Assembly: GCF_023169965.1 (NCBI RefSeq)
Contig: NZ_AP025592.1
Span: 3,100,001 to 3,164,000 of the forward strand
Origin: Anaeromyxobacter paludicola
Lineage (GTDB): Bacteria; Myxococcota; Myxococcia; Myxococcales; Anaeromyxobacteraceae
DNA: 64,000 nt
Direction: 5' to 3'
Positions 1 through 64,000 of the stretch are shown one piece after another. Below the pieces are notes generated by a model that saw only the letters and a list, made by a program, of their open reading frames with translations, was not told the origin of the DNA and searched no databases. The position numbers were made by a program, and so were the translations under genes. The stretch's first letter is position 1; every line of letters starts with the position of its first letter.

Positions 1-395
1 GGCGGGCAGGCGGGGCCCTGCGCGAACGTGCTCGAGTAGAGCAGGCGCGAGCCGTCCGGGAAGAAGTAGCCGCAGGTGGTGCGCCCCTCGCCGTTGGAGA
101 CGCGGCGGACGTTCCTCCCGTCGGCGTCCATCACGTACTCCTGATCGCAGGCCCGCCCTTCGCGCGTGGACTGGAAGATGAGCTGCTTGCCGTCGAAGCT
201 GAAGTAGGCCTCGGCGTTCTCGCCGCCGAAGGTGAGCTGGCGCACGTTGCGCAGGTGGCGCTCGCCGGGCAGCTCGAGCCCCTGGGCCGACGCGGACGCG
301 GCGGGGGCGGGCGCGGCGCTCGGGCCCGGCCCCGGCGAGGTGGCGTGCGTGCAGGCGAGCGCTGCGGCGAGGACGGCGAGCGGGTACGGGCGCAT
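1..395 (-). CDS. Partial lipoprotein with TolB/PD40-type beta-propeller repeat
   Basis: Only the N-terminal 131 codons are inside the window; the gene runs off the left edge. The protein starts MRPYPLAVLAAALACTHA, a short lipoprotein signal with a lipobox ending at Cys15, so it is probably anchored to a membrane and faces the periplasm. After an Ala/Pro-rich linker there are two units of the PD40/TolB type: 'AYFSFDGKQLIFQS' with 'MDADGRNVRRVSNGEG', then 'GYFFPDGSRLLYSS'. Families with this repeat form beta-propellers and often bind other envelope proteins. The start is the ATG directly before the signal peptide. No enzyme function can be assigned from this fragment. Confidence 0.72.
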   Translation of the reverse strand, partial: MRPYPLAVLAAALACTHATSPGPGPSAAPAPAASASAQGLELPGERHLRNVRQLTFGGENAEAYFSFDGKQLIFQSTREGRACDQEYVMDADGRNVRRVSNGEGRTTCGYFFPDGSRLLYSSTFAQGPACP

Positions 396-479
396 GGCCC
401 GTTCTGTAGCGGGACGACGGGCCGTCTGCCGTGCCGCCGGTTGCACCCCGGGCGCCGGGTCCCCATCTTCGGTCCGGGG

Positions 480-869
480 ATGACCTTCCTCGTGCTCGCG
501 CTGGTCGGTTCGGTCCAGGGCGCCGCGCTGGCGGCCGCCCCGGTCGCGGCCCACGCGCGGGTCGCCTACCCCGGCGTCCGGCTGCTCCGGCTGCTCCGGC
601 CGGGGCCGCCGCGGCTCCGCCCCGACCCGGACAGCCCGCTCGCGACCTGCCTGCTCCGCCCCTGCGGTCCGCCCCGGTCGGAGCCGCTGCGCTGGGGGCC
701 GCGCGGCTACGCCTACCCCCGGCCGGAGCAGATGGTCGCCGACCTCACCCGCCACCTCACGCGCGACCCGCTCCTCACGCAGGCGGCGATCTGGCTCGGG
801 ACCGACCGGATCCGCGTGGACGTCCGGAACAACCGCTGGTTCCTGAGCCTCCGGCTGCCGACGCCCTGA
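480..869 (+). CDS. Hypothetical exported protein
   Basis: A 129-residue protein I do not recognise. The ATG at 480 is followed by a hydrophobic stretch (MTFLVLALVGSVQGAALAAA) that looks like a signal peptide. The middle is rich in Arg, Pro and Leu. The last 45 residues look like a folded domain ('MVADLTRHLTRDPLLTQAAIWLGTDRIRVD'). It lies 84 bases from the divergent PD40 lipoprotein, so both could share a control region. A longer frame upstream of 480 exists but lacks protein-like composition, so the signal-peptide start was preferred. Confidence 0.5.
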   Translation: MTFLVLALVGSVQGAALAAAPVAAHARVAYPGVRLLRLLRPGPPRLRPDPDSPLATCLLRPCGPPRSEPLRWGPRGYAYPRPEQMVADLTRHLTRDPLLTQAAIWLGTDRIRVDVRNNRWFLSLRLPTP

Positions 870-962
870 GGCCCCTCGCGGCGCCGGCGCCCGCTGGGCG
901 GCGCGGCGAGCGGCCCCCCGACCCTTTTTCTCCCCGGCGGGCCTGTGGCAAGCTGCCGCGCG

Positions 963-2186
963 ATGATCGACCGGCTGCGCTGCGCCACCCTGCTCGCCTT
1001 CCTCCTCGCCGCCTGCAACCGGGCCCCCGCGAACCACCCGGCCCGCCCGGCGCCGGCCCAGGAGGCGGCCGCCCGCACGGACGGCGGCCAGCTCGCGCAC
1101 GTCCGTCCGCCCCGCGCGCCCTGCCTGGGAGCCCGCGGCCGCGGCACGCCCGACGCGCTCACCGACAAGGCGCTCGACGCCCTCGACCGGAGCCAGGGCG
1201 AGAAGGCGCTCGCCTGCAGCGAGGAAGCGCTCCAGCTCGAGCCCGACCACCTCCCGGCGCTGCACGCGCGCGCCGCGGCGCTGGTGGCCCTCGGCCGGCT
1301 CGACGAGGCGAAGGTGGCCTACGCCCGCGCGCTCGCCGCCGCGCCCGACGACGCCGAGGTGCTCCAGGGGGCGGCCGACCTCTACGTCTCGCGGCTCGGC
1401 TCCGACCGCGAGCTGCTCGAGCTGGGGCGGGCCTACGCGGTCCGCGGGCTCGCCGCGGCGCGAAAGGCGGCGAAGCCCGATCGCGACCTGGTGGGCGGCC
1501 TCGCCTCGCTCGCGGCCATGGCCGAGAACGACCTGGGCGAGAGCCGGGCCGCGCTCGGCCACGCCGACGAGGCCTTGCGCGTGCTGCCGGGCGACGCCGA
1601 CGCGCTCTACGAGCGCGGCGTGGCGCTCTACGAGCTCTGCCGGTTCGACGACGCCCGCGGCGCCTTCGACCGGATGCTGAAGAAGATCCCCGACGACCCG
1701 TGGGCCCTCCACTACCTCGGCCTCCTCGCCGAGCGGAGCGGCGACGGCGGGCACGCCGACGAGTACCAGCGCAAGGCGCGCACCCTCTCGCCGAGCGACT
1801 TCCGCAACCCGGTGGAGGTGGGCGAGGCCGACTTCCGGCGCGAGGTGGCCTCCGCGCTGGCCGCCCTGCCGGACGAGGACCGGCGCGCCATCCGCAACGT
1901 GCCGGTGGAGGTGGCCGACCTCCCGGCCCTCGACGACCTCACCGCGGTCGAGCCGCCGCTCTCGCCCTCGATCCTGGGGCTCTTCCGCGGGCCGGCGGAG
2001 CAGGAGCCCTGCCAGAAGAGCGACGGGCCCAACTGCCGCAGCATCGTCCTCTACCGCAAGAACCTGGCCCGCTTCGCCCGCACCCGGGAGGAGCTCGCCG
2101 AGCAGGTGAAGGTCACCCTGCTCCACGAGATCGGCCACCTGCGCGGCGAGAACGACGACGACCTGCGGGCGCGCGGGCTGGAGTAG
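963..2186 (+). CDS. Lipoprotein with TPR repeats and a C-terminal minimal zincin metalloprotease domain
   Basis: A 407-residue protein. The N-terminus (MIDRLRCATLLAFLLAAC) is a lipoprotein signal with a LAAC lipobox. Residues about 70-290 form TPR-like helical pairs ('ALACSEEALQLEPDHLPALHARAAALVALGRLDEA' type units). The C-terminal 130 residues match the Zincin_1 / MMP-like family (PF06262, COG3824): a pattern of 'LPDEDRRAIRNVPVEV', 'SILGLFRG' and then HEIGH at residues 388-392 followed by an Asp/Glu-rich end (ENDDDL), which supplies the expected metal ligands. Stand-alone members of this family are about 120 residues, so the TPR-lipoprotein fusion is unusual. ATG 963 was chosen over an in-frame start at 945 because it begins the signal peptide. 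Confidence 0.82.
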   Translation: MIDRLRCATLLAFLLAACNRAPANHPARPAPAQEAAARTDGGQLAHVRPPRAPCLGARGRGTPDALTDKALDALDRSQGEKALACSEEALQLEPDHLPALHARAAALVALGRLDEAKVAYARALAAAPDDAEVLQGAADLYVSRLGSDRELLELGRAYAVRGLAAARKAAKPDRDLVGGLASLAAMAENDLGESRAALGHADEALRVLPGDADALYERGVALYELCRFDDARGAFDRMLKKIPDDPWALHYLGLLAERSGDGGHADEYQRKARTLSPSDFRNPVEVGEADFRREVASALAALPDEDRRAIRNVPVEVADLPALDDLTAVEPPLSPSILGLFRGPAEQEPCQKSDGPNCRSIVLYRKNLARFARTREELAEQVKVTLLHEIGHLRGENDDDLRARGLE

Positions 2187-2359
2187 CGCGGCACCGCTGG
2201 CCGCCCCTCGCCAGCCCTCCCCACGCAGTGGGGAGGGAGTGCTTCAGATCCCCTCTCCCGCGTGGGCGGCGGAGGATGGGGAGGGCGTGCGACCCTGAGG
2301 AATCGCGCTGCAGATCCCCTCTCCCGCGTGAGCGGGGGAGGGATAGGGAGGGGTGCGAC
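2187..2359. repeat. REP-like palindromic repeats: one type A and two type B copies
   Basis: Between two convergent genes. The type A copy (about 2187-2241) has a C-rich lead and a hairpin with CCTCCCC/GGGGAGG arms. Two type B copies follow (about 2246-2292 and 2313-2359) with arms of the CTCTCCCGC/GCGGGGGAG kind. Type B is the same element read in the opposite direction. With strong hairpins between convergent genes, they could also act as bidirectional transcription stops. Confidence 0.85.
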
Positions 2360-2367
2360 CGGAGCCG

Positions 2368-3285
2368 CTACAGCCTCCCGCACGGCCGCCGGAAGGGGCA
2401 GCGGCGGCAGGCGGCGGGGTCCTCGGCCTGGGGGAAGCGGCCGAGGCTGGCGCGGTTGCGGGGGGCGTCGTCGAGGAGCGCCCGCATGCCGGCGATGCTG
2501 TCGCGCATCTTCTGCTCGCAGCCGGCGAGCGCCTCCGGGTCGGCCCGCACGTCGGTGGTCTCCCCGCCCTGCCCGAGGTAGACGAGGCCGCCCACCACCT
2601 CGCCCGGCGCGAGCTTCCACTTGCCCTGGGCGTAGAGGGTGTAGATGCCGACCTGCGTCTGATCGACGCCGCGCTCGCGGCCGGTCTTCCAGTCGAGCAC
2701 GTGCACCAGGCCGTCGTTGCCGCGGTAGCCGAAGTCGATGGCCACCCAGATCTTCGTGCCCTCGAACTGGAAGCTGTCGAGCTCGTCCACCGTGAGCCAC
2801 TGGCTCCGCGGCGTCTCCTTGATCTCGGCGAAGGCGGGGCTGGCGTAGAAGCCGCGGAGCGACCCCTCCACCACCTCCTCGAAGAGCCGCTTCCACTCCT
2901 CGCCGGTGACCGGGTCGCCGTACTCGTGCTCCACGAGCGCGCCCACCGGCTTCCGGTCGCGCCAGTAGCTCTTCTCGCGCGACACCGACCAGAGGGCGCG
3001 GGCGCGCTGCCGCGTGCGGGCCACGAGGTCGTCGGCCGGCAGGTACTGGCCGGTCACCTGGGCGCGCCGGAGCAGCTGCTTCAGGGCCTCGTGCACGAGC
3101 GAGCCGGCCCACTGCCAGCGCGAGCTGAGCTGCTTCAGCACGTAGAGCTCGCGCACCTCCGAGCCGGCCGGCGCCTCCCACCCGCCCCAGGCGCCGTAGT
3201 AGGCGTAGTAATAGGCGCGCCGGCACTCCTGGAACTTCTCGTGCCGGGACTTTGACCAGCTGAAGTCGTTGGTGAGCTCTGCCAT
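2368..3285 (-). CDS. PD-(D/E)XK nuclease superfamily protein with probable Fe-S cluster
   Basis: A 305-residue RecB/Cas4-like nuclease (PDDEXK_1, PF12705 style). The N-terminus has the typical 'SWSKSRHEKFQECRRAYYY' helix. The catalytic motif is 'VLDWKTGR' at about residues 193-200, preceded by 'WVAIDFGYRG' and followed by the motif-IV-like 'QVGIYTLYAQ'. Cys21 plus a C-terminal C-x2-C-x5-C (Cys293, Cys296, Cys302) is the four-cysteine pattern that holds a 4Fe-4S cluster in Cas4 and AddB. No helicase or cas gene is next to it, so it is a stand-alone member. Such proteins act on DNA ends, but its substrate is unknown. It is convergent with the zincin lipoprotein gene across a repeat cluster. Confidence 0.85.
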   Translation of the reverse strand: MAELTNDFSWSKSRHEKFQECRRAYYYAYYGAWGGWEAPAGSEVRELYVLKQLSSRWQWAGSLVHEALKQLLRRAQVTGQYLPADDLVARTRQRARALWSVSREKSYWRDRKPVGALVEHEYGDPVTGEEWKRLFEEVVEGSLRGFYASPAFAEIKETPRSQWLTVDELDSFQFEGTKIWVAIDFGYRGNDGLVHVLDWKTGRERGVDQTQVGIYTLYAQGKWKLAPGEVVGGLVYLGQGGETTDVRADPEALAGCEQKMRDSIAGMRALLDDAPRNRASLGRFPQAEDPAACRRCPFRRPCGRL

Positions 3286-3342
3286 CCGCCCGGCAGTCTA
3301 CCGCGCGGGGGGGACAGGGCCTACCGGCTCGCGCGCGGAGAC

Positions 3343-4881
3343 CTACCCGTCGTCGTCCTCGTCGTCCACCACCGGCCCGGAGCCGCCGCCCTGCGCGGCG
3401 GTGGCCATGGGCTCCACGGTGACGGGGCCGAGCGGCAGCCCCTGGAGCTGCGGCCGCACCTCGGCGGCGGTGCCCACCAGCACCAGCGTCAGCTGCTCCG
3501 GGTCGAGGTACCTGCGCATCGCCGCCTGCACGTCGGCGGCCGACACCTGGTTCACCCGCTCGACGTAGCGATCCCAGTAGTCGTCGGGGAGGCCGTACAC
3601 CACCTCCTCGGCGAGCTTGCCGGCGATGCCGCCGGCGGTGGCGAAGTCGGCCGGCAGCGAGAGCGCGAGCGCGTTGCGCGCGTCCTTGAGCTCCGCCTCG
3701 GACACCGCGGTCTCGCGCATCCGGCGGATCTCCTCGAGCAGCCCCTTGAGCGCCGCGCCGGTCACGTCGGCCTTCACGTTGCCGGCGACGTAGCTCGTGC
3801 CCCCGAACTTGCGCGCCTCCTCGCGGGCGTAGATGCCGTAGGTGTAGCCCTGCTTCTCGCGCAGCTCGCGGAAGAGGCGCGAGGCCGAGCCGCCGCCGAG
3901 GATCTGGAAGGCCACCTCGGCGGCGTAGTAGTCGTCGCTCTTCCGGTCGAGGCCGGGCGTGCCGAACATCACCAGCGTCTGCGGCGCGTCGGGCTTGTCC
4001 ACGAGGAGCGTGCGCAGCGGGCGCTGCGGGACCTTGACCTCGGGGGCCGGCGGCGCCGCGCCCGGCTTCCAGGCGCCGAACGCCTTCTCGAGGCGGGGCT
4101 CGAGCTCGGCGCGCGTGACGTCGCCCACCACCACCAGCTCGGCCGCGTTCGGGACGTAGTGGCTGGCGTGGAAGCGGGCCAGCGCCTCGCGCGTCACCGC
4201 GCGGGTGGAGGCCTCGGTCCCGGCGATCCAGTGGCCGTACGGGTGGCCGTTCCAGAAGAGCCGGCCGAAGGCCTTCGCCGCCACCACGCCCGGCTGGTCG
4301 CGCTGCTGCAGGAGCGAGACGAGCCGCGCGTCCTGCACGCGGGCGAAGTCGCCCTGCGGGAAGGCCGGGTGGAGCGCCACGTCGGAGAAGATCTCGAGGA
4401 GCTTGTCGAGGTGGCGGACGAGCGCGCTGCCCGACACCGAGGCCTGGTCGAAGCCGGCGCCCGCCGAGACGCTCGCCCCGATGAAGCCGAGGTCGTCGGA
4501 GATCTGGGTGGCGCTGCGGGTGGCGGTGCCCTCGGTCAGCATCGAGGCGGTGAAGCTGGCGAGCCCCGGCTGCCCGGCCGGGTCGTGCACCGCCCCGGCG
4601 TCGAGCGCCAGGTCGAGCGAGACGATCGGCAGGCGGTGGTACTCGACCAGCCGCACCTTGAGGCCGTTGGAGAGCGTGAAGTGCTGCTGCGGCGGCACCT
4701 TCAGGACCGGCGTCGGCCCCTTGGGCGGGACGGCGGCCCGGTCGGGCGGCGCGATGGAGAGGCCGAGCGGCTGGCCGGCGGCGGGCTGGCCGGCGGCGCT
4801 CTCGGGCGGGCGCGCCGGCGCGGTGGCGCAGGCGGCGGCGAGGGCCAGGGGGAGGAACAGGTGACGGGACGGCGCGCGCAT
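3343..4881 (-). CDS. M16 family peptidase-like lipoprotein, non-catalytic subunit
   Basis: A 512-residue protein with two M16 (insulinase/pitrilysin) halves. The signal 'LPLALAAAC' is a lipobox, so it is predicted to be lipidated. The first half keeps the fold signature ('FTLSNGLKVRLVEYHRLPIVSLDL') but has 'GLASFTASMLTEGT' where active members have HxxEH, so the zinc ligands are missing. The second half has the 'YTYGIYAREEARKFGG' and 'LDPEQLTLVLVG' motifs of the M16_C domain. It ends in an acidic tail (VVDDEDDDG). Its ATG abuts the stop of the active M16 gene, so the two are probably co-translated and form a heterodimer, as known for two-subunit M16 proteases. Confidence 0.9.
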   Translation of the reverse strand: MRAPSRHLFLPLALAAACATAPARPPESAAGQPAAGQPLGLSIAPPDRAAVPPKGPTPVLKVPPQQHFTLSNGLKVRLVEYHRLPIVSLDLALDAGAVHDPAGQPGLASFTASMLTEGTATRSATQISDDLGFIGASVSAGAGFDQASVSGSALVRHLDKLLEIFSDVALHPAFPQGDFARVQDARLVSLLQQRDQPGVVAAKAFGRLFWNGHPYGHWIAGTEASTRAVTREALARFHASHYVPNAAELVVVGDVTRAELEPRLEKAFGAWKPGAAPPAPEVKVPQRPLRTLLVDKPDAPQTLVMFGTPGLDRKSDDYYAAEVAFQILGGGSASRLFRELREKQGYTYGIYAREEARKFGGTSYVAGNVKADVTGAALKGLLEEIRRMRETAVSEAELKDARNALALSLPADFATAGGIAGKLAEEVVYGLPDDYWDRYVERVNQVSAADVQAAMRRYLDPEQLTLVLVGTAAEVRPQLQGLPLGPVTVEPMATAAQGGGSGPVVDDEDDDG

Positions 4882-6321
4882 CTACTTGCTCCCCTTCTTC
4901 TTCTGGGACTGGGTCTGGCCCTTCGGGCCGGGCTTCTTCGCCGGCGCCGGCTTCGCCTCGGGCGCCTTCGCCTTCGGCGTCACCGTGAGCACCACCCGCG
5001 CGTCCTTGCGCAGGTACGTCGCCGCGGCGGCGCGCAGGTCCTCGGGGGTGAGCTTGCGGTACCGGGCGAGGTCCTTCCCGAAGTAGCCGGGGTCGCCGGT
5101 GTGGAGCCAGTAGCTGTTGAGCACGGCGGCGCGGCCGGAGAAGCCGCCCACCGGCTCGAGCGCGAAGATCGCCTCCGACTCGGTCTTGTTGCGGGCCCGG
5201 TCGAGCTCGCCCTGGGTGGGCGCCTCGCGCGCCACCTTGGCGATCTCCTCGTCGATCTCCTGCTCGAGCCGCTCCAGGCTCTGGCCCGGCTTGGGGGTCG
5301 CCACCAGCATGAAGGTGCCGGCGAGGGTCTGGCTCTGCTGCCCGGCCATCACCGACTGCGCGATCCGCTCGTCCATCACCATCCGCTTCACGAGCCGCGC
5401 GCTCTTGCCGTCGGCGAGCACCTGGCCGAGCAGGTCGAGCGCCGCGTCCCCCTCCGCGAAGAGCCTGGGCGACTGCCAGGCGATGTAGAGCTTCGGGAGC
5501 TGCACGTTGTCCTGGAGGGTCACCCGCTTCTCGCCGGTGAGCGGCTTCGGCGTGGGGTAGGTGCGCGCCACCCTGGGGCCGGCGGGGATGTCGCCGAACC
5601 ACTTCTCGATCATCGCGCGCGCGAGGCGCGGGTCGAAGTCGCCGGCGATGGCGAGGGTGGCGTCGTTCGGGCCGTAGTAGCGCTGGAAGAACTCCTTCAC
5701 GTCGTCGAGCGTGGCGGCGGCGAGGTCGGCGTGCTCGCCGATCGGCTCCCAGTGGTACGGGAACTGCGGGTCCCACAGGTTCTCGAGCAGCGACTTCATC
5801 GCGAGGCCGTAGGGCCGCATCTCGTAGTTCTGCCGGCGCTCGTTGCGGACCACGTCGCGCTGGTTGTCGAGCTTGGCCTGGTCGAGCGTGGGCAGGAGGA
5901 AGCCCATCCGGTCCGACTCGAGGTAGAGCATCTGCTCGAGCGCGTTCTTCGGGACCTGCTCCCAGTACTGCGTCGAGTCCTGGCGCGTGCCGCCGTTGGA
6001 GGAGCCGCCGGCGGCCTCGATGAGCCGGTCGCCCTCGCCCTTCTCGACGTGGGCCGAGCCCTGGAACATGAGGTGCTCGAAGAGGTGCGCGAAGCCGGTG
6101 CGGCCGGGCCTCTCGTCCTTGGAGCCGACGTCGTACAGCACGTCCACCCCCACCACCGGCGCGGTGTGGTCCTCGGAGAGGATCACGTTCAGCCCGTTGG
6201 AGAGCTTGAAGGTGGTGAAGGGGATCTCGGGGGTGGGCGCGGAGGGCGCGGCCGGCGGCGAGGCGGCCGGCGCGGTCGCCGCGAGAGCGGCGCCGAGGAG
6301 CAGGACCAGGGGGCTCGTCAT
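4882..6321 (-). CDS. M16 family zinc peptidase, catalytic subunit
   Basis: A 479-residue exported peptidase with a signal peptide (MTSPLVLLLGAALAATAPAA). The inverted zinc motif HLFEH lies at residues 79-83. The downstream glutamate region 'MLYLESDRMG' at about 126-136 should supply the third ligand, and 'RDVVRNERRQNYEMRPYG' is a typical M16 segment. The M16_C half ends in a Lys/Pro/Ala-rich tail of about 35 residues (KAKAPEAKPAPAKK...). It is the first gene of a two-gene operon with the zinc-less partner. It is divergent from the DUF5916 gene, sharing the 110-base region 6322-6431, which contains a short G6/C6-type dyad at about 6375-6388. Confidence 0.93.
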   Translation of the reverse strand: MTSPLVLLLGAALAATAPAASPPAAPSAPTPEIPFTTFKLSNGLNVILSEDHTAPVVGVDVLYDVGSKDERPGRTGFAHLFEHLMFQGSAHVEKGEGDRLIEAAGGSSNGGTRQDSTQYWEQVPKNALEQMLYLESDRMGFLLPTLDQAKLDNQRDVVRNERRQNYEMRPYGLAMKSLLENLWDPQFPYHWEPIGEHADLAAATLDDVKEFFQRYYGPNDATLAIAGDFDPRLARAMIEKWFGDIPAGPRVARTYPTPKPLTGEKRVTLQDNVQLPKLYIAWQSPRLFAEGDAALDLLGQVLADGKSARLVKRMVMDERIAQSVMAGQQSQTLAGTFMLVATPKPGQSLERLEQEIDEEIAKVAREAPTQGELDRARNKTESEAIFALEPVGGFSGRAAVLNSYWLHTGDPGYFGKDLARYRKLTPEDLRAAAATYLRKDARVVLTVTPKAKAPEAKPAPAKKPGPKGQTQSQKKKGSK

Positions 6322-6431
6322 GACGCCGGTCCTTATAGGTCAAGGGCGAGGCCGCGTCATCGAGAACGGCGGCGGGGGGACCTCCCCCGAGGGTGAAACG
6401 CCCACCCCCGTCGCGTACCTGCCGGGTCCCG

Positions 6432-9014
6432 ATGCGCCCGCTCGCGCTCGCACTCTGGGTGACCCTCCCGCACCTCGCCATGGCGCAGGAGGCGGCGCTC
6501 CGGCCGTCGGGGCGCCTCGAGGCGGTGCGACGGGAGGGGCCGATCCGGCTCGACGGGCGGCTCGACGACGCGGCCTGGCGCGCGGCCGTGCCCTACGCGA
6601 GCTTCGTCCAGCTCTTCCCCGATCAGGGCCGCCCGCCGTCGCGCCGGACGGAGGTGCGGGTGCTCTACGACGACGACGACCTCTGGGTGGGGATCCGCTG
6701 CTCCGACCCGGACGCGCCCCGGCTCGCGCGGCCGCTCGGCCGGCGCGACGCGCCCCCGTACTCGGACAGCGTCGCGGTCACGATCGACTCGGCCCGCGAC
6801 CGGCGCACCGGCTACCAGTTCGCGATCACGGTGGCCGGGGTCCAGTCGGACGGCCTCTTCTACGACGACGACAGCTTCACCGGCGACTGGGACGCGGTCT
6901 GGGAGGGGGCGGCGTCGGTGGACGCGGAGGGCTGGAGCGCGGAGCTGCGCATCCCCCTCGGCGCGCTCCGGTTCGACGCGGCGCAGGCGCAGACCTGGGG
7001 CTTCGGCGTCCGGCGCGAGATCGCGCGGACGCACGAGGTGGACGGCTCGGTCCTCATCGCCAGGAACGCGCGCGGCTACGTGTCGCGCCTGGGCCGGCTC
7101 ACCGGGCTCGAGGGCCTGCGCCCGCGCGCCGACGTCGAGCTCGCGCCCTACCTCGCGACCCGGCTGACGCTCCGGCCGCAGTACGCCGACCTCTCGCGCC
7201 CCCGGCCGCGGCTCCTCGACCCCGAGGCCGACGTCGGGCTCGACCTGCGGGCGACGCTCGGGCGCGGGCTCGTCCTGAACGGCGCGCTCAACCCCGACTT
7301 CGGGCAGGTGGAGGCGGACCAGGTGGTGCTGAACCTCTCCAACTACGAGACCTTCTTCCCGGAGAAGCGCCCCTTCTTCCTGCAGGGGACGGACGTGTTC
7401 CAGCCGGTCGGCACGAGCGGGCCGGACCGGATCCCGCAGCAGCTCTTCTACTCGCGCCGCGTCGGGATCGACGCGCCCATCCTCGGCGCCGCCAAGGTCA
7501 CCGGGCAGCTCTCGCGCGAGGTGCGGGTGGGGCTCCTCGAGGCGCTCGTCACCGGGCCGGGCCAGCCCGAGGGGTACGACGAGTCGCGCCCGGACCGCGG
7601 CCTCGGCTGGAGCCCCTCGCGCCCGCTCCACTTCGGGCCGGCCGACGCCCGGCCGCTGGTGGCCCCCGCGGCGCGGAACTTCCTCGTGGGCGCGCTGCGC
7701 TGGCAGGCCTCGCGGCTCGCGAGCGTGGGGGCCACGGCCACCTCCGTGCTCCCGCTCGCGCCGGCCTGCACCGCCGCGGAGGCCGCGCTCGACCTCCCCG
7801 GGCGCCCGGCCCGCTGCGACGCGCGCGCCGGGCACGCCGCCGCGCTCGACTTCGACCTCCGCTCCGCCAGCGCGGAGTGGGCCGCCTTCGGGCAGCTCGA
7901 CGGGTCGGTGTCGGAGGGCGGCCCGCCGGCGCTCCTGCTGCGCGACGGCACCGCGCTCCGGGCCGGCGACGCGGGCGCCGGCGGCTACGTCACGGCGGGG
8001 AAGCTCGGCGGCGAGCCCTGGCGCTTCTCGCTCCACTACGACCACGCCACGCCGCGGCTCGACCTCAACGCCGCCGGCTACCAGCGCACCCAGAACGAGC
8101 AGCTCCTGCGCGGGACGCTCTCGTACGTGCGCCCGACCGGCGGGGGCGCCTTCCACGGCTGGGAGCTGCACGCCGCCGCGAGCGCGGCCTTCACCACCGA
8201 CGGCCGCCGCCTGGACCGCGGTAACGGCCTCTCGCTGGGCGGCTCGGTGCAGCTCCGCAGCTACGTCGGGCTCTGGTGCGACGCGGGGCTCGACGACCCG
8301 CGCTGGGACGTGCGGGAGATCGCGCAGGCGGGCGTGCCCTACCGGCGGCCCATGTCGCTCTGGCTCCAGTGCGGCGGCTCGAGCGACCCGGCCGCGATCG
8401 TCGCGGTGGACGGCGGCGGCGGGGCCGGCCTGACGCTGCCGGCCGGACCGCTCGCGAGCACGAGCTACTACGGCGCCTCGGTGAACGTCACCTGGCGGCC
8501 CACCTCGCGGCTCGAGACGCGGCTCGGCGTCACCGCGGAGCGCAACCGCTACCGGGCCCGCTTCGTGGAGGACGCGGTCGGCGGCCTCTACACCTTCGGC
8601 GACCTCGACTCGCCCGACGTCTCGGTGACCCTGCGGGAGCAGCTCGTGCTCACGCCGCGGCTCACGCTGCAGCTCTACGCGCAGGTCTTCACCGACTACG
8701 GGCGGTACGGGCCGTTCTACCAGGCCCGCTCGGCGGACCACGGCGCGATACGCCCCGAGGACCTCCGCCCGGTCGCCGCCGGCGCGCTCGCGACCGACCC
8801 CGACTACCGCGACACCACCCTCAACGTGAACCTGGTCCTCCGCTGGGAGTGGCGGCTCGGATCCACCTTCTACGCCGTCTACAGCCGCTCCCAGACCGAG
8901 CTGCCCACCCCCGGCGGCGTCCGGGTGAGCACCACCCTCGGCCCCCGCGGCCTCGCCATCGGGCCCACCACCGACGTGTTCCTGCTCAAGCTGGCGTACT
9001 GGTGGCGGCAGTGA
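6432..9014 (+). CDS. DUF5916 outer-membrane protein with CBM9-like domain
   Basis: An 860-residue protein with a signal peptide (MRPLALALWVTLPHLAMA). Residues about 35-205 look like the carbohydrate-binding CBM9-like domain ('IRLDGRLDDAAWRAA', 'DDDLWVGIRCSDPD', 'TGYQFAITVAGVQSDG'). The rest is the DUF5916 domain with 'NPDFGQVEADQVVLNLSNYETFFPEKRPFFLQG', diagnostic for the family, and then repeated amphipathic strands ending with an aromatic residue (LKLAYWWRQ), as in a beta-barrel. The family is common in Bacteroidota and Myxococcota; its role is not known, though surface binding or uptake has been proposed. ATG 6432 was chosen because it starts the signal peptide. Confidence 0.88.
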   Translation: MRPLALALWVTLPHLAMAQEAALRPSGRLEAVRREGPIRLDGRLDDAAWRAAVPYASFVQLFPDQGRPPSRRTEVRVLYDDDDLWVGIRCSDPDAPRLARPLGRRDAPPYSDSVAVTIDSARDRRTGYQFAITVAGVQSDGLFYDDDSFTGDWDAVWEGAASVDAEGWSAELRIPLGALRFDAAQAQTWGFGVRREIARTHEVDGSVLIARNARGYVSRLGRLTGLEGLRPRADVELAPYLATRLTLRPQYADLSRPRPRLLDPEADVGLDLRATLGRGLVLNGALNPDFGQVEADQVVLNLSNYETFFPEKRPFFLQGTDVFQPVGTSGPDRIPQQLFYSRRVGIDAPILGAAKVTGQLSREVRVGLLEALVTGPGQPEGYDESRPDRGLGWSPSRPLHFGPADARPLVAPAARNFLVGALRWQASRLASVGATATSVLPLAPACTAAEAALDLPGRPARCDARAGHAAALDFDLRSASAEWAAFGQLDGSVSEGGPPALLLRDGTALRAGDAGAGGYVTAGKLGGEPWRFSLHYDHATPRLDLNAAGYQRTQNEQLLRGTLSYVRPTGGGAFHGWELHAAASAAFTTDGRRLDRGNGLSLGGSVQLRSYVGLWCDAGLDDPRWDVREIAQAGVPYRRPMSLWLQCGGSSDPAAIVAVDGGGGAGLTLPAGPLASTSYYGASVNVTWRPTSRLETRLGVTAERNRYRARFVEDAVGGLYTFGDLDSPDVSVTLREQLVLTPRLTLQLYAQVFTDYGRYGPFYQARSADHGAIRPEDLRPVAAGALATDPDYRDTTLNVNLVLRWEWRLGSTFYAVYSRSQTELPTPGGVRVSTTLGPRGLAIGPTTDVFLLKLAYWWRQ

Positions 9015-9110
9015 GGCAGCGAGGCGCGAGCGCCACCTGGCCGCGAGGCGCCGCGATGCATCGCTTCACGCCGCCCGCGACCAGCACGCCGGCGAGGCGG
9101 CAGGCCGCGA

Positions 9111-9157
9111 TGTCCCCTCTCCCGCGAAGCGAAGGAGGGACGGGGAGGGGGTGCGAC
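9111..9157. repeat. REP-like palindromic repeat, type B
   Basis: A single copy between the convergent DUF5916 and BatA-like genes. It is a slightly degenerate version (CTCTCCCGCGAAGCGAAGGAGGG core) of the element seen at 2.2, 12.4, 15.1 and 20.5 kb. Confidence 0.8.
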
Positions 9158-9177
9158 GCGAGGCCTCCCGGCGCCCG

Positions 9178-11390
9178 TCACCTCGCCAGCGCGCCCTCGG
9201 CGAGGAAGGCGGCGAGGCCGAGGAGGAGGAGCCAGCTCCAGAGCGGGACGGTGCGCTGGGCGGCGGCGGACTTCTCGCCGGTGACCTTGGCGTGGTCGGC
9301 GCCGCCGAGCCAGGCGGTGAGCTCGGTGGGATCGATGCGGCGGGTGTCGGACTCGCGGGGGTCGGGCTGGACGGCGAAGGCGAGGCGGGGGTCGAGGCGC
9401 GGCGCGGCGCCGGGCTCCTCCACCTTCACCTGCCAGAGGCCGGGGCGGTCGGGGGTGACGGTGAGGGCGCCGTCGGGGCCGCGGTCGGGCGGGAGCTCGC
9501 GCCCGTCGGGGCGGACCACCGCGAGCACCTTCTGGCCCCCGCGGGGCTGGAGGGGATGGGCGCCGAGCACGAGGGCGGGCGGCGCGGGCCGGTCCTCGAG
9601 GCCGCCGGCGAGGTAGGCGGCGAAGCGCTGCATCGCGGGGAGGAAGCTCGTGCGGATCGTCCAGTCGCTCCAGGCGCGGTCGAGCGTGCTCGTGTAGAGC
9701 ACCACCCGCCCCTTCCCGCGCCGCGCCTCGACCAGCGCCGGGGCGCCGTCGTCGTAGCTCGCGAGGACCCGCGGCGGCTCGGCCCCCTTCCCGCGGGCCG
9801 GCTCGAGCAGCATGTAGCGGAAGGTCCGCGTCCCGAGGAGCCCCTCGCGCGCCTGCCCCTCGAAGACCGAGAGCGCGGGGTGCGTCCAGTCGAGGTCGGC
9901 GAAGCGGGCGGCGCGCGCCTCGGCCCCGGGGGTGCCGCGCTCGGCGGCGGTCTTCACCAGCCGGAGCTTCTGCGGGAGCAGCGCGCCCAGCTCCTCGTCG
10001 TAGCGGTCCGCGTCCACCTCGTCCCCGAGCGCGATGAAGAGGCCGCCGCCCGCCTCCACCCACCTCGCGAGCTCGGCGGCGCGGGCCCCGACGCTGCGGA
10101 CGTTCAGGAGGAAGAGGACGTCGTAGTCGGAGAGGCGGACGCCCCCTCCCCGGCCCTCCCCCGCTGCGCGGGAGAGGGAGGACGGCCCCGCGGACTCGGC
10201 TGGGGAAGCGCCCACCCCGGAGAACGCCTCCACGTCCACCACGGTGGGCCGCGCGGGCGAGGCGGGCGACGCGAGGGCGGCCTCGAGGAAGAAGCTCTCG
10301 TCCTTGTACTTCACCGGCGACGGCGCCCCGTCCACCACCAGGGCGCGGACCTCGTGCGGCACCGACACGGTGAGCGCGCGGGCGTCGTCCACCTCGAGCG
10401 CGTCGGGCGCCAGCGCGGCGGTCACGGCGGCGGGGCCGCCCAAGGCGAAGGACCAGGCGAGCGACTTCTTCGCGGTCCCGTTGGGCGGGAGCTCGGCGAA
10501 GGCGCGGATGGCGATGCGCTCCTCCTTGCCGGCGCCGACCCGGAGCTGCAGCGGGGCGTCCTTCACCGGGGCCCCGCCGTGGTTCGCGAGCGTGGCGGTG
10601 ATCCGGTAGCCGCGGGGGCCGACGGCCGCGTCCGGCTCGGCGGCGATCGCCTCGACGGCGACGTTCGGGAGCGGCGCGCCGTCGGCGGCGTCGAGGAGCG
10701 TCACCTCCGGCCGGACCTTCGCGCCGCCCGGCCCCTCCACCAGCGGCGGCGGGCCGTCGAGCCGCCAGGCGGAGGCGGTGAGATCGGTGGCCACCGCGAT
10801 CCGCTTGCCCATGGCGGCGAAGGCGGGGTCGGCGAGCGCCCGCGCCGCGGCGCCGACGCAGGCGGAGAGGTCGGAGTAGCCGAGGGTCGGCTCGGCCCCG
10901 GCGAGCTTGCGGCGCAGGCCGGCGCGGTCGAACGAGGGCGGCGCCGCCTCGGGCGCGCCGGGCCCGCCGCACCAGACGAAGGTGGCGGGCTCCTCGGTGG
11001 AGAGGTCGTCGAGCGCCTGGAGGGCCAGGGCGCGGCCGCGCTCGAAGAGGGTGCGGCCGCCGAGCTGGTAGGTCATCGAGGCCGAGGCGTCGAGCACGAT
11101 GGCCACGGCGGAGGGCCCGCGGGGCGCGGCGGCGGCGGCCGCGGCGTCGCGCACGAGGCGCGGGCGGGCGATGGCGCCGGCGACGGCGGCGAGGAGCAGG
11201 GTGCGCGCCGCGAAGAGGAGGAGCTTGCGGAGCTTGAGCCGGCGCTCGGTCTGCTGGCGCGCCCGCAGGATGAAGTCGATGGCCGGGAACGGCACCGGCC
11301 GCGGCCGCCGCCGGAAGAAGAGGTGGATGGCGAGCGGGAGGGCCGCCGCGAGGAGGCCCCAGGCCAGCCCCGGGTGGAGGAACGAGAGGC

Positions 11391-11394
<4 letters not shown>
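9178..11394 (-). CDS. BatA/VWA-domain membrane protein
   Basis: A 738-residue inner-membrane protein. It starts 'SLSFLHPGLAWGLLAAALPLAIHLFFRRRP', the BatA N-terminal membrane domain (PF07584), with a second membrane helix 'LLLFAARTLLLAAVAGAIA'. A VWA-like domain follows ('AVAIVLDASASMTYQ', a MIDAS-type DxSxS), then periplasmic beta domains and a last helix at the C-terminus ('WSWLLLLGLAAFLAEG'). The GTG start at 11394 overlaps the DUF58 stop by 4 bases (GTGA), which fixes the start and implies translational coupling. In BatI/MoxR-type systems such proteins work with a MoxR ATPase in envelope stress. A REP-like repeat is inserted in frame at about residues 404-419. Confidence 0.88.
10140..10184. 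repeat. REP-like repeat inside the BatA-like coding sequence
   Basis: A palindromic element of the same family as the intergenic copies lies wholly within the BatA-like gene and keeps the frame, adding a stretch read as 'GPSSLSRAAGEGRGGG' between two beta-rich regions. The element is in the type A orientation on the + strand. Confidence 0.8.
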
Positions 11395-12290
<896 letters not shown>

Positions 12291-12293
12291 GCC

Positions 12294-12425
12294 GCCTGGC
12301 CGCCCCTCCCCGGCCCTCCCCGCCCGAGCGGGGAGGGAGTGCCGCGGGGCACGCTCCTGCGCGCATGCCCCGAGCCCCTCTTCCCCTCTCCCGCGGAGCG
12401 GGGGAGGGTCAGGGAGGGGGTGCGG
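12294..12425. repeat. REP-like repeat pair (type A then type B)
   Basis: Type A at about 12294-12342 and type B at about 12377-12425 fill the gap between the MoxR and DUF58 genes. The two copies are inverted relative to each other, so the transcript can fold into two small hairpins or one long stem. Confidence 0.88.
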
Positions 12426-12444
12426 CCGGGAGTCCCGAGGCGGC

Positions 12445-13481
<1,037 letters not shown>

Positions 13482-13485
<4 letters not shown>

Positions 13486-15074
13486 CGCTCTCCCTCGGCG
13501 AGCAGCTTCGCGAACCGCTCCTCGCGCTGCGCGGCGGGCTTGTCGCCGAGCGCGGCCTGGGCCTGCGAGAGCCCGGCGTGGATCTCGGGGTCGAAGGGGT
13601 CCACGCGGTTGGCGAGCAACAGCTCGTCCCGCGCCTTCGCCCACTCCTTGCGGCGCACGTGGAGGCGGCCCATCTGCACGTGCAGCGGCGCGCGCTCCGG
13701 GTGGGCCGCCAGCGCCTCGGCGAGCGCGGCGCCGGCCTCGGCGTCGTGGCCGGTCATCATGGCGGCGGTGGCGTACTTGCTCGCCAGCACCGGGATCGCG
13801 GCGCCCACCTTCTTCACCGCCTTGCCGTACTCGAGCCGGGCCGCCTCCCAGCGGCCGCGCTCGCGGAAGATCTCGCCCAGCCGCGCGAAGCCGCGGGCCC
13901 GCTCGTCCGGGATCTCGCTCCACTCGCTGTGGGCGCCGCCGTGCTTCGGGTCGCCCTTGAACCGGAGCGGCCGCGTCTCCTTCTCGGCCCGCGCCGGGAG
14001 CGGCCGGGCGGCGATGTGCCGCTTCCAGCCGTCGAGGAAGCCGTCGAAGCTCGTGCCGAGCGCCTGGGCCACGGCGTCCTCGGCGGTGGCGCCCTTCGCG
14101 ATCCGGTCGAGCACGCCGTTCATGAGCGGCCCGCCGCCCTTCTGCTCCAGGTACTCGACCGCGACCATCACCTCGGCGAAGGCGAGGGCGGCGGCGTGCT
14201 GCGAGGGGAGCTTGGCCATCGAGGGGTGCATCTGGGCGAAGGTGATGAGGGCGTCCTTCCTCGCCGCGTCGCGGAGCATCGTCGCCTGCTCGGTGGAGAG
14301 CGCCTCGCCGCCCTGGCCGCGCCAGCGGGTCTCCTCGAACTTGGCGATCCCCTCGTGCAGCCAGATGGGCGTGTTGTTTCGGGTGCGCCGCGTCACCACG
14401 TAGTGGACGTACTCGTGGGCGGCGGTGTCGAGCCAGTCGTAGCCCTGCAGGAGCGCCTTCGGCGAGACCACCATCAGCTTGTCGAACTTGCAGATGGCGA
14501 TGGTGCCGCTGGTCTTGATCTCCTCCTCCTTCAAGGTCGAGAGCTTCGCGAGCTCCTTCGTGTCGTTCAGGAACTCGATGGTCACCTTGCCGGGCGGGGC
14601 GTAGCCGAGGTCCTTCTCGAGCGCGGCGCGCTGCGACTCGAGGGCGTCGAGGACGTAGGGGACGAGCACCTCGTCCTTGCCGCGCGGGTAGCTCACCACG
14701 AAGTGGGCGCCCTCGGCGCGCTGGTGCCCCTTGGTGACCTCGAGGGCGGTGCGGGCGAGGGCGCGGTAGTCGGGCTCGCCCGGCGTGTCCAGGCCCGCGG
14801 CGTCGAACAGCGCCACGGCGTCGGCGTAGCGCTGCTGGTGGAAGCGGAGCACGCCGGCGACGAAGGCGACGTCGGGGTCGGAGCCGTCCTTCGCCAGGAG
14901 CGGATCGACGATGGCCTTCGCGCCCTCCACGTCCTCGTCCTGCAGGAGCGCGAGGGCGTGCTGGAGGGCCTCGACTTCCGCGTGCCCGGCGCGCGCGGCG
15001 CGGGCCGGGAGCGGCAGCAGGGCGACGAGGAGCGCCAGGAGGAGGGCGCCGGCCCTCGAGCTGGAGCTCGCCAC
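13482..15074 (-). CDS. Exported TPR protein with a gluzincin-type (peptidase MA-like) metallopeptidase domain
   Basis: A 530-residue protein starting at GTG 15074 with a signal peptide ('[21 protein letters not shown]'). TPR-like helices at about residues 30-110 are followed by a peptidase MA-like domain with 'TAAHEYVHY' (HEYVH at about 219-223) and '[11 protein letters not shown]' (about 238-248), the HExxH plus downstream Glu arrangement of gluzincins. The C-terminal 200 residues hold further TPR-like repeats ('[19 protein letters not shown]', '[21 protein letters not shown]'). It overlaps the MoxR gene by 4 bases, so it is part of the same operon. Its likely site is the periplasm; its substrate is unknown. 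Confidence 0.85.
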
Positions 15075-15081
15075 TCGCGCG

Positions 15082-15272
15082 CCTCTTCCCCTCTCCCGCG
15101 GAGCGGGGGAGGGATAGGGAGGGGGTGAGACGCGAGGCACCGCTGGCCGCCCCTCCCCTGCCCTCCCCGCCCGAGCGGGGAGGGAGTGCAGCGCGGGAGG
15201 CAGCGAGAGCGTGAGCCCCGGAGCCTGTTCCCCTCTCCCGCGGAGCGGGGGAGGGATGGGGAGGGGGCGCGG
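15082..15272. repeat. REP-like repeat triplet (B, A, B) filling an intergenic gap
   Basis: Three copies in alternating orientation at about 15082-15131, 15137-15190 and 15223-15272 take up nearly the whole gap between the DUF4175 gene and the peptidase gene. The type A copy has a perfect 10-base stem (15161-15170 with 15175-15184) and a 4-base loop. The arrangement resembles the mosaic elements (BIMEs) of enterobacteria, built from REP units in opposite orientations. Confidence 0.9.
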
Positions 15273-15283
15273 ATGCGGCGGGC

Positions 15284-18200
15284 TCACTTCACCAGCTCCT
15301 GGTAGTAGCGCTTCACCTCGCCCTCGTAGGTCTGGGGGGCGCCCTGCTTCATGGCGTCGAGCAGGTCCTTGCGGAACTCCTCGGGAGCCTTGTAGGCCTC
15401 GGCGCCGGGGATCTCCACCTTCTCCGGGCTCGGGGCGTCCTCGCCGTCGCCCTGACCGGAGCCGGGCTGGGTCTGGCCGAAGGGGAACGGGAAGCCGTCG
15501 CCGCCGCCGCCGGGGCGGGCGTTCTTCGCCACCTCCTCGAGCCCCTTCTGGAAGCGGTCGAGCGAGTCCATCGCCTGGCGCTGGTGCCCCTGGCCGCGCT
15601 GCGGGTCGCGCTGGGCGAGCTCGCCCGCGGCCTGCATCATCTCCCCCTGCGCCTCGCTCATCTGCTGGTCGGCCTCGGGCGGGAAGACCGGGGCCTTCTG
15701 CGCCAGCTCGGAGAGCTTCTGCCGCAGCTCGCCGGCGCGGCGCTGCAGCCCGTCCTGCCGCTTCGAGAGCCGGTCGAGCTGCTCCTGCTGCGCCTTGCCG
15801 AGCAGGCCCTTCGGGTCGGGGAAGAGCTGCTCGAGCTGCTGCCGGAGCTCGCGCGCCAGCGGGAGCGCCTTGCCGGCGTGCCGGGCCGCCTCCTCCAGCT
15901 GGCGGGCGTCGCGCGGCTGGCCCAGCTGACCCAGCCTGGCGAAGCGGGCCTCGTCCTCGAGCGAGGTCGCGAGCCGCTGCAGCGGCGCGGCGGCGCGGCG
16001 GGCCGAGTCGAGGGCGGCGTCGAGGTCCTGGGCGCCGAGGGCCCGGCCGGCGTCGCCGAGCCGGTCGCGGGCCTGCTGCGCGTCGTCGTCGGGGCGCTGC
16101 GGCACCGCCTGGCGCGACGCCTCCACCTCGCGCCGCGCCTGCTCGGCGAGCTGCTGGAGCTTGCGGGTCTGGCCCTTCAGCTGCGCCAGCTTCTCGCCCA
16201 CCTTCTTGCGGTACTGCTGCCGGATCGCGCCGGTCTCCGACTCGACCTGCTGCTGCTCGGCCCGGACCTTCCCGAGCTCGTCCTTGAAGGCGAGCATCTC
16301 CTTCATGAGCCCGGCGTTGCGCCGGCCCGGCTCGCCGGCCGTGCGCTCCAGCCCGGCGAGCATGTCCTGCATGGCGCTGCCCATGGCGTCGAGCGCCTTC
16401 ATGGCGCCCTCGAGGTCGCCCTGCGCGAGCTTCTTCTCCACCTCGTCCATGCCGCCGGCGAGGTCGCGGCTCTTCTGCAGCTCCGCCAGCGCCTCGGCGT
16501 TCATGTGCTCGTCGTTGATCCCCTTGGCGAGCTCGGCCATGCGCTGCGCCATCTCCTGCATGCGCCGCTTCATCCGGCCGATCTCGGCGAGGAGCTGCTT
16601 CTTCGCCGCGTCGCTCGGGCTCTGCTTGTACTGATCCAGGAGCTGGGCGAGGTCGCGCCGCCGGGCGGCGAGGTCCTGCGCGAGGTGGAGCAGGTCCTCG
16701 GCGCGGCGGCGGTCGAGGAGCTGCTCGAGGTAGAGGACGTCCTTCTCGAGCTCGGCGTCCATGGCGTCGTCGAGATCGGCGGCGCGCCGCTGGAGCTGGC
16801 CGCCCGTCTCGCCGGGCGAGAACTGGAGCATGCGCGCCACCGTCTGGTGGAGCGCGGTGAGCTGCTGCTCGGCGGCGCGGAGCCCGGCGGCGACGTTGGC
16901 GAGCGCGGCCGGGAGCTCCTTGGGCGCCGCCCTCTCCTTCTTCATGGCCAGGGCGGCCTCGCGCACGTCCTGGTGGAGCTTCTTCGCGCGCGCGTCGAGC
17001 GCGAGCGCCTGCGCGGCCCGGGTGTCGGTCCAGGCCCGGTCCTCGCCGCCGCGGAACGCGAGCCGGTCGCCGAGGAGCCCCACGAGCTGCTCCCAGAGCG
17101 CGCGGGCCTGCTCGAGCAGGGCGCGGTGGTGCTCGGCCTCGCTGTAGAGCTTCACCGCGTGGGTGGCGGAGGCGGCGCGCTTCGGGCCCGAGACGGCGTC
17201 GTTGTCGCGCACCTCGAGCCAGTAGAGGAGCTTCTCGCCCTCGGCGAGCCGGTAGGCGGCGAGGTCGAGGAGCAGCGAGCCGCCCTCGCGGCGGGTCTCG
17301 CTGAACTGCTTCAGCGGGCGGCGCTCCTCGTCGCCGGCGGGGAGCTTGGTGACGAGGGTGAGGTCCGAGAGGCCGTAGTCGTCGGAGGCGGACCAGTCGA
17401 CGCGGACGGGATCGGTGGAGCGGACCTCCAGCTCCGCGGCCGGCGCGGTGATGCGGACCTCGGGGAAGGCGTCGGGCTCGAGGACCACCGGGATGGGCGG
17501 ACCCTCGGCGACGACGCGGCGTCCCTTCTTGAAGCGGAAGCGGTAGGAGCCGGGGGCGTCCACCTGGAAGGAGGCGGTGAGGCCGCGCCGATCCTGCACC
17601 GTCACCGGGATGATGCGGCTGCGGGGCGCGGCGCCCCCTCCCTGGCCCTCCCCCGCTGGCGCGGGAGAGGGGATGAGAGGAGCCGAGGGGCTGGCCTGGG
17701 GAGGCGCCGCGGCACTCCCTCCCCGCTCGGGCGGGGAGGGCTGGGGAGGGGCGGCCAGCGGAGCCGCCCCGCTCTCCTCGAGCACGATCTCGGCCTCCGC
17801 GACGTCGCGGTCGGCGCGGGTGCGCAGGGTGACCTCGGTGCCGCGCGGCGCGCTCACCTCGCCGCCGGTGCCGGAGAGGGTCCGGGGCGCGCGGCTCATG
17901 TAGGCGGGGTAGCGGTAGACGAGCTCCACGTCCCCGGTGATGGGGTCGGCGCGGGCGGCGAGCGCGGCGGCGCCGCGGGCGGTGAGGAGCGTCCAGCCGG
18001 CGGCGAGGGGCTTCCAGCCCAGGGCGAGGCCGAGGAGGTGCAGCGCGGCCATCGCCCCGAGCGCCCCGAGCGCGCGGCGCGCCGGCAGCGACGGGATGGC
18101 GCGGGAGAGGTCCACGGCCACCGCCCGGCGGGCCGTGTCGTCGAGGTGCGCGTCGAGGAGCGCCACCGAGTACCGCCCGTCGGCGGCGATCTCCGCCCGC

Positions 18201-18538
18201 TCCCGCTCGAGCTCGACGGCGGAGACGAGGTCGGAGCGGAGCGCCGGCTCGGCCTCGGCGACCGTCCGGGCCACCGCCTCCGGCGCCGCCGCCCGGCGGA
18301 AGAGCGCGACCGCGGCCCAGCCGGCGGCGCAGGCGAGGGCGATGGCGGCCGCCCCCAGGGTCGCGAGCCGGAGCGCGGGGGCGCGTCCCGGCCAGCCGGC
18401 GAGCGCGAGCGCGCCGAGCAGGAGCACGGCCAGCCCCGCCGCGAGCCCCCACCCGGCGGCCGTCCCGAGGACGACGAGGGCCTCTCGCCGGCGAGCCCCG
18501 TCGAGGACCCGGGCGATCTGGGGGTAGCTGCCGGACAT
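15284..18538 (-). CDS. DUF4175 family large membrane protein with coiled-coil region
   Basis: A 1084-residue protein of the DUF4175 type (PF13779). The N-terminus has two membrane helices ('[23 protein letters not shown]', '[21 protein letters not shown]') and probably a third at about 155-180. A beta-rich periplasmic part follows ('[20 protein letters not shown]', typical of the family), then a long Gln/Arg/Glu-rich helical region (about residues 560-1000) predicted as coiled coil. The C-terminus ends '[10 protein letters not shown]', also typical. In other bacteria DUF4175 genes sit beside MoxR/DUF58/BatA genes, as here. Two repeat units are read in frame at about residues 259-303. It is the first gene of the minus-strand module, divergent from the ECF sigma gene. 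Confidence 0.87.
17631..17762. repeat. Two REP-like repeats inside the DUF4175 coding sequence
   Basis: Two elements in opposite orientation (about 17631-17675 and 17710-17762) lie within the DUF4175 gene without breaking the frame. They encode about 45 low-complexity residues (segments such as '[14 protein letters not shown]' and '[13 protein letters not shown]') in a loop between two beta-rich segments. Confidence 0.85.
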
Positions 18539-18543
18539 GCGGA

Positions 18544-18558
18544 GCTACTGATAGTAGC
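18544..18558. promoter_or_regulatory. Dyad just upstream of the DUF4175 start
   Basis: A perfect 6-base inverted repeat, GCTACT-GAT-AGTAGC, ends 6 bases before the DUF4175 ATG, where the ribosome site would be. It could be a repressor site or a small hairpin affecting translation. This is read from symmetry only; no matching regulator is known. Confidence 0.3.
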
Positions 18559-18617
18559 GCGACGGGGCGGGGGCGGCTGCGGAACCAGCGGCCAGGGAAG
18601 AACGCCGCTGTGGTAGT

Positions 18618-18647
18618 TTTCCCCGCCGCGGTGAATTTCCCCGCCGC
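18618..18647 (+). promoter_or_regulatory. Direct repeat upstream of the ECF sigma gene
   Basis: The 12-base unit TTTCCCCGCCGC occurs twice (18618-18629 and 18636-18647), 18 bases apart, ending 16 bases before the sigma-factor ATG. This could be a tandem protein-binding site or a remnant of duplication. ECF genes are often autoregulated, so the site deserves a test. Confidence 0.3.
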
Positions 18648-18663
18648 CCCGACCGTCCAGCGC

Positions 18664-19266
18664 ATGGAAGCCGACGACGACGCCCTCGTGACCCGCGCCC
18701 AGCGAGGCGACGGGGAGGCTTTTCGGGAGCTGGTCGTCCGCTACCAGAGAAAGGTGTACGCCGTGGCGCTCGGCATCGTGAAGGATCCGGACCTCGCCTG
18801 GGACGTCGCCCAGGAGGCGTTCGTCCGGGTGCACCGCCACCTGGCCGAGTTCAAGGGCGACTCGAGCTTCTCCACCTGGGTGCTGCGCATCGCCACCCAC
18901 CTCGGGATCGACGTGGTCCGCAAGGAGCGGACGTCGTCCAAGCAGGAGCTCGACGAGGTCCGGGACGAGAGCCTGGCCGAGGGGGGCGAGGGGATCCTGG
19001 CGACGGCGCTGGGCGACGACCCGCAGGCGAACGCGCTCCGGCGCGAGCTGGCGGAGAACATGGAGCGGGCGCTGGCGCAGCTCCCGGAGAAGCACCGGAC
19101 GATCCTCGTGCTCCGCGAGGTGGAGGGGCTCTCCTACGAGGAGCTGGCCGAGCGGCTCGGGATCCACAAGGGCACCGTGATGAGCCGGCTGTTCCACGCG
19201 CGGAAGAAGATGCAGGCGCTCCTCGCCGAGTACGCCGGGCTCGCGCCCGGGGGAGGCGCGCCGTGA
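18664..19266 (+). CDS. ECF-type RNA polymerase sigma factor (RpoE-like)
   Basis: A 200-residue sigma-70 family protein with region 2 ('YQRKVYAVALGIVKDPDLAW', then 'FKGDSSFSTWVLRIATHLGID') and region 4 ('LPEKHRTILVLREVEGLSYE', 'LGIHKGTVMSRLFHARKKM'), and no regions 1 or 3, as in ECF factors. ATG 18664 was chosen because it gives the usual short N-terminus ahead of 'DDALVTRAQRGDGEAF'. The stop overlaps the GTG of the next gene by 4 bases (GTGA); that gene encodes a zinc-finger anti-sigma factor, so the pair is a classic sensor unit. It is divergent from the DUF4175/MoxR module, which may be its target. Confidence 0.95.
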   Translation: MEADDDALVTRAQRGDGEAFRELVVRYQRKVYAVALGIVKDPDLAWDVAQEAFVRVHRHLAEFKGDSSFSTWVLRIATHLGIDVVRKERTSSKQELDEVRDESLAEGGEGILATALGDDPQANALRRELAENMERALAQLPEKHRTILVLREVEGLSYEELAERLGIHKGTVMSRLFHARKKMQALLAEYAGLAPGGGAP

Positions 19267-19727
19267 GCGCCTGCGTGCGGTTCGCGCCCATGCTGACGGC
19301 GCGCCGGGGCGAGCTCTCGGCGGAGGAGCAGGCCGGGCTCGCCGGGCACCTCGCGGGCTGCGCGCGGTGCCGCGCCATCCAGAAGGACCTGCTGGCCGTC
19401 GAGGGCGTGGTGGGCTACGGGCTCACGCGGGCGGCGGCGGCGCGGGACTTCAGCGGGTTCGCGGAGGGTGTGCTGGCGCGGCTCGAGGCGGCGCCGGCGG
19501 ACCACGAGGGCGCGCTGCGCCGGCTCGCGGCCTGGTTCCGGGCGCACCGGGCGCTCGCGTTCGGCGCGGCGATGGCCCCGGTGGCGGCGGCGCTGGCGCT
19601 CTACCTGCTCCTGCCCGGCGCTGGCCCGGAGAACGACCTCGACGTGGTCACCGAGGGGCGGAGCGCGACGGTGCTGCGCACGAGCGACGGACCGGTGGTG
19701 CTCATCGGGAGCGACGAGCCGACGTAG
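19263..19727 (+). CDS. Membrane-bound zinc-finger anti-sigma factor
   Basis: A 154-residue protein with an N-terminal anti-sigma zinc-binding domain: Cys4, then His29-x3-Cys33-x2-Cys36 (the HxxxCxxC of zf-HC2/ZAS proteins). One membrane helix, 'AMAPVAAALALYLLL' at about residues 102-118, is followed by a short periplasmic tail of about 35 residues. The cytoplasmic part should hold the ECF factor encoded just upstream (4-base overlap). The tail is too short for a large sensing domain, so signal input probably needs a partner or proteolysis. Confidence 0.9.
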   Translation: MSACVRFAPMLTARRGELSAEEQAGLAGHLAGCARCRAIQKDLLAVEGVVGYGLTRAAAARDFSGFAEGVLARLEAAPADHEGALRRLAAWFRAHRALAFGAAMAPVAAALALYLLLPGAGPENDLDVVTEGRSATVLRTSDGPVVLIGSDEPT

Positions 19728-19730
19728 CGC

Positions 19731-19778
19731 GGCCTGGCGGCCCCTCCCCAGCCCTCCCCGCCCGGCGGGGAGGAGAGA
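19731..19778. repeat. REP-like palindromic repeat, type A
   Basis: A single copy between the convergent anti-sigma gene and the next minus-strand gene. The hairpin CCCTCCCCGCC/GGCGGGGAGG has little loop and may end transcription from both sides. Confidence 0.82.
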
Positions 19779-19786
19779 CTCACGGC

Positions 19787-20440
19787 TCAGCGCAGCGTCC
19801 TCCGGCCGGCGACGGCGTCGGTGAGGGGGAGCTGCATCTCCATGCGGGTCCCGGGGCGCGCGGCGGCCATGGGCACGCGGGCGCCGCGGAGGAGCTGCTG
19901 GGCGCAGCCCACGAGCGCAGGGCTGGCGTCGCCCTCGCGCTCCACGGCGGCGTCGTGGACGAGCACCTGGCCGTCGAGCGTCTCCATGGTGAGGCGGAGC
20001 ACCGTCTGGGCCTCGTGGCCGGCCGGGGCGGGGCGCGGCGAGCGGGCGGCGCACTCGTCGATCTTCCCCTGCAGGTCGCCGAGCGCGGAGAAGAAGTCCC
20101 AGGTCTGCCGCGAGGGCTTGAGCGTCACCGGGCGCGGGGGATCGGCGGGCGACGGGTGGGCGACGCCGCTCGTCGCGGTGCGCTTGCGGCCCGGCGCCGG
20201 GGGCGGCGGCGGCACCGCCGGGATGGCGCGGGCGCCCTCGGGGAGCAGCGTGGGCGGCATCGCGGGCGAGGCGGACGCGCCCGCAGGGCCGGCGGCGGCG
20301 CTCGCGGGGGCGTCGTCGCCGTCGAGCAGGGACGGGGCGCGGGCGCGCAGGATGAAGGCCAGGCTGCCGGCGAGCAGGAGCGCGTTGGCGGCGAGGCCGA
20401 GGGCGAGGAGGCGGCGGGAGGAGACGGGGTGCTCGTCCAG
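19787..20440 (-). CDS. Single-pass membrane protein with AgmX/PglI-like C-terminal domain; start uncertain
   Basis: About 217 residues. A membrane helix ('LLALGLAANALLLAGSLAFIL') begins some 10 residues from the chosen start. An Ala/Pro-rich linker follows, then a domain with 'LQGKIDECA' and 'LTMETLDGQVLVHDAAVE ... LVGCAQQLLRG', which resembles the C-terminal domain of myxobacterial AgmX/PglI-type proteins (moderate confidence). No ATG, GTG or TTG lies near the helix in this frame; the nearest upstream candidate is a CTG at 20440. The frame stays open back to 20629 through two REP-like repeats. A repeat insertion may have displaced the original start. Confidence 0.6.
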   Translation of the reverse strand: MDEHPVSSRRLLALGLAANALLLAGSLAFILRARAPSLLDGDDAPASAAAGPAGASASPAMPPTLLPEGARAIPAVPPPPPAPGRKRTATSGVAHPSPADPPRPVTLKPSRQTWDFFSALGDLQGKIDECAARSPRPAPAGHEAQTVLRLTMETLDGQVLVHDAAVEREGDASPALVGCAQQLLRGARVPMAAARPGTRMEMQLPLTDAVAGRRTLR

Positions 20441-20452
20441 GCCACCCCGAGC

Positions 20453-20562
20453 ACCTCTTCCCCTCTCCCGCGGAGCGGGGGAGGGAAAGGGAGGGGGTGA
20501 GACGCGGGGCACCCCTGGCCGCCCCTCCCCTGCCCTCTCCGCCCGAGCGGGGAGGGAGGGCA
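20453..20562. repeat. REP-like repeat pair (type B then type A)
   Basis: Type B at about 20453-20502 and type A at about 20507-20562, in opposite orientations with only a few bases between them. They lie just upstream of the single-pass membrane protein gene and remain open in its frame. Confidence 0.88.
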
Positions 20563-20633
20563 GCGGGGTCAGCCGGGGCCTTTGAGCGTGCGGGGCCCCG
20601 GCGCCCCTCCTGGCGAGCGCTCCGGCCACCTCG

Positions 20634-21719
20634 CTACCTCGCCGCCACCGAGAGCTGGAAGTGACCGCCGGTCCCGGAGGACTCCCCGTCCACCTCGGCG
20701 TAGAGCTCGCCGGCGGCGCTGGCCGTGGTGGTGCAGGCGTCGTCCACGTTGCCGGAGAGGTACGACGCGCAGGCCTCGCCGTAGAGGTAGGGATCGGAGT
20801 AGACGGCGAGGTCGAGGTCGGCGGTCAGGCCCGAGAGCTTGAGCTGGTACTGCGCGCCGGGCGTGAGGCCGGTCACCTTGTAGACGGCGGTGTGCGCGTC
20901 CACCGAGCCGGACAGCGCCGGCTGGCCCAGGGCGAGCGTGCCGGCGAGGGCGGCCGGGGTCGGGGTGGCGAGCGCGAGCTGGTAGCTCGAGCCGGCCTCG
21001 CTCCAGGTGCCGTCCACGGAGACGAAGAGCTCGCCCTTGGCGGTGGCCTGCGCCAGGCAGGACTCGGGCGCCGTGCCGACCGTGGACGAGCTGCAGAGGA
21101 GCGCGTCCTGCGCGAGGCTCGCGTCGGCGTAGACGGCGAGGTCGAGGTCGTCGGTGAGGCCGCCGAGGGTGACCACGTAGAACCCGCCCGGCGTGAGACC
21201 GGTGTAGCGGACGTAGGCCTGGGTGGCGCCGACCTGGCCGGTCGCGGGCGGCGCGGGGGCCGTGGCCACGTTGGTGGCGGCCCGGGCGGTGAACTGGGCG
21301 GCGCCGGAGAGGCCGCTCGCGGGGTCGCGGGCGGTCAGGGTGGCGGTGCCGGCCCCGGCCGCGGTGACCACGCCGGCGGGGGTCACGGCGGCGACGGCCG
21401 GGTCCGAGGAGGACCACTGCAGCGTTCCGGAGAACGCCGCGGTGGTCCCGTTGGCGTAGCGGGCGGTGACCGCGAGCTGGGTCTGGTCGCCGACCACGGC
21501 GAAGGCGGCGCCGGGTGTGACGGCGAGGCCGCTCAGCGCGGGCGGGGCGCTCGAGCTGCTCTTGCAGCCGGTGGCGGCGACGGCGGCGAGGAGCGCGAGG
21601 GCGCAGGCGCGGAGCCACTGCGACGGCTGGCCGCCCCTCCCCTGCCCTCCCCGCCGGAGCGGGGAGGGAGCGCGGCGGGAGGCCGGGGCATCAGCGAGGC
21701 GTCGATCGTTCGCGTTCAT
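20634..21719 (-). CDS. Lipoprotein with Big_2 domain and two prepeptidase-C-like beta domains
   Basis: A 361-residue secreted lipoprotein. The lipobox is 'AAVAATGC' with Cys52. The N-region before the hydrophobic core is unusually long because a REP-like repeat is translated at about residues 16-32. Residues about 60-145 form a bacterial Ig-like Big_2 domain ('LAVTPGAAFAVVGDQTQLAV', 'VVTAAGAGTATLTA'). Two related beta-sandwich units follow, each with a 'LDLAVYAD' or 'LDLAVYSD' strand and 'GELFVSVDG' or 'GELYAEVDG', like the PPC domains that follow secreted peptidases. A strong GGAGG site precedes ATG 21719, 28 bases after the multicopper oxidase stop, so it is probably the second gene of that operon. 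Confidence 0.82.
   Translation of the reverse strand: MNANDRRLADAPASRRAPSPLRRGGQGRGGQPSQWLRACALALLAAVAATGCKSSSSAPPALSGLAVTPGAAFAVVGDQTQLAVTARYANGTTAAFSGTLQWSSSDPAVAAVTPAGVVTAAGAGTATLTARDPASGLSGAAQFTARAATNVATAPAPPATGQVGATQAYVRYTGLTPGGFYVVTLGGLTDDLDLAVYADASLAQDALLCSSSTVGTAPESCLAQATAKGELFVSVDGTWSEAGSSYQLALATPTPAALAGTLALGQPALSGSVDAHTAVYKVTGLTPGAQYQLKLSGLTADLDLAVYSDPYLYGEACASYLSGNVDDACTTTASAAGELYAEVDGESSGTGGHFQLSVAAR
21625..21672. repeat. REP-like repeat inside a lipoprotein signal-peptide region
   Basis: A type A copy sits between the ATG and the hydrophobic core of the Big_2 lipoprotein and is read as about 16 residues (segment '[13 protein letters not shown]'). It adds positive charge to the n-region and does not break the frame. 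Confidence 0.82.
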
Positions 21720-21747
21720 GTTTCCTCCGGGATCGAGCGGCGCGGGC

Positions 21748-24700
21748 CTACTGCCCGGCTCCGGTGAGGGTGACCGACTGCGAGGCGGCGGGGGCCGCCG
21801 CGCGGACGTTGAGGGTGGCGGTCTTGGTGCCGGCGCTCGTGGGCGTGAAGGTCACGTTCACGGTGCAGCTCGCGCCGGTCGCCAGGGTGGCCGGGCAGTT
21901 GTTGGTCTGGGCGTAGTTCCACGGGCTGCTGCCGCCGAGCGTGATGCCGCGGATCCCGAGCGGCGCCGCGTTGCCGTTGGTGATGGTGACCACCTGCGCC
22001 GCGCTGGTGGTGCCCACCGCCTGCTTCGCGAAGGTGAGCGCCGTCGGGCTGACCGCGTAGGTCGGGACCACGATGGTGCCGGACAGGCCCACGCTCACCG
22101 GGGTGGCCGGGGCCGCCGCGTTGATCGTGAGGGTGGCCGTCTTCGTGAGCACGCCGCCGTAGGTGGTGGGCGTGAAGGTCACGTCGATGGTGCAGCTCGC
22201 GCCCACGGCCAGGCCGCCGCCGCAGTTGTTGGTCTGGGCGAACTGGCTCGGGCTCGCGCCGCCGAGGCCGATGCCGTTCAGGGTGAGCGGCGCCGTGCCG
22301 GTGTTGGTGAGCGTCACCGTCTGGGCCGCGCTCGTCACGTTCATCCCGCTCGAGAAGGTGAGCGAGGACGGGGTGGCCGAGGCCACCGGCGCGGTGCCGG
22401 TGCCGGTGAGCGCCACGGTCTGCGGGGAGACCGGGTCGGCGGTGGCGACCGACAAGGCGGCCGTCGCCGGGCCCGCGGCGGTGGGCGAGAACCGGACCGA
22501 GACGGTGCAGGACCGGCCGGCGGCGATCGACGTGCCGCAGTTGTTGTTGAAGCTGAAGCTCGCGGCGTTGGTCCCGGTGAGGGTGACGGAGGTGAGGGCC
22601 AGCGCGGTGGTGCCGGTGTTGAGGAGCGTCACCGTGTGGCCGGCGCTGGTGGTCCCGACGAGCTGGTTGCCGAAGGCGACCGCCGCGGGCGCGAGGGCGA
22701 GCGCCGTGCCGGTGCCGGCGAGCGACGCCGAGACGGTGGGGTTCACCGGGTCGGAGCTCGCCACGGTCAGCGCGCCGGAGCGGGCGCCGGACGTGGTCGG
22801 CGTGAAGGTGACCGAGATGGTGCAGCTCGCGCCGACGGCGAGGCTCGCCGGGCAGTTGCTGGTCTGGGCGAAGTCGCCGGTGACCGAGATCCCGCTCACG
22901 GCGAGCGGCGCCGTCCCGGTGTTGGCGAGCGTGGCGACCTGCGCCGGGCTCGTCGTGGCGATGACCTGGGCGCCGAAGGTCAGCGAGGCCGGGGTGAGCG
23001 AGGCGGTCGGGGCCACCACGGTGCCGGCGAGGGCCACCGAGGCGGTCGGGCGCGCCGGGTCGGAGCTCAGCACGCCGAGCGAGGCCGCCTTCGGGGCCAC
23101 CGTCGCCGGCGTGAAGGTGACCGAGATGGTGCAGGTCGCGCCGACGGCGAGGCTCGCGGGGCAGGTGCTGGTCTGGGCGAACTCCGCGGCGTTGGCGCCG
23201 GAGAGCCCGACGCCGGAGACGAGGAGCGGGGCGGTGCCGGCGTTGCCGACCGTCACCACCTGCGCCGCGCTGGTCGTGGCCACGAGCTGGTTCGGGAAGG
23301 TGAGCGAGGCCGGCGAGAGGGTGATGGCCGGCGCGATGCCGGTGCCGGCGAGGGTCACGAGCACCGCCGGGTTGGCCGGGTCGGTGGTGTTGAGGGTGAG
23401 CCGGCCGGCGCGGGCGCCGAGCCCGCCGGGCGTGAAGGTCACCTGGAAGGTGCAGCTCGCGCCGACGGCGACGCTGGCGGGGCAGCCCGTGGTGGCGGCG
23501 AAGTCGGCCGGGTTGGCGCCGGCGATGGCGAAGCCGGTGTAGCCGAGCGGCGCGGTGCCGGCGTTGGTGAGGGTCACCGTGAGCGCCGGGGCGCTGGTGG
23601 TCCCGAGGAGCTGCGGGGCGAAGGTGAGCGCCGTCGGGGCGACCGAGGCCGCCGGGGCCACGCCCACGCCGACCAGGGTGGCCGTGACCACCGGGTTGGC
23701 CGGGTCGGAGGTGGCGACCGAGAGCACCGCCCCGCGCTGCCCGAGGGCGCCCGGCTTGAAGGTGACCGCGTAGTCGCAGGTCTGTCCGGCGACGAGGCTC
23801 CCGGCGCAGGTGGTGGTGACGGCGAAGTCGCCGGGGGTGACGCCGGAGAGGGTGGCCGCGCCGATCGAGAGGGCGCCGGCGCCGGTGGCCGAGAGCGTGG
23901 CCGTGAGCGGGGCGCTCACCACGCCGACGAGCTGGTTGCCGAAGTCGAGCGTCGCCGGGGCGAGCGCCGCGGTCGGCGAGGCGCCGAGCATGGCGGTGTT
24001 GGACCAGGCCGAGGCGACCACGTTGTCACCGTACGGGCCGGTGATCCGCTTCACCGCCTGGACCCGGTAGTACCAGGCCACGGTGGCGTCGGCGACGGTG
24101 CCCGAGAAGCCGACCGCGACCGGTCCCTGCGCCGTCGCCGGCACCGTGGTCGTGGTCGGCGCGGTGAAGGCCGCGTCGGCCGACTGCTGCACGGCGAACT
24201 CGGTGGCCGACGCGGAGTTGTCGGTGAACGAGCCGGTCACGGACGTGCCCGACGCGGACACCGCCAGCCCGGACGGCGCCTCGGGCGTGGCGAGGTGCAC
24301 GATGGGCCGCATCATGTCGTTCTCCTCGTGGCCGAGGAGGTGGCAGTGCCACACGTACTCACCGCCGTAGTTGAACTCTGCGTTCGTCCCGTTGACGGTG
24401 GCGCCGGTGAGCGGGTCGAAGTAGGTGACCGCCCCGCCCGCGGGCTGCGTCACGTCCTGGAGCCGGTGCATGTCGGGCAGGACGAAGGGCACCACGGGCG
24501 TGATGGGCAGCACCGCCACGATCACGTCCTCGAGCGGGCTCATGCGGACCGACTCCTTCCACCCGAGCTCGTTGGGATCGGGCGGCCGGATCTGGCCGTC
24601 CCAGCCGACGCGGTTCACCACCTGGACGTTGAAGAGGTGGAAGTGGACGGTGTGGGTGTCCACGCCGTTGTGCGTGATCTTCCAGAGCTGCGGCTGGCCG

Positions 24701-27270
24701 TCGAGCGTGAAGTCGGTGGGCGGGTCGACGTAGCCGACCGGGATGGTGGTCTGCGTGGTCGCCGTCGTGTTGGGGATCTCGGTCGCCAGCGTGGCGTTCA
24801 TGCGGCCCGCGGGGTCGAAGAGCTCCTGGATGCCCTTCGGCAGCAGCGGGATGGTCACCGGCGCGCTGCCGTTGATGGGCGTGAAGGTGAGGCCGGTGGT
24901 GTTCTGGATGCGGGCGTAGTTGTCGGTGAGCGTGGTGCCGTACGCCGGGCCGTAGGCCGACTCCGGCACCACCGGGACGGGCTGCGAGGCGGCGAACGGG
25001 CCGGGCTGCCCGCTCGTGCCGTTGAACGCCGCCTGGAGCGAGGCCAGGTCGAACGGCGCGGCCGCCGGCGCGCTCGAGACCACGAACTGCATGAAGGTGC
25101 GGGTGTTGGGACCGTAGCCGGGGAGCGTGGTGGGCGCGCCGCCGCTCGAGGCCTGGTCCATGTTGCCGGTGTAGTAGTCGTAGCGGGTGTCGAAGGCCGG
25201 GAACGGCGCCGGGGCGTCGTTGTAGAGGATGAGCTTCGAGCCGGCCGGCACCTGCGAGAAGTCCACGATCACGTCGGCGCGCTCGGCGGGGCCGAGCGTG
25301 AGGGCGTGCGTGGAGACGTTGAGCACCACGATGTTGCGCCGGTTGTACTCGTAGCCGACCGGGGTGGGGTCGATCTGGACCGGCGCCGGGAGGAAGCCGC
25401 CCTCCGAGCCGATCTGGATGAAGGACGGGCCGGCGGTGGTCGGATCGGGCACGCCGCCGTCGCGGCCGTCGGTGGGCCAGGTGGAGGGCCAGCAGCCCGA
25501 GGCCGGGTTGGTGACCGCGACGCCGTTCACGATGGAGACGTAGCCGGGCGTGCCGACGGTGATGCCGGGCGCGCAGGCCGGCACGGGGTCGGAGGCGCCG
25601 TGGGGCGTCGCCGGCACCATCTTCACCTCGGTCCCGGAGGCGTCGGCGAAGAAGATGGAGAGGTTCACGCTCCGGTCGTTGGCGGCGTTGAGGATGCGGA
25701 AGCGGTAGGCCTTCCGGTCCACCGTGAAGGTCGGGTAGGCCGTGCCGTTCACGAGCGGCGTGTCCATGAAGCCCTCGGGCACGATGGACGGGTTGGGCAG
25801 GCCGGGGGTGCAGGGGCCGGTCGCCGGCGGCACCGGGCACTGCTCACCCGGCGTAGAGGGCCACGGCGGCCAGAACCACGGTCCGTAGTCCCAGCGGCCG
25901 AACGCGTTCACGCCCTGCGAGTCGTAGGGGTTCTGGTTGGGGACGTAGACGTGCGGGAACCAGAGGTTGCCCGGGCCGCCCCACTTCGCCGTGTCCCAGG
26001 TCGGATCCTGCTGGGCGAGCTGGGTCGTGTCCGGGACGAAGGTCTTGTCCTGCAGGATGAGCGGGACGCCGAGGTGGTACACGCCGCCGAGGTCCGGGAT
26101 CACCTTCTTGTTCGAGATGAGGTCCTCCTCGACGGGGTCGGTGAGGAGGTAGCCGGCCGCCTCGCCGGCGTAGACGTTGAGCCGCGTCACGCCGTAGGAG
26201 TGGTCGTGGTAGAACATGAACCGGGCGGACTGCTGGTTCGTGTAGTAGTAGGTCCCGGCGCCGTCGCCCGGATCCGGCATGTCGGGGACGTTGCGCTGCG
26301 AGACGCCGCGCTTGAGCGTGGCCGGGTCGCCGGCCGGCGTGATCCACTGGTGCGGCGTGCCGTCGCTGATCCACGGGGTCACGCCGCCGTGGAGGTGCAG
26401 CTCGGCCCGGTTCTCGGTGTAGCTCGAGCCGTCGGGGCCCATGCCCGCGCCCATCACCGTGGTGTCCACGGGGAGGAAGAGCTTGCTGCCCGGCTGGTCG
26501 GAGGTGGGGAGCTCGTTCGTGAACTTGATGCGGACCGGCCGGTCCTTCTGCGCCACGATGACGGGGCCGAGGTAGTGCGGGAGCTGGTCGTTCGGCGCGG
26601 CGGCGAGCTTGTCGTAGTAGCCGCGCACCTGCGTGGTGGCCGGCAGGTTGGTGTGGAACTGCTGCGTGTAGTTGACGACGCCGATCTCGTAGTAGTCGGA
26701 GTTGGGGAAGCGGGTCGTGTCGGGGGTCGCGACGGGGATGTACTGCCCGAGGTTGTTGGCGTTGGCGCTCCCCAGGCCCGGCAGCCCGTCCACGAACTTC
26801 TTGATGCCGCCGGAGACGTAGGTGGTGCAGGTCTCCGGGATCTGCGTGGTGGGGTTCACCGGGCAGTCGGCGTCGGAGTAGCAGAGCTGGGTGGTGGTCA
26901 CCGAGCAGGCGCGCACCGGGAGCGGGCTGTTGGCGTAGTTGCCGACGTTGAAGACGTCGGGGGTGCCGCCCGGGTTCATGGTGGGGGCGAGCGTGGCCGC
27001 GCTCACTCCGGAGCCGGCGAGCGCGGCGGCGAGGCCGGCCTTGGCGGTGGTGGTGGTGGTCGTCGTCGGCGTGGTCGTGGTGGCCGGGGCCGCCGCCGCC
27101 TTCGCCGCGGCGCGGCGCTGCGCCGCCGCCTGCCGGTCGGCGTTGGTGACGCGGCGCATCGCGGTCACGTTCGCCGACGAGGCCGTACCTTGAGTTTGGG
27201 ATAGGGCCAGGGTCGGAGCGAGAGCTGCGTTCACGACCAGTGTCGCGAGGACGATGAAGTTGATGCGCAT
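21748..27270 (-). CDS. Giant multicopper oxidase fused to a fibronectin-like domain and seven choice-of-anchor D repeats
   Basis: An 1840-residue exported protein (signal MRINFIVLATLVVNAALA). Residues about 100-985 are a multicopper oxidase with all four copper motifs: HLHGG near 292, 'FYHDHSYG' near 355, 'HTVHFHLF' near 875 and 'WHCHLLGHEENDMM' near 980. Thus the type 1 and trinuclear sites look complete. A fibronectin-III-like domain follows (about 990-1090). Then come seven units of about 100 residues each ('FGNQLVG.TSA..VT..NTG.APL', 'C..SLA.GASC...VTFTP', 'LAGTG') of the choice-of-anchor D/ASH type, each with a conserved cysteine pair. A Thr-rich stretch lies near residue 70. A likely role is oxidation of metals or phenolics at the cell surface; the substrate cannot be read from sequence. 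Confidence 0.93.
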   Translation of the reverse strand: MRINFIVLATLVVNAALAPTLALSQTQGTASSANVTAMRRVTNADRQAAAQRRAAAKAAAAPATTTTPTTTTTTTAKAGLAAALAGSGVSAATLAPTMNPGGTPDVFNVGNYANSPLPVRACSVTTTQLCYSDADCPVNPTTQIPETCTTYVSGGIKKFVDGLPGLGSANANNLGQYIPVATPDTTRFPNSDYYEIGVVNYTQQFHTNLPATTQVRGYYDKLAAAPNDQLPHYLGPVIVAQKDRPVRIKFTNELPTSDQPGSKLFLPVDTTVMGAGMGPDGSSYTENRAELHLHGGVTPWISDGTPHQWITPAGDPATLKRGVSQRNVPDMPDPGDGAGTYYYTNQQSARFMFYHDHSYGVTRLNVYAGEAAGYLLTDPVEEDLISNKKVIPDLGGVYHLGVPLILQDKTFVPDTTQLAQQDPTWDTAKWGGPGNLWFPHVYVPNQNPYDSQGVNAFGRWDYGPWFWPPWPSTPGEQCPVPPATGPCTPGLPNPSIVPEGFMDTPLVNGTAYPTFTVDRKAYRFRILNAANDRSVNLSIFFADASGTEVKMVPATPHGASDPVPACAPGITVGTPGYVSIVNGVAVTNPASGCWPSTWPTDGRDGGVPDPTTAGPSFIQIGSEGGFLPAPVQIDPTPVGYEYNRRNIVVLNVSTHALTLGPAERADVIVDFSQVPAGSKLILYNDAPAPFPAFDTRYDYYTGNMDQASSGGAPTTLPGYGPNTRTFMQFVVSSAPAAAPFDLASLQAAFNGTSGQPGPFAASQPVPVVPESAYGPAYGTTLTDNYARIQNTTGLTFTPINGSAPVTIPLLPKGIQELFDPAGRMNATLATEIPNTTATTQTTIPVGYVDPPTDFTLDGQPQLWKITHNGVDTHTVHFHLFNVQVVNRVGWDGQIRPPDPNELGWKESVRMSPLEDVIVAVLPITPVVPFVLPDMHRLQDVTQPAGGAVTYFDPLTGATVNGTNAEFNYGGEYVWHCHLLGHEENDMMRPIVHLATPEAPSGLAVSASGTSVTGSFTDNSASATEFAVQQSADAAFTAPTTTTVPATAQGPVAVGFSGTVADATVAWYYRVQAVKRITGPYGDNVVASAWSNTAMLGASPTAALAPATLDFGNQLVGVVSAPLTATLSATGAGALSIGAATLSGVTPGDFAVTTTCAGSLVAGQTCDYAVTFKPGALGQRGAVLSVATSDPANPVVTATLVGVGVAPAASVAPTALTFAPQLLGTTSAPALTVTLTNAGTAPLGYTGFAIAGANPADFAATTGCPASVAVGASCTFQVTFTPGGLGARAGRLTLNTTDPANPAVLVTLAGTGIAPAITLSPASLTFPNQLVATTSAAQVVTVGNAGTAPLLVSGVGLSGANAAEFAQTSTCPASLAVGATCTISVTFTPATVAPKAASLGVLSSDPARPTASVALAGTVVAPTASLTPASLTFGAQVIATTSPAQVATLANTGTAPLAVSGISVTGDFAQTSNCPASLAVGASCTISVTFTPTTSGARSGALTVASSDPVNPTVSASLAGTGTALALAPAAVAFGNQLVGTTSAGHTVTLLNTGTTALALTSVTLTGTNAASFSFNNNCGTSIAAGRSCTVSVRFSPTAAGPATAALSVATADPVSPQTVALTGTGTAPVASATPSSLTFSSGMNVTSAAQTVTLTNTGTAPLTLNGIGLGGASPSQFAQTNNCGGGLAVGASCTIDVTFTPTTYGGVLTKTATLTINAAAPATPVSVGLSGTIVVPTYAVSPTALTFAKQAVGTTSAAQVVTITNGNAAPLGIRGITLGGSSPWNYAQTNNCPATLATGASCTVNVTFTPTSAGTKTATLNVRAAAPAASQSVTLTGAGQ

Positions 27271-27480
27271 GCGTGGTCTCCCCTGGCGGCGCGCCGCTAT
27301 CCCTGGTGCCCGCGACCTGGCCGGCCGCGTACGTGGCGAGCGCTAGAGCAAAGGGCGCGCCGGGTGGGTCGCTCCCGGAGCGTGTCACGTGTTCCTGGGA
27401 TTCACGCACCGTCGCGTCACGATCGGTGAACCAGGGCGGCGTACCCGCGCGGAGACCGGAAAGGCCTGAGCGACCGAACC

Positions 27481-27494
27481 CAAACGTTCGTTTG
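27481..27494. promoter_or_regulatory. Palindromic candidate operator
   Basis: CAAACG-TT-CGTTTG is a near-perfect palindrome 211 bases upstream of the multicopper oxidase start. Such AAACG/CGTTT dyads are typical of TetR-family operators. No regulator gene is adjacent, so the link is inferred. Confidence 0.35.
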
Positions 27495-27641
27495 CGGGCC
27501 GCCCGCCCGGGTCAGTGCCCGGCCTGCCGATGGGAGCCCCGAATGGACGACGACCGGACGCCCGCCCGTGAGCTCGGGGGACGGCCGGTCGTCTTTACAG
27601 GGCGCGCTTTGTAAAACTTACGTCAACGCACCATTCGTGAC

Positions 27642-27655
27642 TTGATCTGCATCAC
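27642..27655. promoter_or_regulatory. FNR/CRP-family-like binding site
   Basis: TTGAT-CTGC-ATCAC differs from the FNR consensus (TTGAT-N4-ATCAA) at one base. An overlapping 7-base inverted repeat, TTCGTGA (27634-27640) with TCACGAA (27652-27658), adds symmetry. It is 372 bases from the multicopper oxidase start and 40 bases past the FKBP stop, so it might serve oxygen control of the oxidase or be part of a hairpin behind FKBP. Confidence 0.35.
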
Positions 27656-27694
27656 GAAATCCTGCGTCCTGGCTGGAGATTGCCCTCCGGGGGC

Positions 27695-28423
27695 TCACTT
27701 GGCGCTGACGCCGAGCAGCTCGACCTCGAACACCAGGGTGGACCCCGGCGGGATGCCCGGCCCCCCTCGATCGCCGTAGGCGAGGTCGGCCGGGCAGACG
27801 AGCCGGGCCTTGCCGCCCACCTTCATCTTGGCCACCCCTTCGGTCCAGCAGGGGATGACCCGTCCGAGGGGGAACTCGGCCGGCTGGCCGCGCTGCACGG
27901 AGCTGTCGAAGACCTTCCCGTCGGGAAAGCGGCCCGTGTAGTGGACCTTCACCGTGTCGGCGGCCTTGGGCTGCGCGCCGGTGCCGGCGGCGAGCGGGAG
28001 GTAGACGAGGCCCGACGCGGTCCGCTCGGCGCCCTTCTCGGCGGCGGCCTTGTCGAGGAACGGCTTCGCCTCCGCCTTGCGCCTGTCGGCGGCCGCCTTC
28101 ATGCGCGCCTGCGCGAAGGCGTTGATGCGCGCCTGGGCGGGCCCGGGATCGACGCCCTTGCCGGCGAAGGCGTCGTCCATGCCGCGCCGGACCACCGCGT
28201 ACTCCTCCTTGCTGAGCGAGAACAGCTCGAGCTCGCGGGTGACCGTCGCGCCGATGGCGGCGAGGGTCTGCTCGTCGGGCGCCGTTGAATCGGCGGGCGG
28301 CTGGGCCGTCGGCTTGAGGTCGGTCTTCTGGGCCGCGGGCGGCTGCGCCGCCGGCCTGGGATCGGCGCCGTGAGCGCCGGAGGCGAGCGTGAGCACGAGA
28401 GCGGAGACGGCGAACCGGCGCAT
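27695..28423 (-). CDS. FKBP-type peptidyl-prolyl cis-trans isomerase, exported (FkpA-like)
   Basis: A 242-residue protein with a signal peptide (MRRFAVSALVLTLASGAHGA), an Ala/Pro/Gln-rich linker, an FKBP_N-type dimerisation region ('ATVTRELELFSLSKEEYAVVRRGMDDAF') and a C-terminal FKBP_C domain ('VKVHYTGRFPDGKVFDSS', 'IPCWTEGVAKMKVGGKARLVCPADLAYG', 'STLVFEVELLGV'). It catalyses proline isomerisation and helps fold periplasmic proteins. ATG 28423 has an AAAGGA site upstream; longer in-frame starts lie inside the divergent gene and were rejected. It is 55 bases from that divergent gene. Confidence 0.94.
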   Translation of the reverse strand: MRRFAVSALVLTLASGAHGADPRPAAQPPAAQKTDLKPTAQPPADSTAPDEQTLAAIGATVTRELELFSLSKEEYAVVRRGMDDAFAGKGVDPGPAQARINAFAQARMKAAADRRKAEAKPFLDKAAAEKGAERTASGLVYLPLAAGTGAQPKAADTVKVHYTGRFPDGKVFDSSVQRGQPAEFPLGRVIPCWTEGVAKMKVGGKARLVCPADLAYGDRGGPGIPPGSTLVFEVELLGVSAK

Positions 28424-28478
28424 GGGGGAGTCCTTTCGAGATTGGCCTTCGGGCGCGCGCATTATAGCTTTCCGGTCC

Positions 28479-28910
28479 ATGAGGAAGCTCGCTCTCGCCG
28501 CCGCGCTCTGCTGCATCGTGGCCGTCCCCTGCCGCACGCTGGCCGCCGGGATCCCGGTGCGGGTGCGCGTGCTCGCGGGGAAGCGGCAGGGGCCGCCGCA
28601 GGTGGACCCGCGCCTCAAGGACCTCCAGGCGCAGCTCTCGCCGCTCGCGTGGCAGACCTGGACGCAGGTGAAGGAGGAGCAGCGCGACCTCGAGGTCGGC
28701 AAGCCGGCCAGCTTCTCGCTGCCGGACGGCAGCGCGCTCGAGCTCACCATCCAGGAGGCGAAGAAGGACACCGTCACCTTCCAGCTCAAGGTGCCGCGGA
28801 GCCAGACCGCCTCCAGGCTCACCATCAGCAAGGATCAGCGGATCGTGCACCAGGTGGCGCCGGAGAAGGACGGCACGGCCACCTTCGTGAGCATCCGGCC
28901 GTGGCCGTAG
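28479..28910 (+). CDS. Hypothetical exported protein
   Basis: A 143-residue protein with a clear signal peptide (MRKLALAAALCCIVAVPCRTLAA). The mature part, about 120 residues, has alternating strands ('PASFSLPDGSALELTIQEAKKDTVTFQLKVP', 'GTATFVSIRPWP') and looks like a small beta domain. I do not recognise the family. It is transcribed away from the FKBP gene, with 55 bases between the two starts containing an AT-rich patch (ATTATAGCTT). Confidence 0.7.
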   Translation: MRKLALAAALCCIVAVPCRTLAAGIPVRVRVLAGKRQGPPQVDPRLKDLQAQLSPLAWQTWTQVKEEQRDLEVGKPASFSLPDGSALELTIQEAKKDTVTFQLKVPRSQTASRLTISKDQRIVHQVAPEKDGTATFVSIRPWP

Positions 28911-28972
28911 GGTGAGCGCGGCGTGCCGCGCGGCGCCGTCGTCCTCGCCGGGCCGTGCGTCAAATTTTTGAC

Positions 28973-29001
28973 TTGACCCACAGTCCGTTCGGGCGTTTCA
29001 T
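28973..29001 (+). promoter_or_regulatory. Candidate sigma-70-type promoter for the lipoprotein gene
   Basis: TTGACC (28973-28978) and TTTCAT (28996-29001) are separated by 17 bases, about 125 bases upstream of the lipoprotein ATG. Just before is a locally AT-rich dyad TCAAA-TT-TTTGA (28960-28971), rare in this GC-rich sequence. The -10 match is weak. Confidence 0.35.
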
Positions 29002-29125
29002 GCCCCGCGTTCGCGGCGCTCCGTTCCGGGGCGGATCGCGAAGGGGTCGCAAACGACAGCCAGGCGCGCTCCTCCGGTCCGCTCGGGCCGGCGCGGGGCG
29101 TCCTTTTGCTCGAGGGGGTACACGG

Positions 29126-30787
29126 ATGAGATCGCTGCGTATCGGAGCTCTTTCGCTCGTGGCGCTGGGCCTCGCGGCGTGCGGGACCGGGCAGTCCAAC
29201 AAGGGGAGCCTGCAGACCACCGTCCGGCTGCAGGGGCTCGCGGCGGGGCCCGTCACCAAGGTGACGGTCGCGGTCACCTCGTCCGATCCCAACGAGACGA
29301 TCGCGCCCATCGAGCTGACGGCCGGCACGCCCGCCGGGACCTACACCGGCACGTTCGCCCAGCTCCGCGCCAGCACCAACGGCGGCCCCACCTACCAGCT
29401 CCTGGCGGAGGCGGTTGACGCGGGCGGGACCGTGCTCTATCGCGGCTCGGCCGCCGGCGTGAGGGTGACCGAGGGCGTGATGAGCACGATCATCATCATC
29501 GCCAACAGCACCGCGCCGGTCGTGCACACCGACTACGTGCCGGTCCGGATCACGGCGGTCGAGGCGGCCGCCCAGGTCCGCTCCGGCGAGCAGCTCACCT
29601 TCAAGGTGACGGTCAACCCCGACGCCACCGGGCCGGTGGCCCTCCAGTGGAGCCAGATGGACGTGGTCGACCCGGCCACCGTCTTCACCGATCCCACGCA
29701 GGGCACCACGGTCTGGACGGCGCCGACCACGCCGTCCTTCCAGACCGTGCACATCACCGTCACCGCCTCCAACGGCCTCGCCGCCCCCTCCAGCGTCACC
29801 TTCGACGTGGCGGTCACCGCCAAGGTGGACGCGCCGGTGCAGGTCACCCTGAACGACGCCCCGGTCCTCGCGTCCCTCACCCTCGGCCAGCCGCGCGTCG
29901 CGCCGGCGCAGACCGTGGACCTGTCGGTGTCGGCCTCCGACCCGAACGGCGACGCCCTGACCTACACCTTCTCGAAGGGCACCTGCACGGGCTCCTTCGG
30001 CGCGCTGGAGGGAGCGCCGCAGGCGGCCTCCACCGCCATGTTCACCGCCGGCAGCGCGATCGGCGTCTGCAAGCTCGCCGTCACCGTGACCGACGCGAAC
30101 GGCCTCACCGCGACCGGCACCGTCGCGCTGGACGTGGATCCGCTGCAGCCGCCCCGCACCGAGGTGGTGACCCCCACCTCGCCGGCCACCGTGCCGAACG
30201 TGGTCGGGGTGGCGGACGACGGCGCCCCCGGCTTCCTCGGCGGCAGCATCCGCGCCACCGGCACGCCCAAGGCCGAGCTCTACTTCACCCCGCAGGGCCT
30301 CTTCAGCCGCACCGGGCTCAAGCTCGGTGACATCGCCCGGCTCAGCTTCTACACGAAGAAGGCCACCAGCCACACGGAGGACGTGCTCGACTGGTTCCTC
30401 GCCATCTACACCACGCCCTACGCCGGCCAGACCTCCGGCTGGTACGGCGCGCGGGTCGAGGCCGAGGCCTACCTGGCGAAGAACCTGACCGAGACCGTCG
30501 GCGACTGGAACCTCTGGGACTCCTCCGGGACCCAGAACCAGCTCCGCTTCTTCGAGTCCACGGCCGGCTACTTCGGCAGCTACACCGACCCGACCTGGAG
30601 CGAGTTCGTCGCCGGCAACAGCCTCGGCGGCTCCGGCGGTCGCGTGGTCGCCGCCTACCAGGATCTGCCCATCCTCTACTTCTCGGTCCAGACCGCCTCG
30701 GGCGCGGCCGGCTTCCAGGGGCAGCTCGACGGGCTCCGCATCGAGCTGACGGACGGCTCGGTGACGCAGGTCGATTTCCAGCCGTAG
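29126..30787 (+). CDS. Large lipoprotein with Ig/cadherin-like domains
   Basis: A 553-residue secreted lipoprotein (MRSLRIGALSLVALGLAAC, Cys19). The N-terminal part has beta strands of an Ig-like fold ('VRLQGLAAGPVTKVTVAV'). The middle carries a PKD/cadherin-like unit ('APVLASLTLGQPRVAPAQTVDLSVSASDPNGDALTYTFSKGTC'). The C-terminal 200 residues ('LGDIARLSFYTKKATSH', 'DWFLAIYTTPYAGQTSGWYG', 'LRFFESTAGYFGSY') look like a jelly-roll type domain. It has a GAGGGGG ribosome site and a strong terminator behind it. The middle unit is related to the neighbouring convergent lipoprotein. Probably surface exposed; function unknown. Confidence 0.8.
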   Translation: MRSLRIGALSLVALGLAACGTGQSNKGSLQTTVRLQGLAAGPVTKVTVAVTSSDPNETIAPIELTAGTPAGTYTGTFAQLRASTNGGPTYQLLAEAVDAGGTVLYRGSAAGVRVTEGVMSTIIIIANSTAPVVHTDYVPVRITAVEAAAQVRSGEQLTFKVTVNPDATGPVALQWSQMDVVDPATVFTDPTQGTTVWTAPTTPSFQTVHITVTASNGLAAPSSVTFDVAVTAKVDAPVQVTLNDAPVLASLTLGQPRVAPAQTVDLSVSASDPNGDALTYTFSKGTCTGSFGALEGAPQAASTAMFTAGSAIGVCKLAVTVTDANGLTATGTVALDVDPLQPPRTEVVTPTSPATVPNVVGVADDGAPGFLGGSIRATGTPKAELYFTPQGLFSRTGLKLGDIARLSFYTKKATSHTEDVLDWFLAIYTTPYAGQTSGWYGARVEAEAYLAKNLTETVGDWNLWDSSGTQNQLRFFESTAGYFGSYTDPTWSEFVAGNSLGGSGGRVVAAYQDLPILYFSVQTASGAAGFQGQLDGLRIELTDGSVTQVDFQP

Positions 30788-30824
30788 CGCACCGGGCGCG
30801 GCGCCGAGCGCGCCGCCGCGGAGG

Positions 30825-30859
30825 AAGGGGCCCCTTCACGAGGAGGGGCCCTTTTCTTT
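30825..30859 (+). terminator. Rho-independent terminator
   Basis: GGGCCCC (30828-30834), a 10-base loop, GGGGCCC (30845-30851), then TTTTCTTT. It lies 40 bases past the lipoprotein stop on the + strand. The A residues before the stem give partial function for the convergent gene as well. Confidence 0.88.
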
Positions 30860-30875
30860 CCGGTCCGCCGGAGCG

Positions 30876-31415
30876 TCACCGCCCGACGATCGCGGGGGCG
30901 GTCGTCGGGGCGACGTGGATCGTGCCCGTGGCGGCGCCGCCTCGCGCCGGCGACAGCCCGGACCCGGCGGGCGGCGCGTGCCCCTTCCAGAAGTCGAGGA
31001 CCACGAGCTCCACCGCGCACCCGGCGGAGGAGTCCGGCAGGTGCACCAGGATCCGGTCCGCGCCGCCGGACGGCGCCGGCGTGAGGACCGCGCCGGGGCA
31101 GGTGGGCGCGCTCCAGGCGTACTCGAGGTCGTCGCCGTCCGGGTCGGCGGCGCGCGCCGCGACCTCCACGTCCACGCCCCCGCCCTCTCCCTCCGTCCGG
31201 AGCTCCTGCCGGACGAGCCACATCGACGAGAGCACCGGGGGCTGGTTGAGCTCCACCTCCACCGCGCCCGGCCCGGATCCGGAGACCTGCACGCCGCTCG
31301 CCGCGGTGGCCGCCGGGCCCGACCCGGCCGCGCCTCCGCCGCACGCGGCCAGCAGGGCGGGGAGGACGAGCCACCTCCACCGCGTCCCCGACCTTCGGCT
31401 CACGCCAGCGCTCAT
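30876..31415 (-). CDS. Small lipoprotein related to the neighbouring Ig-like lipoprotein
   Basis: A 179-residue protein with a lipobox ('LVLPALLAAC', Cys25) and a Gly/Ala-rich linker. The main domain ('NQPPVLSSMWLVRQELRTEG', 'VEVAARAADPDGDDLEYAWSAPTC', 'CAVELVVLDFWKG', 'GTIHV') aligns by eye with the middle cadherin-like unit of the convergent 553-residue lipoprotein, including the cysteine pair. Function unknown. A dyad CGAACG-AAG-CGTTCG lies 18 bases before the start. Confidence 0.75.
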   Translation of the reverse strand: MSAGVSRRSGTRWRWLVLPALLAACGGGAAGSGPAATAASGVQVSGSGPGAVEVELNQPPVLSSMWLVRQELRTEGEGGGVDVEVAARAADPDGDDLEYAWSAPTCPGAVLTPAPSGGADRILVHLPDSSAGCAVELVVLDFWKGHAPPAGSGLSPARGGAATGTIHVAPTTAPAIVGR

Positions 31416-31432
31416 GACCCGTGCCCCCTCCT

Positions 31433-31447
31433 CGAACGAAGCGTTCG
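31433..31447. promoter_or_regulatory. Dyad upstream of the small lipoprotein gene
   Basis: CGAACG-AAG-CGTTCG is a perfect 6-base inverted repeat 18 bases from the ATG. It shares the AACG/CGTT half-site character with the palindrome at 27481. The remaining 206-base gap to 31621 shows nothing else clear. Confidence 0.3.
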
Positions 31448-31621
31448 CGGCTCGGGGTGCAGCGCGCGTGCCCCCGGGAGAGGAATGGCGAAGGGCCGGT
31501 GCGCGCGGCGAAGCCCCGCAAATCCGGGTGGATCGGCACGTTCACGGACGGCGAATCCGCCGGAGGCCCCCGGCGCCGGCAGACCCAGGGTAGGACGTCA
31601 CCCGCGGGAGCCGGGCGGGCG

Positions 31622-32434
31622 TCACCAGAGGACGGCGATGCCTCCCGGCGCCGGCGCGAGCCGCAGCGAGGAGCGCGCGCCCTCCGCCGGGTGGAAGAAG
31701 TGCGGCACCGCCCAGCCGATCACGGTGCCCACCACCGCCCCGGTGGCCACGTCGGTGAGGTAGTGGTCGCGGGCGGCGAGGCGCAGGTAGGCCACGGCCG
31801 CCGCGCCCCCCGCGCTCGCGGCCAGGATCCAGGGGGCGCCCGGCACGCGCTGGGACAGGAAGAGGGTCCCCGAGGCCGCGGCGAGCGAGAAGGCATACGT
31901 CGCGTGGCCCGAGAAGAAGGACAGGTTCCGCTCGCGATCGATCGCGGCGGAGGGCGATCTCCCGAGCCAGGCGTACGGCCGCTCCCGGCCGACGGCGTAC
32001 TTCACGCCGGTGTCGAGCAGCATGGCGAGGCTCACGGCCTCGGTGACGAGGAGCACGTTCACCCAGCCGGTCTTCGGGTCGTCGCGGCGGTAGCCATCGA
32101 GGAGCGCGTAGCCGAGCACGCCGGCGGTCATCACGCCCACGAGGACGTCGGAGCTGGTGGCGGCGGCGCCGGGGTTGCCCCACGCGAGCGACCGGGCGGC
32201 GCTCGCCTCGAAGCCGGGCGGGCTGCACCAGCGGCAGGCGCGCGGGGCGAGCGGGCCCTCGAGCCCGAGGAGCGCCAGGGTCGCGGCCCCGGCGGCCCCG
32301 GTGACGGCGAGGTCGAGCGTCAGGTCGTACCGCGGGGGAGCGGGGAGCGCGTCGTCGGCGCGCGCCCCGGCCGCGGCCAGGGCCAGGGCGAGCGCGGCGG
32401 CGAGCCAGCGCGAGGATCGGACGGGCGAGGTCAT
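31622..32434 (-). CDS. PAP2-family membrane phosphatase
   Basis: A 270-residue protein with a signal-like first helix and about five more membrane helices. All three phosphatidic-acid phosphatase type 2 motifs are visible: 'KYAVGRERPY' (KxxxxxxRP), 'SFFSGHAT' (PSGH-like) and 'ARDHYLTD' (RxxxxxHxxxD type). Such enzymes remove phosphate from undecaprenyl diphosphate or related lipids. The ATG at 32434 overlaps the stop of the kinase gene by 4 bases (ATGA). Beside a capsule locus, the likely role is recycling the lipid carrier. Confidence 0.9.
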   Translation of the reverse strand: MTSPVRSSRWLAAALALALAAAGARADDALPAPPRYDLTLDLAVTGAAGAATLALLGLEGPLAPRACRWCSPPGFEASAARSLAWGNPGAAATSSDVLVGVMTAGVLGYALLDGYRRDDPKTGWVNVLLVTEAVSLAMLLDTGVKYAVGRERPYAWLGRSPSAAIDRERNLSFFSGHATYAFSLAAASGTLFLSQRVPGAPWILAASAGGAAAVAYLRLAARDHYLTDVATGAVVGTVIGWAVPHFFHPAEGARSSLRLAPAPGGIAVLW

Positions 32435-33114
32435 CGGCTCACCTGCGGGGAGCGCCTGGCCGCCGCCGCGGCGGCGAGCGCGAAGAGCGCCACCGCCAGG
32501 CCGGTGAAGGGCCACGCCACCGTCCGATGGGCGGCGCCCGCCAGGAGCGCTCCACCCAGGGCGGTGGCCACCCGGTTGGCGCGGCCGCTGGCGTGGCCCC
32601 GGCCGAGGAGCCAGCCCGCGGCGGCGAGCACGCCCGCGCCGATGGCGGCGTCCGCCCCGAGCCGCGGGCGAGCGGCGGAGAGCGCCGGCCCCGCGCGCGC
32701 CACCACCGCGGCGCCGGCGAGGACCGCGCCGGCCGCGAGGGCCAGCACCGCGCCGGCCGCCGCGTCCTTGGCGATCCGGGCCTCCCGCCGGAGCTCGGTC
32801 GTGCACAGGTCCACGAGGGCCTCGAGGGCGGTGTTGAACGCCTCGGCCGCCAGCACCAGCGCGACGCAGAGCAGCAGGCCGAGCTGCGCCGCGAGCGGCA
32901 GCGCGACGCAGCCGCCCGCGAGCCCCACGGCGAGCCCCGCGGCCACGTGGAGCTTCATGTTGCGCTCGTGCGCGACCGCGTGCACGAGCCCGCGCCAGGC
33001 ATGGCCGAAGCTGGCGAGGAGCCCGCCCGGCGCCGCGACGCGCCCCTCGCCTGCCGGCGGCCTCGCCGGAGGCGCCGGGACGAGCCGTGTCCGCACTTCG
33101 CGCGCGCGTGGCAC
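32431..33114 (-). CDS. Diacylglycerol/undecaprenol kinase family protein
   Basis: A 227-residue membrane protein. The DgkA signature (PF01219) is complete: 'HAVAHERNMKLHVAA', 'AEAFNTALEALVDL' (the ENxxE-like segment) and 'IAKDAAAGAVL'. It is longer than the usual 120-140 residues because of extra C-terminal membrane helices that resemble a second, unrelated membrane domain. The start is GTG 33114, 10 bases after the Wzc-type gene. Members phosphorylate diacylglycerol or undecaprenol, so with the PAP2 gene it forms a lipid-carrier phosphate cycle. Confidence 0.88.
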   Translation of the reverse strand: MPRAREVRTRLVPAPPARPPAGEGRVAAPGGLLASFGHAWRGLVHAVAHERNMKLHVAAGLAVGLAGGCVALPLAAQLGLLLCVALVLAAEAFNTALEALVDLCTTELRREARIAKDAAAGAVLALAAGAVLAGAAVVARAGPALSAARPRLGADAAIGAGVLAAAGWLLGRGHASGRANRVATALGGALLAGAAHRTVAWPFTGLAVALFALAAAAAARRSPQVSR

Positions 33115-33124
33115 CGGTGGCTCG

Positions 33125-35377
33125 CTAGGCCGACTTCCGCTTCTTGTAGTCGTACTGGTAGTGGTACCCGTACCCGTAGCCGTAACCGTAGCCGTACCGG
33201 CCGGCGAGGCGGACCACGTCGTTGAACACGAACCCCGCCGGCCGGATGCCGCTCTGGCCGTAGCGCTTCAGCGTCAGCGTGATCTCGCGCAGGGGGTGCT
33301 GTCCGGCGCGGAGGACGAGCAGGTTCACGCCGGCCGTCCGGCCGATGATCGCCGCGTCGGTGACCGCCAGGATGGGCGGCGTGTCGATGAGGACCAGCGC
33401 GTACTGGGCCGAGACCCGCTCGACGAGCTTCCGGTACCCGGCGCTCATCAGGAGCTCCGACGGGTTCGGCGGCAGCACGCCCTGCGGCAGGAGGTCGAGG
33501 TTCGGCCCCACGTCCCGGTGCACCGCCTCGTCGAAGGACACCGAGCCGGCGATCACCTCCGAGAGGCCCGGGCTCCGCTCGAGCCCGAAGACCTTGTGGA
33601 GCCGGCCGTTGCGCATGTCGCCGTCGATGAGGAGCACCCGCTCGCCGGCGTCGGCCAGCACGGCGGCGAGGTTGGTGGCCACGAACGACTTGCCGATGCC
33701 GGGGCTCGGGCCGCCGAGGGCGATGACGCGGTTGGGCGCGTCCATGAGCGCGAACTGGAGGCTGGTGCGCAGGGAGCGGAGGCTCTCGATGGCGAGGTCG
33801 GTGGAGTCGCGCACCGCCAGGAGCCCGGAGCCCTCGGCCGCCTTGCGGCCGCGCCCCAGCTGCGACTGCAGATCGCTGTGGGGCACGCTCGCGTAGACGC
33901 CGATGCCGGTGGCCGCCTCCACGAGGTCCGGATCCTCCACGCCGCGGTTCAGCGAGCGGCGGACGAACGCGGCGACCACGCCGAGCACCAGGCCGAGCAC
34001 GACGGCGAGCCCGGCCGTCTGCACCGGCTCCGGGTGCACCGGCTTCCGCGGCACGAGCGCGCGATCGAGGATCCGGACGTTCCCGATGGTCCCGGACTTG
34101 GCGACCTTGAGCTCCTGCGACTTGTTGAGGAGGAGGACGTAGAGCTCGTTCGAGACCTTCACGTCGCGCATCAGGCGCGCCGACTGCAGCTCCGTCTGCG
34201 GCAGCCCCTTGATCTGGTTCACGAGGTGCGTGCGCTCCGCCTCGGCCTCGGCCAGCTTCTTGTCGATGGTGACGACGTACGGGTGCGTGTCGGTGAAGCG
34301 CTGCTTGAGCTCGGCCCGCTGCAGCGACAACTCGGTGACGAGCTTCTCGATCTCGACGCTGCGGTCGAGGGCCGCCTTGGCCTCCAGCGAGAGGTCGATG
34401 GTGCCGTGCGCCGAGCGATAGGCGTTGAGCGCCTGCTCCGCCTCCTCCACCTTCCCGCGGAGCACCGGCAGCTGGGCGTTCACGAACTCGAGCGTCTTCT
34501 GCGCCTCCTCCGACTTCCGCTCCACGTTCTGGCGGAGGTAGTCGGTGGCCATCGCGTCGAGGATCGCGACGAGCCGCTCGCGATCGGTGCTCGAGAGCTC
34601 GACCCGGATGATGCCGGTCTTCTTGCCCTTCTCGGCGATGACGAGGTCCTTCTGGAGCTTCTGGACCACCTCGCTGGCCGGCCGCTTCATGAGGCGGAAC
34701 CAGGTCCCGGGCCGGGCCCGGAGCTCCGAGACGAAGAGCTGGGCCGGGCCGCCGGCGGTCCCGGCCGCCTGTCCGACCTGTCCCTCGACGAGCAGGTCAC
34801 CGTCCGCGGTGAGGAGCCGGTACCGGCCCGCCTCGCCGGCCACGAGCGTCAGCCGCTCGTTCTCGAGGCGCGGCGACACGGCCAGCCGATCCACGGCGAT
34901 CCGCTCGCCACCCCAGGCGTAGCGGGCCAGCCCCAGGAGCGGCGCCGCGAGCGCCTCGCCGCGGTGGTGCCGGGCGATCGCGGCCCCGACGAGCGGGAAG
35001 TGCCGCGGCTCGGCGACGACGTCCAGGCCGAGCTCCTGGACCACGGCGCCCACCAGCGAGCGGGAGCGGATGATCTCGATCTCGGTGTCGGCCGGGGTCT
35101 GGGTCGAGAGCATGCCGGAGAGCTCGTCGAGCGCGCCGACCCCCTTCTGCTTCTCCTCGACCTGCACGAGCACGTCGGAGCGGAACACCGGGGCGGCGAG
35201 CCAGGTGTAGAGCAGGCCCCCGAGGAGCGCGGCCACGGTGGTGGCGAGGATGAGCCCGCGCGAGGCGAGCAGGACGCCGAGGTACTGCGCGAGCCCGGCC
35301 TCGTCCTCGTCGGAGTCCGAGGTGGTGCTGGGCGCCACCGCGATGGGTGAGGGGTCGCGAGGAGCGGACGGGGTCAC
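33125..35377 (-). CDS. wzc: Polysaccharide co-polymerase with bacterial tyrosine kinase (Wzc-type)
   Basis: A 750-residue inner-membrane protein. An N-terminal Wzz domain follows an acidic leader ('RGLILATTVAALLGGLLYTWLA' is membrane helix 1), a coiled-coil periplasmic region runs to about residue 450, and helix 2 is 'TAGLAVVLGLVLGVVAAFV'. The kinase domain has Walker A 'GGPSPGIGKS' at about 555-564, Walker A' 'LLIDGDMR' near 580 and Walker B 'VLIDTPP' near 661. The C-terminus is a tyrosine cluster made of Gly-Tyr repeats (YGYGYGYGYHYQYDY), the autophosphorylation tail. It controls chain length and export together with Wza and Wzb, whose genes lie 18 kb away here. Confidence 0.95.
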   Translation of the reverse strand: MTPSAPRDPSPIAVAPSTTSDSDEDEAGLAQYLGVLLASRGLILATTVAALLGGLLYTWLAAPVFRSDVLVQVEEKQKGVGALDELSGMLSTQTPADTEIEIIRSRSLVGAVVQELGLDVVAEPRHFPLVGAAIARHHRGEALAAPLLGLARYAWGGERIAVDRLAVSPRLENERLTLVAGEAGRYRLLTADGDLLVEGQVGQAAGTAGGPAQLFVSELRARPGTWFRLMKRPASEVVQKLQKDLVIAEKGKKTGIIRVELSSTDRERLVAILDAMATDYLRQNVERKSEEAQKTLEFVNAQLPVLRGKVEEAEQALNAYRSAHGTIDLSLEAKAALDRSVEIEKLVTELSLQRAELKQRFTDTHPYVVTIDKKLAEAEAERTHLVNQIKGLPQTELQSARLMRDVKVSNELYVLLLNKSQELKVAKSGTIGNVRILDRALVPRKPVHPEPVQTAGLAVVLGLVLGVVAAFVRRSLNRGVEDPDLVEAATGIGVYASVPHSDLQSQLGRGRKAAEGSGLLAVRDSTDLAIESLRSLRTSLQFALMDAPNRVIALGGPSPGIGKSFVATNLAAVLADAGERVLLIDGDMRNGRLHKVFGLERSPGLSEVIAGSVSFDEAVHRDVGPNLDLLPQGVLPPNPSELLMSAGYRKLVERVSAQYALVLIDTPPILAVTDAAIIGRTAGVNLLVLRAGQHPLREITLTLKRYGQSGIRPAGFVFNDVVRLAGRYGYGYGYGYGYHYQYDYKKRKSA

Positions 35378-35387
35378 TGGTCTTCCT

Positions 35388-36878
35388 TCAGCTGGCGAGT
35401 CGCGAGCGGCCGGGCTCGTGCCGGGCCGGGGCGAGAGGGACGTCCGGATCGAAGCGATCGAGGGCGTCGTGAAGATACCCGCAGAGCAGCTCGACGGCGA
35501 TCTCGGTGTCGCGGGAGAGCTTGCGGCGGCCGTCGCGCCAGCCCAGCTCGAGCTCGTCTCCGCCCGGACGCTCGGGGCGGAGCGAGAAGCGGGCCACGAA
35601 CGGCGCCGGGCCCGCCTCCTGGAAGCCGTCGCTGACGATCGGCTGGTTGGCGCCGGCCGGCCCGCCGCGGCGGAGCGCGACGCAGCTCACGCCGAGCACC
35701 GGCGCGGCGGCGCACACGGCCACCCAGACGTCCTCTCCCCGGTCGGCGCGGGCGAGCCGCTCGCCGACCTCGCGGATCGCCTGCAGCGTCATCACGTTGC
35801 GCCGGCGGCGCTCCAGGAGGTCGCGGGGACAGCTCATCCGGAGGTAGCCGAGCCGGCGCAGGCCGAGCACGAAGGTGGCGGCCACGCCCACCAGGAACGC
35901 CGCGGCCGCGACGCCGCTCAGCCGAGTGAGGGCGACCGCGGAGCACCCGAGCAGCGCCGACGCCGCCCAGAGAGCGCGCACCGCCTGCTTCTGGGTGAGC
36001 CCGCGTTCGAGCAGGCGGTGGTGGATGTGGTCGCGGTCGGCGGCGAAGAGCGGCACGCCGCGGACGGCCCGGCGCGCCATCGCGAGCAGCGTGTCGGCGA
36101 TGGGCAGGCCGAGCGCCACCACCGGGATGGCCAGCGCCACCGCGGCCGAGGACTTGTGCGCGGTCTGGATCGAGCTCACCGCGAGGACGAAGCCGAGGAA
36201 CATGCTCCCGGTGTCGCCCATGAAGATGCGCGCCGGGTTGAGGTTGTAGCGGAGGAAGCCCAGGATCGCGCCGCCGAGCGCGCCCATGAAGAGCATCATG
36301 AGCGCGTTGCCGCGGCTCGTCGCCTCGACGAAGGTCGCCACCACCGCGATCAGCGCCGTCCCGCCCGCGAGGCCGTCGAGGCCGTCGATCAGGTTGAGCG
36401 CGTTGATCACCCCCGCGATCCAGAGCATGGTGAGCGGCAGGCCCAGCCACCCCACGCTGACGGTGTGGAGCAGCGGGACGGCGATCGCGTCGATGCGAAA
36501 CCCGAACGCGTACATCAGGGCGGCGACGCCGAACTGGACCGCGAACTTGAGGCGCGCGCCGGCGCCGAAGAGATCGTCGTAGACGCCGAGCGCCGCGATC
36601 ACGGCGCCGCCCAGGAAGAGCCCGAGCGCGTGCGGGAGGTCCCCCCAGAAGCGCGCCCCCACCCCGCTCCCGTGCACGAGGAGCAGCGCGAGGAGCGGCG
36701 CGTAGAACGCGACGACGATCGCGATCCCGCCCAGGCGGGGAATGGGGCGGCCGTGGATCTTTCGCGAGCTCAGGGCGTGGTCGAGGAACCCGTACCGGTG
36801 CGCCGCCGCGCCCACCACCGGCGTCAGCCACGCGCTGGTGGCGGCCGAAAGTGAGAAGGCGATGGCGGCGGTCTTCAT
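35388..36878 (-). CDS. Initiating phosphoglycosyltransferase, MraY/WecA family, with C-terminal extension
   Basis: A 496-residue protein. Residues 1-350 are a polytopic MraY/WecA-like enzyme: 'HGRPIPRLGGIAIVVAFY', the Asp pair in 'GVYDDLFGAGARLKF', 'NALNLIDGLDGLAGG', 'FMGDTGSMFLG' and 'DRDHIHHRLL'. It transfers a sugar-1-phosphate (often GlcNAc-1-P) to undecaprenyl phosphate, the first step of repeat-unit synthesis. About 140 further residues form a soluble tail ('VWVAVCAAAPVLGVSCVALR', 'DTEIAVELLCGYLHDAL'), which is unusual for the family and could be a regulatory domain. The gene lies 10 bases upstream of wzc. A strong palindrome sits 37 bases before its start. Confidence 0.92.
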   Translation of the reverse strand: MKTAAIAFSLSAATSAWLTPVVGAAAHRYGFLDHALSSRKIHGRPIPRLGGIAIVVAFYAPLLALLLVHGSGVGARFWGDLPHALGLFLGGAVIAALGVYDDLFGAGARLKFAVQFGVAALMYAFGFRIDAIAVPLLHTVSVGWLGLPLTMLWIAGVINALNLIDGLDGLAGGTALIAVVATFVEATSRGNALMMLFMGALGGAILGFLRYNLNPARIFMGDTGSMFLGFVLAVSSIQTAHKSSAAVALAIPVVALGLPIADTLLAMARRAVRGVPLFAADRDHIHHRLLERGLTQKQAVRALWAASALLGCSAVALTRLSGVAAAAFLVGVAATFVLGLRRLGYLRMSCPRDLLERRRRNVMTLQAIREVGERLARADRGEDVWVAVCAAAPVLGVSCVALRRGGPAGANQPIVSDGFQEAGPAPFVARFSLRPERPGGDELELGWRDGRRKLSRDTEIAVELLCGYLHDALDRFDPDVPLAPARHEPGRSRLAS

Positions 36879-36914
36879 GTCCCGGGGCGTGACGTCCGTC
36901 CCGCGTTCCGGGGC

Positions 36915-36929
36915 GACCCATCATGGGTC
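36915..36929. promoter_or_regulatory. Palindromic candidate operator before the initiating transferase
   Basis: GACCCAT-C-ATGGGTC has perfect 7-base arms around one base. It is centred 44 bases upstream of the ATG at 36878, in the only 119-base gap before this gene, where a promoter for the transferase/wzc/kinase/PAP2 operon is expected. Confidence 0.45.
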
Positions 36930-36997
36930 ACGCTAACACAAGCGAGGCACCCCTTCCAGGCCGATCAACGCTGGGTACGCGCCGTCACCTGTATGTT

Positions 36998-38194
36998 TCA
37001 CAAGCGATCGAGCAGGCGCTCGAAGGATCGGCAGGCCACGCGCCGATCGTGGTGTTTTTCGAGCGCTGCGCGAGCGAGCTCCCCCATTCGGATTCGCGCA
37101 TCATCCGTTCGGGTGAGCTGGAGCACCGCGTCGGCGAGCCTTTCCGCCGCGCCGTTCGGGACGACGACGCCGCACGCCTCCCTGGAGAGCGTCCGGGCGA
37201 CCTCGCACTCTTCCGGTCCCGCGAACAGGGTCGGCCGGCCGGCGGCGAGGATGCCGTACAGCTTCGAGGGCTCGACCAGCCCGAGGAACGCGGGCTGCAG
37301 CGAGGCGAGGTGCAGGTCGGCGGCCGAGAGCGACAGGGCCAGCCGATCGCGCGGCTGGTAGGGGCCGAGCCGGACGTTCGGGAGCTCGCGAGCGGCGAGC
37401 TCCACCTCCCGCCGGCGCTCGCCGTCGCCGAGGAAGACGAAGCGGACGTCCCGGTGCTCCCGCAGGAGTCGGGCCGCGTCGAGCAGCGTCTGGAGGTCGT
37501 GCGCCCGGCCCATGTTGCCCGAGTACATGACGAGGTGGCGGGCGTCGCCCAGCAGCTCGGCCCGCAGCGGGTTCTCGCCGTGCGGGACCGGGCGCACCGC
37601 GCGCCCGTCGGCCCAGTTCGGGATCACCTCGACCCGGTCCGCGCGCGCGCCGGCCGCCAGCACCCGGTCGCGCATGGCCTCGCCGAGCACCACCACCGCG
37701 TCCGCGCGCGAGAGCACCTGCCGCGAGGCCGCGCGCATCGCCGCCGTCGCCGGGGCGCGCGGGCCGAGCACGCCCATCGCCACCGCGATCTCGGGATAGA
37801 GGTCCTGCACCCAGTAGACGAGCTTCGCCCCGCGCAGCGGTCGCACCGCCAGGGCGGCGGCGGCGATGAGCGGCGGGGTGGTCATGGCGAGGACCACGTC
37901 CTGGCGCGGGAGCCGGAGCAGCTCCACCGCGGCGGCCGCGTAGAAGCTGCCGTAGTCGAGCGCGCGGTGCGCCAGGGTCCGCTTCCCGAGCGAGGTCGCC
38001 GCCACCCGCCGGATCTCCACGCCCCGGTGGCGCTCGCGCGCCGGCAAGGTGCCGCCGCCGAGGTAGCTGCCGCGGCCGGCGAGGGCGGTCACGGAGACGC
38101 CGGCGGCGGCCAGGTCCTCCGCGAGATCGGTCGCGAGCTGCGCGGTGGCCGCGAGGTCGGGGTGGAAGAACTGGTTGAGGAGGAGGAGCTTCAT
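36998..38194 (-). CDS. Glycosyltransferase family 4 (WbuB-like)
   Basis: A 398-residue GT-B fold enzyme beginning 'MKLLLLNQFFHPDLAATAQLATDLAEDLAAAG', typical for WbuB-like family 4 transferases, with 'YWVQDLYPEIAVAMGVL', 'VIPNWADG' and the donor-binding segment 'EPSKLYGILAAGRPTLF'. It adds a sugar (in WbuB, an N-acetylated fucosamine) to the lipid-linked repeat unit on the cytoplasmic side. The ATG at 38194 overlaps the acetyltransferase stop by 4 bases. It is the last gene of the minus-strand run that starts at 48245. Confidence 0.9.
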   Translation of the reverse strand: MKLLLLNQFFHPDLAATAQLATDLAEDLAAAGVSVTALAGRGSYLGGGTLPARERHRGVEIRRVAATSLGKRTLAHRALDYGSFYAAAAVELLRLPRQDVVLAMTTPPLIAAAALAVRPLRGAKLVYWVQDLYPEIAVAMGVLGPRAPATAAMRAASRQVLSRADAVVVLGEAMRDRVLAAGARADRVEVIPNWADGRAVRPVPHGENPLRAELLGDARHLVMYSGNMGRAHDLQTLLDAARLLREHRDVRFVFLGDGERRREVELAARELPNVRLGPYQPRDRLALSLSAADLHLASLQPAFLGLVEPSKLYGILAAGRPTLFAGPEECEVARTLSREACGVVVPNGAAERLADAVLQLTRTDDARIRMGELARAALEKHHDRRVACRSFERLLDRL

Positions 38195-38760
38195 GGCGCC
38201 GAGCCGATCCTCCGCTCCTTCTGCTTCGCCGCCGGGTTGCCGGCGTAGACGCCGTACGCCTCGGTGTCGCCCGAGAGGACGCCGCCCGCGCCCAGCACCG
38301 CGTGGCTCGCGAGGCGGCTCCCGGGCAGGAGCAGCGAGCGCACCGCCGCCCAGGCGCCGTCCTCCACCGTGACGCCTTTCACCACGAGGTCGAAGGAGGG
38401 CTTCGACCAGTCGTGGTTCCCCGTCTCGACCATCACGCCCTGCGACAGGCAGACGTCGGCGCCGATCTCGATCCGGCCGAGCGAGTCGAGCCAGACGCCC
38501 TCCCCGACCCAGGTGTGGTCGCCGAGCGAGAGGTTCCAGGGGTACTTCACGGTGACGCGCGGCTTGATCACCACCCCTTCGCCGACCCTCGCGCCGAAGG
38601 CGCGGAGCAGCGCGGACTTGAGGCGCGACGGCCACGGGAAGGCGGTCTGGAGGAAGGCGCGGTGGGCCGCCAGCCAGAGGACGCGGACCGCGAGCGGCCG
38701 GCCGGGGTCGTACCAGCGGTTGTCGAAGGTGGAGAGGTCGGTGCGGCCGCGAGGGTTCAT
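38191..38760 (-). CDS. WcaF-type polysaccharide O-acetyltransferase
   Basis: A 189-residue left-handed beta-helix (hexapeptide repeat) acetyltransferase. It begins 'TFDNRWYDPGRPLAVRVLW', contains 'VVIKPRVTVKYPWNLSLGDHTWVGEGVWLDSLG' and 'LSQGVMVETGNHDW', and ends 'YGVYAGNPAAKQKERRI', all hallmarks of the colanic-acid WcaF group. It acetylates a sugar of the repeat unit or polymer using acetyl-CoA. Overlaps of 4 bases on both sides couple it to two glycosyltransferases. Confidence 0.92.
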   Translation of the reverse strand: MNPRGRTDLSTFDNRWYDPGRPLAVRVLWLAAHRAFLQTAFPWPSRLKSALLRAFGARVGEGVVIKPRVTVKYPWNLSLGDHTWVGEGVWLDSLGRIEIGADVCLSQGVMVETGNHDWSKPSFDLVVKGVTVEDGAWAAVRSLLLPGSRLASHAVLGAGGVLSGDTEAYGVYAGNPAAKQKERRIGSAP

Positions 38761-39929
38761 TCGAGGAGCTCCACGCTGGACGGAGGCGCGCCGCCTCCCA
38801 AGGACCAGCGGTACACGGAGTGGACCTGCTCCGCCACCTCCTGCCACGTGTAGCGGCGCAGGACCTCCTCGCGCCCGCGCGCGCCGAGCCGCTCCCGCTC
38901 GCCGGGCGGCAGCCGCACGAGGTCTCGCAGCGCCGCCGACAGCGAGCCCTCCTCTGGATCGCAGACCAGCCCGGCGCCGAGCGCCTGCACGTCGAAGTTG
39001 CACGCACGGGTGACGACCACCGGCAGCCCGAGGCTCATCGCCTCGAGCACCGCCATCGAGAACCCCTCCGAGTGCGAGGGCAGCACGAAGGCGTCCGCGG
39101 CCGTGAGCGCCTCCGCCTTGGCCTCCCCGAAGAGCGGGCCGGTGAAGAGCACGGACCGCTGCAGGCCGCGCTCCGCCACGCGGCCCGCCACCTCGGCGGC
39201 GTGCCCGAGCTGATCCGGGCCGGCGACCACCAATAGCCAGTCCTCGCGGGCGAGCTCCGCCTCGCGGGCGAGCCGCGCCCAGGCCTCCACCAGGATGGGC
39301 AGGCCCTTCTTCGGATGGATGCGGCCGAGGAAGAGCAGGAGGCGGCGGTTCGCGACGGACGGGAAGCGGGCCGCGAAGGCGCCTCGGTCCGGCCGCGCGG
39401 CGGGAGGCGTGACGCCGTTCGGGATCACGGCGATCGGGTTTCGCAGGCCGAGGGCCCGGAAGGCCCGCGCCTCGTTCTGGTTGAGCGCGTGCAGGCAGCG
39501 CGCGCCGCGCAGGTTGCCCTCCTCCACCAGCGCCCAGAACAGCCGCTTCTTCCAGCGGGAGTGGGCGAGCGCCCAGGGCTCCAGCATCCCGTGCGGCGTG
39601 ACCAGCACCGGGCGGCCGGACCCGCGACCCCAGCGGCGCGCCGCGCGCGACGGCCAGGTGAAGAGGCCGTGGAGGTGGAGCAGGTCCGGCGCGGGGCCGG
39701 CGAGCGCGCGCGCGAGCCCGGGGGCGAACCCGAGCGCGAGCGGGCCCCGGTGGGGGAAGAGCTCGGCCGAGTCGCCGCACTCGGTCAGCGCCGGCGCGGC
39801 GGGATCGCGCACCCCGAGCAGCCGCGGGCGGAGGCCGGCCTGGTGCTGCGCCGCCGCCAGCGCGGCCACCACCGGCGGGATGCCGCCGCCCCGCACCGAC
39901 AGGAGCCAGGTGAGGTGCGCGGGGATCAT
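38757..39929 (-). CDS. Glycosyltransferase family 4
   Basis: A 390-residue transferase: an N-terminal domain with 'LLSVRGGGIPPVVAALAAAQ', the acceptor-side 'LVTPHGMLEPWALAHSRWKKRLFW', then the GT4 C-domain 'LLFLGRIHPKKGLPILVEAW' and 'SHSEGFSMAVLEAMSLGLPVVVT' (the E-x7-E region). It is closely related to the plus-strand transferase at 58.6 kb, sharing the 'TPHG.L.PWAL' block. It probably adds one sugar of the repeat unit. It overlaps the neighbouring genes by 4 bases on both sides. Confidence 0.93.
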   Translation of the reverse strand: MIPAHLTWLLSVRGGGIPPVVAALAAAQHQAGLRPRLLGVRDPAAPALTECGDSAELFPHRGPLALGFAPGLARALAGPAPDLLHLHGLFTWPSRAARRWGRGSGRPVLVTPHGMLEPWALAHSRWKKRLFWALVEEGNLRGARCLHALNQNEARAFRALGLRNPIAVIPNGVTPPAARPDRGAFAARFPSVANRRLLLFLGRIHPKKGLPILVEAWARLAREAELAREDWLLVVAGPDQLGHAAEVAGRVAERGLQRSVLFTGPLFGEAKAEALTAADAFVLPSHSEGFSMAVLEAMSLGLPVVVTRACNFDVQALGAGLVCDPEEGSLSAALRDLVRLPPGERERLGARGREEVLRRYTWQEVAEQVHSVYRWSLGGGAPPSSVELLE

Positions 39930-40666
39930 GCCCGGCGGCAGACGTAGATCTGGTTGACGCCCAGTCGTGACAACCCAACACTTCCGGCTGCCCAGCGTTC
40001 GATTTCGAGTGTGCGCTCCTCTCCGAGTCGCCTGGCAACGAGACCTGGCAAGACGCCGAGCCCCACGACCCGCTCCACTATCAGGCCAGCGCCCTTCAAC
40101 AAATCGAGCGTCCGCCGCGCACTGAGATACCGCTCCGTGCGGCGCCCCAGCGCTCGCCTAACCAATCCGAAGGGGGCAGACACCACCTTGTAGCTGGGCA
40201 GGCTCCCGTGGTTGTTCACGATCAGTCGGGCCTCTCTATCTCGCAAACGAGCCGCGAGCCTCATCAGAACGGTCTCCCGCAACGAATCCTCGGCGTTCAG
40301 AAGGAACCGGAACGCGGTGATGAGGTCATACTCTGCCTCTACGCCCGTCTCGGCCGTGATGTCCTTCAGCAACAACTCAGCATTCGGACACTTGGCTCGG
40401 GCCTGCTCGAGCATCGCGGGGGACACATCGATTCCACGAGTCCTAGAGAAGTTCGGCTGCACATAGGAGAGGACCCGCCCTGTGCCGCAGGCGAAGTCCA
40501 GATAATCAGCAAGCCTGTTCCGGCCCCTCAGTTCCTCCACCACGCCCGCGAGCACGTTCTGCTCCAATCTCCACTGCAGATCCCAATAGCTGCCTGGCCT
40601 GTATTGGTCCGCGTCGTAGAGCGCGCCAGCACCGCTCGCCCTGAAAGCATCGCGATAGGACTTCAC
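39926..40666 (-). CDS. Class I SAM-dependent methyltransferase
   Basis: A 246-residue methyltransferase with motif I 'LDFACGTGRVLSYV', 'GIDVSPAMLEQARAKCP' and 'AEYDLITAFRFLLNAEDSL'. It may methylate a sugar or a lipid-linked intermediate. The start is GTG 40666: it has an AGGAGG site six bases upstream and overlaps the next gene's stop by 4 bases (GTGA). A TTG at 40684 was rejected. Base composition is clearly less GC-rich than in the genes downstream, so it belongs to the probable acquired segment. Confidence 0.88.
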   Translation of the reverse strand: MKSYRDAFRASGAGALYDADQYRPGSYWDLQWRLEQNVLAGVVEELRGRNRLADYLDFACGTGRVLSYVQPNFSRTRGIDVSPAMLEQARAKCPNAELLLKDITAETGVEAEYDLITAFRFLLNAEDSLRETVLMRLAARLRDREARLIVNNHGSLPSYKVVSAPFGLVRRALGRRTERYLSARRTLDLLKGAGLIVERVVGLGVLPGLVARRLGEERTLEIERWAAGSVGLSRLGVNQIYVCRRA

Positions 40667-42810
40667 GCACCGCCTCCTCTCCAACTCTGGATGATCTCAC
40701 CGGCCGCGGTGACCCCGCGCGCCTGCAAAAACAGCAGGCTCAGCATTACATCGCGCTCCCTGTATCCACACGCGTCGAAGTCAGCCAGCAGGCGAGCGGC
40801 CACCTGGCCGGGGGCCTGCCCTGCCCACCTCGTCATGCGCCCCAGCCAGAAACGAACTGGGTCCGCAAGAACGGGCGCATCCTCGGCGAAGGACTCCCAG
40901 TCGAACAACCACAGTCGCTCTCTGCTACGCACCAGATTCCAGTGCACGAAGTCTCCATGCGCACGACATGCGCGCACCTCCGCGCCGGCGCCAATCCGGG
41001 CCGCGAGGTCCTTGTACTCAGCCCCTATCAGCGGCCACCAACTCGCCTTCTCACAACGAGCCAGGCGGAACTCACTTCCCGCCAGTTCCGATTGCACTCC
41101 CGCGACGGCATCGGACCAGTGGGGCGCAACGCACTTGGCTTCCACGGGGATGCCCTCGAGAACGAGCAGTCGATGATCCTCGAACAGATCGAGCCCGATG
41201 ACTCGAGGAGCAGTGAAGCGCTCTGGGCAGACTCTCCGGATCTCGTTGATCCCAGCAGCCTCTCGAACGAGGTCTTGATCGGCGAGCGAGTCCAGGGACG
41301 CCTTTGCGAAGGCGATGCGGCGCCCGAGCTTGTCGAACAGGTGAACATAGATGCGGCGGCGCTGCAGCTGGCGGGGATGAACAAACACCGCCGCGAGATT
41401 CGCATCGCCCAGGAGGTCGCAAAGGTGCTTCTCCAGGGCCTCCGCCGAGCCTGCATTCAACGCGGCGACAGGCGTCGCAGCGGAGCGAGACACGAGCGGC
41501 GCGCCGCCACATTTCACGGCGAGCGCAATACCGCTTCGGTAAGCTCGAGCGCGAACGCTGTGTCTCGGAAGGGCTTCGACCGTGTGTCGGCTGTTCGCCC
41601 CCTCGCGGCGGCAGGCGGCGATGTCCCGACCAGCGAAGGAAAACACCCGATACCTGCGGTCGCCGGCCCGCATTGCCGTCATGAATCCCTTGACGAATGC
41701 ATCGCCGCCCCAGCGCTCCACGTCACCAGCGGCCTGAGTACCCATGGCATCGGCTCGCCCTGCGTCTCGCGCCAGCTCCGACATGGCGGCAGCAAGAGCA
41801 GGCGTTGTGGGCGGAAACGTGAACCCGTTCACCCCTGGACGCACCAGAGCAGCCGATCCGGCCGCTTCCGACACTAGAACCGGAACCCCCGCAGCCATTG
41901 CCTCATTGGTCACCAATCCCCACTGCTCGGTGGTACTCGGCAGCACGAACCCCGAAGCCAAGCCGTAATAGCTCGGCAATTCGGCATATTGCTTGAACCC
42001 CGGCATCAACACCGTGTCTTTGAGACCCAGCCTGCCTCGCGTCGCCTCCAACTCCGACCGCAGAGGGCCGTCCCCCAGGAGCACCAGCTGCCACGCCGAT
42101 TTGCCGGCTCCCCTCCGGTAGATCCCGTAGGCCTCCAGCAGGCAGCTCAGGTTCTTCTTTGGGATGAAACGCGCGCTGCAAAGGAAATAGCGCTCGGGTA
42201 GAGCCAGCTCACGGCGAAGCTTCGTTGCCACAGCGCGGGCGCGTGCCGCGCCTTCTGCGAAATACGCATTATCCACCACGTCATACCCGAGCGCTATTCG
42301 CCCTGGGTCCATGCCCATGCGAACAAGGTAATCGGCATGCGTGGGTCCGCCGACCAGGGCGGCGTCGAAGCGGCGCACAATCCAAGCCTTCCCGGTCTCC
42401 TTGAAGATGTTCCTCGCGCAGTCGTGCTCTTGGCTATCGGACATCAGGACAGCGACACGCCGGCGGCGCTTGCACCACGCCAAAGCCGAGAGCGCCTCGG
42501 CAACAGCCCACCCGTGGATCCCCACCACGTCAGGGGATTCTTCCTCGAGCGCCCGCACGACCGATACTGATCGGCGGATGGCGCTGACGTCCTGGTAATC
42601 CGCGCCTCGAATCGCCGTGCGGCGTCGGAAACCTGCAGCCACGACCGGCTCCCAATCGTACTCCCGCGTGCCGGATGCGACTTCCAGCCCCAGCACTCGC
42701 TCCTCTCCACACCTTTGCGTCAGCGCCGCCAACCGAGCTGCGTGATATGGGCCAAAACGGCCGAAGATCACGGTGATGCGGGCACTGTCGTTCACTTGGC
42801 CACCCCACAT
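40663..42810 (-). CDS. Fusion of a family 4 glycosyltransferase with an APH-like phosphotransferase domain
   Basis: About 715 residues. The N-terminal 400 are a GT4 enzyme: 'ITVIFGRFGPYHAARLAAL', 'SARFIPKKNLSCLLEAYGIY' and the E-x7-E segment 'TTEQWGLVTNEAMAAGVPVL' near 290-310. The C-terminal 280 look like an aminoglycoside-phosphotransferase/choline-kinase fold: 'AHGDFVHWNL' near 618-627 (catalytic Asp and Asn) and 'LFDWESF' near 635 (metal-binding Asp). It might add a sugar and a phosphate to the same product, or the kinase half may be regulatory. The start is ATG 42810 or GTG 42795; neither has a strong site. Lower GC than its surroundings suggests transfer. The GTGA overlap couples it to the methyltransferase. 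Confidence 0.82.
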   Translation of the reverse strand: MWGGQVNDSARITVIFGRFGPYHAARLAALTQRCGEERVLGLEVASGTREYDWEPVVAAGFRRRTAIRGADYQDVSAIRRSVSVVRALEEESPDVVGIHGWAVAEALSALAWCKRRRRVAVLMSDSQEHDCARNIFKETGKAWIVRRFDAALVGGPTHADYLVRMGMDPGRIALGYDVVDNAYFAEGAARARAVATKLRRELALPERYFLCSARFIPKKNLSCLLEAYGIYRRGAGKSAWQLVLLGDGPLRSELEATRGRLGLKDTVLMPGFKQYAELPSYYGLASGFVLPSTTEQWGLVTNEAMAAGVPVLVSEAAGSAALVRPGVNGFTFPPTTPALAAAMSELARDAGRADAMGTQAAGDVERWGGDAFVKGFMTAMRAGDRRYRVFSFAGRDIAACRREGANSRHTVEALPRHSVRARAYRSGIALAVKCGGAPLVSRSAATPVAALNAGSAEALEKHLCDLLGDANLAAVFVHPRQLQRRRIYVHLFDKLGRRIAFAKASLDSLADQDLVREAAGINEIRRVCPERFTAPRVIGLDLFEDHRLLVLEGIPVEAKCVAPHWSDAVAGVQSELAGSEFRLARCEKASWWPLIGAEYKDLAARIGAGAEVRACRAHGDFVHWNLVRSRERLWLFDWESFAEDAPVLADPVRFWLGRMTRWAGQAPGQVAARLLADFDACGYRERDVMLSLLFLQARGVTAAGEIIQSWRGGGA

Positions 42811-42916
42811 AGACTTCGCTCGAAGCCCCGGCCGCTCACGCGCGGACGCTCCCGAGGCTTTCCAATGGTTCGGTGCCGCCTCGGTACCGGCCACTTCGCG
42901 CGATTCAGGACGGCAC

Positions 42917-44260
42917 TCATCGCACGGCGGGCAACGCGCCGGAAGGGATGAGCCTCGCCTTGCGTATCCGGGCAAGCCGGAAGATCACCCGGGGAACAGC
43001 AACGTAGATCGCGAGCGGCACTGCTGCTGCGGTGAAGCCTTGACTTACAAGCCAGTGACTTGCGCTCAACACACCCGCGTAGGTCATGAATGCCCGCGGG
43101 TCATTGTGCTCCGCCGCCCGTCGGTAGAATCCCGAGGCCAGGTAACCACTCAAGAACCACAGCAATGGACTGAACCAGCCCACTTGCATGAAGACCTCGG
43201 CGACCCCGCCTACGGACGCACCCACGGTCGCTTCTCGTCCGAACACATGCGGCATTTCGTCGAGCGCGGAGCAGAACGCCCCCGTGCCGAGCTGTGGTTT
43301 ATCGCGCCAGACCGCACGCGGGATCCAATGCACGAGCAGGGACAGGTACCCGGTGCCGTACTCGTAACAGGACAGCTCCACCGCCGTCGCGATCGAGCCG
43401 CAATGATAGAAGTACTCATTGTCCCCTTCCTGCTTCACTCGCTTGCCGAACACGTCCTCGAACGTCACTTTCGAGAGCGCCTCCGACCAGCCAGCAAGCC
43501 GCTGAGTTGAGTCGACCACGTAGGAGCCGCGTTCGTCGTACAGAATGGGCCTCACGGCTACCGCCAGAAGCATGAGCACCCCGACGCCTGCGATCGAGCC
43601 GAGCACGACCTTCCGGCTCGGCTTCGTGCGAGACGTGAACCCCCCAACCAGCAGCAGCATGATGGCCATCGGGAACAAGGGGCCTCGTCGTGCGTTCAGC
43701 ACATGCGGCCACATCACCAGCGCGACCAGCCCGGCAAATGCGAGCCATCGCCCCTTCGTGCGCATGTGAGCATTCGACCGCATCACCATGAGGCACACAC
43801 CAGCGGCCGGATAGCTCACGTGGAACAACAGGTACCAGTATGCGCTTGTGTTTTCCCAATCGATCTCTGACTGGCCGATGAATCGATAGAAGGCTACCGC
43901 GCCCACCACCATTACGGTCGCCCCGAGATTCCACGCGCGTCGAGCCGAGTATCTCGTCGGCCATTCCGACAGCACCGGTCGCGAGGGTTTACGAGGCAGC
44001 CCGAATCTCCACCCCAGGAGCACGGCCGCGAGAGCCAGAAGCGCTACGGCTTGTCCGAGCTCATAAGTGTACGGTGGCAGATAGTCCGCCAGGGTCGTCG
44101 CGGCCCCCCACCCCATGAAGACGTAGAAGTACAGCCACATTGCCGCGAGCAGGAGCGGGTACTCGAGAAGACGATCGTCGCTCTTGGCGGCGGAGTAGAT
44201 GGCCCACAATGCGAGCCCCGCAGTCGCGAGGAGCAGCAGGGAAAAGAGTATGGAGATCAT
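42917..44260 (-). CDS. wzy: Polysaccharide polymerase (Wzy-type) membrane protein
   Basis: A 447-residue protein with about eleven membrane helices and little sequence conservation, as usual for Wzy. It starts 'MISILFSLLLLATAGLALWAIYSAAKS'. A large periplasmic loop of about 110 residues (from 'LYDERGSYVVDSTQRLAG' to 'PHVFGREATVGASVGG') contains 'LLVHWIPRAVWRDKPQLGTG', a pattern common to oligosaccharide repeat-unit polymerases. It joins repeat units at the outer face of the inner membrane. The ATG overlaps the upstream transferase stop by 4 bases. It has a less GC-rich codon choice than the flanking locus. Confidence 0.82.
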   Translation of the reverse strand: MISILFSLLLLATAGLALWAIYSAAKSDDRLLEYPLLLAAMWLYFYVFMGWGAATTLADYLPPYTYELGQAVALLALAAVLLGWRFGLPRKPSRPVLSEWPTRYSARRAWNLGATVMVVGAVAFYRFIGQSEIDWENTSAYWYLLFHVSYPAAGVCLMVMRSNAHMRTKGRWLAFAGLVALVMWPHVLNARRGPLFPMAIMLLLVGGFTSRTKPSRKVVLGSIAGVGVLMLLAVAVRPILYDERGSYVVDSTQRLAGWSEALSKVTFEDVFGKRVKQEGDNEYFYHCGSIATAVELSCYEYGTGYLSLLVHWIPRAVWRDKPQLGTGAFCSALDEMPHVFGREATVGASVGGVAEVFMQVGWFSPLLWFLSGYLASGFYRRAAEHNDPRAFMTYAGVLSASHWLVSQGFTAAAVPLAIYVAVPRVIFRLARIRKARLIPSGALPAVR

Positions 44261-45456
44261 GGCCTGCCCGCCCCCGCGAAACGGCCAATGCCGTCCGCGA
44301 GCCGCTCGCCGTAGTGCTCCCATCCGCCGCGCGCCTCCGCGGCCAGCCTGGCAGCCCGCCCCATGCTCCGGCGCAGCTCCGGATCCGAGGCCAGCCGCTC
44401 CAGGGCCTGTGCGATGGCCTCGGGGGCGCGCGGGGGCACGATGAGGCCGTCCACACCATGCCGCACCACGCTCCCGGAGGCCGCTGTCGTCACCACCGGT
44501 AGCCCCGACGCCATGGCCTCGTAGATGGAGAGGCTCGAGCCCTCCACAAGGCTCGGGAAGACGTAGACGTCGGCCTCGCGGTAGGCCTGCGGCATCTCGG
44601 CGTGGAGCCTGAACCCGCGAGGCTCGAGCACGTCCTCGTAGCGGGCGAGGATCTCGGGGCGGATGTGGCGCGCCCCGATGGCCGTGATCCGGACGCGCCC
44701 CGGGCCGAGCAGCTTGGCCGCCTCCAGCAGGTACTGAATGCCCTTGCGCAGCAGCAGGGCGCCCACGAAGAGGACCCGGAGCGGCCCGTCCTGGGGCGGC
44801 CCGTCCGGCCCCGGACGGAAGCGCTGGGTGTCCGCCCCATAGGGCACCACCGCCAGCTTCGCAGGGTCGACTCCCTCCCCCACGAGCGTGCGAGCGCAGA
44901 AGTCCGAGCCGCAGAGGACGAGGTCGGCGAGTGCCAGCTCCCGATCCGCGTCCTCGCACTCGAAGACCGAGGGGATGGGCTGGTCTCCCCAATCCGGAAA
45001 CGCCTCCATCTCCCGTCGGGTCTCGCGCACGCCGTAGCGCGCGTGGGCGATGCTCTGATCCAGGATGCAGGGCAATCCGGCTCGCTCGAGCCTGCGGAAG
45101 ATCCCGGCAGCGGCGCTGTTGAAGGCCATCACGCCGGCGCCGGCCCGCAGCGCGTGGCCAGCGACCCGCGCCGCGAACCCCCGTGAGGCGAAGCGCCTTC
45201 CGCTCGGTCCCGCCCGGACCGCCAGCGCGTGCAGCGGGAACGTCCTCACCTCCGACGGGTCGAGCAGCGGGTGACCATGGTGCTGCGCCATGCGCTGGTA
45301 CTTCTCCGGCGCGAGGGCGCGGGCCGCGTTCCAGAGCCAGCGGGGCCGCTGCAGGCTGTACCCGGTGAAGTAGCACTCGAGCAGCCGCGCGCGCTTCAGC
45401 CCCACGGCGGCGTGGTAGCTGTGCTGCGTCTCGGCGTGGGCGACGATGATGGACAA
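44257..45456 (-). CDS. Glycosyltransferase family 4
   Basis: About 399 residues. Near the start is 'AHAETQHSYHAAVGLKRARLLECYFTGYS'; the donor domain shows 'RVLFVGALLLRKGIQYLLEAAKLL' and 'PSLVEGSSLSIYEAMASGLPVVTT' (E-x7-E). No ATG lies near the protein-like start; a TTG at 45456 was chosen because it directly precedes the conserved N-terminus, and more upstream residues have no protein character. Start uncertain by some ten residues. It lies 55 bases after the preceding transferase gene and overlaps wzy by 4 bases. Confidence 0.85.
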   Translation of the reverse strand: MSIIVAHAETQHSYHAAVGLKRARLLECYFTGYSLQRPRWLWNAARALAPEKYQRMAQHHGHPLLDPSEVRTFPLHALAVRAGPSGRRFASRGFAARVAGHALRAGAGVMAFNSAAAGIFRRLERAGLPCILDQSIAHARYGVRETRREMEAFPDWGDQPIPSVFECEDADRELALADLVLCGSDFCARTLVGEGVDPAKLAVVPYGADTQRFRPGPDGPPQDGPLRVLFVGALLLRKGIQYLLEAAKLLGPGRVRITAIGARHIRPEILARYEDVLEPRGFRLHAEMPQAYREADVYVFPSLVEGSSLSIYEAMASGLPVVTTAASGSVVRHGVDGLIVPPRAPEAIAQALERLASDPELRRSMGRAARLAAEARGGWEHYGERLADGIGRFAGAGRP

Positions 45457-45511
45457 GTGCGAGCTCAAACGTGACGAATGTGCCGGGTGCGGGAAGTGCT
45501 TCGATAGGAGG

Positions 45512-46708
45512 TCACGCAACCCACCGGCGCACCAGGTGCTTGCACCACTCCGGCGCCAGGCTCCTGATCCCGGGGCCGAAGCCTCGCGGATAGCTCCACC
45601 GCGAGATGGACAGCGGTGGTCTCGCGAGTCCTCGTGCCTCCGCGTCCGCGACGACCTTGGCGTAGGCGCTTCCCATCGCCTCGCAGTCCAGCATCCGTCG
45701 AGCGGTCTCCCGCGCGTTGTCCGAGAGCCTGGCGAGCTCCTTTCCGTGGGTTTGTAGGTTGCGCAGGATCTCCGCGGCTTCTCGTGTCCGCCCCACTCCG
45801 AACAGCTCACCGTCGACGCCCGGGCGCACCATGAAGTCGGTCACGCCCCGGATCCGGGAAAGCACCGGGACGCATCCCGCTGCCATTGCTTCCAACGCGA
45901 CCATCGGCAGGCCCTCGAAGCGCGAAGGCATCAGGAGCACGTCGTGCGTGGCGAGCAGCCTGGGGACCTCGCCGGGAGGAACCGCGCCGACGAAGGCGAT
46001 CGTGCCATCCAGGTCGCGACAGGCTTCCTCGAGACGCGCGCGGTCGACGCCGTCCCCCGCGACCGTCAGGGTGATGGGAGCGTCGCGTACCTGGCGCATG
46101 ATCTCGGGCAGCCAGAGGACCCCCTTGGCGCTCTCCTCGATCCTGCCGAGGAACAGGACGCGCAGCGGGCCGCCGGCCTTCTCCCCTCGCCCCTTGGCGT
46201 ACGAAGAGACCGGGACCGCGTTCGGCACGCAGACGGTGCTCTGGACGGGGAAGCGGTGTCTTCGGACCAGGTCATCCACGATCCGTGGCGAGACCCCTAT
46301 GGTCGCCTGGACGTGGTCACGGAGCGCGCGCGCCGCCGCGTAGGTTCCCGGAGTGATGTTGTGGACCACCATGATCCGCGTGACCCTCGGCCCCAGGTAG
46401 CGCGCCACGTTCATCTCGGCGGCGCTGGTCAGGACGTTCACGAAGACGCCGTCGTAGTGCGACTCGAGGTGCTGGACGAGCGCCCGGCCGACATCCGCGC
46501 CCGAGTCGGACGACGCGGGTGCGAGCTCTCCCTCCCCATCCTCCATGCGCGCTCTCGCCGCCTCACGATCGGACGTCGCCGCGAGCCACCGCAACTCCAC
46601 CCCATGGCGCGCGAGCGCACCGCGCAGGACCGAGAAGACCGTGTAGGTCCCTCCCATGTGCGGCCGGACGAGGAAGGCGTACCGGCGAGGAGACCGGCTA
46701 TGGCTCAT
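45512..46708 (-). CDS. Glycosyltransferase family 4
   Basis: A 398-residue GT4 enzyme: 'FLVRPHMGGTYTVFSVLRGALARHG' at the N-terminus, 'RIMVVHNITPGTYAAARAL', 'VLFLGRIEESAKGVLWLPEIM' and 'PSRFEGLPMVALEAMAAGCVPVLS' (E-x7-E). It overlaps the flippase gene by 11 bases and probably adds a sugar to the repeat unit. Composition is between that of the less GC-rich core and the rest of the locus. Confidence 0.92.
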   Translation of the reverse strand: MSHSRSPRRYAFLVRPHMGGTYTVFSVLRGALARHGVELRWLAATSDREAARARMEDGEGELAPASSDSGADVGRALVQHLESHYDGVFVNVLTSAAEMNVARYLGPRVTRIMVVHNITPGTYAAARALRDHVQATIGVSPRIVDDLVRRHRFPVQSTVCVPNAVPVSSYAKGRGEKAGGPLRVLFLGRIEESAKGVLWLPEIMRQVRDAPITLTVAGDGVDRARLEEACRDLDGTIAFVGAVPPGEVPRLLATHDVLLMPSRFEGLPMVALEAMAAGCVPVLSRIRGVTDFMVRPGVDGELFGVGRTREAAEILRNLQTHGKELARLSDNARETARRMLDCEAMGSAYAKVVADAEARGLARPPLSISRWSYPRGFGPGIRSLAPEWCKHLVRRWVA

Positions 46709-48245
46709 AGGAGCTCCTCACGCCGAAGCGCCCGCGAGCGAGCTGGAGCACCCGCTCGCGCTCCTCGGGTGCCAGCGCGACAAACCAGATCAAGACCAGG
46801 TACGCGCTTCCGTAGAGCGAGACCGCCTCGACCAGGTTCGCCCACGTGCAATGCTCGGCCAGGGGCAGCGTCTGGGTCGCCAGCGCTGCCGCTACGACAG
46901 CGGCGAGCGCTGCCGGCCAGATGCGCTGCAATGTCTGCACGGCAGTGACCCGGAGTTGGCGGCTCGCCCGCCAGAGGATGTATGCGGTCGTCGGGACCTT
47001 GGCGACCACGCTCGCCCACATGACCCCGGCCATTCCCATCCGCCGACCGAGCCAGAAGGACAAGGCGAGGTTCGCGACCCCTTCCACGGCGGTGAGCCCG
47101 GACAGACCGCCCAGCCGGCCGGTCGCGACGATGAAGGGTTGCGCCACGTAGGACGTGGTCAGCACGGCGAAGGCCGCGAGCGCCCAGGCCATGGACGTTC
47201 CGGCGAACTGCTGCGGCCCAACCCAGCAAGACACCAGCGGGCCCGTATAGACCCCGATCCCGACCGCGATCGGGAAGGCCGCGACGGCCATGAGCTTGTG
47301 CATCCTGAGATAGGACCGTCGCAGCGCAACTTCCGCGCCCTTGGCGTGAAGCTCCTGGATTGCGGGGCTGGCGTTGTCCGATAGGCGCAGGGGCAGGTTC
47401 CAGAGGACGATCGCTGGCATCTGGGTGGCGTAATACACGCCAGCCGAGGCGGCGCCGAACAGGGACCCCACCACGATGGAATCGGTCTGCAGGATCAGCC
47501 TGACCGCGAGGTTGAGCAGCAGGGCCTGCGATCCGAACGCGAGCAGTGCCCGTATCCGCTCGGGCGCGGAGCGCCCCCACTTGCTGAGCGGTCGATGATG
47601 ACGCGTGAACAGCCAGGACTGGATGCCGGTGGTGATCGCCTCTCCCACGACCTGACCGACCATGAGGCCGGCCACTCCGTAACCGCCCCAGACCAGGGCC
47701 AGTGCGAACACCAGCCGCGAGAAGTTTCCGAAGAGAGCCGCCGCGTTCGCCTTGGCCAGATCCTGCACGGCCGTCAGCGCCGTCGCGCGCACGATGACCG
47801 GGGTGCGGACGAGCGCCCACGCCGCAACCACCGCGAGCCCGATCCGGCCCTGGCGAATCGACTCCGGGGCGGCCTGCACCAGGTGCGGCAGGCACCAGGC
47901 GAGCCCCGCGACCAGCAGGGCGAACGCGCCGTTCGTCACCCTGCCGAAGGCCCGCGCAGAGCCGAGCAGGCCGGGGAAGACCGCCGCGCGGTCGTCGCGG
48001 CCGCTCGCCTGGGCGAGCTCGCGCCCGAGCGCGAGGGAGAGGCCGAGATCGACGAGGGCGAGGTAACCGAGCGACTGCCCGATGATCGAGTAGACCCCGA
48101 GCGCCTCCTGGCCGGCGAAGCGCAGGACCATCGGCGCGAGCAGCGCCTGGAACAGCATCTGCAGCACGTACTGGAGCAGGCCGGCGGCCGCTCCCGCCGC
48201 GGCTCGCTGGGTCCGCCCCGTGGTGGGCGCTTGGTGGTCGTTCAT
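46698..48245 (-). CDS. wzx: Oligosaccharide flippase (Wzx, PST/MOP family)
   Basis: A 515-residue polytopic protein with about twelve to fourteen membrane helices, starting 'MNDHQAPTTGRTQRAAAGAAAGLLQYVLQMLFQALLAP'. The family pattern is visible in 'LALVDLGLSLALGRELAQ', 'LLNLAVRLILQTDSIVVGSLFGAASAGVYYA' and 'GLTAVEGVANLALSFWLGRRMGMAG'. It moves the lipid-linked repeat unit across the inner membrane. ATG 48245 was chosen because it begins the first amphipathic helix. It is the first gene of the minus-strand run down to 36998; its promoter should lie in the 167-base gap 48246-48412. Confidence 0.9.
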   Translation of the reverse strand: MNDHQAPTTGRTQRAAAGAAAGLLQYVLQMLFQALLAPMVLRFAGQEALGVYSIIGQSLGYLALVDLGLSLALGRELAQASGRDDRAAVFPGLLGSARAFGRVTNGAFALLVAGLAWCLPHLVQAAPESIRQGRIGLAVVAAWALVRTPVIVRATALTAVQDLAKANAAALFGNFSRLVFALALVWGGYGVAGLMVGQVVGEAITTGIQSWLFTRHHRPLSKWGRSAPERIRALLAFGSQALLLNLAVRLILQTDSIVVGSLFGAASAGVYYATQMPAIVLWNLPLRLSDNASPAIQELHAKGAEVALRRSYLRMHKLMAVAAFPIAVGIGVYTGPLVSCWVGPQQFAGTSMAWALAAFAVLTTSYVAQPFIVATGRLGGLSGLTAVEGVANLALSFWLGRRMGMAGVMWASVVAKVPTTAYILWRASRQLRVTAVQTLQRIWPAALAAVVAAALATQTLPLAEHCTWANLVEAVSLYGSAYLVLIWFVALAPEERERVLQLARGRFGVRSSYEP

Positions 48246-48412
48246 CACGCTGGGTTCCGGCACGTCCGCCCCGCGCTGGAACAGCGCGACACGTCCGGAG
48301 CTTACCGCGAAGGCCCCCCGCGCTCCTAGAAGGGGCAGCCGGCCGCGCGGCGGGAAGCAGGCGAGGAGACGAGGGGCTCCTCTCCCCGGGGTGGAACGCG
48401 GGGCCAAGATCG

Positions 48413-48733
48413 GTGTATCTCGTTTCCGTGAAGCTCGAACTGACCCCATCGACCAAGGGTTGCGCTCGGTGCGGCTCCGCTCACCTCCGCTCCTCGCGCG
48501 CTCGCCGCGGCAAGGAGCGACTGCTGCGCGAGCTCACCCGCACCCGCTTCTACCGCTGCCGCGACTGCGGCCACCGGGGGAGCTACCGGGCGTCCGCCCG
48601 CTCTCCGTTCGGCGGCCGCGCCTCCGACGAGCACACGATCCGGAGCACGTGGCGCACCCGGCTCATCATCGCCGGCTTCATCGCGGCCGCGCTGGTCCTC
48701 GGGATCTGGTCGGGGCTCAACGCCCACGGCTGA
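48413..48733 (+). CDS. Small zinc-ribbon protein with C-terminal membrane helix
   Basis: About 106 residues from a GTG start (a second GTG at 48428 is possible). Two CxxC pairs, 'CARCGSAH' and 'YRCRDCGHRG', about 30 residues apart form a zinc ribbon. After an Arg/Ser-rich stretch, one membrane helix ('LIIAGFIAAALVLGIW') lies close to the C-terminus, so it is a tail-anchored protein with a cytoplasmic zinc domain. I do not recognise a family. It is divergent from wzx and convergent with the Wzi-like gene (10 bases apart). Confidence 0.6.
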   Translation: MYLVSVKLELTPSTKGCARCGSAHLRSSRARRGKERLLRELTRTRFYRCRDCGHRGSYRASARSPFGGRASDEHTIRSTWRTRLIIAGFIAAALVLGIWSGLNAHG

Positions 48734-48743
48734 TCCCCGGCGG

Positions 48744-50210
48744 TCAGAAGAACACCCGCCCCTCCGCCCCCAGCTCCCGCCGGTACCAGCCCGCCTCGCC
48801 GCGCTCGTAGCTCGCGCGCGCGCCCACCGCCGCGCGGCCGAACCGCCACTCCGCCTCGAGCTGCCCGCCCACGCTCCGGCCGGCCGCCGCGGGCGCGTAG
48901 AGGTTGTCGCGGAAGCGGTCCTGCACCCAGAGCGCGCCGGCGATCCGCGCGCGCCCGTCGAACGGGTCGGCCGCGCCGGTCAGGCGGAGCGCGCGCCCGT
49001 TCCCGCCGAGCGGATCGCCGAGCGGCGTCTCCCCCGTGGCCCAGCCGCCGGCGTACTGACCGTGCGAGTACCAGGCGAACGGGTCGTGGTAGCCGGACGG
49101 CCCCCGGCCGAAGTAGGCGTACTCGATCCCGAGCTCGGCGAGGATCCCCGGCACCATCGGCGCCGAGAGCCCAACGACCAGGCCGGGCCAGGTGACCGCG
49201 GCGCCGGGGTTGTCGTCCGATCCCCACTCCAGCCGGGCGGTCAGCGGCAGGAGCGCCTCCGTGGGCAGCCGGTAGCGGATCGCTCCCGAGTAGACGTTGT
49301 TCTCGCGGTAGTTCTTGATCCCCAGGATCGCGAGGGGGACGTCGTGCGCGTCGATCCCTTCCCACAGCGCGCCCCCGAACATCACGCCGCGGATGGCCGA
49401 GAGCGTGAGGCGCGGATGCGGGCGCCACTGGAGCTGGAACTCCCAGAGGAGCGGGTGGTACGGGTGACGCGCCTCCGAGAAGCGCGCGAGGGCGGTGTCG
49501 AGGGCGAGCTCGCCGAGGCCGCCGAGGAGGCCGGGCAGCCGCACCGGCGTCGTGGTCATGAGCTCGAGCCGATCCACCGCGGCGCGGCCGCTCGCCACCA
49601 CGGCCCCGAACGCGCCGGGGCCGTAGCCCACGGGCTCGCGACCGGCCGAGAGCGCCACTGGGCCGACGGCGAGCACCAGCTCACCGCCGCGCAGCTCCGC
49701 GTCCCACGCCGTGGCGCGCCCCTGGAGACCGATGGCGAGGTGCGGCCCCCAGCTCGCGGCCGCGGAGGTGTCGAGGACCGCGGCCGAGCCCGGCGCGCCG
49801 AGGCGGAGGGCGGCGGGCGCGGACGACGCCGGCGCGGCGGCCGGATGGGTGCCGCCGCCCTCGTAACCGGCGCCCACGCTGGCCCCCATCAGCCGGGGCA
49901 CGAAGGCATCGGCGGCGGCGCTCGCGCTCCCCGGGAACTCGGCGCGAAAGCGCTCCAGCCACGCCCGCGCCAGGGGCGCTGCCGCCGAGCCTTCCCGACC
50001 GGCCGCCGCGGCGGCCTGGGTCAGGGCGCGCTCAACCACCAGGATGGGCGCCGCGCGCTGCGCCGGAAGCCACTCCGGCGCGAGGCCGAGGTCGTGGAGC
50101 CGCGCCGCGGCCTGGACGGCCCAGTGCTCGGGCGGGAGCAGCGGCGAGGCGGGCGGCGCCTCCGTGATCGCGGTGCTCGCCGCGATGAGGAGCGCAAGCG
50201 CAGAATGCAT
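48744..50210 (-). CDS. Capsule assembly Wzi family outer-membrane protein
   Basis: A 488-residue exported protein. After the signal peptide come a helical segment with 'EHWAVQAAARLHDLGL' and then a beta-barrel with the Wzi features 'SAGREPVGYGPG', 'EARHPYHPLLWEFQLQWRPHPRLTLSAIRG', 'KNYRENNVYSGAIRYRL' and 'ELGIEYAYFGRGP'. The chain ends in '...RVFF', with a C-terminal Phe as in outer-membrane barrels. Wzi binds capsule polymer at the cell surface. Its place beside wzx and wza supports export of a capsule-like polysaccharide. Confidence 0.85.
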   Translation of the reverse strand: MHSALALLIAASTAITEAPPASPLLPPEHWAVQAAARLHDLGLAPEWLPAQRAAPILVVERALTQAAAAAGREGSAAAPLARAWLERFRAEFPGSASAAADAFVPRLMGASVGAGYEGGGTHPAAAPASSAPAALRLGAPGSAAVLDTSAAASWGPHLAIGLQGRATAWDAELRGGELVLAVGPVALSAGREPVGYGPGAFGAVVASGRAAVDRLELMTTTPVRLPGLLGGLGELALDTALARFSEARHPYHPLLWEFQLQWRPHPRLTLSAIRGVMFGGALWEGIDAHDVPLAILGIKNYRENNVYSGAIRYRLPTEALLPLTARLEWGSDDNPGAAVTWPGLVVGLSAPMVPGILAELGIEYAYFGRGPSGYHDPFAWYSHGQYAGGWATGETPLGDPLGGNGRALRLTGAADPFDGRARIAGALWVQDRFRDNLYAPAAAGRSVGGQLEAEWRFGRAAVGARASYERGEAGWYRRELGAEGRVFF

Positions 50211-50267
50211 GCGGTCAACAGACCACGGGTCGGGAGGGGCGTCGAGCGTCTCGGGCGGCGCGGGGGC

Positions 50268-51428
50268 TCAGGCCGCGCGCTCGGCGCGCCCGGGAACCTC
50301 CGCCTCGTTCGCGGCGCCGGGCACGCGGGCATAGCGCTTCTTGAGCGCGAGGAAGGGACGCTCGAACCAGCGATAGGACACGGCCGCCGCCGAGATGGTC
50401 AGCGCCAGGGCTGCCGCGGCAGACGCCGCCTCGCCCAGCCGCGCGGCGTGCGCCGCGTCCAGGGCGAACCGGTGGAACACGTAGAGGCCGTAGGAGATCT
50501 GCCCGAGGTAGAGCAGCGGCTGCCGCGCGACGAACCTGGCGCCGAAGAACGCGAAGAAGACGAGCGTGACGGAGAGAGTCCCGAGGGGATAGCCGATCAT
50601 CCCCGCGGTCATCGAGACCGCCTCGCCCTGGATGCGGCAGCCTTCGTAGGCCACCGCCATGAGCACGAGCCCGCTCGCGAGCAGCGCAGGCCGCGCCCAG
50701 CCGGGCACCCTGAGCGAGCGTCCGTGCAGCGTGGTCGCGAGGAGGACGCCGACGGCGATCGGATCCAGCCGCGCGAAGGTGTTGCACCAGACCGCCGGAT
50801 ACGGGGCGTGCCTGGCGAAGAGCCACGCCCTGGTCACCCAGCCGACGCCCACCAGGAGCACCGCCGTGACCTGGAGCGCGCGGCGGCCGCAGCGGCGGAC
50901 CCAGAGCGGCCAGAGCAGGTAGAACTGCTCCTCGATGGAGACGCTCCACAGCGGAGAGACCGGCGAGGAGACGAAGCCCCGGGTCGAGTACCAGTTTCCG
51001 GCGAGCAGCACGAACGCCAGCACGGCCCCGAGCGGGAGGACGATCCTGGGCTCGCCGCCCCGGAGCAGCGGCATCGCGTACTGGAGCGCGAACCCCGCCG
51101 CGATGGTCGCAAAGTACAGCGGCCAGATCCGCAGGATCCGCCGTGCGTAGAAGGACCGGACGTCGATCGATCCGGTCGCGTCCTTCTCCCGAAGCAGCAG
51201 CTCGGTGATGAGGTACGCGCTCAGGACGAAGAAGAGATCGACTCCGAATCCGCCGCTGGCGATGACCGCCAGGGCCAGCGCCGGGGCGCTCGCGAAGATC
51301 GAGGCCCTCGGCAGCCGCCACACCACGTGGCTGCCGAACACCATCAGGAACGCGAGAAACCTGAGGGCATCCAGCTCCGGGCGGTAGAACCTGGCCACGG
51401 CGGGCCGCGCGCTTTCCTCGTGGCTCAT
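50268..51428 (-). CDS. Acyltransferase family 3 membrane protein
   Basis: A 386-residue integral membrane O-acyltransferase (Acyl_transf_3, PF01757) with about ten helices: 'RPELDALRFLAFLMVFGSHV' with the expected His, 'SGGFGVDLFFVLSAYLITELLLRE', 'FYARRILRIWPLYF', 'LWSVSIEEQFYLLWPLWV' and 'YLGQISYGLYVFH'. Enzymes of this type O-acylate extracellular sugars, so it probably decorates the polysaccharide. It is separated from the Wzi-like gene by 57 bases and from the divergent gene by 256 bases in which I see no other feature. Confidence 0.93.
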   Translation of the reverse strand: MSHEESARPAVARFYRPELDALRFLAFLMVFGSHVVWRLPRASIFASAPALALAVIASGGFGVDLFFVLSAYLITELLLREKDATGSIDVRSFYARRILRIWPLYFATIAAGFALQYAMPLLRGGEPRIVLPLGAVLAFVLLAGNWYSTRGFVSSPVSPLWSVSIEEQFYLLWPLWVRRCGRRALQVTAVLLVGVGWVTRAWLFARHAPYPAVWCNTFARLDPIAVGVLLATTLHGRSLRVPGWARPALLASGLVLMAVAYEGCRIQGEAVSMTAGMIGYPLGTLSVTLVFFAFFGARFVARQPLLYLGQISYGLYVFHRFALDAAHAARLGEAASAAAALALTISAAAVSYRWFERPFLALKKRYARVPGAANEAEVPGRAERAA

Positions 51429-51684
51429 GCTCCCAGCCCTTTCGAACGGACGGGCAGACTAGCAGCGGGCGGATGAGCGGAGCAACGGACGGGGACCCGC
51501 GCCGAGGGGAACCCGAGTGCCGGGCGAACGAGCGCCTGGGCTCTCGTCCGGGTGTTCGAGAGCCAGCCCCGCGCGGAAGCACCACCGGGGCGTGGTACTG
51601 GCGGCCGGGCCATCGGCTGCATAGCGTCCGAGCAGGCGACACTTCGACGGGTCGCCGGGGAAGAGGCCTCGCCGGGGGGGCCCT

Positions 51685-52476
51685 ATGATCAGCTCCACGG
51701 TGCTCCCGGTGCTGCTCGCCGTGAGCATGCAGCCGACGTCGCCCAACCTGCCCGTCTTCGGCGGGGGCAAGCTCGTCAACATCTTCGACGACGACGCCGC
51801 GCTCACCAACGCCTCGGCCCACGTGGCCTGGTCGCTGGCGCTGCCGCTCGGCGGGTACGCGGTGGGCGGCCGGCGCGGCATGTGGATCGCCGGCCTGAGC
51901 TGGATCGGCGCCGCCTTCCTCACCGAGACCTTCTTCCACGCGCCGCCGCGGCCGGGCGCGGCCTATCCCTCGGAGGTGCGGGCCGACCTCCTCACCAAGG
52001 TGGTTCCGTGCGCGGCGGTGCTGGCGTGGGACCTCCTCCGCGCGCGCCGCGCCGGCCCGGGCCTGGACGAGGACGCCGAGACGGCGAGGAAGGCGCGCGA
52101 GCGGCTCGCGGCGAAAGCGACGCTGGCGCGCGAGGGCGCGGTGGGGTTCCCCGAGGGAGCCAACGCGCTGCTGGCCGGGGCCGCGGAGGTCGGGCCGGGC
52201 GAGCCCGCCAGAGGGCAGCCCTACGCCGCGGCGACCATCGTCAAAGGCGGGAACCGCACCAGGAACTGCGTGCCGCGGCAGGGGCCGAGCCCGACCTCGA
52301 GCGTGCCGCCGAGCCGCTGCACCGCCTCGTCGATGAGCGACACGTCGCCGTCGTCGGGGATGGCGGTCGCGCCGTCCTCGACCGCCACGACGAGCTCGCC
52401 GTCGGCCGAGGTCGCCTCGACGCGCAGCCAGCGGCAGCCGGGCGAGCCGGAGGCGTTGATCCTCTCGCTGGAGTAG
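51685..52476 (+). CDS. Hypothetical membrane protein; 3' part overlaps an antisense gene
   Basis: A 263-residue frame. The first 180 residues look real: an N-terminal hydrophobic segment, 'GGGKLVNIFDDDAALTNASAHVAWSLALPLGGYAVGG' and 'RRGMWIAGLSWIGAAFLTETFFHAP', somewhat like small periplasmic YfiM-type proteins (weak resemblance), then a charged helix ('EDAETARKARERLAAK'). From about 52221 on, the frame is antisense to the 149-residue gene and becomes Ser/Thr/Pro-rich, unlike a folded protein. The natural stop may have been lost by a frameshift or deletion near 52200. Confidence 0.6.
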   Translation: MISSTVLPVLLAVSMQPTSPNLPVFGGGKLVNIFDDDAALTNASAHVAWSLALPLGGYAVGGRRGMWIAGLSWIGAAFLTETFFHAPPRPGAAYPSEVRADLLTKVVPCAAVLAWDLLRARRAGPGLDEDAETARKARERLAAKATLAREGAVGFPEGANALLAGAAEVGPGEPARGQPYAAATIVKGGNRTRNCVPRQGPSPTSSVPPSRCTASSMSDTSPSSGMAVAPSSTATTSSPSAEVASTRSQRQPGEPEALILSLE

Positions 52477-52670
52477 GCGAGCAGCGTGGTGACGATCCCG
52501 ACCAGCCGCTGGCGCGGGACGGGGCCGACGAGCTCGTCGCGATCGACGTACCGCTCGACCCGGGAGAGGTGGCGCAGCGCCTGGCCGGCGTGCCGGAGGG
52601 CCGCGTCCACCAGCTCGGACGGGTGGCAGAAGGCGTCGGACTGGGCAGTCAGCGGGGCGGTGGGGCTCAT
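52221..52670 (-). CDS. Degenerate histidine-kinase-like ATPase domain protein
   Basis: A 149-residue protein. It keeps parts of the HATPase_c fold: 'WLRVEATSADGELVVAVEDGATAIP' (D-x-G box) and 'GLGPCRGTQFLVRFPP' (G2-like box). The N-box region reads 'GIVTTLLAYSSERINASG' without the Asn that binds Mg-ATP. The start has an AAAGGAG site eight bases upstream. With no phospho-accepting His domain visible, it may be an adaptor or anti-sigma-like protein rather than a kinase. It is antisense over 256 bases with the tail of the plus-strand frame. Confidence 0.7.
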   Translation of the reverse strand: MSPTAPLTAQSDAFCHPSELVDAALRHAGQALRHLSRVERYVDRDELVGPVPRQRLVGIVTTLLAYSSERINASGSPGCRWLRVEATSADGELVVAVEDGATAIPDDGDVSLIDEAVQRLGGTLEVGLGPCRGTQFLVRFPPLTMVAAA

Positions 52671-52760
52671 GGTCGGGCTCCTTTGGTCGCTTGCCTGCTC
52701 CTCTTGGGTAAGCAGATTGCAAGCAAGCAGCCAGACCTGAGTGGGGGTAAGTGCGGGTAG

Positions 52761-52891
52761 GGACTCAGGGTGGAACGTCGCGCGGGAGGGTCCGTTCCGA
52801 CCCGGCGAGTGCGGCGCGGCCCGGGCGCATCCCGCGCCCAGGGTACCCCGGTTGCGGCGGGTCCTACCCTCGGTGTATCAACCCTGAGTCC
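52761..52891. promoter_or_regulatory. Widely spaced inverted repeat between divergent genes
   Basis: GGACTCAGGGT (52761-52771) and ACCCTGAGTCC (52881-52891) are perfect inverse copies 120 bases apart. One lies about 96 bases before the minus-strand gene, the other about 30 bases before the plus-strand gene. They could be two half-sites or two operators joined by looping. Confidence 0.45.
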
Positions 52892-52915
52892 GTTCGCCAT
52901 CGCCGGGGGAGCACC

Positions 52916-53116
52916 ATGCCGAGGGACTTCGCTGCCGCTGCCGTCCGCCGCTCGGTCGAGGAGGCGAAGCGCGCCTTCCTCGCCGCCTTCGAGGAGGAGG
53001 AGCAGCGGCCGCGCGCGAAGAAGGAGCGCCGGGAGGCCGCGCCGGCCCCGCGCCCGGCGAACGGGAGCCTCACGGTGACCGACGAGGACCGGGAGTGGCT
53101 CGCGCGCGGCGCGTGA
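52916..53116 (+). CDS. Small basic/acidic helical protein, unknown
   Basis: A 66-residue protein (MPRDFAAAAVRRSVEEAKRAFLAAFEEEEQRP...) with a GGGGGAG ribosome site. The first 35 residues form an amphipathic helix, then come a Lys/Arg/Ala/Pro-rich linker and a short C-terminal segment ('SLTVTDEDREWLARGA'). No family recognised. It lies upstream of the convergent wza gene, 10 bases away, and its start is near the right arm of the inverted repeat at 52881. Confidence 0.55.
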   Translation: MPRDFAAAAVRRSVEEAKRAFLAAFEEEEQRPRAKKERREAAPAPRPANGSLTVTDEDREWLARGA

Positions 53117-53125
53117 GCCGGGCGC

Positions 53126-54256
53126 CTAGTAGATGGGCCGGTACACCGTCCGGTAGACGATGTCGTACGCCTGCCAGATGCTCTGGACGGTGGGCATGAG
53201 CCCCTGCAGCGAGCGGTTCCAGCGGGCCACGCCGGAGGTCTGCACGAACACCACGTCCCGCGGTCGGAGCGGGAAGTTCACCGCGAGGAGCATGGCGTCG
53301 GCCTGGCTGGCGTCGAGCCGGTAGATCTGCGGCGCCTCGTAGCTGCCGCGCAGGACGAAGATCTGCGCCGGGTCGGCGGCGAGCGGGTCGAGCCAGCCGA
53401 CGTCGGACAGCGCCTCGGCGAGCGACATGCGCGCCTTCTGCATCTGCCGCGTCTGCGGCTGGCGCACCTCGCCGAGGACGAAGACCTTGTTGGCGCTCCG
53501 GTCGGGCACGTGGACGGTGTCGTCCGGCGCGAGCAGCCAGTTCTGCGTCTGGTCGCCCTCCTCGTAGAACCGCTGGAGGTCGAGGACGTAGGTCTTGCCG
53601 GCGCGGCTCAGCGTCACCTCGCGCAGGTCGGCCTCCGGGCCGGTCCCCTTGGCGGCGGCGATGGCGTCGGAGACGCGCAGCGGCACGTCGGCGATCGGAT
53701 AGGTGCCGCTCTGCAGCACCTCGCCCGTCACCTGGAAGCGCTTGCCGCGGTAGGTGGCGACCAGGATCTGGACCTGCGGGCGGCGCACGTACACGGCGAG
53801 CCGGTCGGTGAGGTCGCGCCGGGCCTCGTCGAGCGTGTGGCCGGCGACCTGGAAGCGGCCCACGTGCGGGAAGAAGATGTAGCCGTCGGGCGAGACGGTG
53901 TAGCCGGTCTGGTCCACCGACCGGATCTCGCCGGCCGGGATGGTGAGCTCCGGGTGCTCGTAGACGATGATGGTGAGGACGTCGTACGGCGCGATCCGGT
54001 AGTCGTAGCCGGGCGCGCCGGGGCGGGGCGCGAGCGGATCGGCCGGCGCCGGGACCTCGCGGCCGGTGGCGGCGATCTGCTCCGAGACCAGCTTCGCGTC
54101 GATGAGCTGCACCTTGAACGCGGCCGGCGCGGGCGGCGGCGGCTGGCCCTCCCCGCGCCCCTCCAGCGCCCCCTCGTCCATCTTGGTGGTGGGGAGGAGC
54201 ACGCAGCCGGCGAGCGGCACGGCGAGGGCGGCGACGAGGGCGAGGCGCGGAGTCAT
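53126..54256 (-). CDS. wza: Outer-membrane polysaccharide export lipoprotein (Wza)
   Basis: A 376-residue lipoprotein (lipobox 'LAVPLAGC', Cys18). The Poly_export domain is 'YDYRIAPYDVLTIIVYEHPELTIPAGEI' and 'GYTVSPDGYIFFPHVGRFQVAG'; SLBB-like domains follow ('FQVTGEVLQSGTYPIADVPLRVSDAIAAAKG', 'VFVLGEVRQPQTRQM'). An amphipathic C-terminal helix ('SLQGLMPTVQSIWQAYDIVYRTVYR') should form the pore through the outer membrane. It works with Wzc as the export channel. The ATG overlaps the phosphatase stop by 4 bases. Confidence 0.95.
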   Translation of the reverse strand: MTPRLALVAALAVPLAGCVLLPTTKMDEGALEGRGEGQPPPPAPAAFKVQLIDAKLVSEQIAATGREVPAPADPLAPRPGAPGYDYRIAPYDVLTIIVYEHPELTIPAGEIRSVDQTGYTVSPDGYIFFPHVGRFQVAGHTLDEARRDLTDRLAVYVRRPQVQILVATYRGKRFQVTGEVLQSGTYPIADVPLRVSDAIAAAKGTGPEADLREVTLSRAGKTYVLDLQRFYEEGDQTQNWLLAPDDTVHVPDRSANKVFVLGEVRQPQTRQMQKARMSLAEALSDVGWLDPLAADPAQIFVLRGSYEAPQIYRLDASQADAMLLAVNFPLRPRDVVFVQTSGVARWNRSLQGLMPTVQSIWQAYDIVYRTVYRPIY

Positions 54257-54693
54257 AAGACGCGGGCGAAGTCAGCAATACCACGGTCGATGAGCCGCAG
54301 CGCCTCCTCGAAATGGGCGCGTGACCCTCCGTACGGGTCGGGCACGTCGAACTTCCCGAACCGCCCGAGCCGCTGCACCCGGCCGCGCGCGGTGGGGCAG
54401 AGCTTCTCGACCGCCCGCTGCTGCTCCTCGTCCATCACCAGCACGAGGTCGGAGCCGGTGACGAGGGACGAGGTGAGCTGGCGGGCGCGGTGCTGCGAGA
54501 GGTCGATCCCGCGCTCGGCCAGGAGCGCCTGCGCGAGCGGGTCGGCGGGCCGGCCCACCAGGGCGGCGAGCCCGGCCGACTGGACCCGCACGCCCGGCTT
54601 CCCGGCGGCCTCGAGGTGCGCGCGCAGGAGCGCCTCCGCCATGGGGCTGCGGCAGATGTTGCCGATGCAGACGGTGAGGAGGCGGGTGAACAT
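54253..54693 (-). CDS. wzb: Low-molecular-weight protein-tyrosine phosphatase (Wzb)
   Basis: A 146-residue phosphatase. The P-loop CIGNICRS (Cys9 to Ser16, C-x5-R-S) and 'VPDPYGGS' with the acid Asp are present. 'AGLAALVGRPADPLAQALLAERGIDLSQHRARQL' is typical of Wzb/Etp. It removes phosphate from the tyrosine tail of the Wzc-type kinase and so switches export and polymerisation. It lies between the second flippase (12 bases) and wza (4-base overlap). Confidence 0.95.
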   Translation of the reverse strand: MFTRLLTVCIGNICRSPMAEALLRAHLEAAGKPGVRVQSAGLAALVGRPADPLAQALLAERGIDLSQHRARQLTSSLVTGSDLVLVMDEEQQRAVEKLCPTARGRVQRLGRFGKFDVPDPYGGSRAHFEEALRLIDRGIADFARVL

Positions 54694-54705
54694 GGGGCGG
54701 CGCCA

Positions 54706-56190
54706 TTATCGCACGGCGCCGCCCCGGAACCTGCTCCAGAGGGCGCGCACGCGCTCGCGGTCCACCGCCACCACCACCGCGAGGTAGACCGCGCCGGCGA
54801 GGAGGCTCGCGGCCGCCGCCCCGGCCAGCCCCTCCGGGCCGTGGCCGCGCAGCCGGGCCGCCGCCTCGACCGCCGCCCAGGCCACGCCCAGCGCCCCGAG
54901 CGGCGCCGCCATCTGCCGGAAGAAGCGGAACGGGCCGAGCTCGGCGCGCAGCCAGCGGCGCAGGAGCAGCGTGCCGGCCCAGAGCAGGAGCCCGGTCATT
55001 CCGACGCCCACCACCCCGAAGGCTCGAGTGAGGCCGACGATGAGCGCCCACGAGGCGACCAGCACGCCGAGGTTGATGCGCGAGATGAGGTGCGCCTTCC
55101 CGAGGCCGTTCGCGACGGCGTACATGGGCCCGGGGAGCGCCCCGAAGGCGACGTTGCCGGCGAGGAGCCAGCCGGCGAGCGGCAGCATCGGCTCCCACTG
55201 CGGGCCGAGCACCCCGACCACCAGCGCCCGCGGGAAGAGCACGAGGGGCAGGTAGCAGAGGGTGGCGAGGAGCGCGCTCGCGTGCACGGCGTCCTCGGCG
55301 AAGCGGCGCACCTGCTCCCGGTCGGCCTGGATGCGCGCCACGTAGGGGAACATGGTGCGCTGCTGGACCGCGGAGATAATCGCGAGCGGCAGGCCGCAGA
55401 CGAACCAGGCCCGCTCCACCAGGCCGGCCGCGGCGAGGCCGAGCACCGGCACGATGTAGAGCGGCACCACCGCCACCCGCGCCAGGTTGATGAGCTGCGC
55501 CGACTGGAAGTGGAGGCCGAAGCGGACGCCGCGCGCGAGCTCCTCGTCCCAGCCGACCGGGCCGCGCGGGAGCCGGAACCGGCCGATCGCCGCGGCGGCG
55601 GAGGCGCCGGCGACGGCCCGCGCGAGCTGCGCCAGGACCACGCTCCAGGCCCCGGCGCCGCGCGCCGCGGCGGCGACGGCCACCGCCGCGTAGACCGCCT
55701 CCTCGAGGATCTCGACCCGGACCACGCGGTCCAGCCGCAGCCCGCGCTCGAGCCGCAGGAGCGACATCCCGCGGACCACGAGGAGTGGCAGGGAGAGCGC
55801 GGCCGCCGCCACCATCCACCCGAGCCGCTGGCCCGGCGCGAGGGCGAACGCCACGCCGGCCCCGACCGCGCAAAGGAGGACGATGGCGCCGGCGAGCCGG
55901 AGCTGCAGGCCGGTGACGCGGGCGAGGTCGCGGTCGGTGACCTCCTCCGGCCGCTGCACGAGGTAGACGCCGAGGCCGCCGTCGGCGAGGAGGAGCGCGA
56001 GCTGCGTCACCACAGAGATGACCGCCACGCGCCCGAACTCGGCGGGGGAGAGGAAGCGGGTGAGGACCAGGCTCGAGCCGAGCCCGAGCGCCATCACCGC
56101 GAGCTGGCGGGCGCCGTAGCTCAGCACCGAGGCGCGGAACCGGCCGGAGAGCCCGGTGTCCGGGGCGGCGGGGTCAGCGGGCTGCGCCAT
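54706..56190 (-). CDS. Second oligosaccharide flippase (PST family)
   Basis: A 494-residue polytopic protein with about fourteen helices: 'SYGARQLAVMALGLGSSLVLTRFLSPAEFGRVAVISVV' and 'LLLADGGLGVYLVQRPEEVTDRDL' are typical of the lipopolysaccharide-biosynthesis PST group (WzxC/colanic-type), distinct from the flippase at 46.7 kb. It overlaps the next transferase by 17 bases. Two flippases in one locus suggest two different lipid-linked products. Confidence 0.9.
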   Translation of the reverse strand: MAQPADPAAPDTGLSGRFRASVLSYGARQLAVMALGLGSSLVLTRFLSPAEFGRVAVISVVTQLALLLADGGLGVYLVQRPEEVTDRDLARVTGLQLRLAGAIVLLCAVGAGVAFALAPGQRLGWMVAAAALSLPLLVVRGMSLLRLERGLRLDRVVRVEILEEAVYAAVAVAAAARGAGAWSVVLAQLARAVAGASAAAAIGRFRLPRGPVGWDEELARGVRFGLHFQSAQLINLARVAVVPLYIVPVLGLAAAGLVERAWFVCGLPLAIISAVQQRTMFPYVARIQADREQVRRFAEDAVHASALLATLCYLPLVLFPRALVVGVLGPQWEPMLPLAGWLLAGNVAFGALPGPMYAVANGLGKAHLISRINLGVLVASWALIVGLTRAFGVVGVGMTGLLLWAGTLLLRRWLRAELGPFRFFRQMAAPLGALGVAWAAVEAAARLRGHGPEGLAGAAAASLLAGAVYLAVVVAVDRERVRALWSRFRGGAVR

Positions 56191-57058
56191 GGTCCGGCCC
56201 GTCGCCGGGCTCCCGGGTGAGCTCGTCCCAGAGGTCGGCGTTCCGCCGCCGCGAGTCCTCCAGGCCGGCGCCGGTGCGCAGCTCCCAGCCGGCCCAGGCC
56301 ACGAGGGCGTGCATCACCAGCCGCGCCCAGGTCTCGCGCAGCGCGAGCCCCGACCAGCCCCGCGGCCCCTGCCGGGCGAGCTGGATCAGCTCGATGGCCG
56401 AGAGCTTCAGGAGGCCGCCCAGCTGGAGGGGCCTCCCGCGCTCCGCCCGGTGGCGCGCCTCGACCGCAGCGTAGGCGACGTGCTTGCGGGTGAGCGACAC
56501 CGCGTCCACGTCGCGCAGGTGGGTGATGACGTAGCCCGGCTCGGGCGGGAGGGCGAGGAGCCGCGCCGGGTCGCGCGGGCGGAACGGGGCGTGGATCTCG
56601 ATGGCGTCGTAGTCGAGCCCGCGCCGGTCGAAGAAGCGCTCCACCCGCGGGGCGTCGCCCCAGAGCGTGAGGAGCCGGCCGGAGGTGTAGACCCGCCGCA
56701 CCGTGGAGACGACGTCGGCGCCGCCGGTCCGGGCCACCTCGTCGTAGCGGGCGAGGAGCCGGGCGGGCAGCAGCTCCGAGCAGGACGGCACCGCGAAGTG
56801 CTCCGTCTCGAGGAGGCCCGCCACCTGCCGGAACCACTCCGGCGTCTGCGTCGTGCCGGCGTTCCGGAGCCGGATCACGCGGGCGCCGCACCCGCGGGCC
56901 AGCTCGGCGCTCCCGTCGGTGCTCTCGTCGTCCACCACCACCACCGGGGCGAAGCGCTGGTAATAGCGGAGCACGCGCTCGAGCCGCGCCGCCTCCTCGT
57001 GCACCGGGAGCACCACCGTGAACGAGCGGTACCGCGGGGCGGGCGGGGCCCCGCTCAT
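56174..57058 (-). CDS. Glycosyltransferase family 2-like protein
   Basis: A 294-residue enzyme: 'FTVVLPVHEEAARLERVLRYY' and 'APVVVVDDESTDGSAELARG' are GT-A nucleotide-binding motifs. The DxD segment is not classic; 'FAVPSCSELLPARLLARYDEVA' and 'ILRLRNAGTTQTPEW'-type parts differ from housekeeping transferases. The C-terminus has a short amphipathic helix ('MHALVAWAGWEL'). The ATG overlaps the FkbM stop by 4 bases. Probably adds a sugar for the second polymer or for a modification. Confidence 0.82.
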   Translation of the reverse strand: MSGAPPAPRYRSFTVVLPVHEEAARLERVLRYYQRFAPVVVVDDESTDGSAELARGCGARVIRLRNAGTTQTPEWFRQVAGLLETEHFAVPSCSELLPARLLARYDEVARTGGADVVSTVRRVYTSGRLLTLWGDAPRVERFFDRRGLDYDAIEIHAPFRPRDPARLLALPPEPGYVITHLRDVDAVSLTRKHVAYAAVEARHRAERGRPLQLGGLLKLSAIELIQLARQGPRGWSGLALRETWARLVMHALVAWAGWELRTGAGLEDSRRRNADLWDELTREPGDGPDHGAAR

Positions 57059-57795
57059 CGCCCGTCCCCCTCCCGGCGGAAGAAGATCGCGTCCACCTGC
57101 AGGAGCCGGCCGCTCGCCGGGTGGGAGTGCCCCGGCTCGATCGACCAGGGCTCGAAGCCAGCCCGGTCGAGGAGGGCGAGGAGCTCCGGGAAGAGCGCCT
57201 CCCCGGCGTAGAGCGGCGTGAGCGACGCCTCGAGCTGCACCCCCGCCAGCTCCTGGAGCGCGGCCCCGGCGCCCGCGAGGATGCGCCGCTCGAACCCCTG
57301 CGCGTCGAGCTTGAGGTAGACCCGCTCGCCGGGCCGACGGCGGCGCGGCAGCTCCTCGGAGAGCGTCGAGACCCGCACCTCCTCGGTGCCGACGTAGGCC
57401 GCCTCCGGCGCGCTCTCGAGGTGGAGCGGCAGCATGTCGAGGAGCGAGCTGCTGGCCGAGTTGCCGGCCACGTGCAGGGTGGCCTGACCGGGCGCGTCGC
57501 CGAGCGCGAGCTGCGCCGTCTCCCAGCCCGGATCGCCGGCGGCGGCGCGGGCGAGCTTGCGGTACGGCGCCGAGAGCGGCTCGTAGGAGACCAGCCGGCC
57601 GCGGTAGCCGTAGAGGCGCAGCTCCTGCCCGTACTGCCCCGCGTTGGCGCCGACGTCGAGCACGAGGTCGATGCGGCGGTCGGCGAGGAGCTGCATGCGC
57701 CGGGCGAGCGGGTGCGAGCGGCGGTGGAAGCGGACGACATCGAGCCCGGTGCGGCGGACGGCGCGGCGGAGCCGGGGGAGGAGGGGCGCGCTCAC
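57055..57795 (-). CDS. FkbM-family methyltransferase
   Basis: A 246-residue protein. The family hallmark 'RIDLVLDVGANAGQYGQELRLYGYRGRLVSYEP' lies at about residues 41-75, and 'YLKLDAQGFERRILAGAG' is typical too. It transfers a methyl group from SAM, probably to a sugar hydroxyl. The start is GTG 57795 ('GTGAGCGCGCCC'), 29 bases after the upstream transferase; no ATG is near. It is coupled to the GT2 gene by a 4-base overlap. Confidence 0.88.
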   Translation of the reverse strand: MSAPLLPRLRRAVRRTGLDVVRFHRRSHPLARRMQLLADRRIDLVLDVGANAGQYGQELRLYGYRGRLVSYEPLSAPYRKLARAAAGDPGWETAQLALGDAPGQATLHVAGNSASSSLLDMLPLHLESAPEAAYVGTEEVRVSTLSEELPRRRRPGERVYLKLDAQGFERRILAGAGAALQELAGVQLEASLTPLYAGEALFPELLALLDRAGFEPWSIEPGHSHPASGRLLQVDAIFFRREGDGR

Positions 57796-57824
57796 GGGAG
57801 TCAGCTTAGCATCGCGGCGCCGGT

Positions 57825-58607
57825 TCACGCGCCGCGCCAGAGCCCGGACCGGACCGCGACCCGGTACAGCCGGAGCGAGGCGATCCCGGCCTCCAGCCGC
57901 AGCCGCTCGAGGGGCGAGAGCCGGAGCCCCCGCGCGAAGGCGCGCTTCAGCGCCACCGCCTCGGCGATCTGCGTGCCCATGGCGGCCACCGACTTGGCGC
58001 CGGCGTGGAAGGTCATGCGGGCCACGGTGAACGGGAGCCGCTCCACCTTGCGGGCGCGGGCGAAGAGGCGGAGCCAGAGGTCGTAGTCGAGGGCGTAGTG
58101 CAGGTCCTCCCGCAGCCCGCCCGCCTCGAGGAACAGCGCGCGGCGGAAGAAGGTGGCGGGCTGGGAGGGGCCGGTCGGGGCGAGGAGCACGTCGCGGGCG
58201 GTGGCGACCTCGCGGCGGGCGAAGGGCCGGATGGGACGGCCCTCCACGTCCACCACCAGCGCCTCCCCGTAGGCGAGGTCGAGCGCCGGATCGCGCTCGA
58301 AGGCCGCCAGCGCCCGGGCGACCACGCCGGGGCCGTCGTAGCAGTCGTCCGAGTTGATCCAGGCGACGACCTCGCCGCGCGCCTCCCGGATCCCCTCGTT
58401 CACCGCCTGCGCCTGCCCCGAGTCGCGCTTCGAGACCCAACGGACGCGGTCGCCGTAGCTCGCCAGGATCTCCTGCGTGCCGTCGGTGGAGAGCCCGTCG
58501 CGCACCAGCACCTCGGCGTCGGCGATCCCCTGCGCCAGGCAGGAGTCGAGGCAGCGGCGCAGGAAGGGGGCCTGGTTCCGGGTCGGGACGACGAAGGAGA
58601 CGCGCAT
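57825..58607 (-). CDS. Glycosyltransferase family 2
   Basis: A 260-residue GT-A enzyme: 'MRVSFVVPTRNQAPFLRRCLDSCL', 'EVLVRDGLSTDGTQEIL', 'VSKRDSGQAQAVNEGIREARGEVVAWINSDD' (with the D-D donor motif) and 'EDLHYALDYDLWLRLF' (acceptor base region). It is the first gene of the minus-strand operon that ends with wza. The starts of this gene and the divergent transferase are only 36 bases apart, so their promoters overlap. Confidence 0.94.
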   Translation of the reverse strand: MRVSFVVPTRNQAPFLRRCLDSCLAQGIADAEVLVRDGLSTDGTQEILASYGDRVRWVSKRDSGQAQAVNEGIREARGEVVAWINSDDCYDGPGVVARALAAFERDPALDLAYGEALVVDVEGRPIRPFARREVATARDVLLAPTGPSQPATFFRRALFLEAGGLREDLHYALDYDLWLRLFARARKVERLPFTVARMTFHAGAKSVAAMGTQIAEAVALKRAFARGLRLSPLERLRLEAGIASLRLYRVAVRSGLWRGA

Positions 58608-58643
58608 CTCTGTTGTCCGCGCATCCTAGTGTAGTCTCGCCCC

Positions 58644-59807
58644 GTGCGCGTCCTTCACGTCGTCGGCTGCTACCCCCCGGCGCTGGAGTGGGGCGGCCCG
58701 CCGCCGGCGGTGGCCGGGTACGCGCGGGCGCTCCGGGCGGCCGGGGTGGAGGCGGAGGTCTTCGCGACCACCGCGCGCGCCTCGGCGGACCTCCCGCCCG
58801 TCGCGGCCGGGTCCCGCGTGCAGGACGGCGTGCCGGTCACCTTCTTCCCGGCCTGGGGCCGCTCCCGCGCCTTCTTCTCGCCGGCGCTCGGCGCGGCCCT
58901 CCTGCGCCGGGCGGGCGAGTTCGACCTCGTCCACGCCCACATGATGTGGGCCTTCCCCGGCATCGCCGCCGCGCGCGCGGCGGAGCGGGCGAAGGTGCCC
59001 TACGTGCTCACGCCGCACGGCTCGCTCGACCCGTGGGCCCTCCGGCAGCGCCGGCTCGAGAAGCGGCTCTTCCTCGCGCTCCTCGAGGGCCGCACCCTGC
59101 GCCGCGCCGCGGCCGTCCACTTCACCGCCGAGGCCGAGCGCGCGGCGGCGCCGGCCTGGGCGCGCGCCCTCCCCTCCTTCGTGGTCGGCAACACCGTCGA
59201 TCCGGCGCCCTTCGCCGCGGTGGGCGAGGAGGCGGTCCGGGCGGCGAGCCGCGACGTGCTGGTGCTCGGGCGCATCCACCCGATGAAGGGGCTCGACCTG
59301 CTCGTCCCGGCCTTCCGCCAGGTCCTGGCGCGCGAGCCGGGGGCGCGGCTGGTGGTCGCCGGGCCGGACGAGGCGGGCCACCAGGCGGAGGTGGAGGCCC
59401 TCTGCGCCCGGGCCGGGATCGCGGCGCGGGTGACCTTCACCGGGCTCCTGGACGCCGCCGGCCGGGCCCGGGCGCTCGCTCGGGCGGCGCTCCTCGCCGC
59501 CCCCTCCTACCGCGAGAACTTCGGGATGGCGGTGGCCGAGGCGATGGCGGCGGGGCTGCCGGTGGTGGTCTCGGACAAGGTGAACATCGCCGGGGAGATC
59601 GCGGCCGCCGGCGCGGGCGCGGTGGTCCCCTGCGATCCGGCGCCGCTCGCCGAGGCCCTGGCCGGGCTGCTCGGCGATCCGGCGCGCCGGGCGGCGATGG
59701 GGGCCCGGGGCCGGGCGCTGGTGCGCGCGCGCTGGGCGCCCGCTCCGGTCGGCGCGGCGCTCCGGCGCGCCTACGAGGCGGTGATCGCCGGGCGCTTTTC
59801 GGGGTAG
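58644..59807 (+). CDS. Glycosyltransferase family 4
   Basis: A 387-residue GT4 enzyme from GTG 58644: 'MRVLHVVGCYPPALEWGGPPPAVAGYARAL', 'YVLTPHGSLDPWALRQRRLEKRLF', 'LVLGRIHPMKGLDLLVPAF' and 'PSYRENFGMAVAEAMAAGLPVVVS' (E-x7-E). Close relative of the enzyme at 38.8 kb. It is followed 11 bases later by the GT2/methyltransferase fusion, so the two form a small plus-strand operon. Confidence 0.93.
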   Translation: MRVLHVVGCYPPALEWGGPPPAVAGYARALRAAGVEAEVFATTARASADLPPVAAGSRVQDGVPVTFFPAWGRSRAFFSPALGAALLRRAGEFDLVHAHMMWAFPGIAAARAAERAKVPYVLTPHGSLDPWALRQRRLEKRLFLALLEGRTLRRAAAVHFTAEAERAAAPAWARALPSFVVGNTVDPAPFAAVGEEAVRAASRDVLVLGRIHPMKGLDLLVPAFRQVLAREPGARLVVAGPDEAGHQAEVEALCARAGIAARVTFTGLLDAAGRARALARAALLAAPSYRENFGMAVAEAMAAGLPVVVSDKVNIAGEIAAAGAGAVVPCDPAPLAEALAGLLGDPARRAAMGARGRALVRARWAPAPVGAALRRAYEAVIAGRFSG

Positions 59808-59818
59808 AACCCTCGCCC

Positions 59819-61252
59819 ATGACGTCGCTCTCGGTCCTCGTCCCCGCCTACAACGAGGAGCACCTCGTCGCCGCCTCCCTCGAGCGCCTGCGCGTGCTCG
59901 AGCAGAGCCCGCACCTCGACCGCGTCGAGGTGATCGTGGTGAACGACTGCTCGCGCGACCGGACCGGCGAGGTGCTGCGCGCCTTCGCGGAGAAGGTGGC
60001 GGCGGAGCCGAAGGGGAAGCTCTCCTGGATCTTCCTCGAGCACCCGGTGAACCAGGGCAAGGGCGCGGCCATCCGCACCGCGCTGGCGCGGGCCTCCTGC
60101 GAGCTCTCGGTCATCCACGACGCCGACCTCGAGTACCACCCGCAGGACCTCCTGCGGATCGTGCGCGTCTTCGTGGAGGAGCAGGCCGACGCGGTGTTCG
60201 GCTCGCGCTTCGCCGGCGCCGAGGCGCGGCGGGTGCTCCACTACCGGCACCAGCTCGGCAACAAGCTCCTCACCTTCCTCACCAACCTCGCGACCGACCT
60301 CAACCTCACCGACATGGAGACCTGCTACAAGGCGGTGAGGACCGCGCTCCTCAAGTCGATCCCGCTCGTCTCCAACGACTTCCGGCTCGAGCCCGAGCTC
60401 TCCATCAAGCTCGCCAAGCGCGGCGCGCGGCTCTTCGAGGTGCCCATCAGCTACTCCGGGCGCACCTACCAGGAGGGCAAGAAGATCAGCTGGCGCGACG
60501 GCGTGAAGGCGCTCGCGGCCATCGCCCGCTTCACCCTCTCCGACAAGATCTACACGGCCGACGCCTACGGCAGCCAGATCCTGGGGCGCCTCTCGCGCGC
60601 CCCGCGCTTCAACGCCTGGATGGCCGACGTGGTGCGGCCGTACTGCGGCGAGCGGGTGCTCGAGATCGGCAGCGGCACCGGCAACATGACGCGCCACCTC
60701 ATCCCGCGCCGGCGCTACGTGGCGAGCGACATCAACCCGCTCTACCTCGAGTCGCTGCGGGCGCTCACCGCCGACAAGCCCTACCTCACCACCCAGTTCA
60801 CCGACGTCACCGACCCGGCGAGCTACCCCCGGCTGCCGGAGGGCTTCGACACCGTCGTCTGCCTCAACGTGGTGGAGCACGTGGACGACGACGCGGGGGC
60901 GCTCCGGAACATCCGCGAGGTGCTCTCCCCGGGCGGGCGGGCGGTGGTGCTGGTGCCGCAGGGGCCCTGGAACATGGGCACCCTCGACGCGGTGCTCGGC
61001 CACAAGCGGCGCTACACCGAGGAGAGCCTCGCCGCGCTCGCCGCGGGGAGCGGCTTCCGGGTGCGGGAGATCGTGAAGTTCAACCGGATCGGCACCCTCG
61101 CCTGGTGGCTCAACGGCAAGGTGCTGCGCCGCCGCACCTTCGGCCTCGGGCAGATCCTGATGCTGAACGCGCTCACGCCGCTCTTCCGCAAGCTCGAGCC
61201 GGTGCTGCCGGTGCCGGCGCTGTCGCTCGTGGCGGTGCTGGAGCGGGAGTGA
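59819..61252 (+). CDS. Fusion of a family 2 glycosyltransferase and a SAM methyltransferase
   Basis: A 477-residue protein. Residues 1-235 are a DPM1/DPG-synthase-like GT2: 'LSVLVPAYNEEHLVAASLERL', 'VIVVNDCSRDRTGEVL', 'NQGKGAAIRTALARA' and 'VIHDADLEYHPQDLLRI' (DxD). Residues about 260-477 are a class I methyltransferase: 'RVLEIGSGTGNMTRHLI', 'YVASDINPLYLESLRAL', 'FDTVVCLNVVEHVDDDAGALRNIREVLSPGG'. Such fusions are known in several bacteria and probably attach and then methylate a sugar or polyprenyl-linked product. The GT2 part could also make a polyprenyl-phosphate sugar. ATG 59819 was chosen as the first residue of the GT2 domain. Confidence 0.92.
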   Translation: MTSLSVLVPAYNEEHLVAASLERLRVLEQSPHLDRVEVIVVNDCSRDRTGEVLRAFAEKVAAEPKGKLSWIFLEHPVNQGKGAAIRTALARASCELSVIHDADLEYHPQDLLRIVRVFVEEQADAVFGSRFAGAEARRVLHYRHQLGNKLLTFLTNLATDLNLTDMETCYKAVRTALLKSIPLVSNDFRLEPELSIKLAKRGARLFEVPISYSGRTYQEGKKISWRDGVKALAAIARFTLSDKIYTADAYGSQILGRLSRAPRFNAWMADVVRPYCGERVLEIGSGTGNMTRHLIPRRRYVASDINPLYLESLRALTADKPYLTTQFTDVTDPASYPRLPEGFDTVVCLNVVEHVDDDAGALRNIREVLSPGGRAVVLVPQGPWNMGTLDAVLGHKRRYTEESLAALAAGSGFRVREIVKFNRIGTLAWWLNGKVLRRRTFGLGQILMLNALTPLFRKLEPVLPVPALSLVAVLERE

Positions 61253-61304
61253 GCCCGGCCGGCGCGCGCGCCGTGATCCGGCCCAGGCTGCGGCGCCCGC
61301 GCGC

Positions 61305-62777
61305 CTAGCGGAACGGCCCGTCGTCGGGCCAGACGAGCACCCGGACCATGCCCTGCACCGGGAAGTAGCGGGCCGTGTAGACGTATCCACCGTCCAGGTC
61401 GAGCTCCTGGTGGTTGTTGACGGCGCGGAAGGGACCGTACTCCCCCCGCCGCGCGTCGGTCACCGCCGTGTCGATGCGCTCGAACGCCTCGAGGGTGACC
61501 GCGCCGTCGGGCAGCCACACGGCGACCGCGTGCTCCCGCATCGATCGGAAGGTCTCGGGCAGCCGCAGGACGAGGCAGCCGAGCGTCGCGAGGACGACCG
61601 CCACGCCGACGGCCGGCTGGCACCTCGCGATCACGAACGACAGGAACGTGAACGTCAAGATCACCGCGATCGGGTACGGATAGTAGTACTGCACGCCGAC
61701 CCCCCGGTACATCGCGAGGACGACGAAGAACGCCACGCACAGCGCGCCGACCTGGAGCTGCACGGCCGGGTCGGTCACGAGCGCCTGCCACGCCCCGCGG
61801 GCCAGGCCGACCACGCCGCCGGGCCGCTCCCGCGCCGCCGCCTTCCACGCGCCAGCGCCGAGCAGGGCGGCGAAGAGCAGGGTCCCCGGGGTGGTCAGGA
61901 TCGACTGGAACGTCGCGAAGGCGTACGCGAAGGAGTGGCCGAGCTCGCGCGCGAACGGCTCGTGCGGCGTGTCGAAGCCGCCCTTCCGGATCACCCACGG
62001 CATCTCGCCGAAGAGCCCTCCCAGGATGGCGTGATAGGCGACCAGCGCCGCCAGCGCGGCGAGCGCGCCGAGCGCGAGCGCGCCACCCAGCGCCAGCGCC
62101 GGGCGCTCGGAGCCCGCGCGGCGGCGGACGTGGTTGAAGGTGCCGGCGGCCAGGACGGCCATGACCATCACCAGGCCGATCTCGTCCGAGAAGGCCGCGC
62201 CGACGAGCGCGACCGCCCGGGCGACGGCCGCGCGCGAGAGCAGGAAGAGGAGGACGAAAGTGACGCAGGTGTACTTGGCGTACGTGAACTGCATCTCGTA
62301 CGCGTAGAAGGTCATGGGGTCGAGGGCGGCGAGGGCGAAGGCGAGGCAGGCCATCGTCTGCCTCCGCTCCGCCGGCTCGACGTGGCGCGTGACGAGCCGG
62401 GCCAGCAGCCCCGCGTTGAGCAGCAGCACGCCGAGCGTGAGCCAGCTCACGAATGGGAACGGGAGGCGGCTCCGGATCGCGGCCTCGAGGCCGAACAGGA
62501 GGTAGTTGACCAGGCGACCGCGGCTCAGGTCGTACGCGTTGACCCGCTGCAGGGCCTCCCAGAAGGCCGCGGGCGCCTCCCGCCAGCCGTGGACGGTCCC
62601 GTACACCTCCTGGAAGATCCCCATGAAGTGCAGGGCGTCCGGGTGGATCAGCCGCACCGGCGGGCGCACCAGCGTGAAGGCGATCACGCCCCCGACCAGC
62701 AGCGCCGCCGCGCCCGCCTTGGCCGCGGCCCCGGGGGAGCAGGCGCGCGGCTCGCCGCGCTTCGCGTCGTCGTTCAC
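61305..62777 (-). CDS. Polytopic membrane protein of unknown function
   Basis: A 490-residue protein with about ten to eleven membrane helices. The first helix ('GAAALLVGGVIAFTLVRPP') is followed by a periplasmic loop, as in GT-C type transferases, but no clear DxD or ExD is visible there ('HPDALHFMGIFQEVYG' is the nearest). A soluble domain of about 100 residues ends the protein ('VNNHQELDLDGGYVYTARYFPVQGMVRVLVWPDDGPFR'). It could be a GT-C-like sugar transferase or a polymerase-like protein of the locus; I cannot decide. It is convergent with the GT2/methyltransferase fusion across 52 bases. Confidence 0.75.
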   Translation of the reverse strand: MNDDAKRGEPRACSPGAAAKAGAAALLVGGVIAFTLVRPPVRLIHPDALHFMGIFQEVYGTVHGWREAPAAFWEALQRVNAYDLSRGRLVNYLLFGLEAAIRSRLPFPFVSWLTLGVLLLNAGLLARLVTRHVEPAERRQTMACLAFALAALDPMTFYAYEMQFTYAKYTCVTFVLLFLLSRAAVARAVALVGAAFSDEIGLVMVMAVLAAGTFNHVRRRAGSERPALALGGALALGALAALAALVAYHAILGGLFGEMPWVIRKGGFDTPHEPFARELGHSFAYAFATFQSILTTPGTLLFAALLGAGAWKAAARERPGGVVGLARGAWQALVTDPAVQLQVGALCVAFFVVLAMYRGVGVQYYYPYPIAVILTFTFLSFVIARCQPAVGVAVVLATLGCLVLRLPETFRSMREHAVAVWLPDGAVTLEAFERIDTAVTDARRGEYGPFRAVNNHQELDLDGGYVYTARYFPVQGMVRVLVWPDDGPFR

Positions 62778-62832
62778 GTGGGGAGAGATACCACACCGCG
62801 CCGGGCCCCTGCCCGGACCCTCCCCGACCCCG

Positions 62833-64000
62833 CTACGTCGCCCACGGCTGGTTCGGCTGCGCCGGCGAGCCGCTGAGCCCGGTCTGCGAGGCCTGGCGGA
62901 GCTGCGCCGCCACCCCCTGGTAGCTGTGCAGCTTGTTGGCGTGGGCCACCACCTGCACCTCGCCGTCGTCGGCCAGGACCCGGCGCACCAGCTCGTCGCC
63001 GAGGGACGGGACGAGCTCGAGCGGGCCCTCGCAGAAGTTGCAGGTGCGGGTGTGCTCGACGCCCATGGCCCCGCACTGCTTGCAGCGCCAGCCGTCGGCG
63101 TCGAAGTCGGCCTCGAGGAGCAGCCGCCCCACGCGCCGCTCGTTGACCGCGAGGACCACGTCCTCGAGCCCCAGCACCGAGAGGGAGCCGCGCAGGGCCT
63201 GCCCCACCGCGCCGTCGATCCGCGCGATCTCGTCCCGCGCCTGCGCCACCGCCACCGCCTCGGCCGCCCGGGCGACGAGCTCGGCCCGCCCGCCCGCGCC
63301 GCCGTTGCCGTTGGTCCCCTCCGCCGGCGCCGGGTAGCGCGCGGCGATGCGATCGCAGACCCGCTCCGGCAGCTCGCGCTCGAAGTTCGCGAGGGCCTGC
63401 TGCGGTCCGAAGAGCACCACGTGGCTGCGCGGCGCGCGGTCGAACAGGTGCACCAGCTCGTCGGCGGCCATGCGCCGGAACCGGGCCAGCAGCTCGTCCA
63501 CGTGGCGCGCGTTCTTCTCGGCCCGCTCGAACTGCTCGCCGGCGCCGGCGCCGAAGGAGGCGTCGCCCACCCGGCGCGGCATGGGGCCGGCGACCGTGAT
63601 CTCCCCGACCACCTCGTTGGCGGCCACCTCGTAGATGTGCGCGCCGCGGACGGAGGCCAGCACCACCAGCGCCGGCTCGAGCTCTCCCGCGAGCCGGGCG
63701 AGCTGCAGGAGCCGCGGGACCCGGTCCACCGTGAACTGGTTCTCGAGCGGCTCGTGGAAGAAGAGCGGCTTCCAGAGCCCGATCCGGCCGCAGGCGAAGA
63801 GCGCGAGGCCGCGCTTCCCCTCCCCCGCGCTCCGCTCGAAGGTCTGCTGCACGAGCTCGCGCGCCTGCTCGAGGGTGCGCGCGAGCGAGGCCTGCTCCGG
63901 CTCGGCCCGGCCCGCGAGCGCGGCCTTGGTCCGCTCCTGCAGCCAGACCCGGACCCGATCGCGCTGCTGCTCGTCGTTCCAGCGGATGTCGAGGTAGAGG
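62833..64000 (-). CDS. Partial bacterial release-factor-like (baeRF/Vms1-type) protein with zinc ribbon
   Basis: About 388 codons; the 5' end lies beyond 64000. The visible start of the frame reads 'LYLDIRWNDEQQRDRVRVWL'. 'ALFACGRIGLWKPLFFHEPLENQFTVDRVPRL', 'LVVLASVRGAHIYEV' and 'HVVLFGPQQALANFERELPE' match the baeRF (bacterial archaeo-eukaryotic release factor, family 10) and Vms1-like fold. A zinc ribbon near the C-terminus has 'CKQCGAMGVEHTRTCNFC'. Related proteins act at the ribosome in release or rescue; the GGQ-like loop cannot be judged here ('EGTNGNGGAGG' sits near the expected place). Confidence 0.72.
   Translation of the reverse strand, partial: LYLDIRWNDEQQRDRVRVWLQERTKAALAGRAEPEQASLARTLEQARELVQQTFERSAGEGKRGLALFACGRIGLWKPLFFHEPLENQFTVDRVPRLLQLARLAGELEPALVVLASVRGAHIYEVAANEVVGEITVAGPMPRRVGDASFGAGAGEQFERAEKNARHVDELLARFRRMAADELVHLFDRAPRSHVVLFGPQQALANFERELPERVCDRIAARYPAPAEGTNGNGGAGGRAELVARAAEAVAVAQARDEIARIDGAVGQALRGSLSVLGLEDVVLAVNERRVGRLLLEADFDADGWRCKQCGAMGVEHTRTCNFCEGPLELVPSLGDELVRRVLADDGEVQVVAHANKLHSYQGVAAQLRQASQTGLSGSPAQPNQPWAT

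What the first reader, a model, noticed from the sequence alone, without database searches (positions are those of the whole stretch)
40663..42810. Glycosyltransferase fused to an APH-like kinase domain
A GT4 enzyme with an intact E-x7-E motif is joined to a domain with 'HGDFVHWN' and 'DWE' motifs of small-molecule kinases. A single protein may add a sugar and phosphorylate it or the lipid-linked glycan, which would give a phosphorylated polymer. I know of no well-studied example of this order.
Basis: partly seen in the sequence, partly recalled or inferred. Interest (0 to 1): 0.65.

Follow-up and report, generated by a model that had tools for sequence, protein, structure and literature searches.

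The report
Sugar transferase fused to divergent kinase
A bacterial gene in a polysaccharide-building cluster encodes one protein that combines a sugar-adding enzyme with a rare, divergent kinase, and it is coupled to a methyl-transferring enzyme, so the three activities may together put phosphate or methyl-phosphate on the polymer.

Summary
One open frame (40663-42810, minus strand, 715 aa) joins a complete GT4 glycosyltransferase (residues 1-~383, E-x7-E present) to a kinase-like domain (417-715). I found no sign of a frameshift. The kinase half matches no Pfam model, but a profile built without it from stand-alone 'phosphotransferases', mostly from polysaccharide clusters, finds it at E=1.7e-17. 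Four members of that family score above Pfam's APH cut-off. Lys503, Glu517, the HGD-x4-N motif, Asp637 and Glu639 are all kept; a nucleotide-loop glycine is lost. Every other member found is a separate gene or fused to something else, so I found no second example of this fusion. The next gene is a methyltransferase that overlaps the kinase stop by four bases (GTGA). In a related genome, a homologous methyltransferase again sits directly beside a stand-alone member of the same kinase family. The closest studied parallel is Klebsiella O7 ORF6: methyltransferase, APH-like kinase and GT modules in one protein, making a methylphosphate chain end. The best reading is a GT4-kinase that phosphorylates a lipid-linked glycan, perhaps followed by methylation. 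The substrate is unproven and the AlphaFold models were too poor to show a pocket. It is a new variant of a known kind.

The parts
40663..42810 (-). gene for the 715-aa GT4-kinase fusion protein
   Evidence: single open frame
41662..42810 (-). GT4 glycosyltransferase domain, residues 1-383
   Evidence: Pfam PF00534 E=1.4e-28, PF13692, PF13579; matches to relatives in other genomes end at about residue 380
41902..41928 (-). E-x7-E motif of the GT4 domain, E295-E303 (EQWGLVTNE)
   Evidence: invariant in the alignment with relatives
41563..41661 (-). junction, residues 384-416, Arg/Ala-rich
   Evidence: lies between the end of GT4 homology and the start of the family-profile match
40666..41562 (-). 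APH-like kinase domain, residues 417-715
   Evidence: profile of relatives built without this protein matches residues 417-677, E=1.7e-17
41302..41304 (-). K503, candidate ATP-binding lysine
   Evidence: invariant in 9 family members
41260..41262 (-). E517, candidate helix-C glutamate
   Evidence: invariant in 9 family members
40936..40959 (-). catalytic loop HGDFVHWN, D620 and N625
   Evidence: H618, D620, W624 and N625 invariant in 9 members
40894..40902 (-). metal-binding DWE, D637 and E639
   Evidence: D637 and E639 invariant in 9 members
40663..40666 (-). GTGA overlap: kinase stop and methyltransferase start
   Evidence: sequence read
39926..40666 (-). class I SAM-dependent methyltransferase, probable partner
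   Evidence: Pfam Methyltransf_25 E=7.9e-12; homologue lies beside a family kinase in genome G017
42917..44257 (-). probable repeat-unit polymerase (Wzy-like) upstream; part of the same low-GC block
   Evidence: NCBIfam TIGR04370 E=3.9e-4, below its cut-off; GC3 0.77

Best explanation
The protein is a bifunctional polysaccharide enzyme. Its GT4 half adds a sugar to a lipid-linked (undecaprenyl-diphosphate) repeat unit in the cytoplasm. Its C-terminal half, a divergent APH-like kinase from a family of 'phosphotransferases' found mostly in polysaccharide clusters, then transfers phosphate from a nucleotide to that glycan, most likely to the sugar just added. The overlapping downstream methyltransferase may then methylate the phosphate. 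The repeat unit is flipped and polymerised by the cluster's flippase and polymerase. Shown: the fusion, the two family assignments, the conserved catalytic residues, the gene coupling, and the recurrence of the methyltransferase-kinase pair. Inferred: kinase activity, the glycan as substrate, the order of reactions, and methylation of the phosphate.
For: GT4 half. Kinase half: a family HMM built without it hits at E=1.7e-17, next best window frame 0.028; its relative in L026 is 27% identical, E=2e-8. Members in L026, L027, L028 and L102 exceed the Pfam APH gathering score, and the best PDB matches of the family profile are choline/ethanolamine kinases, E=4e-4 and 4e-3. Catalytic residues are invariant in 9 members. 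Foldseek of the low-confidence model lists kinase folds at the top, including WbdD and APH enzymes, but none at E<=0.001. Relatives lie in polysaccharide clusters of Agrobacterium, Leisingera, Hymenobacter and genomes G103 and G017. The methyltransferase overlaps the kinase gene by GTGA, and its homologue in G017 is directly followed by a family kinase. Precedent for glycan kinase plus methyltransferase plus GT in one protein: K. pneumoniae O7 ORF6, PMC11231755.
Against: No direct Pfam, NCBIfam or PDB sequence match for the kinase half. The loop glycine kept in the 8 other members is Pro479 here, and the family 'TGT' loop motif is lost. AlphaFold models have mean pLDDT 41 and 36. One family member (L026) and the methyltransferase relatives on Mesorhizobium and Tardiphaga plasmids lie outside obvious polysaccharide clusters. 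In G041 the methyltransferase has no family kinase nearby.
Confidence: 0.5

Rival explanations
1. The kinase half acts on a small molecule (for example choline, ethanolamine, glycerol or a free sugar) to supply a phosphorylated precursor that is later attached to the glycan, as LicA-type choline kinases do; the fusion only co-localises two steps.
For: The best PDB matches of the family profile are choline/ethanolamine kinases. In G103 and Hymenobacter a family kinase is adjacent or fused to a nucleotidyltransferase-like plus thymidylate-kinase-like protein, as if building an activated precursor.
Against: No nucleotidyltransferase of that kind lies next to the window gene. Fusion to a GT and coupling to a methyltransferase fit a glycan substrate better. 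The choline kinase matches are weak and local.
Confidence: 0.25
2. The kinase half is a degenerate or regulatory pseudokinase that binds nucleotide or glycan and modulates the GT without phosphorylating anything.
For: Highly divergent, with the nucleotide-loop glycine and TGT motif lost; no Pfam match.
Against: All residues needed for catalysis in this fold are kept: K503, E517, D620, N625, D637.
Confidence: 0.15
3. Two genes read as one: a GT4 and a kinase whose separating stop was lost recently (real mutation or sequencing error), so the fusion has no functional meaning.
For: Elsewhere the two halves are separate genes. The junction (384-416) has a weak codon-position signal, and the first ~80 positions of the kinase profile are missing.
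Against: The frame is continuous; the other two frames at the junction carry stops and no homology to either half; the genome is a complete single contig. Loss of the kinase N-terminus is what an established fusion would show. No second copy exists to settle it.
Confidence: 0.1

Closest known systems
Klebsiella pneumoniae O7 ORF6 (PMC11231755)
   Same: One polypeptide combines an APH-like (AmiN-like) kinase with glycosyltransferase modules; a class I methyltransferase works with the kinase; the kinase matched no known family by sequence. CgnL (7pd7) is its methyltransferase's nearest structure and is among the PDB matches of the window's methyltransferase.
   Different: O7 order is methyltransferase-kinase-CBM-coiled coil-GT2-GT2 in an ABC-transporter system, where it ends chain growth. 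Here it is GT4-kinase with a separate methyltransferase, in a cluster with flippases and a probable polymerase. Sequence relation of the kinases could not be tested.
WbdD of E. coli O9a (PMC3482155)
   Same: Methyltransferase plus kinase that phosphorylates a lipid-linked glycan and methylates the phosphate; its structures rank high in Foldseek of the low-confidence model.
   Different: WbdD has no GT domain and its kinase is of the eukaryotic protein-kinase kind; WbdD is a chain terminator with a coiled coil.
Stand-alone phosphotransferases of polysaccharide clusters (Agrobacterium WP_304984092.1, Leisingera WP_164982827.1)
   Same: Same kinase family, same invariant residues, similar neighbourhoods.
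   Different: Not fused to a GT; about 375-390 aa with an intact N-terminal part; no known substrate.
LicA-type choline kinase (PDB 4r77, 3dxq)
   Same: Best solved-structure matches of the family profile; shared catalytic loop.
   Different: Free choline is the substrate; match is weak and covers only about 70 residues.

Membership tests
Glycosyltransferase family 4 (GT4) | GT4 N- and C-domain profile matches | tested here: met
   PF00534 E=1.4e-28, PF13692 E=7.7e-26, PF13579 31.2 bits over its cut-off
Glycosyltransferase family 4 (GT4) | E-x7-E motif in the donor site | tested here: met
   E295 and E303 aligned and invariant
Pfam APH (PF01636) | direct match to the curated profile | tested here: not met
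   no APH match at E<=10 for residues 446-715 or 371-715; so it is filed as APH-like, not as a PF01636 member
Polysaccharide-cluster phosphotransferase family (defined here), itself APH-related | match to a profile built without the window protein | tested here: met
   E=1.7e-17, residues 417-677; four members exceed the APH cut-off
APH-like kinase superfamily | ATP-site Lys, helix-C Glu, HGD-x4-N, metal-binding Asp | tested here: met
   K503, E517, H618-D620-N625, D637 invariant in 9 members
APH-like kinase superfamily | nucleotide-binding loop of the close family (glycine, TGT motif) | tested here: not met
   Pro479 where the 8 other members have Gly
APH-like kinase superfamily | two-lobed kinase fold with nucleotide pocket | tested here: inconclusive
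   pLDDT 41.5 and 35.6; Foldseek top hits are kinases but none at E<=0.001
WbdD/O7-type kinase-methyltransferase glycan modifier | kinase and methyltransferase paired | tested here: met
   GTGA overlap; pair recurs in G017
WbdD/O7-type kinase-methyltransferase glycan modifier | kinase and methyltransferase in one polypeptide | tested here: not met
   separate overlapping genes; hence 'may work like', not 'is'
WbdD/O7-type kinase-methyltransferase glycan modifier | coiled-coil region that sets chain length | not tested
   no coiled-coil prediction was run
WbdD/O7-type kinase-methyltransferase glycan modifier | ABC-transporter-dependent export | tested here: inconclusive
   the genes scanned include two flippases, Wzc- and Wza-like proteins and a weak polymerase match, and none matched an ABC transporter, but not every gene of the window was scanned
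WbdD/O7-type kinase-methyltransferase glycan modifier | phosphorylation of a lipid-linked glycan | not testable with these tools
   needs biochemistry

The most novel reading that the evidence does not exclude
A GT4-kinase fusion that, with its translationally coupled methyltransferase, puts methylphosphate on each repeat unit of a flippase/polymerase-made polysaccharide, extending the methylphosphate chemistry known from chain ends of ABC-exported O antigens to internal decoration of a Wzy-type polymer.
Probability: 0.25. Interest if true: 0.6.

Novelty: new variant of a known kind. Interest (0 to 1): 0.42.

Why it matters
If active, the protein couples sugar transfer and phosphorylation on one polypeptide and points to an unstudied kinase family, mostly in polysaccharide clusters of Alphaproteobacteria, Bacteroidota and the window's own phylum. 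Phosphate or methylphosphate groups change the charge of a polymer and would be missed by annotation, because most pipelines would call this gene only a glycosyltransferase.

Tried and rejected
The 8-mer scan of genome contigs with the kinase half found no relative. The phylum search with the kinase half alone gave only weak scattered hits. A tblastn of plasmids with it at the default E-value limit found nothing; relatives appeared only by stepping through L026. Viral contigs held no kinase relative. The frameshift idea was tested on the three frames of the junction and not supported. Antibiotic-resistance APH was considered and set aside: no direct Pfam match, and the cluster context is polysaccharide. 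PADLOC and PHROGs gave nothing. Literature searches for a GT-kinase fusion in polymerase-dependent systems returned nothing on point. Caution: the genome search is not exhaustive; the phylum search with the family profile missed the G017 kinase found later through the methyltransferase.

Full report
What is there. The frame 40663-42810 on the minus strand is open without a stop and encodes 715 residues. A GTG at 42795 is an equally good start. The window lies in a complete 4.59 Mb single-contig genome.

First half. Residues 1-~383 are a complete GT4 glycosyltransferase: PF00534 E=1.4e-28, PF13692 E=7.7e-26, PF13579 above its cut-off. The E295-x7-E303 motif is invariant in relatives. In the best relatives, in the phylum and on plasmids (Gloeothece 35%, Paraburkholderia 34%), the match stops at about residue 380; the two Gloeothece plasmid relatives are about 380 aa long and are annotated as plain GT4.

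Second half. Residues 446-715 and 371-715 match no Pfam model, residues 386-715 no NCBIfam model, and residues 446-715 no PDB chain. A degenerate DNA pattern for HGDFx[YHND]WN...DWE found a single other locus in the genome collection. It encodes a stand-alone protein 27% identical over 181 residues, E=2e-8, which passes the Pfam APH cut-off (29.6 bits against 23.2). Stepping from that protein led to 'phosphotransferase' genes in polysaccharide clusters of Agrobacterium leguminum and four Leisingera strains, to a Hymenobacter plasmid and to genome G103 of the same phylum. A profile built from seven of these sequences, without the window protein, hits the window protein at E=1.7e-17 over residues 417-677; the best other window frame scores E=0.028. 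Members in L026, L027, L028 and L102 score above the APH cut-off. The family profile's best PDB matches are choline/ethanolamine kinases (E=4e-4 and 4e-3). So the half is a divergent APH-like kinase, reached through a family that links to APH; it is not itself a PF01636 match.

Is it competent? In an alignment of nine members, R485, K503, E517, P535, H618, D620, W624, N625, D637, E639 and D650 are invariant. These cover the ATP lysine, helix-C glutamate, catalytic loop and metal-binding aspartate of this fold. Against this, the nucleotide-loop glycine kept in the eight others is Pro479 and the TGT motif is lost. AlphaFold could be run only with one homologue and gave mean pLDDT 41.5 and 35.6. 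I count that as weak support and leave the pocket question open.

Is the fusion real? The other two frames across the junction contain stops and carry no homology to either half. Residues 384-416 match neither family; the kinase N-terminal ~80 positions are missing and replaced by the GT. Codon-position signal is normal in both halves and weaker over the junction. Without a second copy, a recent loss of a stop codon cannot be fully excluded. All other family members seen are stand-alone, except the Hymenobacter protein, which is fused to nucleotidyltransferase-like and thymidylate-kinase-like domains.

Surroundings. The cluster holds GT4 enzymes, a WecA-like transferase, two flippases, a weak polymerase match, and Wzc-like, Wza-like and Wzi-like proteins, that is, a flippase/polymerase-type polysaccharide locus. 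The polymerase, fusion and methyltransferase genes have GC 0.62-0.65 and GC3 0.72-0.77, against GC3 0.86-0.99 in the clearly identified neighbouring cluster genes. This suggests a block acquired together. The methyltransferase start overlaps the fusion's stop (GTGA). Its subfamily was found in 3 of 195 phylum genomes. In G017 the homologue (37-38% identity) is directly followed by a stand-alone kinase of the same family, E=3.8e-14 with the independent profile, behind a weak flippase match and before a second methyltransferase. In G041 no family kinase was found in the 18 kb examined. Two adjacencies in independent settings argue for a functional pair.

Mechanism. Established precedents are WbdD (PMC3482155), which phosphorylates the terminal mannose and methylates the phosphate, and K. 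pneumoniae O7 ORF6 (PMC11231755), where methyltransferase, APH-like kinase and GT modules share one chain and the kinase was verified with a D441A mutant. The window protein most likely works in a similar way: the GT4 adds a sugar to the lipid-linked unit, the kinase phosphorylates it, and the coupled methyltransferase may methylate the phosphate. Because the cluster has flippases and a probable polymerase and I saw no ABC transporter among the genes scanned, the mark would more likely sit on repeat units than only at the chain end. Fusion, assignments, residues and gene pairing are shown; activity, substrate, order and methylation are inferred.

Verdict. The concept has a characterised precedent, so this is a new variant (order GT4-kinase, separate methyltransferase, different cluster type) with a little-studied kinase family behind it.

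Noticed in passing
window 39926-44257: Three consecutive genes (methyltransferase, GT4-kinase, polymerase) have GC 0.62-0.65 and GC3 0.72-0.77 inside a 0.74 GC window: a probable horizontally acquired block.
   Followed up: partly
L030:7794-10262 and L102:5626-8386: On a Hymenobacter plasmid a family kinase is fused to nucleotidyltransferase-like and thymidylate-kinase-like parts; in genome G103 the same parts are two adjacent genes. An undescribed kinase-NTase-TMK set in polysaccharide clusters.
   Followed up: partly
L111:9441-12023: In genome G017 a weak flippase match, methyltransferase, family kinase and a second methyltransferase follow one another, supporting a methyltransferase-kinase module.
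   Followed up: partly
window 48747-50210: A Wzi capsule-assembly homologue (PF14052, E=5.7e-21) sits between two flippase genes (46698-48449 and 54706-56190), which may mean two polysaccharide loci side by side.
   Followed up: no
L026:3968-5323: The MAG relative of the kinase has a long N-terminal part and no recognisable polysaccharide genes in its 8 kb, so the family may not be confined to polysaccharide synthesis.
   Followed up: no
L100:1264-2115: Genome G168 encodes a 284-aa family member with HGDYIYWN and IDFE motifs; context not examined.
   Followed up: no
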